This document shows, one piece after another, positions 1-38,785 of a DNA stretch of 38,785 bases; within the stretch, counting starts at the first letter, position 1; each line of letters opens with the position of its first letter. The stretch spans positions 1-38,785 of the forward strand of contig JAADYX010000255.1 of the NCBI GenBank assembly GCA_010092885.1, written 5' to 3'. The stretch is from Chloroflexota bacterium. Lineage in GTDB: Bacteria; Chloroflexota; Anaerolineae; Aggregatilineales; UBA3940. The notes beneath the pieces were generated by a model that ran no database searches, had not been told where the DNA came from, and saw nothing but the letters and a program-made list of their open reading frames with translations. The position numbers were made by a program, and so were the translations under genes.

Positions 1-401
1 ACCAGATGCTGCGCGGCCCGGACCCGGGCACAGCGCTGATACTGGCTTCAACGCTGGTTCGCATGGATGACGAACTCTGGCACGTTGTTGAAACAGCACC
101 TTACCGGCAGCGTGAGGAATTGGCGAACACAGGTTGGGTGCGCCACACACTGGAGTCAGTGGTCTGGGCACTGACCACCACGGACTCGTTTGAGGAGGCG
201 GTTGTTCAGGCCGTCAACCTCGGTGGGGATGCCGATACATCTGGCTCTGTCGCTGGGGCGATGGCAGGCGCCTATTACGGTCTCAGTGGCATTCCACAGC
301 GCTGGCAGGATGCACTGCGCGGCGAATGGCCGTTAGGCAGCGGACGCATCTGGCAGGTTAACGACTTTATCGCGCTGGCCGACCGGCTCAGCGACTCGTG
401 A
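1..401 (+). CDS. ADP-ribosylglycohydrolase family protein (5' end outside window)
   Basis: Only the C-terminal part is present; the reading frame is open from the window edge and stops with TGA at 399-401. The fragment carries the motif N-L-G-G-D-A-D-T-S-G followed by A-G-A-M-A-G-A-Y-Y-G. This is the C-terminal metal-binding and active-site signature of the DraG/ADP-ribosylglycohydrolase (MacroD-unrelated) all-helical fold, in which the acidic residues bind two magnesium ions. Such enzymes remove ADP-ribose from proteins, nucleic acids or small molecules. The substrate here cannot be read from the fragment. The gene ends 14 bases before hisH and on the same strand, so it may be the upstream member of the histidine operon, but no functional link to histidine synthesis is evident. 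Confidence 0.85.
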   Translation, partial: QMLRGPDPGTALILASTLVRMDDELWHVVETAPYRQREELANTGWVRHTLESVVWALTTTDSFEEAVVQAVNLGGDADTSGSVAGAMAGAYYGLSGIPQRWQDALRGEWPLGSGRIWQVNDFIALADRLSDS

Positions 402-415
402 GTATTGGAGGAGAT

Positions 416-1018
416 ATGATCGCTGTGATCGACTACGGCGCGGGCAATCTGCGAAGCGTGGTAAACACCTTTACCCACCTTGGGGCCGACCCCGCTGTCA
501 CGGACAATCCGGCGGAGCTGGCGCGTGCCAGCAAGATCGTGCTGCCCGGTGTGGGAGCATTCGGTGCAGGCATGCAGGCGCTGCGCGCCGGGGGTTTTGA
601 GGAACCCATTAAGGAGGCGGTGCATATGGGAACGCCTCTATTGGGCATCTGTTTGGGGTTGCAGTATCTGTTTGAGGAAAGCGATGAGATGGGTCTCCAT
701 AAAGGGCTGGGCCTGCTGCCTGGCCGGGTGACGCGCTTCCCGGAAAGCGGCATCAAGATACCCCATATGGGCTGGAACCAGCTCGATATGCGCCGCCAGA
801 GTCCGATCACGGACGGGGTTCCAGAAGGGGGCTATGCGTATTTTGTGCATTCCTACTATGTGCAGGCTGCCGAGGCCTCGGACATCATCGCAACGACGTG
901 CTACGGTATTGATTTTGTTTCGATTGCCGGTCGGGACAACGTCTTTGGGGTGCAGTTTCATCCAGAGAAGAGCCAGGGTGTGGGCATGCGTATCATCCAG
1001 AACTTCATCGAACTATGA
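416..1018 (+). CDS. hisH: Imidazole glycerol phosphate synthase, glutamine amidotransferase subunit HisH
   Basis: A 200-residue class I glutamine amidotransferase. It hydrolyses glutamine and channels ammonia to HisF, which makes imidazole glycerol phosphate and AICAR from PRFAR. The catalytic triad is visible: Cys79 in L-L-G-I-C-L-G-L-Q, and His182 with Glu184 in F-H-P-E-K. The N-terminus I-D-Y-G-A-G-N-L-R-S is typical of HisH. I chose ATG at 416 because a strong Shine-Dalgarno sequence (GGAGG, 407-411) sits just upstream and the family motif begins at residue 4. An in-frame GTG at 398 lies before that site and is unlikely. The stop overlaps hisA by four bases (ATGA), which suggests translational coupling. 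Confidence 0.97.
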   Translation: MIAVIDYGAGNLRSVVNTFTHLGADPAVTDNPAELARASKIVLPGVGAFGAGMQALRAGGFEEPIKEAVHMGTPLLGICLGLQYLFEESDEMGLHKGLGLLPGRVTRFPESGIKIPHMGWNQLDMRRQSPITDGVPEGGYAYFVHSYYVQAAEASDIIATTCYGIDFVSIAGRDNVFGVQFHPEKSQGVGMRIIQNFIEL

Positions 1019-1737
1019 TCATCTATCCCGCGATTGACATTCGTGATGGCAGAGTCGTGCGGCTGTTTCAAGGCGATCCCGCTCAACAAACCGTACATGC
1101 CGACGATCCGGCGGCCACAGCAGCACGCTGGGTCGAGGCAGGTGCATCATGGCTGCATGTGGTCAATCTGGATGGGGCCTTGGGTGAGGCCAACCCTATC
1201 ACCGAACTGCTGGGTGAAATCGCCGCGCTGGGAGTGCCGGTTCAGTTTGGCGGTGGGCTGCGTTCAGCTGAACATGTTGAGCATGCGCTCAACGCCGGTG
1301 CAGCGCGTGTTGTTATTGGGACGTTGGCGGTCAGGCAGCCGGAAGCCGTCGCCGAACTCATCGCCGCTCACGGTCCGGATGCGATCGCTGTGGCCCTCGA
1401 TGCCCGTGATGGCCGGATCGCGACCGAAGGTTGGCAGAACACCAGTGAGGCAACTCCTGTCGAACTGGGCGGGTACTTCGCACAGGCTGGATTGGTGCAT
1501 GCACTGTACACCGATATCAGCCGGGACGGTGCACTGACCGGGGTCAATGTGCAGGCAACGGTTGATATCGCTGAGCAGACGGGTTTACGGGTGATCGCCT
1601 CGGGTGGGGTGGCCTCCCTGCAGGATATCCACGCGCTGCGGCAGGCTGGTGTTGCCGGTGTTGTGATTGGGAAGGCACTCTACACCGGGGCGTTTACGCT
1701 TCAACAGGCCCTTGCGGCGGCGGGAGAAACAGCATGA
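1015..1737 (+). CDS. hisA: ProFAR isomerase HisA
   Basis: A 240-residue TIM barrel that performs the Amadori isomerisation of ProFAR to PRFAR, the step before HisHF. The general acid/base pair is visible: Asp8 in Y-P-A-I-D-I-R-D-G and Asp129 in A-V-A-L-D-A-R-D-G. The phosphate-binding glycines lie in Q-F-G-G-G-L-R and I-A-S-G-G-V. The length is normal for the family (about 240). It could in principle be the dual HisA/TrpF enzyme PriA, but no sign of that was identified and HisA is the default call. The start ATG overlaps the hisH stop and the stop overlaps the next start, each as ATGA. Confidence 0.96.
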   Translation: MIIYPAIDIRDGRVVRLFQGDPAQQTVHADDPAATAARWVEAGASWLHVVNLDGALGEANPITELLGEIAALGVPVQFGGGLRSAEHVEHALNAGAARVVIGTLAVRQPEAVAELIAAHGPDAIAVALDARDGRIATEGWQNTSEATPVELGGYFAQAGLVHALYTDISRDGALTGVNVQATVDIAEQTGLRVIASGGVASLQDIHALRQAGVAGVVIGKALYTGAFTLQQALAAAGETA

Positions 1738-3047
1738 TCGCACCACAGGAGCTGATGCAGACTCTCATACGGCTGGATACCACTAACCCACCCGGCAACG
1801 AGATCCTCTGCATCCAGTACATTGACAGCTTGTTGAACGAGGCGGGCATCAGCACGACCATTCTGGCTCGTGACCCCAACCGCCCAAACCTCATTGCCCG
1901 GCTGACCGGGCGCGGGGATGCGCCACCGCTTTTGCTTTATGGCCATGTGGATGTGGTCACAACGGTGGATCAAGAATGGACATATCCGCCTTTTGAAGCA
2001 CGCGAGGTTGACGGGTTCATCTGGGGGCGCGGCACCCTCGACATGAAAGGGCCGCTCACCATGCTGATTGCAGCCTTCCTGAAGGCAGCTCGGATCGATC
2101 TGCCCGGCAATGTGATCCTGTGTGTGGTCAGCGATGAGGAAGCAGGCGGCAACTACGGAGCCCGTTTCCTGGTGGAACAGCACCCAGAACAGTTCGATGG
2201 TGTCCGTTTCGCACTGGGTGAGTTCGGTGGGTTCACGTTGTATTTCAACGGGGGCCGCTTCTACCCGATCATGATCGGCGAGAAGCTTTCCTGCGCGACA
2301 CGTGCAACCCTCCGCGGTACAGGGGGGCATGCTGCTTTCCCTGTACGCGGCAGCGCCATGGGTGATCTGGGTCGTGTGCTGGATGTGCTGGATCGCAAAC
2401 GCCTTCCCGTCCATGTGACGCCGTACACACGCATCATGCTTGAGGCGCTCGCCGCTGAACTCAGCTTCCCGGCGAATGCGATGATGCGCGGCCTTCTCAA
2501 CCCGATGCTGACCGATCGCATCCTCGACCTGTTGGGTGAGAGCGGCATGCTGTTTGACAATTTGCTGCACAATACCGTCAGCCCGACGATGGTTCGGGCC
2601 AGCGAGGTGATCAATGTAATCCCCGGGGTTGTGGAGGTGGGGCTTGATATCCGCTTGCTGCCTGGTTTCAAGCCAGACGACGCGTACAGGGAGATCCGTG
2701 CGCTGCTGCCAAAGGGATTGGATATCGAGTTTGAAGTAGTAGAGCACGCGCCCGGGCCGGACAAGCCGGATATGGGACTGTACAATACACTCGCTGACAT
2801 CATGCGAAACGCCGATCCAGAAGGTGTGCCAGTCCCCTATATGGTAGGCGGCGTGACGGATGCCAGGTTCTTCTCACAGTTGGGCATTCAAACATATGGA
2901 TTCACGCCCATGCAGCTGCCACCCGATGTCAACCTCGCGCGCGCTATTCATGCCGCTGACGAACGTATTCCTGTGGGTGCTGTCGAATTCGGAACCGAAC
3001 GCGTTTTCGAGGCCTTGCAGCGTTTTGGAGAAGCCAATGCTTGCTAA
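1734..3047 (+). CDS. M20 family metallopeptidase/deacylase (ArgE/DapE-like)
   Basis: A 437-residue zinc amidohydrolase of the M20 (ArgE/DapE/carboxypeptidase G2) family. The two-metal site is complete: His71 and Asp73 in Y-G-H-V-D-V-V, bridging Asp103 in G-T-L-D-M-K-G, Glu135-Glu136 in S-D-E-E-A-G-G, Glu163, and a C-terminal His406 in H-A-A-D-E-R-I. A dimerisation (lid) domain fits the middle. Family members remove acyl groups from N-acyl amino acids or cleave dipeptides. The substrate cannot be assigned, and ArgE, DapE and a broad aminoacylase are all possible. It is wedged between hisA and hisF, with a 4-base overlap upstream and an 11-base overlap into hisF. It is therefore co-translated with histidine genes although it is not a known histidine enzyme. 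Confidence 0.9.
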
Positions 3048-3813
3048 ACGCATTATCCCCTGTTTGGATGTACACAACGGGCGCACCGTGAAGGGTATCA
3101 ATTTCGTTGATATCCGTGATGCCGGCGATCCGGTTGAACATGCCATGTACTACGATCAGCACGGTGCCGACGAACTGATCTTTCTGGATATCAGCGCAAC
3201 CCATGAGGGGCGCGCAACCACGCTGGATATGGTCCGGCAGGTCGCTGACTCGATCTTCATCCCATTCGGAGTGGGCGGGGGCATTCGCTCCGTGGACGAT
3301 ATGCGCCAGACGTTGCTGGCCGGTGCCGACAAGACCGCGATCAACAGTGCGGCTGTTCGTGATCCGGGTCTGATCACGGAGGGGGCGACCAGATTCGGCA
3401 GCCAGTGTATTGTGGTGGCCATTGATGCCCGCTGGAATGACTCCTTCTGGGAGGTGGTTATCAGCGGTGGGCGTACACCTACCGGCAAAGATGCAACTGT
3501 CTGGGCCAAAGAAGCCGCAGATCGCGGTGCGGGAGAGATCCTATTGACCAGCATGGACCGCGATGGCACGAAAGCCGGATATGATATCCCGCTGACCAAG
3601 GCTATTGCCGGGGCCGTGAATATCCCCGTGATTGCCTCGGGCGGCGCGGGTGAAAAGGCACACTTCCGCGAGGCGTTGACCACTGCCAACGCCGATGCTG
3701 CATTGGCGGCGAGCCTGTTTCACTTCAGGGAGCTGTCCATCGCGGAAGTGAAGGATTATCTCAGCGCTGAGGGGGTGCCTGTGCGACCGATGCAGGAGGT
3801 TCACCTTGATTGA
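3037..3813 (+). CDS. hisF: Imidazole glycerol phosphate synthase cyclase subunit HisF
   Basis: A 258-residue TIM barrel and the partner of HisH. It uses ammonia from HisH to convert PRFAR to imidazole glycerol phosphate and AICAR. The catalytic aspartates are Asp11 (R-I-I-P-C-L-D-V) and Asp130 (V-V-A-I-D-A-R). The start ATG at 3037 has GGAG at 3027-3030 and begins with the family-conserved M-L-A-K-R-I-I-P. The frame stays open further upstream, but that part lies inside the M20 gene and carries no family sequence. The start lies inside the last codons of the peptidase gene. The AGGAGG site for hisI (3794-3799) lies within the 3' end of this gene. Confidence 0.97.
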
Positions 3814-4129
3814 GATCAAATGGGATGCGCGCGGGCTCGTCCCGACCGTGGTGCAGGATGCCCACACACATCAGGTGCTGATGGTCGCTTACATGAACGC
3901 CGAGGCCCTCCGATTGACCAAAGAAACCGGCGAGGCGCACTTCTGGAGCCGGAGCCGCGAGGAGCTGTGGCATAAGGGTGCAACCAGCGGCAACATACAG
4001 CGCGTGGTCGAAATCCGTGTGGACTGCGATGAGGATACCCTCTTGCTGTTGGTCGAGCCGGACGGACCTGCCTGCCATACGGGTGAGGTCTCCTGTTTCT
4101 ACCGCACAGTTGAGGGAGAACATGTATGA
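3806..4129 (+). CDS. hisI: Phosphoribosyl-AMP cyclohydrolase HisI
   Basis: A 107-residue single-domain enzyme that opens the adenine ring of phosphoribosyl-AMP, the third step of histidine synthesis. The signature core [11 protein letters not shown] is present. So are the metal ligands: the D-C-D-E-D cluster at residues 73-77, Cys90-His91 and Cys97. Translation starts at TTG (3806), which has an ideal AGGAGG at 3794-3799 and gives the family N-terminus. It overlaps hisF by eight bases. HisI and HisE are separate genes here, not the fused HisIE seen in enterobacteria. The stop overlaps the hisE start as ATGA. Confidence 0.96.
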
Positions 4130-4407
4130 ATACCATCGAGATGCTGTTTGCGGTCATCCGGGACAGGCAGACCGATCCGCAGCCTAATTCATATACCAAC
4201 CGGCTGCTTGATGCGGGCGAGGCGAAGATCGTCCAGAAGATCGGTGAAGAGGCCGTCGAGGTGATTATCGCAGCGGGCTATGAGGACAACGACCGGCTGG
4301 TCAACGAAATGGCTGATCTGACCTATCACTGTTTGGTGCTGTTGGCTGCACGCGGCCTCTCACCGGCGGATATTGCTCAAGAACTGGAAAGGCGTCATGC
4401 GGGATGA
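4126..4407 (+). CDS. hisE: Phosphoribosyl-ATP pyrophosphatase HisE
   Basis: A 93-residue all-helical MazG-type pyrophosphatase that removes pyrophosphate from phosphoribosyl-ATP, the second step of histidine synthesis. The magnesium-binding helix motif K-I-G-E-E-A-V-E-V and the second acidic helix (N-E-M-A-D-L-T-Y-H) are both present. The length is normal for stand-alone HisE. It starts inside the hisI stop and its own stop overlaps the purH start, both as ATGA. The order hisI-hisE with coupling suggests the two proteins are made in equal amounts, replacing a fusion. Confidence 0.96.
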
Positions 4408-5900
4408 GGGCTTTACTCAGTGTGTTCGACAAAACCGGTCTGCTCGAGTTTGCTAAAGCCTTGCACGAACAAGGGGTCGATCTGGTTGCCAGCGGTGGCA
4501 CAGGGCGCGTACTGCGCGACGCGGGTCTGTCGGTGACCACGGTCGAGGATCTGACCGGGCTGCCGAGCGTGCTTGGCGGACGGGTCAAGACGCTGCACCC
4601 GGCCATCCACGGCGGAATCCTTGCCCGGGAAGCGGATGCTGATGAGCTGGCAGAGCATGGATGGCAGCCTATTGAGCTGGTGGTGGTGAATCTTTACCCC
4701 TTTGTACAGACCGTCGCTCGGGAAGGGGTTACACAGGCCGAAGCCATTGAACAGATCGACATCGGTGGTGTGGCACTGATCCGGGCGGCTGCCAAGAACT
4801 TCGAACGTGTAACGATTGTCACCAACCCCGAGGACTATGACCAGGTGCTCGCTGAGATCACGGTGGAGGGCAGTACCAGCCAGGGAACACGCCTCGCGCT
4901 GGCCCGAAAAGCCTTCGCACTGACCGCTGCCTATGATGTTGCCATCGCTGACTTTCTTATCGGGCACCAGGAGGGTCTGCCCGAGGCGCTGTCCCTGACC
5001 CTGCCACAGACCATGACCCTGCGCTATGGTGAAAACCCGCATCAGGCTGGTGCGTTGTATGGCCTGCCAGGGGTCGGTCCATTGGGGGGTGAACAGCTAC
5101 AGGGCAAGGCTTTGAGCTACAACAACCTGCTGGATATAGATGCTGCCTGGGCTGCCGCTGAGGACTTCCGCGAACCCGCTGTTGTGATCGTCAAACACCT
5201 CAGCCCGACGGGCATCGCAGTCGGTGACGATCTGCCCCAGGTATTTCAGGCTGCACTCGCCTCTGATCCGGTATCAGCTTTTGGCGGAGTGATCGCCTGC
5301 AACAGGACTGTTGAGGCGGCTATGGTTGAAGCATTCGGCGATCTCTTCATCGAAGGTGTGGCGGCCCCCGATTTCAGTGAGGAGGCGCTGGCTCTGCTTG
5401 CCAAACGCAAGAACTGCCGTGTGCTGCGTATGGCCGATCTGCCCGCGGCTGGTTACGGGCTGCGCTCTGTGCGCGGCGGTGTACTCGCACAGTCCCCAGA
5501 TAGTGACCCCCCTGCCGATTGGCAGGTCGTCACGAAGCGCCAGCCAACCGGCGAGGAGATGCGTGCGATGCGCTTTGCCTGGCAGGCGGTCAAGCATGTG
5601 AAGAGCAATGCTATTGTATTCGCCAAGGGCGAGGCCACTGTTGGCATTGGCGGTGGGCTGCCCAGCCGTGTAGACGCTGTCCGGTTGGCGGCAGCCAAAG
5701 CGGGTGAAAACGCCACAGGGGCGAGCATGGCCTCAGATGCCTTCTTCCCTTTCCCTGATGGGCTCGAAGTCGCGGCGGAGGCTGGCGTGACGGCGGTTGT
5801 GCAGCCAGGCGGCTCGATCCGCGATGAACAGGTCATCACGGCGGCTGACAGGCTCGGGGTGGCCATGTGCTTCACCGGAGTTCGTCACTTCCGTCACTAA
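4404..5900 (+). CDS. purH: Bifunctional AICAR transformylase/IMP cyclohydrolase PurH
   Basis: A 498-residue bifunctional enzyme for the last two steps of purine synthesis. It formylates AICAR with 10-formyl-THF, then closes the ring to IMP. The N-terminal MGS-like cyclohydrolase domain is marked by A-S-G-G-T-G-R and G-R-V-K-T-L-H-P-A-I-H-G-G. The transformylase domain is marked by S-Y-N-N-L-L-D-I-D-A-A-W and the catalytic Lys-His pair in V-K-H-L-S-P-T-G. It is the last gene of the his run. HisHF releases AICAR as by-product, so placing purH here lets the cell return that AICAR to IMP and ATP. No clear terminator follows. A -10-like element begins seven bases after the stop. Confidence 0.96.
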   Translation: MRALLSVFDKTGLLEFAKALHEQGVDLVASGGTGRVLRDAGLSVTTVEDLTGLPSVLGGRVKTLHPAIHGGILAREADADELAEHGWQPIELVVVNLYPFVQTVAREGVTQAEAIEQIDIGGVALIRAAAKNFERVTIVTNPEDYDQVLAEITVEGSTSQGTRLALARKAFALTAAYDVAIADFLIGHQEGLPEALSLTLPQTMTLRYGENPHQAGALYGLPGVGPLGGEQLQGKALSYNNLLDIDAAWAAAEDFREPAVVIVKHLSPTGIAVGDDLPQVFQAALASDPVSAFGGVIACNRTVEAAMVEAFGDLFIEGVAAPDFSEEALALLAKRKNCRVLRMADLPAAGYGLRSVRGGVLAQSPDSDPPADWQVVTKRQPTGEEMRAMRFAWQAVKHVKSNAIVFAKGEATVGIGGGLPSRVDAVRLAAAKAGENATGASMASDAFFPFPDGLEVAAEAGVTAVVQPGGSIRDEQVITAADRLGVAMCFTGVRHFRH

Positions 5901-5906
5901 ACAGGG

Positions 5907-5912
5907 TATAAT
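5907..5912 (+). promoter_or_regulatory. Putative -10 element for the HAD-like gene
   Basis: A perfect TATAAT lies 37 bases before the ATG at 5950, just after the purH stop. No good -35 hexamer lies at 17 bases; a short direct repeat of CGTCACT (5883-5889 and 5892-5898) occupies that place. A start near 5919 would give a leader of about 30 bases. Confidence 0.5.
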
Positions 5913-5949
5913 AGTGATCTCTGCCTGACAACCTGATTGGACTGCCTGT

Positions 5950-7119
5950 ATGGAGAGACACAGCCTCTTCCTATTCGATGTTGATGGCGTCTTGATTTAC
6001 CCGAAGGGCTACAAAGAAGCGCTGATCGCAGCAGTCAACAATGTGGCTGCTCAAATGGATCAGGACCCCATCAACCTGACCTATGAGGAGATCGCCGTAT
6101 TTGAAGCGTGTGGTCTGACCAACGAATGGGAATCGCTTGCGATGTGTGCCGGACTCATGCTGGTGAACGCACTTCAAGCCTATCCCGACCAGATCCGCAA
6201 CACGTTCGCGCTTACTGTGGAGGCCCTGCAGCGGCAGCATATTACACTTAAACGCCCGGACTTTGTAGGGTTCGCACGGCAAGTCAGAGAGAACAACGCT
6301 GAGGGCATGCATCTGGCGCACACGGTGCGGGACATGTTGATCGCCCGGTCACCTTCGCCCGTGCATCCTATCTTGCATGAACTGTTCGACGATGTGTACG
6401 GTATCCATGCCCCGATGACGCGCCTCTTCCAGCACTATACGCTGGGCAGCGAGCGGTTTGAAGAGACCTACGGCACACAATCGGACTTCAAGGTGGCCAG
6501 CTTCCTGCTGCTGCATGATATTCCTCATATCCAATCCGGTGTGCTGGAAGAGTTCCTCAATCGCGACTTTGATGTCTCTATCTACACAACGCGCCCCAGC
6601 CAGCCGCCGGTTGATCTGACCCCTTCGGCGCGTGAACGACTGGATACTGCCAATTACCCGCCTGAGGGGGATCTTGCGGCCGGGCTGCTCGGCGTGTTGG
6701 ATAAAGTTCCGCTGATCGCGGGAGGGCGCATCATGTGGATCGCAGCCCAGCACAAGCGTGATGTGGCTGAATTCCTCAAACCCTCGCCCATACAGGCGCT
6801 TGCGGCTATTGGTGCGGCACTTTCAGCACAGGAGACCGCCGCGTTGGAAGCAGCCGTCGCTTTTTACGATAAGGGTGAAATCAACTGGCCATTGGACCAA
6901 CTGCGTGACCAGCCGACACATATCATTGTCTTTGAAGATTCAGTTGGTGGTATCCGTGCCGTACAGAGCGCGGTGGACCTTCTGCGGAAGGCAGGGCTTG
7001 ATGTGACCGCTCAGAGCATTGGGGTGGCGCCCGAACAGGCCAAGCGCGAAGCATTGGCCGTTGTTGCTGACTATGTGACCGATGACATCAATCTCGCATT
7101 GAGCCCCTACCTGAACTGA
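5950..7119 (+). CDS. HAD-superfamily hydrolase-like protein of unknown function
   Basis: A 389-residue protein that opens with the HAD motif I, F-L-F-D-V-D-G-V-L-I (nucleophile Asp10 and acid/base Asp12), and closes with a motif IV-like stretch F-E-D-S-V-G-G-I-R-A near residues 328-337. Motif II/III candidates are the S/T residues after D-V-S-I-Y-T-T-R-P and a Lys in the middle region. About 180 residues separate motif I from the core of the fold, so the cap or insert is unusually large for a phosphoglycolate-phosphatase-like HAD. The middle contains mostly helical sequence with no family I recognise. The substrate is unknown. It has its own -10 upstream and is separated from the next operon by a T-box leader. 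Confidence 0.75.
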   Translation: MERHSLFLFDVDGVLIYPKGYKEALIAAVNNVAAQMDQDPINLTYEEIAVFEACGLTNEWESLAMCAGLMLVNALQAYPDQIRNTFALTVEALQRQHITLKRPDFVGFARQVRENNAEGMHLAHTVRDMLIARSPSPVHPILHELFDDVYGIHAPMTRLFQHYTLGSERFEETYGTQSDFKVASFLLLHDIPHIQSGVLEEFLNRDFDVSIYTTRPSQPPVDLTPSARERLDTANYPPEGDLAAGLLGVLDKVPLIAGGRIMWIAAQHKRDVAEFLKPSPIQALAAIGAALSAQETAALEAAVAFYDKGEINWPLDQLRDQPTHIIVFEDSVGGIRAVQSAVDLLRKAGLDVTAQSIGVAPEQAKREALAVVADYVTDDINLALSPYLN

Positions 7120-7126
7120 GGTCCTG

Positions 7127-7155
7127 TTGAAAATCGGCGCAATCCGGCCTACAAT
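7127..7155 (+). promoter_or_regulatory. Sigma-70-type promoter of the Ile T-box operon
   Basis: TTGAAA at 7127-7132 and TACAAT at 7150-7155 are separated by exactly 17 bases, one of the best promoter matches in the window. Transcription would start near 7162 and run straight into the T-box leader. Confidence 0.75.
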
Positions 7156-7161
7156 GGGCCT

Positions 7162-7422
7162 ATAGATACCAAAGGCGATGATGGAGCCAGTAGGTGTGGA
7201 GTGCCCATCCCAGCAAACCCGGGTTGATGCGAGCCGGGTATGGTCTCACACACGAAGATCCCTCCGGAGCCGTGCACTGAACGGCAGCCCGCTCAGTAGG
7301 TGCCACCGGGGCTGATACCCCGTTACCAACGACCCAGATAGAGTGCCCGGCCAATGCCGGGAACGAGGGTGGTACCGCGGGACACACATGCTCTCGCCCC
7401 TTGGTGGGGTGCGGGCATTTTT
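7162..7422 (+). promoter_or_regulatory. T-box riboswitch leader, isoleucine (AUC) specifier
   Basis: The 14-base T-box consensus AGGGTGGTACCGCG is present without mismatch at 7366-7379. The stem I loop-E pair is AGTA at 7189-7192 and GAA at 7254-7256. It is followed after one base by ATC (7258-7260), an isoleucine codon in the specifier position. The stem above it pairs GTGTG(G)AG with CTCACAC. The distal stem I has the conserved G-A-T-G...G-A-G-C-C loop. Stem III is CCCGGC-caat-GCCGGG (7346-7361). The antiterminator pairs CGAGGG (7364-7369) with CCCTTG (7398-7403), competing with the terminator. The TGGT bulge fits a tRNA ending in ACCA (A73), as in tRNA-Ile. Uncharged tRNA-Ile should therefore turn on the genes through ileS. 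The leader start is inferred from the promoter. Confidence 0.93.
7389..7422 (+). terminator. Intrinsic terminator of the T-box leader
   Basis: The arms 7389-7400 and 7406-7417 form about 12 pairs, including G-T wobbles and one mismatch, around the loop TTGGT, followed by TTTTT (7418-7422). The 5' arm contains the CCCTTG that the antiterminator would sequester, so the terminator is conditional. Confidence 0.85.
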
Positions 7423-7438
7423 GTTGGAAGGCGAGCTT

Positions 7439-8158
7439 ATGACGGACCTGCTTTATATGACGGACAGCATGCTCAAAACGTTCTCAGCGCAGATCACGGT
7501 GGTGGATGAAGCCGCCGGGGGTGTTGTGTTGGATCGCACGGCCTTTTACCCGGGCGGCGGCGGCCAACCCTATGATATGGGCACGCTCACCGTCGATGGA
7601 ACGCCATTCAGTGTGGAGCGCATCAAACGGATTAACGGCCAGATCGTACATGTGCTGGCCGGTGATCAGCTGCCTTCAGTCGGTGCGCCCGTGGAGGGCA
7701 CTGTGGACTGGGATCGCCGTTACAAGCTTATGCGGACGCATACAGCGCTGCACATCTTATGCGGTGTTGTATGGCGAGACTACGGTGCTCAGGTCACCGG
7801 TGGGAATATGGAACCCCTCAGCGGACGGATGGACTTCGAATTCGAGACCATGCACGCCGATCTCGTTGCGGAGATCGAAGCACACATCAATGCTGAAGTC
7901 GAGGCGGATAGGGACGTACGCGTTGCTATCCTGCCGCGTGAGGAGGCATTCCAGATCCCCGACTTGATACGCACCAAGATCAACCTGCTGCCGGAGCACA
8001 TCACTGAAGTGCGGACCGTGGAGATCGTCGGGCTGGACCTGCAGGCTGACGGCGGCACGCATGTAAGCAGCACAGCGGAAGTCGGCCAGCTGCGTGTGGC
8101 TGACTACAAGAGCAAGGGCAAGATCAACAAGCGCATCTACCTGGAGGTTGAGCCTTAG
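7439..8158 (+). CDS. AlaX-type alanyl-tRNA editing (trans-editing) protein
   Basis: A 239-residue homologue of the AlaRS editing domain and free-standing AlaX proteins, which hydrolyse wrongly charged Ser- or Gly-tRNA-Ala. The first zinc motif H-x3-H is His101/His105 in R-T-H-T-A-L-H-I-L. The P-G-G-G-G-Q-P glycine-rich segment of the AlaX N-terminal barrel is at residues 38-44. The second motif, normally C-G-G-T-H, reads A-D-G-G-T-H: Asp204 replaces Cys and His208 is kept. ATG 7439 has GGAAGG at 7426-7431; longer readings would run through the T-box terminator. It is the first gene of the Ile-controlled operon, ending in a one-base overlap with the next gene. The substrate tRNA is not proven by sequence. 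Confidence 0.88.
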   Translation: MTDLLYMTDSMLKTFSAQITVVDEAAGGVVLDRTAFYPGGGGQPYDMGTLTVDGTPFSVERIKRINGQIVHVLAGDQLPSVGAPVEGTVDWDRRYKLMRTHTALHILCGVVWRDYGAQVTGGNMEPLSGRMDFEFETMHADLVAEIEAHINAEVEADRDVRVAILPREEAFQIPDLIRTKINLLPEHITEVRTVEIVGLDLQADGGTHVSSTAEVGQLRVADYKSKGKINKRIYLEVEP

Positions 8159-8886
8159 TGCGCGTCCTGAATGAAATGATGCCCGACGAAACGCTCGTCG
8201 CGAAGGGGCGCTATCACTACCTGGTTGATGGTGAACCCAGCGGGCAGGTTGAAACCTGGCAGATTACGCGCCTGCCCGACGGCTCCGAGGTGGTCCGCGC
8301 CGATCTGGACGGGCGCACAGCGGAACCGCGCGCCAATCTGGTTTCGCACCTTAAGCGCACACCGGAAGGTCGCCCGCAGTGGCTGCGAATCCGGTTCGGG
8401 CACAAAGGGATTACTGCGGCGGCTCATTATACATTTGAGCCAGCCGAGGTGCGGGTGTTTCGTCAGGTGGAAGGCCATCCACGCCGCCAGGATGTGCTTG
8501 ATGTGCCTTCAGCTTATGAAGTCGACTATCATGCCGTGATCGCCCACGATTACGTATGGCGCGGTTATCCCGATCATGCGCGTGGCAGGCGCTGGGCGGT
8601 GCCGGTTTTCAGCCCGGAACTATGGCCGCAGGCGGCAGATGATGCGCTGATGGGGCGCTCATTGCGCTTCATGATTGAGCCTACGGGTGCCCAGGTCTGC
8701 GAAACACCGGTCCGTCTGTTCGAAGGGGCCCAGGGTTACGGCATCACGTTGAGCGATGGAACTAAAGCACAGGCGTGGTATGATACACATGGTATCCCCC
8801 TGCGTTGGACTTATCCGGATAAGGCCTACGAGTTCATTATCGTCGGCTACAAGCGGTATGATGGGATAAAGGAAGAGAAGCGTTGA
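8158..8886 (+). CDS. Conserved-looking protein of unknown function
   Basis: A 242-residue protein that I do not recognise. It starts with GTG overlapping the AlaX stop by one base, with GGAGG at 8143-8147. It has no signal peptide or membrane segment. The sequence alternates short hydrophobic and polar stretches with many aromatic residues and Gly turns (for example A-A-H-Y-T-F-E and Y-E-F-I-I-V-G-Y-K-R-Y), suggesting a mostly beta fold of barrel or lipocalin-like type; that is inference only. It sits between the AlaX gene and a coiled-coil gene in the T-box-controlled run, with overlaps on both sides. It should be made when tRNA-Ile is uncharged. Confidence 0.75.
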   Translation: MRVLNEMMPDETLVAKGRYHYLVDGEPSGQVETWQITRLPDGSEVVRADLDGRTAEPRANLVSHLKRTPEGRPQWLRIRFGHKGITAAAHYTFEPAEVRVFRQVEGHPRRQDVLDVPSAYEVDYHAVIAHDYVWRGYPDHARGRRWAVPVFSPELWPQAADDALMGRSLRFMIEPTGAQVCETPVRLFEGAQGYGITLSDGTKAQAWYDTHGIPLRWTYPDKAYEFIIVGYKRYDGIKEEKR

Positions 8887-9665
8887 GTACTATCGAACGA
8901 TTGAGTAGTGAAAATACCCGTTTGGAGCGTGAACTGGCCGAGTATTCTGGGCAGTATGCGGAACTGTATCATTCTGTGGCACCGTTTCTGGCGCGTTTCC
9001 ATACTGAACTCCAGCCCTACCACGAGAAGCTTCTGGAGGTAAGGCGTGAGATCGCCGACCTGCGCTTCTTACAGGGCGACCGCACTGCGAGCCACGCATC
9101 CAAACTTGACTCGCCACTCACACGCTTGCTTGATGAGGACAACCTCTCAGTGGAAGAGCAGTTCAAGCGATATGGTTTGGGCAAGATGGCACCACGCATC
9201 ATTGAAATGCCAGACACTGACCCACCCAGTGATCTTGTTATGGATCTGTACACCAAGATCGTGGCGAATGCTCATCCGCTGCTTGCTTCATCGCTAAAAG
9301 AGGCTGACAAGCGCCGCAAATACATGAAGCGTGCCGACCATGCTTATATCAAGCGCGATGCTAAGGCGCTGCGCAAAATGGCAACAACCTTTGACAAGCG
9401 GCCCACCAACCTCCCGGCGTTGGTAGATGATGGTTACATCGAGGAGCTGCGTGAACGCAACGCCAAACTGGAAGAGGCTGTTTCCGAGGCCAGCGGGCAG
9501 ATATTTGAGCTCCAGCATGGCGAACTGGCCCGGTTGAAAGGCTACGTCGACCAGGCCAAGGATCAGCGCCATGATCTGATTGATGAGCTGCGTGAGGATC
9601 TGAAGCGAGTGTTGAAGAAAGCTGTTGTAGAGCGTGATGAACTCCGCAAGAAAACACGTAAATAG
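8883..9665 (+). CDS. Coiled-coil protein with degenerate J-domain-like centre
   Basis: A 260-residue cytoplasmic protein. Residues 1-65 and about 185-260 are heptad-rich and highly charged, predicted coiled coils. The centre (about 118-165) follows the helix II-III layout of DnaJ-related proteins: L-Y-T-K-I-V-A-N-A-H-P-L, then K-R-R-K-Y-M-K-R, then A-Y-I-K-R-D-A-K-A-L. This resembles bacterial J-like proteins in which H-P-D is followed by E-R-R and A-Y-x-x-G-D. Here the H-P-D tripeptide is H-P-L, so stimulation of DnaK ATPase is doubtful. The start is TTG at 8883, overlapping the previous stop (TTGA) with GGAAGAG upstream. It lies directly before ileS in the T-box operon. The function is unknown. 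Confidence 0.75.
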   Translation: MSTIERLSSENTRLERELAEYSGQYAELYHSVAPFLARFHTELQPYHEKLLEVRREIADLRFLQGDRTASHASKLDSPLTRLLDEDNLSVEEQFKRYGLGKMAPRIIEMPDTDPPSDLVMDLYTKIVANAHPLLASSLKEADKRRKYMKRADHAYIKRDAKALRKMATTFDKRPTNLPALVDDGYIEELRERNAKLEEAVSEASGQIFELQHGELARLKGYVDQAKDQRHDLIDELREDLKRVLKKAVVERDELRKKTRK

Positions 9666-9676
9666 AGGGGGAGGCA

Positions 9677-12600
9677 ATGTTTAAGTCCGTTTCGGGGAGC
9701 CCTGATGTCCAGGCGGTGGAAGAGGATCAGCTCGCATTCTGGCGGGATAAGGACATCCTGCGCCGCACCATGAGCGAACGGGAAGGCAGCCCAACGTACG
9801 TATTCTACGAAGGACCGCCGACAGCCAATGGCCGTCCGGGATCACACCATGTGCTGTCACGGTCTTTTAAAGACATCTTCCCGCGGTACAAAACCATGAA
9901 CGGCTACTATGTGCTGCGCAAGGCGGGGTGGGATACGCATGGCCTGCCCGTTGAGATCGCTGTCGAAAAAGAGCTCGGCTTCAACAACAAGCAGGACATC
10001 GAAGAATATGGCATCGCGGCGTTTAATGAGAAATGTCGCGAGAGCGTTCTGCGCTACATCGAGGAGTGGGAGGACCTGACCGAGCGCATCGCCTTTTGGG
10101 TAGATACGGATCAGGCATATTACACCTTCACCAACGACTATATCCAGAGCATCTGGTGGATCCTCAGCGAGTTCTGGAAGAAGGATCTGCTCTATGAGGG
10201 CTACAAGGTTGTGCCTTACTGCCCCCGCTGCGGTACGCCGCTTTCCAGCCATGAGGTCAATCAGGGCTATGACCAAACCGATGATCCCTCCCTGTATGTG
10301 CGTTTTGCGGTCAGCGGGCAGGAAGACACCTATCTGTTGGCGTGGACTACGACTCCCTGGACACTGCCGGGCAATGTGGCCCTTGCCGTCGGTGAAGATA
10401 TCGACTACGTGAAACTGCAAGGGGAAAACGAGCACGGCAAAACCGAGACAATTTATGCGGCAGCGGCCCTGCTCACCGGAGAGATCAAGGCCAAAAAGAT
10501 CGACGGCGATGATGTCACGCTGGATACGGCGCGAGAAAACGTGCTGGAGCGGCTGCGCGACTATCAAGTGGTTGAACGGCTTAAGGGGGCAAACCTCGTG
10601 GGCATGAGCTATGAACCGCTTTTTGAGTTTATGCCCATTGAGCCCGACGCAACCCATCATGTGATTGTGGCCGGCGACTTCGTCAGCACACAGGACGGGA
10701 CCGGCATTGTGCACATGGCACCCGCTTTCGGGGCCGATGACTTAGCCATGGGCCAAAAGCACAATCTGCCCGTGCTGCTGACTGTTGACGCCGATGGCAA
10801 ATTCATTGAGCAGGTGACATCTTTCGCGGGGCTGTGGGTCAAGGATGCCGATCCGCGCATTGTTGAGGCCCTCGATGAGCGTGAACTCGTGTTCAAGCAC
10901 GGCAAATACAAGCACCGCTATCCGTTCTGTTGGCGATGTGATACCCCCCTGCTCTACTATGCCCGCCCGACCTGGTTCATCCGCACTTCATCCAAACGCA
11001 ATGAGTTGGTCGCGTTGAACAAGCGCATCAACTGGACTCCGGAGCATATCCGTGATGGCCGGTTCGGCAACTGGTTGGAGAACAACATCGACTGGGCTTT
11101 AGGGCGTGAACGCTACTGGGGCACACCGCTGCCCGTCTGGGCCTGTGAGGACTGCGGCCATCAGCACTGTGTCAGTGGCATCGAGGAACTTCAAGAACTG
11201 ACCGGCGAAGATCTCTCGGACCTGGATCTGCACCGCCCTTATGTGGATGAAGTCACCTGGACCTGCCAGCAGCCAGACTGTGCGGGTGGCACGATGCGCC
11301 GCGTCCCGGAGGTGATCGATGTGTGGTTTGACTCCGGAGCGATGCCCTATGCGCAGTGGGGATATCCCCACCAACATCAGGAAGAGTTCAAAAGCCAGTA
11401 TCCAGCAGATTACATCTGTGAGGCTATTGACCAGACACGCGGCTGGTTCTACTCGCTGCACGCCATCAGTACGCTGTTGAACGATCAGGTCGCGTTCGAA
11501 AACGTGATCTGCCTGGGGTTCATTCTGGACGGCGAGGGCAAGAAGATGTCCAAGAGCCGGGGCAATGTGGTCGACCCGTGGGATGTGCTTGGCGGGTTCG
11601 GTGCTGATGCGCTGCGCTGGTATATGTTTACAGCCAGCCCGCCCGGCGACTCGCGCCGGTTTTCAACCGACCTGGTGGGTCAGTCGTTTAAGTCCTTCTG
11701 GTTGACGCTGTGGAACACCTACCGCTTTTTCGTGGAGTATGCGAACCTTGATGGCTTCAATCCGGCGGAAACCGAGGCCGTCCCTGTGGCTGAACGGGCC
11801 CGCCTTGACCGGTGGGTGCTGGCCCGGTTGAACGCCCTCGTTCGGGATGTGACACAGGCCTATGAGACCTATGATGTGCCTGGAGCCACCCGCCCCATTG
11901 AGCGCTTCCTGATCGATGAGGTGAGCAACTGGTATGTCCGTCTATCGCGCCCGCGCTTCTGGAAGAGCGAGGACGATGCTGACAAGGCTGCCGCGTATCA
12001 TACACTCTACGAGGTCCTGGTGACCGTCAGCAAACTGCTGGCCCCGGCGATGCCCTTCATGGCGGAGGAGCTCTATCGCAATTTGGTCGGATCGGTGCAT
12101 CCCAACGAGCCGGAGAGCGTGCATCTAGCGGCATGGCCACAGGTGAGCGCGGACGCACTCGATGAGGATCTCATCGAGGAGATGGCCACCATCGAGCGGA
12201 TCGTCAGCTTGGGGCGCGCCGCGCGCAATGCGGCCAACATCAAGATGCGACAGCCGCTTGCCGAAGCAGCGTTTTCACTGCCCGCTGAGAGAGCCCATCT
12301 GTTGGTAGACTATGGGGATCTGATTGCCGATGAGCTGAACGTGAAGCAGGTTGTGGGCGTGGACAATGCTGAAGATGTGGTCAGTTATACGCTGAATCCA
12401 CTGCCACAGGTGCTTGGCCCACGCTTCCAGGCTGATTTTCCGAAGCTGCAGGCCATGCTGCGCGAGGCCGACCCGGGCCCATATGCCCGTCGCCTGCTGG
12501 AAGGCCAGTCCATTATGGTGACCTTCAACGGCGCGGATGAGGAACTCACACCCCAAGAGGTTGAGGTCCGGACCAATCCGGCCGAGGGATATTCTGTTGC

Positions 12601-12913
12601 GGAAGATCTTCTATATCTGGCAGCGGTTAACACAACCATCACCCCGGAGTTGGCTGCTGAGGGCCTTGCGCGCGAGTTCATTCGCCGCGTGCAGATGCTC
12701 CGGCAGGAAGCCGACTTCAACATCGACGATCGCATCGAGACAAGCTATCAGGCCAGTGAGGGGCTGGCTGCTGCCGTGGCGCAGTTCGCAACCCTGATCA
12801 AAGCGGAAACCCTCTCCGATGAGCTCATTGCCACGGGCGCTCAAAACGGCGACCACAGCGGCGAGTTTGAATTCGATGGGGAAGAACTGCGTCTGACCGT
12901 GGCCCGCCGGTGA
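9677..12913 (+). CDS. ileS: Isoleucyl-tRNA synthetase with GXHH signature (IleS2-like)
   Basis: A 1078-residue class I synthetase that charges tRNA-Ile. The Rossmann-fold start is P-P-T-A-N-G-R-P followed by G55-S-H-H58 in place of the usual HIGH tetrad. The K-M-S-K-S loop is at 623-627. The CP1 editing domain has W-T-T-T-P-W-T-L-P. Zinc-ribbon cysteines occur in Y-C-P-R-C-G and C-E-D-C-G. The rule W-D-T-H-G-L-P-V-E, typical of IleRS, is present. The large C-terminal region fits the eukaryote-like IleRS2 branch. A strong GGGGGAGG precedes ATG 9677. It is the fourth gene behind the Ile T-box, giving direct feedback from uncharged tRNA-Ile. rluD-like follows one base after the stop. Confidence 0.97.
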   Translation: MFKSVSGSPDVQAVEEDQLAFWRDKDILRRTMSEREGSPTYVFYEGPPTANGRPGSHHVLSRSFKDIFPRYKTMNGYYVLRKAGWDTHGLPVEIAVEKELGFNNKQDIEEYGIAAFNEKCRESVLRYIEEWEDLTERIAFWVDTDQAYYTFTNDYIQSIWWILSEFWKKDLLYEGYKVVPYCPRCGTPLSSHEVNQGYDQTDDPSLYVRFAVSGQEDTYLLAWTTTPWTLPGNVALAVGEDIDYVKLQGENEHGKTETIYAAAALLTGEIKAKKIDGDDVTLDTARENVLERLRDYQVVERLKGANLVGMSYEPLFEFMPIEPDATHHVIVAGDFVSTQDGTGIVHMAPAFGADDLAMGQKHNLPVLLTVDADGKFIEQVTSFAGLWVKDADPRIVEALDERELVFKHGKYKHRYPFCWRCDTPLLYYARPTWFIRTSSKRNELVALNKRINWTPEHIRDGRFGNWLENNIDWALGRERYWGTPLPVWACEDCGHQHCVSGIEELQELTGEDLSDLDLHRPYVDEVTWTCQQPDCAGGTMRRVPEVIDVWFDSGAMPYAQWGYPHQHQEEFKSQYPADYICEAIDQTRGWFYSLHAISTLLNDQVAFENVICLGFILDGEGKKMSKSRGNVVDPWDVLGGFGADALRWYMFTASPPGDSRRFSTDLVGQSFKSFWLTLWNTYRFFVEYANLDGFNPAETEAVPVAERARLDRWVLARLNALVRDVTQAYETYDVPGATRPIERFLIDEVSNWYVRLSRPRFWKSEDDADKAAAYHTLYEVLVTVSKLLAPAMPFMAEELYRNLVGSVHPNEPESVHLAAWPQVSADALDEDLIEEMATIERIVSLGRAARNAANIKMRQPLAEAAFSLPAERAHLLVDYGDLIADELNVKQVVGVDNAEDVVSYTLNPLPQVLGPRFQADFPKLQAMLREADPGPYARRLLEGQSIMVTFNGADEELTPQEVEVRTNPAEGYSVAEDLLYLAAVNTTITPELAAEGLAREFIRRVQMLRQEADFNIDDRIETSYQASEGLAAAVAQFATLIKAETLSDELIATGAQNGDHSGEFEFDGEELRLTVARR

Positions 12914-12914
12914 T

Positions 12915-13844
12915 ATGTCCGACTTTGTTGAGGAAGATGACGAGCTGTTTGATATTGATGATGAGGATGCCGGGGAGCGCTTGGATAAGTTCATTGCGGC
13001 GGCGCTCCCCGCCCTCAGCCGCTCGGAAGTACAGCGCCTCATCAAAGCGGAGGGCATCCGGGTAAACGACGGCCCGGCTAAAGCCTCCTACCGCCTCGAA
13101 GCTGGTGACCGGATCGCGATGACTCTGCCGGATCCGCCCGACCATACCGTCTACGCGGAAGATATCCCGCTTGAGATCCTGTATGAGGATGACGCACTCG
13201 CGGCCATCAGCAAGCCTGCAGGCATGGTGGTGCATCCGGCTTACGGCCACCGGCAGGGAACTGTGGTCAACGCGGCGCTGACCATCTGGCCGCAGATGCG
13301 ATCCGTTGGCGAGTCCGAGGAGCGAGCGGGGGTCGTTCACCGCCTTGATAAGGACACATCCGGTGTACTGGTTTTGGCCAAAACCTCCGCCGCCCTGATG
13401 GATCTTCAAGCGCAGTTCAAAGCCCGCACGGTGGAAAAGCACTACGTGACTCTGGTTGAGGGGACGCCGGAAAGCAGCTCAGGTGTGATCGACGCACCCA
13501 TTGGCCGTGACCCTGACCAACGCAAACGGATGGCCGTGGTCCACGGCGGGCGTGAAGCAGTGACACGCTTCACCCTGCTTGAGGATCTACACACTCATGC
13601 CCTGCTTGATGTTGAGCCCCATACTGGCCGCACCCATCAGATCCGTGTGCATTTGGCATGGCTGGGCAATCCGGTGGTAGGAGATCGTGTGTATGGCTAC
13701 CGTAAGCAGCGCATCAAACTGAAGCGCCTCTTTTTGCACGCGGCCAGCCTCGAGTTGGACTCTCCGCTGACCGGCGAACGCCTGCGCTTTGAAGCGCCGC
13801 TGCCAGTAGGCCTCCAGAACATTGTTGACAAGCTGCGGAGGTAG
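12915..13844 (+). CDS. RluA/RluD-family 23S rRNA pseudouridine synthase
   Basis: A 309-residue protein with an N-terminal S4 RNA-binding domain (about residues 20-80, R-L-D-K-F-I-A...R-L-I-K-A-E-G-I-R-V-N) followed by the RluA catalytic domain. The catalytic aspartate is Asp145 in H-R-L-D-K-D-T-S-G. The H-T-G-R-T-H-Q-I-R-V-H motif is near residues 235-245. An S4 domain plus this length fits RluD/RluC-type enzymes that modify the large-subunit rRNA; which uridines are modified cannot be told. An acidic N-terminal tail (E-E-D-D-E-L-F-D-I-D-D-E-D) precedes the S4 domain. It begins one base after ileS and six bases before the Elp3 gene, so it probably belongs to the same transcript. Confidence 0.93.
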   Translation: MSDFVEEDDELFDIDDEDAGERLDKFIAAALPALSRSEVQRLIKAEGIRVNDGPAKASYRLEAGDRIAMTLPDPPDHTVYAEDIPLEILYEDDALAAISKPAGMVVHPAYGHRQGTVVNAALTIWPQMRSVGESEERAGVVHRLDKDTSGVLVLAKTSAALMDLQAQFKARTVEKHYVTLVEGTPESSSGVIDAPIGRDPDQRKRMAVVHGGREAVTRFTLLEDLHTHALLDVEPHTGRTHQIRVHLAWLGNPVVGDRVYGYRKQRIKLKRLFLHAASLELDSPLTGERLRFEAPLPVGLQNIVDKLRR

Positions 13845-13849
13845 ACACC

Positions 13850-15502
13850 ATGCCGCGACACACGTATACGCCCCGCGCAACCGGCATTACCCCTGAGCGC
13901 CGCGCGCAGTGGCTTGCCCGGCACACAACCCCCTTGGATCTCGACGAGGAAGCCAACCATATTCACGCCTATATTGAGGCACTGCTTGCTGTCGATAACT
14001 GGGATCGTCAGGCTAGTTATGATCACCTGGTGCGGCAGATGGGGCGTGAAGGGCGGCCTACCTACAGCAAAGCCGTGCTGCGCCGCGCCTATCTGCGCCT
14101 GGTTGACGCCGGTGCGCTGCCTCACAATCCGGTGGTGTTGTCTCGCCTGCGAACAAGACCCGTGCGCACTGCCAGCGGCATTGTGCCCATCTCCGTGATG
14201 GTCGAGCCTGCCCCCTGCCCCGGAAAGTGCATCTTCTGCCCGACTGATACCCGCATGCCCAAAAGCTATCTGAGCAACGAACCCGCCGGGCAGCGTGCTC
14301 TGACCTTGCAGTTCGACCCGTATGCCCAAACGCGGCAGCGCATCATGGCTTTACAAGCTATCGGTCACACGGTTGACAAGGTAGAACTGATCGTCTTGGG
14401 CGGGACATGGTCCAGCTACCCACGTGATTATCAGACATGGTTTGTGCGGCGCATGTTTGATGCGCTCAACGACAGCGAATCCGCCTCACTGGAAGAGGCC
14501 CATATGCGCAACGAGACAGCCCGACATCGCAGCACCGGCCTCGTCATCGAAACGCGCCCGGATTGCATCACGGTGGAAGAGATACGACATCTGCGGCGGT
14601 TGGGCGTCACACGGGTGCAGATCGGTTTGCAATCAACCGATGATGGCATCCTGAGCCTGAACAAGCGTGGGCACACCGTTGAGGAAGTGCGACGCGCGGT
14701 TCGTATGCTGCGTGGGGCGGGGTTCAAGATCACGCTGCACTGGATGCCCAATCTCTTTGGCGCCACACCCGAATCCGACCGGGCTGATTTTGCGCGGCTG
14801 TGGTCCGATCCGGGGCTGCGCCCTGACGAACTGAAGATCTACCCAACCGGCCTGCTGAGGGGCACCGAACTGTACGCGCTCTACGAGAAGGGCCACTACC
14901 AGCCCTATTCCGAAGAAGCGCTCACGCGGCTGCTGGCTGACTGCCTGGCCCAAGTGCCCGAGTACTGCCGTGTCAACCGGGTGATGCGCGATATCCCCGC
15001 ACCGGAGATCGTCGAGGGCACAAGGACCTCTAACCTGCGCCAGATCGTCGAGCAGCGCCTGAATGAACAGGGCCGCCCCAGCCGCGACATCCGCAGCCGG
15101 GAAGTCCGCTACCAGCAGGTCGATGACGTAACGATCCAACGCCTGGACTACACAACCGATCACAGCCGCGAGGTGTTTCTCTCTGCTGTCACACCCGGTG
15201 ACCGGCTCGCGGCGTTTCTGCGACTCTCACTGCCCGACGGAGAGTCCGTCCTGGCTGAACTGGCGAACACTGCCCTGATCCGTCAGGTTCAGGTCTATGG
15301 CCCGACGCGCGCCATCGGCGCGGATGCGGGTGGTGCGGCGCAGCATCAGGGGTTGGGCACCACACTGATCAACCAGGCCCTGGCAGCAGCCGGGGCTGCC
15401 GGATATGCATCCGCTGCCGTTATCGCGGCGGTTGGCACGCGACCCTACTACCGGCGCTTTGGTTTTGAGACAGAGGGTTTATACATGGTCAGACGAGCAT
15501 GA
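13850..15502 (+). CDS. Elp3-family tRNA U34 carboxymethyl transferase (radical SAM + GNAT)
   Basis: A 550-residue homologue of Elp3, which uses a radical SAM centre and acetyl-CoA to install the carboxymethyl group on wobble uridine 34 of tRNAs. The iron-sulfur cysteines are Cys123, Cys127 and Cys130 in C-P-G-K-C-I-F-C. The Elp3-specific M-P-K-S-Y-L-S-N-E-P-A follows. The C-terminal GNAT domain shows the acetyl-CoA loop Q-H-Q-G-L-G-T and ends with Y-Y-R-R-F-G-F. The length matches bacterial and archaeal Elp3 (about 500-560). As the third tRNA/rRNA gene after ileS it extends the translation block. Its 3' end overlaps the convergent membrane-protein gene by 14 bases. Confidence 0.93.
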   Translation: MPRHTYTPRATGITPERRAQWLARHTTPLDLDEEANHIHAYIEALLAVDNWDRQASYDHLVRQMGREGRPTYSKAVLRRAYLRLVDAGALPHNPVVLSRLRTRPVRTASGIVPISVMVEPAPCPGKCIFCPTDTRMPKSYLSNEPAGQRALTLQFDPYAQTRQRIMALQAIGHTVDKVELIVLGGTWSSYPRDYQTWFVRRMFDALNDSESASLEEAHMRNETARHRSTGLVIETRPDCITVEEIRHLRRLGVTRVQIGLQSTDDGILSLNKRGHTVEEVRRAVRMLRGAGFKITLHWMPNLFGATPESDRADFARLWSDPGLRPDELKIYPTGLLRGTELYALYEKGHYQPYSEEALTRLLADCLAQVPEYCRVNRVMRDIPAPEIVEGTRTSNLRQIVEQRLNEQGRPSRDIRSREVRYQQVDDVTIQRLDYTTDHSREVFLSAVTPGDRLAAFLRLSLPDGESVLAELANTALIRQVQVYGPTRAIGADAGGAAQHQGLGTTLINQALAAAGAAGYASAAVIAAVGTRPYYRRFGFETEGLYMVRRA

Positions 15503-15833
15503 AGACGCCCATCGCGATCTCAAAAGCCAACAGGCCGAGATAGGTGGCTGTCAGCCCCGGCCTGTCAATGATGAAGCTGATCACACGAGCGGCTGCCGTA
15601 CCGGCCCAGGCCACGCCGAGTACCGTGAAGGCGACGGGATCCTGGGTGATTAATGCGAACAGACCCGGGGCAAGGAAAAAGCCGCCAAACCCGGTACGGA
15701 ATTCCGCCCTGCCGCGTTCGCCTTCCAGCCTGAAACTGACCCATTCAGCGACGGCGGTAGGCGCTATCAGGCAGGCGGCCCCGAACAGCACCACCACTAC
15801 CGCTCCGATGTTGTTTAAGATGATCGTCAGCAC
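15489..15833 (-). CDS. Small four-helix integral membrane protein (DUF4345-like)
   Basis: A 114-residue hydrophobic protein with about four membrane segments: residues 5-25, 46-64, 67-87 and 93-113. A short polar loop lies after the first helix (R-L-E-G-E-R-G-R-A-E-F-R-T-G-F-G-G). The spacing and the E-x-R-x-x-x-G-G pattern resemble small DUF4345-type membrane proteins, but this is a loose match. The start is GTG at 15833 with AGGAG nine bases upstream. It is divergent from birA with only 53 bases between, and convergent with the Elp3 gene. The function is unknown. Confidence 0.75.
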   Translation of the reverse strand: MLTIILNNIGAVVVVLFGAACLIAPTAVAEWVSFRLEGERGRAEFRTGFGGFFLAPGLFALITQDPVAFTVLGVAWAGTAAARVISFIIDRPGLTATYLGLLAFEIAMGVFMLV

Positions 15834-15886
15834 CGTATTGTTCTCCTTCTCTCAAGGAAGTCTGTGGCAAAAGGAGCATAGCATTC

Positions 15887-16657
15887 ATGCAGCCGTTTGA
15901 GAAAGATCGGGTCACAGCGGCGGGGAGGTTTGGCCAGCAAATTGAATATCACAGCCGGATCGCCTCAACGCAGGACCGGGCCCGCGAACTGGCTGCTGCC
16001 GGTGCTCCGGAAGGCACTGTCGTCATCACGGATTTACAGCAGGCCGGGCGTGGGCGCATGGGCCGCGTGTGGATCACGCCCCCGAATACCGCCCTGTTGA
16101 TGTCGATCATTTTCCGCCCGCAACTGCCTCCACAGCAGGCCCCACGCCTGATCATGGCCTGTGGCATGGCTCTGTTGGAAGCCGTTGAGGAGGTCACCAT
16201 TCAGGTCAAGTGGCCCAACGATCTCCAGATTGACGGGCTCAAGCTGGCCGGAATTCTCCCGGAGGGTGTGATCACGGGCCAGCAGCTTGAGCATGTCATT
16301 GTGGGCATGGGGGTCAATGTGAACCAGGTGATTGGCCCTGGCGACGATCTGTATGGCACAGCTACCAGTCTGCGGATGGCAGCCGGGCGCATATTTGACC
16401 GGGAAGTCCTGCTCAGCAGGATCCTGCGGCAGTTGACCTATTGGAACGATCATCTCACCGATGACACCCTGCGGCGCGCATGGGAGAGTCACTGTGTAAC
16501 GCTGGGCAGCTACGTGCGTATCCGGACCCCAGAAGGAATTATTGAAGGGGAAGCAGCCAGCATTGATGAGGCAGGTGCGCTGGTAGTTCTGGATGAAAAG
16601 GGCACCATTCACCGGGCTACCGCGCTGGATGCCACCCTGCTGCGCGCGCAACCTTAA
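15887..16657 (+). CDS. birA: Biotin--[acetyl-CoA-carboxylase] ligase (monofunctional BirA)
   Basis: A 256-residue biotin protein ligase that makes biotinyl-AMP and attaches biotin to the carrier protein of acetyl-CoA carboxylase and related enzymes. The adenylate-binding loop Q-A-G-R-G-R-M-G-R-V-W is at 52-62, V-K-W-P-N-D at 107-112 and the catalytic-core Lys119 in G-L-K-L-A-G-I-L. A small C-terminal SH3-like domain follows at about 210-256. There is no N-terminal helix-turn-helix, so it is the class I, non-repressor type. AAGGAG at 15871-15876 precedes ATG 15887. The stop overlaps the convergent gene by four bases. Confidence 0.95.
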   Translation: MQPFEKDRVTAAGRFGQQIEYHSRIASTQDRARELAAAGAPEGTVVITDLQQAGRGRMGRVWITPPNTALLMSIIFRPQLPPQQAPRLIMACGMALLEAVEEVTIQVKWPNDLQIDGLKLAGILPEGVITGQQLEHVIVGMGVNVNQVIGPGDDLYGTATSLRMAAGRIFDREVLLSRILRQLTYWNDHLTDDTLRRAWESHCVTLGSYVRIRTPEGIIEGEAASIDEAGALVVLDEKGTIHRATALDATLLRAQP

Positions 16658-17001
16658 AACTGGATTTTGCCCAACGCGATGAGCAGCATAAAGCCGATGA
16701 CACTCACATCCAGAAACAGGAAGATCGACAGGACCATACGCTGGAACGGCGTCATGCCGAGAAACCCACTCCCGCTGCGGCGCCTACGCGGCTTGTTCTG
16801 GCGCCCCGAACGAGGAGCCTGTTCTGGTTGAGGCGGTGCAGCCGGGACGGTATCCACCCAATCCGGCCGGTCGTCGGTCATACCAAGCAAATCGTCGCGC
16901 GCGGCACGGCCGCTGGTTGTGCTGGGATCATCGAATGCGCTGAACAGATCCTCATCGTCAGAGTCGTCACCCAGCAGTGCTCTAAGATCATCGTCCATCA
17001 T
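16654..17001 (-). CDS. Small acidic protein with one C-terminal membrane helix
   Basis: A 115-residue protein that I do not recognise. The first 60 residues are acidic and probably disordered (M-M-D-D-D-L-R-A-L-L-G-D-D-S-D-D-E-D). A basic cluster R-S-G-R-Q-N-K-P-R-R-R-R precedes one membrane helix at about 90-111 (M-V-L-S-I-F-L-F-L-D-V). The positive-inside rule places the acidic tail in the cytoplasm. Two adjacent ATGs (17001 and 16998) follow AGAGG; either could be used. It lies nine bases after the DtxR-like gene on the same strand, so the two probably form an operon. The function is unknown. Confidence 0.7.
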   Translation of the reverse strand: MMDDDLRALLGDDSDDEDLFSAFDDPSTTSGRAARDDLLGMTDDRPDWVDTVPAAPPQPEQAPRSGRQNKPRRRRSGSGFLGMTPFQRMVLSIFLFLDVSVIGFMLLIALGKIQF

Positions 17002-17010
17002 ACCACCTCT

Positions 17011-17688
17011 TTAGTCACTATGTGGGGTGTCATCAAGCCGCACCCAGAGTGCTTCAGCCAACTGGTAGCCGACTACCTGCTCCCGCCATGTCCCGATCCG
17101 CAGCCGCATGGGCCCTTCAAACGGGGCACGGTGCAGCAGGTCAATCGATACGCCGGGCAAAATGCCTAATTCTGCAAAGTACCGCAGCTTTTTCGGATCA
17201 TGTGAGCGCACACGTGTCACCTGGGCAGAAATCGGCTGCTTGACCTCTGTGAGCGGTTGGTCATTGAGTTCAGGGATGTTGCCATCACGATCCGGAATGG
17301 GTTCGCCGTGCGGGCAGCGCGTCGGGTAGCCGAGCATTTCGTCAATACGGGCCTCGATTGCCGGGCTTATTCCGAGCTCAAAGTCATGCGTTAGTTCATG
17401 CACTTCATCCCAGCCGAAGCCCATCACATCAACCAGATAGCGCTCTGCCAGGCGGTGACGCCGCAGCCCACGGGCGGCAGCGTTTTCACCTTTGCTTGTG
17501 AGCTGCACCCCTTTGTAGGGTTCGTGGTCCACGATTCCGGCCTCCTTCAGGCGGCGGATCATGCGTGAAGCGGCCTGCAGAGAAACATGCACATGCTCGG
17601 CCACTTCAGAAAGTGGTGCGTATTCGTTTTCTTCCTGCAGGCGATAGATTTCCGCGGCATATCGCTCCATCGCGGCGCTGATGGTCAT
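17011..17688 (-). CDS. DtxR/MntR-family metalloregulator-like protein with FeoA-type C-terminal domain
   Basis: A 225-residue regulator with an N-terminal winged helix (residues 1-70; S-E-V-A-E-H-V-H-V-S...A-S-R-M-I-R-R-L), a dimerisation and metal domain (71-140) and an SH3/FeoA domain (about 150-225). Matching to DtxR by eye, the ancillary ligands are kept (His78, Glu82, His97). The primary site is altered: the Cys102 position is His101, Glu105 is Glu104, His106 is Leu105 and Met10 is Arg9. Metal choice is therefore uncertain, and DNA binding may not need metal. ATG 17688 gives the typical N-terminus; a longer reading to 17796 would include the promoter region. It is divergent from the NfeD gene across a perfect inverted repeat and may control that gene or itself. 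Confidence 0.88.
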   Translation of the reverse strand: MTISAAMERYAAEIYRLQEENEYAPLSEVAEHVHVSLQAASRMIRRLKEAGIVDHEPYKGVQLTSKGENAAARGLRRHRLAERYLVDVMGFGWDEVHELTHDFELGISPAIEARIDEMLGYPTRCPHGEPIPDRDGNIPELNDQPLTEVKQPISAQVTRVRSHDPKKLRYFAELGILPGVSIDLLHRAPFEGPMRLRIGTWREQVVGYQLAEALWVRLDDTPHSD

Positions 17689-17731
17689 TGGCACCCTTTT
17701 CCGGACAACATAACAGAAGCTTCTTTCAACC

Positions 17732-17761
17732 ATAGTAGCGTGTGGACCAGCCTGTTGACAA
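17732..17761 (-). promoter_or_regulatory. Putative promoter of the DtxR-like gene
   Basis: Reading the minus strand, TTGTCA (17756-17761) and TACTAT (17732-17737) are 18 bases apart. Transcription would start near 17725, about 37 bases before the ATG at 17688. Confidence 0.5.
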
Positions 17762-17782
17762 GTGTCCCCCTGATTGTTGGAG

Positions 17783-17791
17783 TGGTATTGT
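17783..17791 (+). promoter_or_regulatory. Putative extended -10 for the NfeD gene
   Basis: TGGTATTGT is an extended -10 (TG-N-TATTGT) with no good -35 at 17 bases; a TTGACA at 17755-17760 is too far (25 bases) to pair normally. A start near 17798 would lie inside the left arm of the adjoining inverted repeat. Confidence 0.35.
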
Positions 17792-17827
17792 GGCACGTTC
17801 TAAGCGACAATGACATTAGAACGTGCC
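17792..17827. repeat. Perfect 12-bp inverted repeat in the dtxR-like/nfeD intergenic region
   Basis: GGCACGTTCTAA (17792-17803) and TTAGAACGTGCC (17816-17827) are exact inverse complements with a 12-base spacer. There is no T-run after it, so it is not an intrinsic terminator. It abuts the extended -10 of nfeD and ends six bases before the nfeD ribosome-binding site. It could be a repressor operator or an RNA hairpin that affects nfeD translation. Confidence 0.85.
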
Positions 17828-17844
17828 TGACAGGAGTCCTCACT

Positions 17845-19164
17845 TTGTCCATCAAGAGATTGGTTTTCATTCTCCTTTTCAGCCTGTGCTTTGTGATGCC
17901 CGCTGCCGCGCAGCGCGGTGAAGAAACAGTGCCAACCGTTGTTGTGTTGGAGGTCAACGGCCCAATTGGTGCCCCAATGGCTGAGTACATCTCGCGGGGT
18001 ATCCGGATCGCTGAGGAACGCAGCGCGGATGCGCTCGTCCTTACCCTCGATACACCAGGTGGCACGGTGGATACGACATTCCGTATCGTGCGTGAAATGC
18101 GCGCCAGTGAGGTGCCGATCATTGTCTATGTGGCACCACGGGGCGCTACAGCCGGATCCGCAGGGCTGTTGATCACACTGGCCGGGCATGCCAGCGGGAT
18201 GGCACCGGAAACAGCCATCGGTGCGAGCAGCCCGGTTCGGGCCAACGGCGGAGACATCGGTGGTACGTTGGAACAGAAGCAGCAGGAGATCCTGGCAGCG
18301 GAAGCCCGCAGCCTGGCCACCGGGCGCGGCGAGGGCGCCGAAACGATCGCATCGGACGCTATATTCGAGGCGCGTGCGGTCAGCGCATCCGAGGCGGTTG
18401 AGGCGAACCTGGTGGATGCCCAGGCTGACAGCCTCCCCGAACTGTTGGCTGCCTTGGACGGTCTGACTGTGGAAGTCGAGGGTGAACCGGTCGTGCTTCG
18501 GGTGGAAGATGCTGTCCTTGAACGTGTAGGCATGAACATCATCGAGGCATTCCTCATGCTGCTCATCAACCCCAATGTGGTTGTGGCGCTGTTTCTGATG
18601 GGCCTCGCGGCAGTGATCGCCGAGATCTTCTCACCGGGTGGATGGGTTGCTGGTGCGTTTGGCGTGGTCTGTCTGGGCTTTGCGCTTTACGGATTTGGGA
18701 CCTTGCCCGTCAACGGGCTGGGAATCGTGTTCATCCTGCTTGCGGTCGGCCTGTTCGTTCTGGAGGCCACCACATCAACGTTTGGGATCCTAGCTGGCAC
18801 CGGCATTGTTAGTCTGATCGTCGGATTGGCGCTTCTGTTTAACCGGCCCGGCATCGAGGCATTTGGGGAGATCTCTGCGCCATTTATTGTCGCAACCGGT
18901 GTTCTCGCTACGATTTTCCTGGCAGCTTATCTTTCGGTGGCACTTGGCGTGCGGCAGCTGCCCCCTTCAACAGGTCGGGAGGGTTTGATCGGCCTGGTTG
19001 GCCGCGTAGTTGATCCTTTAACACCAGAAGGTATGGTGCTGGTACATGGCGAACGGTGGCGCGCTGAAAGCGAGGATCGGACCACGGTGAACCGCGGGGC
19101 CCGCGTTGAGGTTGTCTCCGTAGAGGGCCTGCGGTTGGTGGTCCGCCCTGCTGAGCGGCATTAA
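17845..19164 (+). CDS. NfeD/ClpP-class membrane serine protease (stomatin operon-partner type)
   Basis: A 439-residue protein of the long NfeD (NfeD1b) type. It has a signal peptide (S-I-K-R-L-V-F-I-L-L-F-S-L-C-F-V, cleavage after A-A-A), a ClpP-like serine-protease domain (about 30-220), a multi-helix membrane region (about 230-365) and a C-terminal OB-fold domain (about 375-435). The likely nucleophile is the Ser of G-A-T-A-G-S-A-G. At the position I align with the catalytic Lys of archaeal PH1510, this protein has Arg (E-A-R-S-L-A), so the dyad may be altered. TTG 17845 has GGAG at 17833-17836 and places the signal peptide at the N-terminus; longer readings do not. No stomatin/SPFH partner gene is adjacent, unlike the usual pairing. 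Confidence 0.9.
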   Translation: MSIKRLVFILLFSLCFVMPAAAQRGEETVPTVVVLEVNGPIGAPMAEYISRGIRIAEERSADALVLTLDTPGGTVDTTFRIVREMRASEVPIIVYVAPRGATAGSAGLLITLAGHASGMAPETAIGASSPVRANGGDIGGTLEQKQQEILAAEARSLATGRGEGAETIASDAIFEARAVSASEAVEANLVDAQADSLPELLAALDGLTVEVEGEPVVLRVEDAVLERVGMNIIEAFLMLLINPNVVVALFLMGLAAVIAEIFSPGGWVAGAFGVVCLGFALYGFGTLPVNGLGIVFILLAVGLFVLEATTSTFGILAGTGIVSLIVGLALLFNRPGIEAFGEISAPFIVATGVLATIFLAAYLSVALGVRQLPPSTGREGLIGLVGRVVDPLTPEGMVLVHGERWRAESEDRTTVNRGARVEVVSVEGLRLVVRPAERH

Positions 19165-19210
19165 CATCTGGTCAGAATGTGGGCAATTGTGCAGCTTTTA
19201 TATACATATG

Positions 19211-19240
19211 TTGAGATCACAGGCCAAACTGTGATACACT
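19211..19240 (+). promoter_or_regulatory. Putative promoter of the RNase J - PfkB kinase operon
   Basis: TTGAGA (19211-19216) and TACACT (19235-19240) are separated by 18 bases. Transcription would start near 19247, leaving a leader of about 115 bases before ATG 19362. Confidence 0.6.
19216..19235. promoter_or_regulatory. Palindromic operator-like site inside the RNase J promoter
   Basis: ATCACAG (19216-19222) and CTGTGAT (19229-19235) form a perfect 7-bp inverted repeat with a 6-base spacer. It fills the space between the -35 and -10 hexamers, a classic repressor position. The half-site order is the reverse of the CRP site, so CRP is not implied. Confidence 0.5.
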
Positions 19241-19259
19241 GATCAGCAACAGGGACACT

Positions 19260-19275
19260 CCGCAAACGTTTGTAT
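19260..19275. promoter_or_regulatory. LacI/GalR-family-like operator in the RNase J leader
   Basis: CCGCAAACGTTTGTAT has a perfect 10-bp palindrome CAAACGTTTG (19263-19272) with the central CG step typical of LacI-family operators (compare the PurR-type ACGCAAACGTTTGCGT). It lies just downstream of the predicted start point. No LacI-family gene is in the window. Confidence 0.4.
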
Positions 19276-19361
19276 CTGTCAAAACAACATCATATGAAAG
19301 CAATTGGGGCTTGTGGTCGTGGACTGCCAACAGCCCTTTAAACTGTTAGGAAGATAGTTTA

Positions 19362-21044
19362 ATGAGTAATAATAGACGGGCATCAGACGAGCTGGTGCGT
19401 GTTATCCCCATCGGCGGGCTAGGCGAGATCGGCAAGAACATGATGCTGATCGAGTATGTATCCGGCCGTGAAACCGACGCGATCATTATTGACGCGGGCA
19501 TCATGTTCCCGGAGAACGATATGCTCGGCGTTGACTACATCATCCCGGACTTCCGGGCTGTACAGGACAAGTTCGACAATGTGCGCGGCGTAATCATCAC
19601 CCACGGGCATGAGGATCACACAGGTGCCATCGCACATGTCATGGAGCATATCAATGCACCGGTTTACGCCACACCCCTTACCCGCGGTCTTATTGAGGTA
19701 AAACTGAAGTCGGCCCACCTGCTTGACCAGACAACACTCGTCACGATACAGGCAGGCGAGAGCGTCCGGTTGGGCGCGTTTACGATCGAGTTTTTCCATG
19801 TGTGTCACAGCATCCCGGACTGTGTTGGGTTGGGCATTACAACGCCGCTTGGTTTGATGGTGCACACAGGCGACTTCAAATTCGACCACACACCGGTAGA
19901 CGGCTGGCCTACCGACTTCGGCAAATTGGCTGAGTTCTCGCAGCGCGGAGTGCTCGCCCTGTTTGCCGACAGCACCAACTCAGATAGAGCCGGTTGGACG
20001 CCGTCAGAGTCTGTGATCGATCCGGCTTTCGACCAGGTCTTCTCACAGGCCAAGGGCCGCATCATTGTGGCTACCTTTGCTTCGCTGATCTCGCGCATTC
20101 AGCAGGTTGCTAACGCGACCATGCGTCACGGGCGCAAGATAGTGGTGACCGGGTACAGCATGGTTGAGAACACCCGCATGGCTCGGGAGTTGGGCTACCT
20201 GGACATCCCAGACGACATGCTGATCGATATGAACACCGCACGCCAGCTGCCTAACGATGAGATCGTCATCATGACGACTGGCTCGCAGGGCGAACCCTCT
20301 GCAGGATTGGGCAGGCTGTCCCAGGGGCGGCACTATCATCTGGAGATCGAGCCACTTGATACAGTTGTGATTTCCGCGCATCCCATCCCCGGTAACGAGG
20401 AACTCGTCAGCCGGACGATCAACAAACTGATCCAACGCGGGGCTGAGGTCATCTGGGACCCGGTTATGCCGGTCCATGTTTCCGGACATGCCTCACGTGA
20501 GGAGCTCAAACTGCTGATCAACATGATCCGCCCGACGTTCTTTGTGCCGGTGCACGGTGAACTCCGCCACCTGCATATGCATGCCAAACTCGCTATGACC
20601 CTCGGCATCCCGGAAGAAAACATCGCGGTTGTCGAAAACGGCACCATTCTCGAGTTCACTGGTGAGTCGATGTCAGTTGGTGACCGCATCCCCGGGGGCT
20701 ATGTCTTCGTCGATGGCTCCGGCGTGGGCGATGTTGGCCCTGAGGTGCTGCGTGACCGTGAAATCCTGGGCCGTCACGGCTTCGTAATCGTGAGCCTGAC
20801 CCTCGACGGTCGCTCAAACCAGCTCATTGGCAAGCCGGAGCTGATCTCACGCGGCTTTGAGTATCTGCGCGAGTCGCGCGAACTGCTCAATGATGCACGC
20901 GATGCTGTCGCAGAGGTGGTATACAGCAATGGGCATCATTCAGCACGCAGCCTGCGCCGCGAAGTGGAAAAGAAGCTTGACCGCTTCTTTTACAAAGAAA
21001 CCAAACGTCGTCCGATGGTATTCGCCTTCATCAACGAGGTTTAG
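19362..21044 (+). CDS. rnj: Ribonuclease J
   Basis: A 560-residue beta-CASP metallo-beta-lactamase ribonuclease with the architecture of RNase J, which combines 5'-3' exonuclease and endonuclease activity in mRNA decay and rRNA maturation. The zinc motif H-G-H-E-D-H is at residues 81-86, with further ligands in H-S-I-P-D and H-T-G-D-F-K-F-D. The beta-CASP region includes F-A-S-L-I-S-R-I-Q-Q and G-S-Q-G-E-P. The H-V-S-G-H-A stretch near residue 375 and a C-terminal domain of about 100 residues complete the layout. AGGAAG precedes ATG 19362. A sugar kinase gene follows three bases after the stop. Two palindromes upstream suggest regulation. Confidence 0.95.
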   Translation: MSNNRRASDELVRVIPIGGLGEIGKNMMLIEYVSGRETDAIIIDAGIMFPENDMLGVDYIIPDFRAVQDKFDNVRGVIITHGHEDHTGAIAHVMEHINAPVYATPLTRGLIEVKLKSAHLLDQTTLVTIQAGESVRLGAFTIEFFHVCHSIPDCVGLGITTPLGLMVHTGDFKFDHTPVDGWPTDFGKLAEFSQRGVLALFADSTNSDRAGWTPSESVIDPAFDQVFSQAKGRIIVATFASLISRIQQVANATMRHGRKIVVTGYSMVENTRMARELGYLDIPDDMLIDMNTARQLPNDEIVIMTTGSQGEPSAGLGRLSQGRHYHLEIEPLDTVVISAHPIPGNEELVSRTINKLIQRGAEVIWDPVMPVHVSGHASREELKLLINMIRPTFFVPVHGELRHLHMHAKLAMTLGIPEENIAVVENGTILEFTGESMSVGDRIPGGYVFVDGSGVGDVGPEVLRDREILGRHGFVIVSLTLDGRSNQLIGKPELISRGFEYLRESRELLNDARDAVAEVVYSNGHHSARSLRREVEKKLDRFFYKETKRRPMVFAFINEV

Positions 21045-21047
21045 CCA

Positions 21048-21998
21048 GTGGATGTGATCGCACTTGGCGAACTGCTCATCGATTTTGTTTCAACCGAAAC
21101 GGGAGTATCCGTAGCAGATGCTCCCGCTTTTGAAAAGGCGCCCGGTGGTGCACCGGCCAACGTGGCTGTCGGGTTGGCAAAACTGGGCACTGATGCGGCC
21201 TTTATGGGCAAAATAGGCGATGACGAGTTCGGTCATTTTCTTGCCAATGTGCTGCGCGATCATGGCGTGAATACCGACCCGCTGCGCTATACGGATGAAG
21301 CCAACACCATGTTGGCCTTTGTGGCTGTGGACACGGATGGAGAACGCACCTTCACGTTTTATCGTAACCCCAGCGCCGATATGCTCTTTGAACCGGATGA
21401 AGTGGACGCTGACGCAATCCGCCGTGCCCGGATACTGCACATCGGGTCAATCACCCTGATCAGTGAGCCCGCCGGTGAGGCGACACGGCATGCAGCGCAG
21501 GTTGCTGGGGAAGCTGGTACGCTCCTCTCCTACGATCCCAATCTGCGCCTGCCGCTGTGGCCAGATGAGGGCACCGCCCGGGCGGGCATTCTGAGCATGT
21601 GGCCGCAGGCTGATCTGGTCAAAGTGAGCGATGAGGAACTGCTCTTTCTGACCGGGGTGGCCGATGAGGCTGCTGCCGTCGAGTCTCTATGGCACGACCG
21701 CCTGAAGCTGCTCGTCGTCACGAAAGGGCGTAAGGGCTCAACCTACTACACATCCGCATTCCACGGCGATGTGCCCTCGTTCGAGGTGGACACGGTCGAC
21801 ACGACCGGCGCGGGCGATGGCTTTGTGGCTGGGCTGCTGCATCGTCTCTTAGCCAACGATCTGCCTTTTGGATCGGAGGCAGATATCCGCGATGCGGTTC
21901 GTTATGGTAACGCCGTCGGCGCATCAACCACGATCCGGCGGGGCGCAATCCCGGCCCTACCAACCCCTGATCAGGTGAGCACACTCTTTGACCGGTAA
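21048..21998 (+). CDS. PfkB-family carbohydrate kinase (fructokinase/ribokinase-like)
   Basis: A 316-residue sugar kinase. The N-terminal substrate motif is G-G-A-P-A-N-V-A-V-G-L-A-K-L-G (about 33-47). The C-terminal signature D-T-T-G-A-G-D-G-F at 251-259 supplies the catalytic base Asp257 and the anion hole. Features such as G-E-L-L-I-D at the N-terminus and the F-Y-R-N-P-S-A-D segment resemble bacterial fructokinases, but 2-keto-3-deoxygluconate kinase or ribokinase activity cannot be excluded. GTG 21048 has GAGG at 21036-21039. It sits three bases after rnj, so it is probably cotranscribed. Its stop directly abuts the convergent lipoprotein gene. Confidence 0.92.
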   Translation: MDVIALGELLIDFVSTETGVSVADAPAFEKAPGGAPANVAVGLAKLGTDAAFMGKIGDDEFGHFLANVLRDHGVNTDPLRYTDEANTMLAFVAVDTDGERTFTFYRNPSADMLFEPDEVDADAIRRARILHIGSITLISEPAGEATRHAAQVAGEAGTLLSYDPNLRLPLWPDEGTARAGILSMWPQADLVKVSDEELLFLTGVADEAAAVESLWHDRLKLLVVTKGRKGSTYYTSAFHGDVPSFEVDTVDTTGAGDGFVAGLLHRLLANDLPFGSEADIRDAVRYGNAVGASTTIRRGAIPALPTPDQVSTLFDR

Positions 21999-22958
21999 CT
22001 AGTCACCGTCTTCGGCAGGCCGCCACAGATCAAGCTGTTCAGCCGATACGGCCAGGCAGCCATCGGCCAACGTATCGACTGCTTCTGCCGGCGTAACGCC
22101 GAGACTGTCAACCGTGGAACGCATGTCCATAGAGGTGGGATAGATGTTCGCCAAAGGCGCTTCACCCTCTGCAAAACTGCCCAGGTAGGCGAGGCCCACG
22201 TGATCATCATCTATGCAGACCGCTGCCTCTTGCAGATCCGTTAGTCCGCCAAAGCCAAAACCAAACGCGCCGTCGACACTCTCGGCGTAGATCAGGTTGA
22301 GGGCGAAGGCCGCTTCCTCTTCAGCAAGGGTAAAGGCGACTTCGACGGTGTCTGGTGTACCATATTCAGCCACGATCTGCTCAACTGAAAAGTAAGGCGG
22401 CAGATACTGCCAGCCCACATAGATGGAGCGGACGGCATTGTCCCGCAGGAAAACATCCACCAGCGGTGCGATCAGACCGAGTTCGCTTGCCCGCTGCGGA
22501 TCGGTGGTTGTGGTCAGCCAGGCGCGCAGATGGCCAGTGCCGTCGCGTGCCTCATCGTAGTCACCGGGAATGAGGTTTGTGACCTCAATGCCGATCTGGC
22601 TGTAGAAAGCCACCGCATCCGCCAATTCAGCCTCAGGACTGGGGGTCAGGCCGCCATAGCAAGGCAGGCGGCACAGCGTCGCGCCGATTGGGTTCAGCCG
22701 TTCGTGCAGCTGCTCCGTGGTCAGGACTTCAGCAGGCACAACGTATTCAGTCGGGAGTGGGTCCAGGACATTATCCTGCTCCGGCAGCATTTCGGGCGGT
22801 ACCGTACCAAATACGGATAGAGTGGCCGTGGCAGCCGGGCCTTCTGCGCCACCCTCGCCAACGGGTGGCGGGCCCGGTTCTGATGGACTGCCGCAGGCAG
22901 CCAGTAATAGTACAGTCAGAATGGCAGGTAGAAACCCCTTCACAACGCAGCACCTCAC
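21999..22958 (-). CDS. Lipoprotein of unknown function
   Basis: A 319-residue secreted lipoprotein. The signal sequence A-I-L-T-V-L-L-L-A-A-C ends in a lipobox (L-A-A-C), followed by a Gly/Pro/Ala-rich linker of about 30 residues. The rest is mixed alpha/beta, rich in Asp, Glu and aromatic residues, with no family I recognise. A C-R-L-P-C-Y-G-G segment could hold a disulphide. The start is either GTG 22958, which overlaps the acpS stop as GTGA, or GTG 22943, which has GAGG nine bases upstream; both keep the signal peptide. It is the last gene of the ugd-M16-M16-acpS run. Confidence 0.75.
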   Translation of the reverse strand: MRCCVVKGFLPAILTVLLLAACGSPSEPGPPPVGEGGAEGPAATATLSVFGTVPPEMLPEQDNVLDPLPTEYVVPAEVLTTEQLHERLNPIGATLCRLPCYGGLTPSPEAELADAVAFYSQIGIEVTNLIPGDYDEARDGTGHLRAWLTTTTDPQRASELGLIAPLVDVFLRDNAVRSIYVGWQYLPPYFSVEQIVAEYGTPDTVEVAFTLAEEEAAFALNLIYAESVDGAFGFGFGGLTDLQEAAVCIDDDHVGLAYLGSFAEGEAPLANIYPTSMDMRSTVDSLGVTPAEAVDTLADGCLAVSAEQLDLWRPAEDGD

Positions 22959-23359
22959 TCGTTTGCCCCGCTTTCATCAGTGCGGACGCCAGTATAGCCC
23001 ATCGCCACAACGAATGCGAGAGCATCGCGCTCGGTGTGGGTAAGGCTCACTGACCATTCAGAAAGGCCCAGCTTGGCCGCGAGTTGGGCCGCCGCCCCAT
23101 GCAGCACGAGACGGGGTTCACCCCGGTCGCCGCGCAGCACCTCGATCTCCACCCAGCCTACAACCCCAATACCTGTGCCCAGTGCTTTGCCGACCGCCTC
23201 TTTGGCAGCAACGCGGGCGGCCAGCGAATCAAAGCGGTCGGCACATAAGGTGCGTTCCGCCTCAGTGAAGAACCGCCGGTAAAAACGGTCGCCGTGCCGC
23301 TCAGCAGCACGGCGCACCCGTTCAATTTCGATCATATCAACCCCGGTACGCAGCATCAC
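22955..23359 (-). CDS. acpS: Holo-[acyl-carrier-protein] synthase AcpS
   Basis: A 134-residue 4'-phosphopantetheinyl transferase that moves the phosphopantetheine arm of CoA onto acyl carrier protein. The two signature motifs are present: G-V-D-M-I-E-I-E-R-V (Asp8) and A-A-K-E-A-V-G-K-A-L (Lys53, Glu54), which bind magnesium and CoA. The F-T-E-A-E-R segment and the C-terminal S-L-T-H-T motif are also present. The length is typical. The start overlaps the upstream M16 gene as ATGA and the stop overlaps the lipoprotein start. Confidence 0.94.
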   Translation of the reverse strand: MMLRTGVDMIEIERVRRAAERHGDRFYRRFFTEAERTLCADRFDSLAARVAAKEAVGKALGTGIGVVGWVEIEVLRGDRGEPRLVLHGAAAQLAAKLGLSEWSVSLTHTERDALAFVVAMGYTGVRTDESGANE

Positions 23360-24639
23360 GTTTCCGGGCCAGCCACCGCCGCGACATACGCATCTGGATT
23401 CAGGTAGGCACGTGCAGCGGCCTGCACGTCCTCTATGGTCACACTGTTGATCATATCCGGGTAAGCAACCAGATAGTCAAGACCGAGGTCATAGAGTTCC
23501 ATGTTCAGCAGTGTGCCGGATACACCCTCGTTGGTCTCCAACCCAAGCACGAGGCTGCCGACAATAAAGGACTGATTGTCTGTCAGCTCGTCTGTGTCGA
23601 CAGGCTCCTCAACGATGCGCCTGATCTCCTCACGAATGCTATCGATAGCGCGCTCAACGTTCTCCGGAGCCACACCAGCAATGACCTGCCATGGCAGCGG
23701 ACCGAGACCGCCGCGCATCCGGCTGAAGGAGTAGTAAGCCAGACCCTGGCGCTCACGGACGCTGTCACCCAGACGGCCATACATACCGAACACGCCCAGA
23801 ATGCTGTTGGCGACACGGGCCGCCTGATAGTCCGGGGCGCTGCGCCGTGGCCCGATGAACCCCAGCGCGATATCTGACTGGGTTTTGCCAGGTATGGCCT
23901 CAGTGACGCGCTCTATGGTCTGTGGGGCTGGCGCATCAGGAATGCTCGGGCGCTCGCGCTGCGCCGGATTTTGCCAATCACCGAATGCTTCCTCGATGGC
24001 CTGCACGGCCTTTTCCGCCTCTACGGCACCAGCCACCACCACGATCATATCCTGTGGGCCGATAAGCCTGTGCAACTCAACCAGGTCATCACGCATGATG
24101 CCGGGTACACTTTCTAAGTAGCCCGCACGACTCAGCCGGTAGGGGTGGCCCTCTTCGTAGAGTGTTTCACGCATGCGCAGGGCTGCCATAGAACGGGTGT
24201 TGTTGGCTCTGGCCTGCAGTTGTGTGAGGAGCTGCCCACGGACCTTTTCGACATAGTCTTCGGGGAATGTGGGTTCACACAGCACCTCACGCAGCAGTTT
24301 AAGCATACGCGGCAAATCTTCCGCGAGGCTTTTCGTGCCAAAGGTCATGGAGCTATAGCCGCTGCTGACCTCAAGACTGGCCCCGTTCTCTTCAATTTCC
24401 TCAAACAGATCGCCGAAGCTGTAGTTGGTGGTTCCCCGTGTGAGCATGCGTGCGGCGAAGTTCGCTGTCCCGGCTTTGCCGGGCGGATCCCAGGCTGCAC
24501 CGCCCGCGACCACGCCATCGATTACCACAGAGGGACTGGTGAAGTTCTCCCGAACAAGCACCACAATGCCGTTAGCCAGTTCACGGCGCAGCACATCTGC
24601 GGAACTGGGCACTGCCGTCTTGGATTCGGGAGTGGTCAT
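23356..24639 (-). CDS. M16 family peptidase-like subunit without zinc motif
   Basis: A 427-residue protein with two M16-type alpha/beta halves. The N-terminal half has no H-x-x-E-H; at the equivalent place it reads A-A-R-M-L-T-R-G-T, so it should not bind catalytic zinc. The C-terminal half carries the family pattern G-L-A-Y-Y-S-F-S-R. In bacterial heterodimeric M16B peptidases one subunit supplies zinc and the other supplies the Arg/Tyr pair that binds substrate. This protein fits the second role. The zinc-bearing partner is immediately upstream and overlaps by four bases (ATGA), supporting a heterodimer. Confidence 0.9.
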   Translation of the reverse strand: MTTPESKTAVPSSADVLRRELANGIVVLVRENFTSPSVVIDGVVAGGAAWDPPGKAGTANFAARMLTRGTTNYSFGDLFEEIEENGASLEVSSGYSSMTFGTKSLAEDLPRMLKLLREVLCEPTFPEDYVEKVRGQLLTQLQARANNTRSMAALRMRETLYEEGHPYRLSRAGYLESVPGIMRDDLVELHRLIGPQDMIVVVAGAVEAEKAVQAIEEAFGDWQNPAQRERPSIPDAPAPQTIERVTEAIPGKTQSDIALGFIGPRRSAPDYQAARVANSILGVFGMYGRLGDSVRERQGLAYYSFSRMRGGLGPLPWQVIAGVAPENVERAIDSIREEIRRIVEEPVDTDELTDNQSFIVGSLVLGLETNEGVSGTLLNMELYDLGLDYLVAYPDMINSVTIEDVQAAARAYLNPDAYVAAVAGPET

Positions 24640-25925
24640 GCCTGGTCTCCGTTTAGCGGCACAAACCAGCCGATTGTGCGATTGTTCGGGTGTAGGATTT
24701 CAGCGGCAACACGCCTGACATCATCAAGGGTGACGGCCATCAGTTTATCCAGAAATGTCTCGAACCAGGTGTAGTCGCCGACCAGCGTCTCAGCATAGCC
24801 CAGCCAGAAGCCCTGGCTGCTGACGCTCTCGCTGTCATACGCGAACAACGCTTTGGTCTGCTTACGGGCTTTTTCAAATTCCCGTTCAGAGATATCGCCT
24901 GCTGCTGCCCTGTCCAGCTCAGCCAGCAGTGCGGCCTCAACCTCAGCGGGTGTGCGCCCGCTGCGCACCGTCGTCGAGAAGGTGTACAGGTACGGGTCGA
25001 TGGTAGCCATTACACCACCGTTGGCCGATGTTGCCAGGTCCGTTTCAACCAGAGCCCGGTACAGACGCGAGGTCTTATTACTGGTGTACGCCGTGCTCAT
25101 AAAGTTGAAGCTGCTCGCCCCGCTGATGATGGTATCCAGCACGGCCAGCGCGAAGAAGTCCGGGTGGGTGACTTCAAGGGCGCGGTATGCAACCGAAACA
25201 TGGGCAGTGTTCCCCTCACGGTTGAGCACAAACCGGCGTTCGCCGTACTGTGGTGGTTCAGGGCGCTTGACTTCCGCCACCGGTTCGCCTGCCGGGATGT
25301 CACCAAAGAGCCGCTCGATATCATCCAGACGCTGCTGTGTGTCGACAGCCCCGACCAAAACTACTGTGGCATTGTTGGGCGCATAGTATTGCCTGTAGTG
25401 CTCATACAGATCGTCGCGGGAAATCGTCTGCAGATCGATAGTGTCCCCGATGATGGTTTTCCGGTAGGGATGTACGCGGAAAGCCTGTGCGATCAATTCT
25501 TCATAGAGCAGCCACTGCGGCGAGTTTTCCGACCCGCTGCGCTCCGAGAGGATCACCGTGCGCTCGGATTCGACCTCGTCCGGGTCGAAGCGCGAGTTGA
25601 GCATACGGTCTGCCTCAAGCTCCAGTGCAATGTCAATCGAGTGGGCGGGCATCACCTCGAAGTACGTGGTCCAGTCAACGTAGGTCCAGGCATTCCAGCC
25701 ACCACCCTGGCGAGAGATGAGCTTGTCCAACTCGCTGGGAGGGTACGTCGGTGTGCCCTTAAACTGCATATGTTCCACCCAGTGGGAGATCCCCGTGCGG
25801 CCTGGGAGTTCATTGCGACTGCCGACCCGGTACCATGTCCAGAAGGAGGCCACCGGCGCATGGTGCACCTCCTTGATGATCACGGTCAGGCCGTTGTCGA
25901 GTTGGGTTTTCAGAATGTCAGTCAT
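24636..25925 (-). CDS. M16 family zinc metallopeptidase, catalytic subunit
   Basis: A 429-residue zinc peptidase of the pitrilysin/processing-peptidase family. The inverted zinc motif H-x-x-E-H is His48-W-V-Glu51-His52 in G-I-S-H-W-V-E-H-M. The downstream metal Glu fits the E-A-D-R-M...E-V-E-S-E-R region about 75 residues later. It has no signal peptide, so it probably acts in the cytoplasm on peptides. The next gene encodes a non-catalytic M16 subunit and overlaps by four bases; together they fit an M16B heterodimer. Its start shares one base with the ugd stop (TGATG). Confidence 0.93.
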   Translation of the reverse strand: MTDILKTQLDNGLTVIIKEVHHAPVASFWTWYRVGSRNELPGRTGISHWVEHMQFKGTPTYPPSELDKLISRQGGGWNAWTYVDWTTYFEVMPAHSIDIALELEADRMLNSRFDPDEVESERTVILSERSGSENSPQWLLYEELIAQAFRVHPYRKTIIGDTIDLQTISRDDLYEHYRQYYAPNNATVVLVGAVDTQQRLDDIERLFGDIPAGEPVAEVKRPEPPQYGERRFVLNREGNTAHVSVAYRALEVTHPDFFALAVLDTIISGASSFNFMSTAYTSNKTSRLYRALVETDLATSANGGVMATIDPYLYTFSTTVRSGRTPAEVEAALLAELDRAAAGDISEREFEKARKQTKALFAYDSESVSSQGFWLGYAETLVGDYTWFETFLDKLMAVTLDDVRRVAAEILHPNNRTIGWFVPLNGDQA

Positions 25926-27349
25926 CAGACGCCTTCAATATGAACTGCTTCTTCCGTGGATTGTACTTCAAGGGGTTTGTGAGTGTAGGGCGAACCAACT
26001 GCCAGATAACCGTAGCCCATCTCGACCAGTTCGTAGAAGTCCGGGATCATGCGCCGCCCATCAATGATCAGGTACGGTGGTGTGACGGTGGCTTCAATGG
26101 TGGTAGACAGACCGCGGAACTCCTCCCAATCGGTGGAGATGAACAGCATATCGCTGCCGCGGATGGCTTCTTCAGCCGAGTCATAGTAGCTGATCTTCTC
26201 AAACAGATGGTTTCTCTGCGGATCGAAGTAATGGCGCGCTTCGTCGTTGGCCAGCGGGTCATAGGCACGGATTGATGCCACACCCCGGCCGAGCAGGGCT
26301 TCGACGACCTTCAGTGATGAGGAGTCACGCATGTCATTGGTGCGCTTTTTGAAGGCCAACCCCAACAGCGCAACCGTCTTGTTGTTGAAGGTTGCACCCG
26401 CTTCGACGATCGCCCGGTCAATGAGATAGACTTTTTGGAATTCGTTGATCTGGTAGACCGACTCCAGCAGGTGGGTCTGCTGCCCGGCGACCTTAAGCTG
26501 GTGGATCAGCGATTGGATATCCTTGCCGAAGCACGAACCACCCGCTCCGTTAGACACATACGATCCCCAGGTGCTGATGCGCGCGTCGGCAGTGACCCCC
26601 TTCTTGAGGTCCTCCATCACGATGTTGGCCATGCTTTCCGCCAGCCGCGCGCCCACACCATTCCAGAAGGAGATGTAGGTCAGCAGCAGCGTGTTGGCCA
26701 CATACTTGATCGCTTCAGCTGTTTCGGGTGTGGTCTCGATGTAACGAATGCGGACGTGGTCAACGAACTGTGAATATACTCGCTGCAAAATGCGGAAGTC
26801 CTCATCCGTATCCGCACCGACCACCACTCGGTCCGGATGGCGGGATTTTTCCACCGCGTTACCCTCGGGCAGGAACTCCGGATTGGAGGCGATGCCGGCA
26901 TTGGGTACGTTGTGGTCGTGCAGCACGCCTTCCAGAGTGCGGCACGTTCCCACGGGCACAGTGCTCTTGTTGATGATCACGACACGTTTGGTGTTCTCAC
27001 GGACGGCCAGCAGGCTGGCGAGGTAGTTTAGAGCGTCCAGGTAGTAGCTCATGTTGGTTGAGCCATCCAGGTTGGGCGGCGTCGGCAGACACATAAAGAT
27101 CGCGTCCACGCCCTCGATAACCGCTTCGAGGTCCGTGGTGAAGTGCAGATACTTTCCATGTGTCTCCTTGATGATATCAACCAGCCCCGGCTCGTTGACA
27201 TACTGCTCAATCGCGTCGCGCTCTGTCGTGGCAAAGGCCTGTATACGTGCCTCGTCGATATCGTAGGCATACACCTGATGCCCGTATTCCGCACAGATGG
27301 CCGCGTGCGGCAGCCCAACGAAGCCCGTTCCAACAACAATGATCTTCAT
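25925..27349 (-). CDS. UDP-glucose/GDP-mannose dehydrogenase family protein (probable UDP-glucose 6-dehydrogenase)
   Basis: A 474-residue NAD-dependent dehydrogenase that oxidises a nucleotide-sugar twice, most likely UDP-glucose to UDP-glucuronate. The NAD motif G-T-G-F-V-G is at 7-12, K-S-T-V-P-V-G-T at 128-135, Lys215 and Asn219 in A-E-A-I-K-Y-V-A-N-T, and the catalytic thiol Cys273 in G-G-S-C-F-G-K-D. Sequence alone does not exclude a UDP-GlcNAc or UDP-ManNAc dehydrogenase. A UDP-glucuronate-epimerase-like gene (33680-34647), nearby though in another operon, supports UDP-glucuronate as product. It is the first gene of the minus-strand run. AGGA precedes the ATG. Confidence 0.92.
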   Translation of the reverse strand: MKIIVVGTGFVGLPHAAICAEYGHQVYAYDIDEARIQAFATTERDAIEQYVNEPGLVDIIKETHGKYLHFTTDLEAVIEGVDAIFMCLPTPPNLDGSTNMSYYLDALNYLASLLAVRENTKRVVIINKSTVPVGTCRTLEGVLHDHNVPNAGIASNPEFLPEGNAVEKSRHPDRVVVGADTDEDFRILQRVYSQFVDHVRIRYIETTPETAEAIKYVANTLLLTYISFWNGVGARLAESMANIVMEDLKKGVTADARISTWGSYVSNGAGGSCFGKDIQSLIHQLKVAGQQTHLLESVYQINEFQKVYLIDRAIVEAGATFNNKTVALLGLAFKKRTNDMRDSSSLKVVEALLGRGVASIRAYDPLANDEARHYFDPQRNHLFEKISYYDSAEEAIRGSDMLFISTDWEEFRGLSTTIEATVTPPYLIIDGRRMIPDFYELVEMGYGYLAVGSPYTHKPLEVQSTEEAVHIEGV

Positions 27350-27631
27350 ACGTCCTATCCTGTGATCACGTTTTGCATGCGCGTTACTCTACCGAATATC
27401 ACTGCCTTTGACGAGGTATCGGCTGTCCCACCATACGGATTAGCGGAAAAACGCACTCAAGACCTCATGGGGATGCTGAGCGCGGCGCGTCGGCGCATTC
27501 TGTGGCATACTACCCCTGACGACTACTTGACCGTGACCACAACGCGACAATTAACGTCAGACGCGCCGGGGCATCGGCGCATATTGCAAGAGGCGAAGTC
27601 AGTCTATCCTCAGATAGCATTGCCGTTGACA
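27350..27631. other. Intergenic region without a convincing gene
   Basis: This divergent region between ugd (-) and the large sensor gene (+) holds no gene I can support. A reading frame from about 27377 to 27688 on the plus strand exists but shows no family, no ribosome-binding site and runs through the hairpin at its end. It must contain both promoters; the only plus-strand candidate is TTGACC (27527-27532) with a poor -10. Confidence 0.5.
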
Positions 27632-27669
27632 GCAGAAGCCCCCGCCCTTAGGCGTGGGGAGTATGTCAC
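27632..27669 (+). mobile_element. Hairpin resembling an IS200/IS605 (IS1341-type) right end, relic
   Basis: The sequence GAAGCCCCCGCCCTTAGG followed by CGTGGGGAGTATGTCAC forms a hairpin (27639-27646 with 27651-27659, 8 pairs, one bulged T, loop CTTA). Its flanks GAAG and GAGTATGTCAC match the right-end pattern I know from IS200/IS605-family elements with tnpB. No tnpA or tnpB coding sequence remains beside it, so this would be a solo end or an omega-RNA-like relic. The identification rests on memory of the motif, not on a search. Confidence 0.45.
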
Positions 27670-27692
27670 AATTCTCTCAGGAGTGTGACCCA

Positions 27693-30600
27693 TTGTTTGA
27701 ACAGATTCTTGACCTATTCGGGCAGCCTCCGGGCAGCCTTGTCTATCATTTCATCGTTTTGTTCGCTGTGCAGGCGGCACTTGCGATCAGTGTGGGTCAA
27801 CTGCTGCGTGACAGAAAGAGCGGAACCGCGCGTCTCGTTGTGGCCACGGGCGTTATCTGCTTTGTGCGTTTCGTTATACTGGCAGCGGCCTGGCTGACCT
27901 GGCAGGGTGTGCTGGCTCGCGATCTGCTGCTGCCCCCGATTGAGCGCGCAGTTGACACAGTAACGGTGATCGCGGCGGCCTGGCTGGTCATCACCATGAA
28001 AAAATCCGACCTGTTGGAAAGCGATCCTTTTCCAGATGCGGCAGCGGCCGTCCTGGTGAGCATGACGGCCGCGGGCTTTGTGGGCACATATTACTACTGG
28101 TCCTTTGCTGATGGGCAAACGTTCAACGGCCAGATCCTTGATTATGTGTGGAGCAGTGCACAGATCGTTGTGGCAGCAGGTGGCCTCATCTGGATGGTGA
28201 CTCGCGCCCGCTACCTCTATGATCCGTTTCTGAAGGGTCTCATCCTGATTGTGCTGGGGTCGGCTTCCGCTTTGCACGTCATTCAACCGGTCTTTGGCGA
28301 TGTGCCTGCCGCCATCCGCCTTGGGCAGTTAATCGCCATTCCGATGGTGACTGCTATGGCCTACCGGCATGTCGTCGAACAACTCCTCCATTACGATGAT
28401 TTTGTCCCAAGCCGCCGCGCTCTGATGGGCGAGGACACCATCGCATCCACACCGCTGCCGCCAGTACCGGAGACGCCGCAGACCCCGCCTGAAATCGAGA
28501 CCCCGCCTGAGGCGCTACAAGAGACAGTACGCGCGCCAGAACCTCAACCGGAAGTTCCCATGATCCAACCATCCGGGCAGCAGGTCACCGTGCTGGAGGT
28601 GGTTGAGGCACTTGAGCATCTCCTCTCCACATTGGAAGAACGCGAGATCATCCGCGAGGCACCGCGAACCATAGCCACTGCGCTCAAAGCGGATGTGGCG
28701 ATGCTTGCCGTCATCGATGAGCAGGCGCAGGAAGTCGGTATCGTCGGCGGGTACGACAACATCGCACAGTCCTATCTGCCCGCCGCCATCCTGGATCTGG
28801 CCGGGCAGCCCAGCATGGTCAACGCGCTGGGCCGTCTGCGGCAGATGCGCCTTACTCCGCAGCGCAACCGGCGCGAACTACGCAGCCTGTATGAAAATTT
28901 GGGCATTACGCACGAAGGCCCCACCTACCTACAACCCCTGACCCAGCGCGATGAGCGCATCGGCCTGATCGTAGTGGGGTCGCCCTATTCAGAGCGGCTG
29001 TTGAGCAACGAGGAGCGCAACCTGCTCGACCGGCTTGGGCCCCTTGTCACTGCCTCCCTGCTCAACGCCGAACGGTACGAGGACGCGCGTGAAGAGGTGG
29101 ATACCATCACGCAGTCAGAAGGGGCCCGGCTGGCGAACCTCTCCGATGAACTGACAGCAGCCAAAGCCGAACTGAGTGCATCAAAGCGGCAGATCGAGGA
29201 GATGAAGGTCTACATCCGCGATATGCACCGCGAGCTGCAATCCGGAGCGGATGCACAAGAGCAGGCCCAACAGCAGACTGAGGCACTGCTCGCGGAACTG
29301 GAACGGCTGCGCGATGAAGCCCAACAGGCTGATGTGCTGCGCGAACGGCTCGATGCGCTGCAAACCCGCCTTTCAGAAGCTGAGGCAAAGAACGAGGATG
29401 CCGGCGTTCTGGCTGAGGAAGTGGCTCAACTGAGAGAAGACAACGCGCGCCTGCGCGAACAGGCCCAGCAGCGCGGCCTGGAACTGGAGCGTCTGAAGGT
29501 GGAGCGGGCCGCCTTACCGGCTGCTGCTGCACCCGAAGAACAGGCTTTGTTGCAGCAGCAGCTCGATGAACTGCGCAGCGCCTCACAGGTGGAGATCGCC
29601 TCGCTGCGCACCCGGCTGGCTCAGGCTGCTATCAGCCAGCAGGAAGTGGTCCTGCTGCAGGAGCAACTTGGCGCAAAGACCCGCGAACTGGTCGATATGC
29701 AGACCGAGCTCACTGAGGCGCGCATCAAACTGGAAAAACAACGCGAACGCATGCTCAGCGGTGCAGGCGAGACCGAGGCTCTGCTTGAACTGGAACAGCT
29801 AACAACCCAACAGGCACAGGAGATCTCCCGGCTGCGTGACGAACTCGACGATCTGCGCGCCGGCAGTGATGGCGCACAGGCGGAGTCGCTGGATCGGGAG
29901 GCGATTAGCCAGCTGGAGGCACAGCTCACCGACCGCAATGCCCTCATTGATATGTTGGAAGATCAGCTGGACGAGAAATCCCGGGCTATCAGCGACCTGC
30001 GCACCATGATGAGTGAAATTGATACGATCCTGGGCCGCCTTGAACGCGAGCTCTCCGAGAAGACGGTTGAAGTTGTGGAACTTCAGTCCAGCCTGGCAGA
30101 TGTGCGGACCCGTTCACGCGAGCGCATCGCCGAACTGGAGAACCAACTTGTGGCGGGTGATGAAGCCTCGCGGGATGGTGCATCGCAGGCCCAGCTAGAC
30201 GCGCTGGAGGCTGAACTCCAACAGAGCCGTTTGCGCCTGGAAGCCCTTATCGAGCAGCTAGACGACTCCCAGGCCACTGTCCGCGAGATGGAGGCTCGTC
30301 TGCTGGAAAGCACCCGTGCGGTGGATGAAGCGCTTTACGAGGCCCAACAGGTTGATTCCCGCAGTGAGGTCATCGCGTCATTGGCTCAGGAGCTGCGAAC
30401 GCCGATGAGCTCGATCATGGGCTATACGGAGCTGCTGCTGCGTGAGTCGGTCGGCATCCTTGGGACTGCACAGCGCAAATTTCTACAGCGCGTGAAGGCC
30501 AATACAGAGCGCATGAATGCGTTGCTGGATGATATGATCCGTGTGACGGCTGTTGATACCGGCCGCGTGGAGCTCTCACCGCAGCGGGTTGATGTTGTTT

Positions 30601-31088
30601 ACACCGTTGAGGAGGCGATCACCAGTGTGACCAACCAGTTCCGCGAGAAAGGCATTCTGCTGCGGATGAACCTTGCTGAGGATATTCCGCCGCTTACTGC
30701 TGACCGCGATGCGCTGTTGGAGATATTGGGGCATCTGCTTTCCAATGCCGGTTTGGCCTCACCGGTTGGCAGTGAGGTCTATCTGACGGTGGGGCCGCAG
30801 CACGCCAAACTGCGCCGTGATGGTGACATTGTGGAAGCGGACTGCTTGTACATTGCTGTAGAAGACTCGGGGGGTGGTATTGACCCTGATGACGTGGATC
30901 GGGTGTTTGTACGCAAATACCGGGCTGACAATCCACTCATTGAAGGCCTGGGGGATACAGGCGTGAGCCTGTCGCTGACAAGAGCGCTGGTTGAAGCACA
31001 TGAGGGCAACATCTGGACCAAAAGTGAGAAAGGCATTGGCACAACCTTCCATGTGCTGCTGCCGTTGAATGCCGCTGAGGTAGAATGA
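27693..31088 (+). CDS. Large membrane sensor, histidine-kinase-like but lacking the phospho-acceptor His
   Basis: A protein of 1131 residues. In order: about seven membrane helices (15-240), a Pro/Thr-rich linker (about 245-290), a GAF domain (about 294-469), a very long Gln/Glu/Arg/Leu coiled coil (about 470-886), a HisKA-like dimerisation segment (about 890-960) and a HATPase domain (about 1000-1131). The H-box reads S-L-A-Q-E-L-R-T-P-M: Gln899 occupies the His position. The N-box keeps an Asn (L-L-S-N-A), the G1 box reads D-S-G-G-G-I, but the G2 region (D-T-G-V-S-L-S-L) departs from G-x-G-x-G. It may bind ATP but probably cannot autophosphorylate on His. TTG 27693 has AGGAG at 27679-27683; earlier GTG/ATG codons lie in the mobile-element-like hairpin. 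It is coupled to the next gene (ATGA). Confidence 0.85.
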   Translation: MFEQILDLFGQPPGSLVYHFIVLFAVQAALAISVGQLLRDRKSGTARLVVATGVICFVRFVILAAAWLTWQGVLARDLLLPPIERAVDTVTVIAAAWLVITMKKSDLLESDPFPDAAAAVLVSMTAAGFVGTYYYWSFADGQTFNGQILDYVWSSAQIVVAAGGLIWMVTRARYLYDPFLKGLILIVLGSASALHVIQPVFGDVPAAIRLGQLIAIPMVTAMAYRHVVEQLLHYDDFVPSRRALMGEDTIASTPLPPVPETPQTPPEIETPPEALQETVRAPEPQPEVPMIQPSGQQVTVLEVVEALEHLLSTLEEREIIREAPRTIATALKADVAMLAVIDEQAQEVGIVGGYDNIAQSYLPAAILDLAGQPSMVNALGRLRQMRLTPQRNRRELRSLYENLGITHEGPTYLQPLTQRDERIGLIVVGSPYSERLLSNEERNLLDRLGPLVTASLLNAERYEDAREEVDTITQSEGARLANLSDELTAAKAELSASKRQIEEMKVYIRDMHRELQSGADAQEQAQQQTEALLAELERLRDEAQQADVLRERLDALQTRLSEAEAKNEDAGVLAEEVAQLREDNARLREQAQQRGLELERLKVERAALPAAAAPEEQALLQQQLDELRSASQVEIASLRTRLAQAAISQQEVVLLQEQLGAKTRELVDMQTELTEARIKLEKQRERMLSGAGETEALLELEQLTTQQAQEISRLRDELDDLRAGSDGAQAESLDREAISQLEAQLTDRNALIDMLEDQLDEKSRAISDLRTMMSEIDTILGRLERELSEKTVEVVELQSSLADVRTRSRERIAELENQLVAGDEASRDGASQAQLDALEAELQQSRLRLEALIEQLDDSQATVREMEARLLESTRAVDEALYEAQQVDSRSEVIASLAQELRTPMSSIMGYTELLLRESVGILGTAQRKFLQRVKANTERMNALLDDMIRVTAVDTGRVELSPQRVDVVYTVEEAITSVTNQFREKGILLRMNLAEDIPPLTADRDALLEILGHLLSNAGLASPVGSEVYLTVGPQHAKLRRDGDIVEADCLYIAVEDSGGGIDPDDVDRVFVRKYRADNPLIEGLGDTGVSLSLTRALVEAHEGNIWTKSEKGIGTTFHVLLPLNAAEVE

Positions 31089-31786
31089 ACCAGTCGCCGA
31101 ACCGCTGGCAGCAGGCCCTCGCCGGGATAACAGTGCTGATCGTGGTGGTGACAACAATCGCCGGTGCGCTCCTGCTTGCCCTGAGCGATGATCCTGCGGT
31201 TGTGGGGCAGCGGCCGCCCACAGCAACCCGGATCGTGCTCTCGACTATCGCGCTGCAAACTGCGACGATCACTCCATCGGCTACGCTGACCCCTACGGCA
31301 ACCCCTACGCAGGCGGAAACCGCGACACAGACAGAGACCACCACGGCTACCAACACACACCAGCCCACTCCTCGCCGCCCGACGCACACGCCGCAGCCTA
31401 CTGCCACGCGCGGACTGCCCATCGCCACAACAGGGCCCGGCCCCACGCAGACCACAACCACAACCGATGGGGCATGCAGCTATCCCGGCTCCACCATATA
31501 CGAGCCGCTGCCGGGCGAAATCCTGACGGACATCACGCCGGTAGTTGGTACAGCCGTCTATCCCGATTTTTCCTTCTATAAGTTTGAGATCCGCCCACGC
31601 GGCAGTGACTCGAATGACTATCTAACAGCTGTCACCCGGGAGCAGGCCAAACCAAACCGCAGCATCCTGTGGGAGTTTGACACCCGCGCCTATCCCAACG
31701 GCGACTACTGGCTGCGGTTGGTTGTGGTGGACAGCACCGGCAACTATCCTGAACGCTGTGCGATCCTTATTACCATTCGCAATTAA
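31085..31786 (+). CDS. Membrane-anchored extracellular protein with Thr/Pro stalk and Ig-like domain
   Basis: A 233-residue protein. One membrane helix (about residues 12-33, L-A-G-I-T-V-L-I-V-V-V-T-T-I-A-G) serves as an uncleaved anchor. Residues about 42-125 are a Thr/Pro/Ala-rich stalk, low in complexity and probably extended. The C-terminal domain (about 130-233) has one Cys near each end and the pattern P-x-x-G-E-I-L...G-T-A-V-Y-P-D-F-S-F-Y-K-F-E, like the Ig-like ligand or carbohydrate-contact domains common in Chloroflexota surface proteins. The function is unknown. It overlaps the sensor gene by four bases, so the two are made together and may work together. It is convergent with the next gene. 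Confidence 0.8.
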   Translation: MNQSPNRWQQALAGITVLIVVVTTIAGALLLALSDDPAVVGQRPPTATRIVLSTIALQTATITPSATLTPTATPTQAETATQTETTTATNTHQPTPRRPTHTPQPTATRGLPIATTGPGPTQTTTTTDGACSYPGSTIYEPLPGEILTDITPVVGTAVYPDFSFYKFEIRPRGSDSNDYLTAVTREQAKPNRSILWEFDTRAYPNGDYWLRLVVVDSTGNYPERCAILITIRN

Positions 31787-33690
31787 GATTCTGGCTCGTC
31801 GTCTACGGATTCCTCTTCTTCATCGGTGAACTCATCGTCTTCATAGTATGAGTCCATTTCATCCGCAGCCGGTTCTTGCTCAGCTTCCTCATCATCCAGA
31901 TCGGGGCGGGTTGTTTCCTGCGTGGGGGCCACATTATCCTCGAATGCTGGTGAGCTGTGCTCGCGGGTCTCGTTGGCCTGATGTGTGCCGAGCGCAAAAT
32001 AAACCCCCCCACCTACGATCACAACCGCCCCCAATCCGATCAGGATGTAGGGTGCCGCGGCGTCAAGCCCGGTAGGCTGGAGTTCCTGCTCCAAGGCGTC
32101 AATGCTGACCACATCCGGCGTACTCTCGACAGCAGGTGCGTCCTCGGTTGGCGGCAGTTCAGCAACCGCTTCAGGTGTGGCTGTCGCGTCAGGCTCTGTG
32201 GTGGGCTCAATCTCCTGTTCCTCAGGGTCCTCCGGTGGATCAGTGGGTGCCGGTATTTCGGTAGCCGGTGCTGGCGTGGGCAGCGTGCCACCTTCCGCCG
32301 CGCTGACGGGCAGCACTTCCGTATCGACTGCATCCGGCACCTCCTCAACTAGAAACCATGGATCGCCACCGACAAGGCAGTTGTATACCGGGTCATTGCA
32401 GGTCGCTCCTTCAACGACGATCTGATAGACACCACCCACCGGCTCGACTGTCCAGGTAGTGCCATTGATATCGATCAGGGCTGCTGAGTCACTCCGGGCC
32501 GGGATTGAAAGGGTTGCAGTATCCGCGTCAGTGCGGCCCCAGGCCACATGGACTACCTGGTTTGGATAGGTGAAGCGCACATATTCCACGAATGGGTATG
32601 ATTCTTCATCCACACGGCGGACAAACACCGGGCCACTGGGCAGCAGTTCGGCAGTAAGCTGGTAGCTGAAGTAGGCAGGGCGAACCGTTTCATCCACACG
32701 TACCAAACCAAAGGCCTCGTCGTTGTCAGCCTGCAGATCATCGACGAGCTGGTAAACACTGATCCGTGACGCCTGTGCCGCAAATCCGGTGGCATAGGCC
32801 TGTACGATATAGGCCGCTTGCTGTTCCAGCGTCACATTGGGGAAACGCCCGAACGTCTGATCGTCCGGATAAAGGGGATCATCGGTAGGGCGCAGGTTCA
32901 TCTCGTTGATCCAGACGGGTTTGTCAACAATACCATTCTGGCGCATGATTGCGCCCGGGTTGCTCGCCTGCACGTAGACATCATCGTTGGAACCGGTTGC
33001 ATGCACACTCACCACATCGAAGTAATAGTCATTGGCGGGTGCTGTTGGATCGTCGATCACCTGGCCTATGAACCGCCCAAACCATCCGGGATCGACATAG
33101 GACAGCCCGCCCAGGTGGATCTGTGCGCTGGGGTTCGTCTCCCGGGCGGCCTGATAAGCGATCTTCACCAGTTGATAGTATTCCTCCAGCGACCCGGTCC
33201 AGGTGACACCGACGCGGCTGGCGGGTGTGTCCTGTTCCTCCCAGATCACCCAACGGTTGATGCCGCGCGTACCATAATAGCTCACCGCCTCGCGCACGAA
33301 GTTTGCCCACAGATTCTGTGAATCATCAACGGGCAGGAAGAGTCCGGCGGGCGGTGCGGTCGGGGCTTCACCGTCAGCGGCCCATTCCGGTGTACCAACC
33401 AACACAGCGACTACCTCGCGGTTCGCACTGCGGGCGGCATCCAGCCAAGCGTCGATATCCGGATCGGCCTGCCATTGGTCCGGCCCATCCGGCTGGAGAT
33501 CATCCCAGCGCAGGGTCAGGATCTCCCATCCAGCCCCGGATTGTGCGGCCAGAACGGGGGCGCGATAGGCGTTCACAAGCCCAAAGGCCGGGTTGGGTGC
33601 GGGCCCCTGGGCACCGCTGGATGTGACACTAAAAAGTGTGGCACAGGCCACACAAAGCAGTTGGAGCAGAGTTTTTAGCTTACCCATCAT
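31783..33690 (-). CDS. Secreted, membrane-anchored glycoside-hydrolase-like protein
   Basis: A 635-residue surface protein. It has a signal peptide (L-L-Q-L-L-C-V-A-C-A-T-L-F-S, cleavage near G-A-Q), a TIM-barrel domain (about 32-380) resembling GH39/GH5-type glycosidases, a beta domain (about 385-470), a Pro/Glu/Thr-rich linker (about 480-545), a membrane helix (about 552-572) and a highly acidic C-terminal tail. Candidate catalytic acids are Glu151/Glu152 in W-V-I-W-E-E-Q-D, where clan-A enzymes have W-N-E-P, and Glu263 in V-W-I-N-E-M-N. The Asn before the acid/base is replaced by Glu, so activity needs testing. Starts at 33690 and 33687 are both possible and overlap the epimerase gene end. 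It is the last gene of the recJ run. Confidence 0.8.
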   Translation of the reverse strand: MMGKLKTLLQLLCVACATLFSVTSSGAQGPAPNPAFGLVNAYRAPVLAAQSGAGWEILTLRWDDLQPDGPDQWQADPDIDAWLDAARSANREVVAVLVGTPEWAADGEAPTAPPAGLFLPVDDSQNLWANFVREAVSYYGTRGINRWVIWEEQDTPASRVGVTWTGSLEEYYQLVKIAYQAARETNPSAQIHLGGLSYVDPGWFGRFIGQVIDDPTAPANDYYFDVVSVHATGSNDDVYVQASNPGAIMRQNGIVDKPVWINEMNLRPTDDPLYPDDQTFGRFPNVTLEQQAAYIVQAYATGFAAQASRISVYQLVDDLQADNDEAFGLVRVDETVRPAYFSYQLTAELLPSGPVFVRRVDEESYPFVEYVRFTYPNQVVHVAWGRTDADTATLSIPARSDSAALIDINGTTWTVEPVGGVYQIVVEGATCNDPVYNCLVGGDPWFLVEEVPDAVDTEVLPVSAAEGGTLPTPAPATEIPAPTDPPEDPEEQEIEPTTEPDATATPEAVAELPPTEDAPAVESTPDVVSIDALEQELQPTGLDAAAPYILIGLGAVVIVGGGVYFALGTHQANETREHSSPAFEDNVAPTQETTRPDLDDEEAEQEPAADEMDSYYEDDEFTDEEEESVDDEPES

Positions 33691-34647
33691 GTTCGTCAAG
33701 ATCTTGAAACCAATTCCATGTAGCCTGCAGGCCCTCGCGAATGCTCGTCTGTGGATCGTAGCCGAAAAGGCGGCGCGCCTTGTCCACACTTGCATAGGTG
33801 ATCGGGACTTCGCTGGCGGGTGCCTCAGCGTGTTCGATTGGGGCTTCCCGCCCGGCTATCTCCTGCAGAATATTCACAAAATCGCCGAGCCGGACGGCTC
33901 ACCCCGACCGAGGTTCACAACCTCGTACCCGACAGGTTGGAAGAGAGCCGCTGTTGTGCCAGCGATGATATCGTCAATGTAGGTCCAGTCGCGGAACATC
34001 TCTCCCTCGTCATAGAGCGTGAAGGACTTACCCGTCTGGATGGCACGCATCACGATCCAGGCAATGGTATCCGGGCGGACGCGCGGCCCGTAGACATTGA
34101 AATAGCGCACCGCAGTGATGTTCATGCTGAACATATTGTGATAGGCATGCCCCAACAGCTCGGCTGCTTTTTTGGTGGCCGGATACGGAGCCAATGGCTC
34201 ATTGACGGCCAGCTCCTCGGTGAAGGGTGTGACCGGCGCCTTGCCATAGATCGCCGAGGTGGACGCCATCAGGAAATTCTCTGCCCCGACAGCGCGCGCG
34301 CCATCGAGCATATTGACTGTGCCTTGCACGTTGACTTCAGCATACAAAGCCGCCCGCTCAATCGAGTAGCGGACGTTTGCCATGGCAGCCAGATGGGCCA
34401 CATGCGTCGGGCGATGGTGCTCGAAGACCGCCAGCACTGTGTCGCGATTCCGGATATCGGCTTCAACCAGGGTGAAGTTGGCGTTATCCAGGTGTGGTTC
34501 CACATGCTGGCGTTTGCGCCGGGGACTGTAAAAGTCATTGAAGTTGTCCAGGCAGACTACACAGTGACCCTCCGCCAGAAGGGTATCGATCAGGTGGCTG
34601 CCGATGAAGCCTGCGCCGCCAGTAACAAGCACGGTTGGTTCGCTCAT
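33680..34647 (-). pseudogene. UDP-glucuronate 4-epimerase-like SDR gene with one-base frameshift
   Basis: Two reading frames together encode one complete extended SDR epimerase. The first (34647 down to 33874) has the NAD motif T-G-G-A-G-F-I-G, D-N-F-N-D-F-Y-S-P-R-R-K (typical of UDP-glucuronate 4-epimerases), S-T-S-A-I-Y-G and the catalytic Y-P-A-T-K-K. It runs out as E-V-V-N-L-G-R-G-E-P-S-G-S. Near 33894/33895 one base seems missing. Restoring one G on the minus strand gives G-E-P-V-R-L-G-D-F-V-N-I-L-Q and continues in the second frame to TAA at 33680-33682 (R-L-F-G-Y-D-P-Q-T). The cause may be a true mutation, programmed frameshifting or a sequence error. ATG 34647 has AGAGGAG upstream and overlaps the recJ stop. 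It would convert UDP-glucuronate to UDP-galacturonate. Confidence 0.85.
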
Positions 34648-36347
34648 GGCTCCTCTGAGGGGTGAATGTCCTGGACATTGAGCTGTGGGCGGCGGTGGCC
34701 GTTCCACTCGTTGAGTTCGAGATGATACACGACATTGATCCTATCAGGCAGGCTGTCAGCTTGCTCACCGCGGCGAAAGGCGATTGCATCAGCCCATGCC
34801 CCATTGTCATCGGTGAAGCGCATCTTGAGATGACGCCCTTCCCGGCCAACACGCATGCGTTCGTGAATGCGAACCCCTTCCGTGAGAAACAAAGGCGCCC
34901 TGTTGGCCTCACCGGTCGGCTCTAACTGCTGGAGTGCCTTCACCAACTCATAGCCGGTTTCTACAAGTGGGATCTGCGCATCGATGTGTAATGTGGCCTG
35001 CAGATCCCGCCCGGCGAGCACATCATCGGCGATCTCGGAAAGCCGGTCCTGTAGGGCAGAGAGGTTCTCAGTGCGAACCGTAAAGCCAGCTGCTGCTGCG
35101 TGACCACCATAACGCTCCAGCAGATCATCGCACATCTCAAGCGCACGGGTGATGTGGAATTCGGGGATGCTCCGGCATGAGCCGTGGCTTTCCTCCTCAC
35201 CGATTTGGACCACCACCGAAGGGCGATAATACTGTTCCGTGAGCCGGCTGGCAACCAATCCAACGATGCCCTGCTCAAAGCGTTCATCAGCAGCAAACAT
35301 GAGCGCATCTGCGCCGCCGATATGTTCCTCGGCCCATTTCTGCATGTCGCGTGTCTTCTGCTGGCGTTCCACATTGAGGGCAGAGAGTTCCTCTGCAAGG
35401 GGCATGGCGCGTTTGATATCCGGTGCAGTAAGCAGATCGTAAGCCAGCATGGCGGAACGCAGGCGGCCCGCCGCATTGATCCGTGGGCCGATCACAAAGC
35501 CGATCGTGGTTGCATCTACGCTGCCAGGCCGAACCCGGGCTGCACTGTAGAGGGCCTGCAAACCGGGCCGCTGAGGCCGGTTCAGATTGACCAGCCCACG
35601 TTGAACCAGATCGCGGTTTTCCCCGCGCAGTGACACTATATCCGATACGGTGCCGCCTGCGACCAGATCGAGCCAATCCTCAGGCCGCCACTCATCGATC
35701 CCGCGAATGCCCCGGCGCTGTGCTTCCATGAAGAGGGCCTGTGCCATCTTGTAGGCGATCCCCACCCCGGAGAGGCGTTTTTCCGGATAGTTGTCTTCGG
35801 CACGACGCGGGTTGATCACCGCCAGGGCTGGCGGCAGTTCCGGCCCAATGCTGTGATGATCGGTGACGATCATATCGAGGCCGCTGGCGTTGGCCTCAGC
35901 GACTTCCTCCACGGAGCGGATGCCACAGTCCACTGTGATGACCAGATCGACGCCATCCTCCGCCAGATAGCGCAGTGCCGCTGTGTTCAACCCATAGCCC
36001 TCATCCACCCTGTTGGGGATATAGGCCTGCACATCAGCTCCCACGCGCTGCAGCACTTCCGTCAGCAGAACGGTGGCCGTCACGCCATCGCAATCGAAGT
36101 CGCCGTAGACGGCGATACGTTCTGCATTGCGCACCGCCGTACGGATCCGATAGATGGCATCATCCATGCCCCACAGCCGGAAGGGATTGTCATCTGGCAG
36201 ATAGTGGCCCAGAAACCCGAGGGCGGCTGGCGTATCCACAAAACCCCGATTGTAGAGAACCTGCGCCACAACCGGATGAATATGCTCATTGGCCAGACTG
36301 TTCAGATAGTCTTCGGGAGCCTGCGGGTAGATATGCCAACGCTTCAT
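34644..36347 (-). CDS. recJ: Single-stranded-DNA-specific exonuclease RecJ
   Basis: A 567-residue DHH-family 5'-3' exonuclease used in recombination and mismatch repair. Motif I is Y-G-D-F-D-C-D-G-V-T (Asp83, Asp85, Asp87), motif II V-T-V-D-C-G (Asp140), motif III V-T-D-H-H (163-165) and the DHHA1 motif Y-G-G-H-A-A-A-A-G-F. A C-terminal OB-fold region follows. The length fits the family. ATG 36347 gives M-K-R-W, near the usual RecJ start; ATG 36359 is an alternative adding four residues. Neither has a clear ribosome-binding site. Longer readings run into the divergent glycosyltransferase gene. The stop overlaps the epimerase start (ATGA). Confidence 0.95.
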   Translation of the reverse strand: MKRWHIYPQAPEDYLNSLANEHIHPVVAQVLYNRGFVDTPAALGFLGHYLPDDNPFRLWGMDDAIYRIRTAVRNAERIAVYGDFDCDGVTATVLLTEVLQRVGADVQAYIPNRVDEGYGLNTAALRYLAEDGVDLVITVDCGIRSVEEVAEANASGLDMIVTDHHSIGPELPPALAVINPRRAEDNYPEKRLSGVGIAYKMAQALFMEAQRRGIRGIDEWRPEDWLDLVAGGTVSDIVSLRGENRDLVQRGLVNLNRPQRPGLQALYSAARVRPGSVDATTIGFVIGPRINAAGRLRSAMLAYDLLTAPDIKRAMPLAEELSALNVERQQKTRDMQKWAEEHIGGADALMFAADERFEQGIVGLVASRLTEQYYRPSVVVQIGEEESHGSCRSIPEFHITRALEMCDDLLERYGGHAAAAGFTVRTENLSALQDRLSEIADDVLAGRDLQATLHIDAQIPLVETGYELVKALQQLEPTGEANRAPLFLTEGVRIHERMRVGREGRHLKMRFTDDNGAWADAIAFRRGEQADSLPDRINVVYHLELNEWNGHRRPQLNVQDIHPSEEP

Positions 36348-36388
36348 AATGGGGATCATGCTAACATACATAAGTGCCCGACGCCATA

Positions 36389-36397
36389 TGTTATAAT
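36389..36397 (+). promoter_or_regulatory. Extended -10 promoter giving a probable leaderless mRNA
   Basis: TGT-TATAAT is a perfect extended -10 (TGN at 36389-36391, TATAAT at 36392-36397) with no good -35. The ATG of the glycosyltransferase begins at 36405, about where transcription should start, leaving no room for a ribosome-binding site. Confidence 0.6.
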
Positions 36398-36404
36398 CGC
36401 GTTC

Positions 36405-37520
36405 ATGCGTATGCTCGCCGCCACAGGCATCTTCCATCCGGAGCCAGGAGGCCCTTCGACCTATCTGCGCGCTTTCCTGCCTGAGTGGCAGGCACGTGGC
36501 CATGAGGCGCAGGTCCTCACGTTCGGCGAGGGGCCTGTCGACATCTATCCCTACCCTGTCAGTCGCGTCAGCCGCCGCGGACCTTACCCGCTGCGCCAGT
36601 GGCGGTATTTTGAGCGGGCACGCCAGCTGTGGCCCGACCACAATTTTGCCTTTGTGCACAGCTTGGGCGTCCCTTTGCCTCGCTCGCTGCATCCTCGAGT
36701 CGGTAAGGTGGTTGGGGATCAGGCGTGGGAACGCGCTATGAACCGAAGTTGGGTTCCTCCTGATACTGATGTCGATGATTTTCAGACAGCCTCTTACCAA
36801 AATCCTCTGATTGATGTAAGCCGCCGCATACGCAGCAGGCGTGCGCAGAACTACGATCATGTGATTGTGCCCAGCGAATACCTCAAGCGTATGGTTCAGG
36901 GTTGGGGTGTGCCAGAGGAACGGATCACTGTGATCTATAATGCGCTTAATCATGGGGGCGAATCGGTGGCAGGTGCTCATCTGCCGGAGGGATTCCCGGC
37001 ATCTGAGGGGCCCGTTGTGCTCGCGGTGGCGCGGTTCACACCATGGAAGAATCTGCATATGATCATTCAGGCAGTTGCACGCCTGCCGGACGTTACTCTG
37101 ATCATCGCAGGCGACGGCCCCCTGCACGCAAGCCTGGTAGCACAAATCGAACAACATGCTCTCGGCGAAAGAGTTCATCTGGTTGGGCGTATACCGCGAG
37201 AGTACATGCCTGGGGTATATCAGTCGGTGGATATGACCGTCTTGTACTCCAGTTATGAGGGACTGTCACATGTTCTGCTAGAATCTCTACAGGCGGGCAC
37301 GCCCGTCGTTGCCAGCGACAAGGGAGGCAATCCGGAGGTTGTGCGCCATGAAGAAAACGGTCTGTTGGTCCCGTACCCCTCGGTGGAGGCGCTGACCGTG
37401 TCAATCCAACAGGCGCTTGACCAACACGACCGGCTGGCAGCCGGGACTCATATCGGGATGGAACGCTTTAGTTGGGAGCACATGGTGGAACAAACAATTG
37501 CATTATTGGAGCAATTCTGA
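36405..37520 (+). CDS. Glycosyltransferase family 4 protein
   Basis: A 371-residue GT-B glycosyltransferase that transfers a sugar from a nucleotide-sugar donor with retention. The N-terminal acceptor loop is F-H-P-E-P-G-G-P-S-T-Y. The donor domain begins at V-L-A-V-A-R-F-T-P-W-K-N-L. The E-x7-E motif is in S-S-Y-E-G-L-S-H-V-L-L-E-S-L, followed by G-T-P-V-V-A-S-D-K-G-G-N-P-E-V-V. The acceptor is unknown. ATG 36405 lies eight bases after a TATAAT and is probably translated from a leaderless message; ATG 36411 is an alternative. The stop shares a base with the PTPS-like start (TGATG), so the pterin-enzyme gene is coupled to it. Confidence 0.93.
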   Translation: MRMLAATGIFHPEPGGPSTYLRAFLPEWQARGHEAQVLTFGEGPVDIYPYPVSRVSRRGPYPLRQWRYFERARQLWPDHNFAFVHSLGVPLPRSLHPRVGKVVGDQAWERAMNRSWVPPDTDVDDFQTASYQNPLIDVSRRIRSRRAQNYDHVIVPSEYLKRMVQGWGVPEERITVIYNALNHGGESVAGAHLPEGFPASEGPVVLAVARFTPWKNLHMIIQAVARLPDVTLIIAGDGPLHASLVAQIEQHALGERVHLVGRIPREYMPGVYQSVDMTVLYSSYEGLSHVLLESLQAGTPVVASDKGGNPEVVRHEENGLLVPYPSVEALTVSIQQALDQHDRLAAGTHIGMERFSWEHMVEQTIALLEQF

Positions 37521-37900
37521 TGTATGAACTGGCTGTACAGCGTGATTTTGTCGCGCAGCATTTTCTGGTTGGTGGGGACTGGGGCCCCGAGAACGAGTGG
37601 CATTCACACCACTACCGGGTAGAGGTGTGCTTCACTGCTGACGAGCTCGATCAGCATGGCTATCTGGTTGACATCGTGGATGTGGAGCAGAATCTCGATG
37701 AGATGGTAGCTGGCTACAAGGACAAGACCCTCAACGACCTGCCGGACTTTGATGGTCTAAACCCCAGCATTGAGCATTTCTGCCGGATTTTTTGCGTGGG
37801 TATGGACGAACGGCTTGACGCACCGAACATCACGACGATCAAGGTGACCATCTGGGAGAACGATATCGCCTGGGCAGCGTACCGGCTGGAGCGTGATTGA
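37520..37900 (+). CDS. 6-pyruvoyl/6-carboxy-tetrahydropterin synthase-family protein (PTPS-III-like site)
   Basis: A 126-residue member of the PTPS/QueD T-fold family. The zinc histidines are His14 (F-V-A-Q-H-F), His28 and His30 (W-H-S-H-H-Y). The middle G-Y-L-V-D-I-V-D-V matches the V-x-D-F family strand, and N-P-S-I-E-H-F the N-P-T-x-E-N helix. Four residues before the first H of H-x-H, where QueD and PTPS have the catalytic Cys, stands Glu24 (E-N-E-W-H-S-H). Glu at this place is the mark of PTPS-III enzymes, which make 6-hydroxymethyl-dihydropterin. The true substrate is unproven. ATG 37520 has GGAG at 37508-37511. It lies between two glycosyltransferases with one- and four-base overlaps, so a pterin-like glycoside or another modified product is possible. 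Confidence 0.88.
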   Translation: MYELAVQRDFVAQHFLVGGDWGPENEWHSHHYRVEVCFTADELDQHGYLVDIVDVEQNLDEMVAGYKDKTLNDLPDFDGLNPSIEHFCRIFCVGMDERLDAPNITTIKVTIWENDIAWAAYRLERD

Positions 37901-38785
37901 GGGCTGCGTTTGTTGTCTATGGTGATCTGGATATCGTCTCTGGCGGCTATATCTATGATCGGGCTATAGCAGACCAACTGAGCACGGCAGGGCATCACGT
38001 TGAAGTCATCGGGCTGCCTTGGCGAACGTATGGCGAACATCTGCTAGACAACCTTAAACCGGGCTTGCTGCGCAGTATGGCTATCCCCGGTTATGATGTC
38101 ATTATCCAGGATGAACTCAACCATCCCTCGCTCTTCTTGCTCAACCGGTGGTTGAAGCCGCGTATTGATGCACCTGTCATCAGTATTGTGCATCATCTAC
38201 GTGCCAGTGAACATCGCCCGACCTGGCAGAATCGCCTCTACCGTTTGCCCGAACATCTCTATCTACGGTCGGTGGACGCGTTTATCTACAACAGTCAGAC
38301 CACCCGGCAGATCGTTGAAGCGGTTGTGCAGCGGCCCGGAATTGTCGTCTATCCTGCAGGTGACCGCGTTCAGACGAACATCACGCCCCAGCAAATCGAA
38401 GCGCGCGCCCATACCGCCGGTCCCCTGCGGGTCTTGTTTGTGGGCAATCTCATCCCGCGCAAAGGACTGCACACCCTCATAGACGCGCTTGCCCAACTCC
38501 CCACAGAAAGCTGGCATCTGACCGTGATCGGGAACGAGGATGCGGATCCCGCGTATGCCCATGCCATCCACCGGCAGGTCGCGCAGGTTGGAGTGGAAGC
38601 GTCTGTGCGGTTTGCCGGACGGCTGCTTGATACAGCGCTGATTGCTGAGTTTTTGGCAGCGCATCTGTTGGCGGTGCCCTCCACGTATGAGGGATTCGGC
38701 ATCGTCTATCTTGAGGCGATGGGGGCCGGGCTGCCCGCGATTGGGTCAACAGCAGGCGCGGCGCATGAGATTATCACTGATGGTG
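37897..38785 (+). CDS. Glycosyltransferase family 4 protein (3' end outside window)
   Basis: At least 296 codons remain open to the window edge. It starts at TTG 37897, overlapping the PTPS-like stop as TTGA. The N-terminus R-A-A-F-V-V-Y-G-D-L-D-I-V-S-G-G-Y-I-Y-D is the glycine-loop of GT-B enzymes. The donor domain starts at V-L-F-V-G-N-L-I-P-R-K-G-L. The E-x7-E motif lies in S-T-Y-E-G-F-G-I-V-Y-L-E-A-M, followed by G-A-G-L-P-A-I-G-S-T-A-G-A. It is a second GT4 enzyme with a different acceptor region from the one at 36405. Together with the PTPS-like gene it forms a tightly coupled cluster that continues beyond the window. Confidence 0.9.
   Translation, partial: MRAAFVVYGDLDIVSGGYIYDRAIADQLSTAGHHVEVIGLPWRTYGEHLLDNLKPGLLRSMAIPGYDVIIQDELNHPSLFLLNRWLKPRIDAPVISIVHHLRASEHRPTWQNRLYRLPEHLYLRSVDAFIYNSQTTRQIVEAVVQRPGIVVYPAGDRVQTNITPQQIEARAHTAGPLRVLFVGNLIPRKGLHTLIDALAQLPTESWHLTVIGNEDADPAYAHAIHRQVAQVGVEASVRFAGRLLDTALIAEFLAAHLLAVPSTYEGFGIVYLEAMGAGLPAIGSTAGAAHEIITDG

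What the first reader, a model, noticed from the sequence alone, without database searches (positions are those of the whole stretch)
36405..38785. Glycosyltransferase - PTPS-like - glycosyltransferase cluster: possible glycosylated pterin pathway
Two different GT4 enzymes flank a pterin-family T-fold enzyme with one- and four-base overlaps. Glycosylated pterins are known in cyanobacteria. This tight coupling in a different setting suggests an uncharacterised pathway, perhaps a pterin glycoside or a pterin-derived cap on a polysaccharide. The cluster continues past the window.
Basis: inference. Interest (0 to 1): 0.6.

Follow-up and report, generated by a model that had tools for sequence, protein, structure and literature searches.

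The report
Split gene set, possible glycosylated pterin
Two of the three genes flagged here (a pterin-enzyme relative and the sugar-transferase after it) belong to a gene set shared by many bacteria and salt-loving archaea that probably builds a sugar-tagged, methylated pterin from GTP, a product nobody has yet identified; the third gene is an unrelated neighbour.

Summary
The trio exists as described: GT4-A 36405-37520, PTPS-like 37520-37900, GT4-B 37897-end, with overlaps of 1 and 4 bases. The window is a whole contig of a Chloroflexota MAG, so nothing can be read beyond 38785. GT4-A is an order-wide gene (46/61 genomes, against 3/61 for the PTPS) that sits beside recJ in a relative lacking the PTPS. 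PTPS plus GT4-B is a real unit: 73 of 80 related loci keep them adjacent. In the 38 loci with ample flanks they lie with a GTP cyclohydrolase II (RibA, 27), a RibD_C reductase (29), a BchC-like dehydrogenase (31) and a methyltransferase (32). The order dehydrogenase-PTPS-GT4-methyltransferase recurs in haloarchaeal, Streptomyces and Thiodictyon plasmids. In the window's genome the missing genes lie together on contig C407. This is not a polysaccharide cluster, queuosine or F420 synthesis; a folate role is not favoured. The PTPS keeps the zinc histidines and pterin-anchoring Glu but has Glu where QueD has its catalytic Cys. Best reading: a GTP-derived, glycosylated, methylated pterin (inferred). 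The RibA/RibD_C neighbourhood of PTPS-IV was already published; the product is unknown. New variant of a known kind.

The parts
37520..37900 (+). PTPS-like T-fold enzyme, 126 aa; the only PF01242 gene in the genome; zinc triad H14/H28/H30, pterin-anchor E113, E24 in place of QueD's catalytic Cys
   Evidence: AlphaFold2 pLDDT 93.3; nearest solved structure SCO6650 3d7j
37897..38785 (+). GT4-B, the pathway's own retaining-type GT4 glycosyltransferase (truncated by the contig end); N-terminal SGGYIYDR and EX7E (EGFGIVYLE) motifs
   Evidence: neighbour of the PTPS in 73 of 80 loci; 42-46% full-length identity to haloarchaeal counterparts
36405..37520 (+). GT4-A, neighbouring GT4 glycosyltransferase; probably not part of the pathway although its stop overlaps the PTPS start
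   Evidence: present in 46/61 order relatives, nearly all without the PTPS; recJ-GT4-A order kept in G001 without the PTPS
34644..36350 (-). recJ, divergent neighbour; marks the resident synteny block into which the pair has come

Best explanation
The PTPS-like gene and GT4-B are two of at least six genes of a widespread, uncharacterised pathway that most likely makes a glycosylated, methylated pterin from GTP. In this genome the pathway is split: PTPS and GT4-B here, and RibA, RibD_C reductase, dehydrogenase, methyltransferase and a flippase-like membrane protein on contig C407. Shown: gene content, linkage, conservation and residues. Inferred chemistry: RibA opens GTP to the 2,5-diamino-pyrimidine; RibD_C reduces its ribosyl to ribityl; with no deaminase the 2-amino group of a pterin is kept; the BchC-like zinc-free dehydrogenase oxidises the 2'-hydroxyl so that the ring can close to a 7,8-dihydroneopterin-phosphate-like pterin without GTP cyclohydrolase I; the zinc PTPS, with Glu at the catalytic position, trims or isomerises the side chain, perhaps to 6-hydroxymethyl-dihydropterin; GT4-B adds a sugar; the methyltransferase methylates sugar or pterin.
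For: In the 38 loci with >=6.5 kb on both sides: GT4-B 35, methyltransferase 32, dehydrogenase 31, RibD_C 29, RibA 27. Same order dehydrogenase-PTPS-GT4-methyltransferase in haloarchaeal plasmids, Streptomyces and Thiodictyon; dehydrogenase-PTPS-methyltransferase with RibA and RibD in Palleronia. In G000 the sole GCH II sits with RibD_C, dehydrogenase and methyltransferase on C407. RibA occurs in 4 of 61 order genomes, two of the three PTPS carriers among them, and G000 lacks RibB, so this RibA is probably not for riboflavin. RibA metal Cys and Tyr105 kept in 49/49; 38 fused RibA-RibD_C, none with a deaminase motif; dehydrogenase zinc ligands all replaced. PTPS: H14, H30, E24, E113 in 81/81, H28 in 80/81. 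A known pteridine glycosyltransferase, CtPGT of Chlorobium, is described as GT-1/AviGT-4-like (PMC5683033).
Against: No product or enzyme activity is known. G000 has GTP cyclohydrolase I, so a second route to pterin looks redundant unless pools are kept apart. The dehydrogenase has lost the usual catalytic zinc, and its nearest solved relatives (sorbitol dehydrogenase and others) match weakly, mostly over the C-terminal half. CDP-alcohol phosphatidyltransferase and flippase genes near many copies suggest a membrane or lipid step that this reading leaves out. In the actinobacterial PTPS the third zinc histidine is Ala, so the PTPS step may not be the same everywhere.
Confidence: 0.5

Rival explanations
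1. Lipid-linked variant: the pathway makes a head group (pterin- or pyrimidine-derived) that a CDP-alcohol phosphatidyltransferase joins to a lipid and a flippase-like protein moves across the membrane.
For: CDP-alcohol phosphatidyltransferase beside the set in 15 of 80 Chloroflexota loci, G005, Streptomyces, Haloarcula, Natronorubrum and Thiodictyon; flippase-like LPG_synthase_TM gene directly before RibA in G000 and G006.
Against: Found in under a quarter of the full-flank loci (8 of 38); no such gene was seen near the set in Palleronia, Haladaptatus or Halomicrococcus.
Confidence: 0.17
2. The product is not a pterin but an open diaminopyrimidine or other heterocycle made from the RibA/RibD_C product, with the PTPS fold recruited for another reaction.
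For: The catalytic Cys and the Asp-His pair of QueD are not kept; the actinobacterial copies also lack a zinc His.
Against: The pterin-anchoring Glu is invariant in 81/81 and in every outgroup row; the absence of a deaminase preserves the pterin 2-amino group.
Confidence: 0.15
3. The PTPS-like enzyme works in folate synthesis in place of FolB (PTPS-III type) and its neighbours are incidental.
For: G000 has FolE and no FolB; Glu replaces the QueD Cys, as in PTPS-III.
Against: FolB is also absent from many order genomes without this PTPS, and PTPS-bearing G005 has FolB. Glu is at -4, not at the -3 position of ExxHGH (PMC5041015). It does not explain the linked dehydrogenase, GT4 and methyltransferase.
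Confidence: 0.08
4. PTPS-IV enzymes work in F420 synthesis (mentioned as unpublished in PMC5041015).
For: RibA and RibD products are also F420 precursors; G000 has the F420 ligase family.
Against: F420 ligase in 55/61 order genomes, this PTPS in 3/61. F420 synthesis, from general knowledge, needs no dehydrogenase, GT4 or methyltransferase of this kind.
Confidence: 0.03
5. An ordinary exopolysaccharide cluster with a stray queuosine or folate gene.
For: Two GT4 genes side by side; a nucleotide-sugar dehydrogenase and an epimerase elsewhere in the window.
Against: The PTPS follows GT4-B and a fixed gene set across phyla; QueD score 43 against a cut-off of 89; GT4-A is independent of it.
Confidence: 0.02

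Closest known systems
PTPS-IV (COG0720 subfamily; cluster 62 of AGeNNT, PMC5445326), including SCO6650 of Streptomyces coelicolor (PDB 3d7j)
   Same: Neighbourhood with PF00925 (RibA) and PF01872 (RibD_C); best sequence and fold match 3d7j; same dehydrogenase-PTPS-GT4-methyltransferase order in Streptomyces
   Different: FGPAQ signature absent (WGPEN here); all three zinc His kept, whereas Streptomyces-type copies have HGA; forms its own clade with haloarchaeal copies (100/99)
QueD, PTPS-I
   Same: T-fold, zinc triad, pterin-anchoring Glu
   Different: CxxxHGH not met (E24 in place of Cys, HSH for HGH); QueD cut-off not reached; QueD controls L150-L153, L156 and L157 showed none of the pathway genes nearby
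Pterin glycoside synthesis (cyanobacterial cyanopterin and biopterin glucoside; Chlorobium CtPGT)
   Same: A glycosyltransferase acting on pterins; CtPGT is GT-1/AviGT-4-like (PMC5683033)
   Different: The known systems were not compared by sequence here; RibA, RibD_C and the dehydrogenase are not known parts of them (general knowledge)
Streptomyces GTP cyclohydrolase II variant (SCO6655; Spoonamore 2006, recalled)
   Same: RibA-family gene near the same gene set
   Different: Chloroflexota copies keep Tyr105 (49/49) and lack a creatininase nearby; the S. fungicidicus copy has Met there and a creatininase-family gene beside it

Membership tests
PTPS-IV | Signature FGPAQ | tested here: not met
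   WGPEN in the window; W21 and E24 81/81 in the group. FGPA[QT] with HGH occurs in Chloroflexia copies having the same neighbours
PTPS-IV | Neighbours RibA (PF00925) and RibD_C (PF01872) | tested here: met
   27 and 29 of 38 full-flank loci; in G000 itself on another contig, C407
PTPS-IV | Common ancestry with the FGPAQ group, apart from QueD | tested here: inconclusive
   Three well-supported groups, unrooted
QueD / PTPS-I | CxxxHGH motif and QueD family cut-off | tested here: not met
   E24 at the Cys position, HSH; 43.3 bits against 89.25
PTPS-III (folate) | ExxHGH | tested here: not met
   N25 at -3, E24 at -4; HSH
Zinc PTPS fold | Three zinc His and the pterin-anchoring Glu in a T-fold | tested here: met
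   zinc binding itself not tested
F420 synthesis | Occurrence with F420 genes | tested here: not met
   F420 ligase 55/61, PTPS 3/61
Exopolysaccharide cluster | PTPS neighbours are polysaccharide genes | tested here: not met
Pterin glycoside pathway | A glycosylated pterin product | not testable with these tools
   needs metabolite analysis

The most novel reading that the evidence does not exclude
A cross-domain pathway makes a new class of methylated pterin glycosides, possibly lipid-anchored, through a GTP cyclohydrolase II route (RibA, RibD_C, zinc-free dehydrogenase) that forms the pterin ring without GTP cyclohydrolase I.
Probability: 0.25. Interest if true: 0.8.

Novelty: new variant of a known kind. 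Interest (0 to 1): 0.5.

Why it matters
PTPS-family genes are widely annotated as queuosine or biopterin enzymes, and one subfamily (PTPS-IV) has had no published function that I could find in the held literature. The gene set defined here, shared by bacteria and archaea and naming a specific glycosyltransferase, dehydrogenase and methyltransferase, makes that function directly testable by expressing about six genes. If the inferred chemistry holds, it would be a second route from GTP to pterins and a new family of pterin glycosides outside the phototrophs in which they are known.

Tried and rejected
Reading past 38785: impossible, the contig ends. Literature on SCO6650/6655 under several spellings: no held paper describes the locus; Pribat 2009, Phillips 2012, Spoonamore 2006 and the SCO6650 structure paper (DOI recalled, may be wrong) are not held. 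Rejected after test: EPS cluster, queuosine, F420; folate not favoured. GT4-A as a pathway member rejected. The promoter/terminator scan of the end region gave two promoter-like sites against 1.5 expected, nothing useful. RibA of G002 is an ordinary RibBA in a riboflavin operon and was not counted as a pathway gene.

Full report
What is in the window. The window is an entire contig (C163) of a 4.06 Mb Chloroflexota MAG (93% complete, 431 contigs), so GT4-B is cut by the contig end. The PTPS-like gene is the only PF01242 gene in the genome.

GT4-A does not belong. A search of 61 genomes of the order finds GT4-A at E<=1e-40 in 46 (best relatives about 50% identical, usually one copy), while the PTPS is in three. 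In G001, which has no PTPS, the block kinase-31085-recJ-GT4-A is kept as in the window, with a glmU-like ORF after GT4-A (that name is read from the N-terminal sequence only). In G004 and G005 the PTPS is followed by GT4-B without GT4-A. The tight trio is therefore a local juxtaposition; translational coupling in this one genome remains possible.

PTPS and GT4-B are a unit. Of 80 loci kept from a scan of species genomes (474 relatives), 73 have a GT4-B homologue beside the PTPS; of the other seven, L059, L070 and L078 end at the contig end. GT4-B is 42-46% identical over full length to its haloarchaeal counterparts and 26-30% to those of Chloroflexia and Palleronia, with a shared N-terminal [ST]GGxxY motif that GT4-A lacks; GT4-A aligns to it over only half its length.

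The wider gene set. Clustering of neighbours and counts in the 38 loci with at least 6.5 kb on each side give GT4-B 35, methyltransferase 32, dehydrogenase 31, RibD_C 29, RibA 27, flippase-like 11 and CDP-alcohol phosphatidyltransferase 8. Dehydrogenase-PTPS-GT4-methyltransferase recurs in Natronorubrum, Haladaptatus, Halomicrococcus, Streptomyces and Thiodictyon. Haloarcula and Halobellus have dehydrogenase-PTPS-methyltransferase with no GT4 beside the PTPS; Palleronia has RibA-dehydrogenase-PTPS-methyltransferase-RibD with a GT4 about 4 kb upstream. One Streptomyces copy (L107) stands alone. These are the best-scoring loci, largely Caldilineaceae and other Anaerolineae, so the counts are not independent. 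A survey of 400 Chloroflexota genomes is bimodal: 30 genomes score at least 169 bits, all other matches 83 bits or less.

The rest of the pathway in this genome. The only GCH II in G000 is on C407, in the order flippase-like, RibA, RibD_C, dehydrogenase, with the methyltransferase divergent. G005 and G006 have comparable loci. RibA occurs in 4 of 61 order genomes, and one of these, G002, is an ordinary riboflavin operon. G000 lacks RibB, so its RibA is probably not for riboflavin.

Residues and structure. Over 81 sequences H14, H30, E24, N25 and E113 are invariant and H28 is 80/81; haloarchaeal copies keep HSH and E24; the Streptomyces, Thiodictyon, Palleronia and Arthrobacter copies have FGPAQ-type sequence and Ala for the third zinc His. 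The placing of E24 opposite QueD's Cys rests on spacing from the HxH motif, since the pairwise alignment leaves a gap there. The model is a confident T-fold (pLDDT 93.3) closest to SCO6650. RibA keeps its three metal Cys and Tyr105 in 49/49, whereas the S. fungicidicus copy has Met at 105 and a creatininase-family neighbour; from memory, a Tyr-to-Met change in SCO6655 makes the enzyme stop at the formyl intermediate, which a creatininase-family deformylase could then process. The dehydrogenase has lost all four zinc-site residues of sorbitol dehydrogenase and scores best, below cut-off, against BchC.

Rivals. F420: ligase in 55/61, PTPS in 3/61. Folate: FolE present and FolB absent in G000, but FolB is also missing from many genomes without this PTPS and present in G005, which has it. 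Queuosine: motif and family cut-off not met. EPS: contradicted by the neighbourhood. Lipid linkage stays open.

Known and new. AGeNNT (PMC5445326) had already noted PF00925 and PF01872 next to PTPS-IV (561 sequences, FGPAQ). Chloroflexia-type copies here carry FGPA[QT] with HGH beside RibD_C, dehydrogenase and/or GT4, which links the window's divergent WGxEN...HSH group to PTPS-IV by context, though the tree leaves the three groups unresolved. In the held literature I found no account of the full set or its product; most subscription papers are not held.

Noticed in passing
order relatives G000-G060: F420 ligase family in 55 of 61 genomes but RibA in only 4 of 61: how the others would make the F420 precursor, or what the ligase does there, is unclear.
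   Followed up: no
36392-36397: TATAAT seven bases before the GT4-A start codon: possibly a leaderless transcript.
   Followed up: no
L155:2058-2450 and 5329-6612: Two nearly identical PTPS ORFs in one Chloroflexota locus, the second in a longer open frame.
   Followed up: no
31783-33795: 670-aa protein with no Pfam or NCBIfam match; the sequence looks secreted and glycoside-hydrolase-like.
   Followed up: no
L088, L100: RibA Tyr105 to Met goes with a neighbouring creatininase-family gene in Streptomyces; Tyr goes with none in Chloroflexota.
   Followed up: partly
L060, L068, L079: Close copies of the PTPS/GT4-B pair in MAGs labelled Desulfomonile, Deltaproteobacteria and Binatota: transfer or misbinning.
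   Followed up: no
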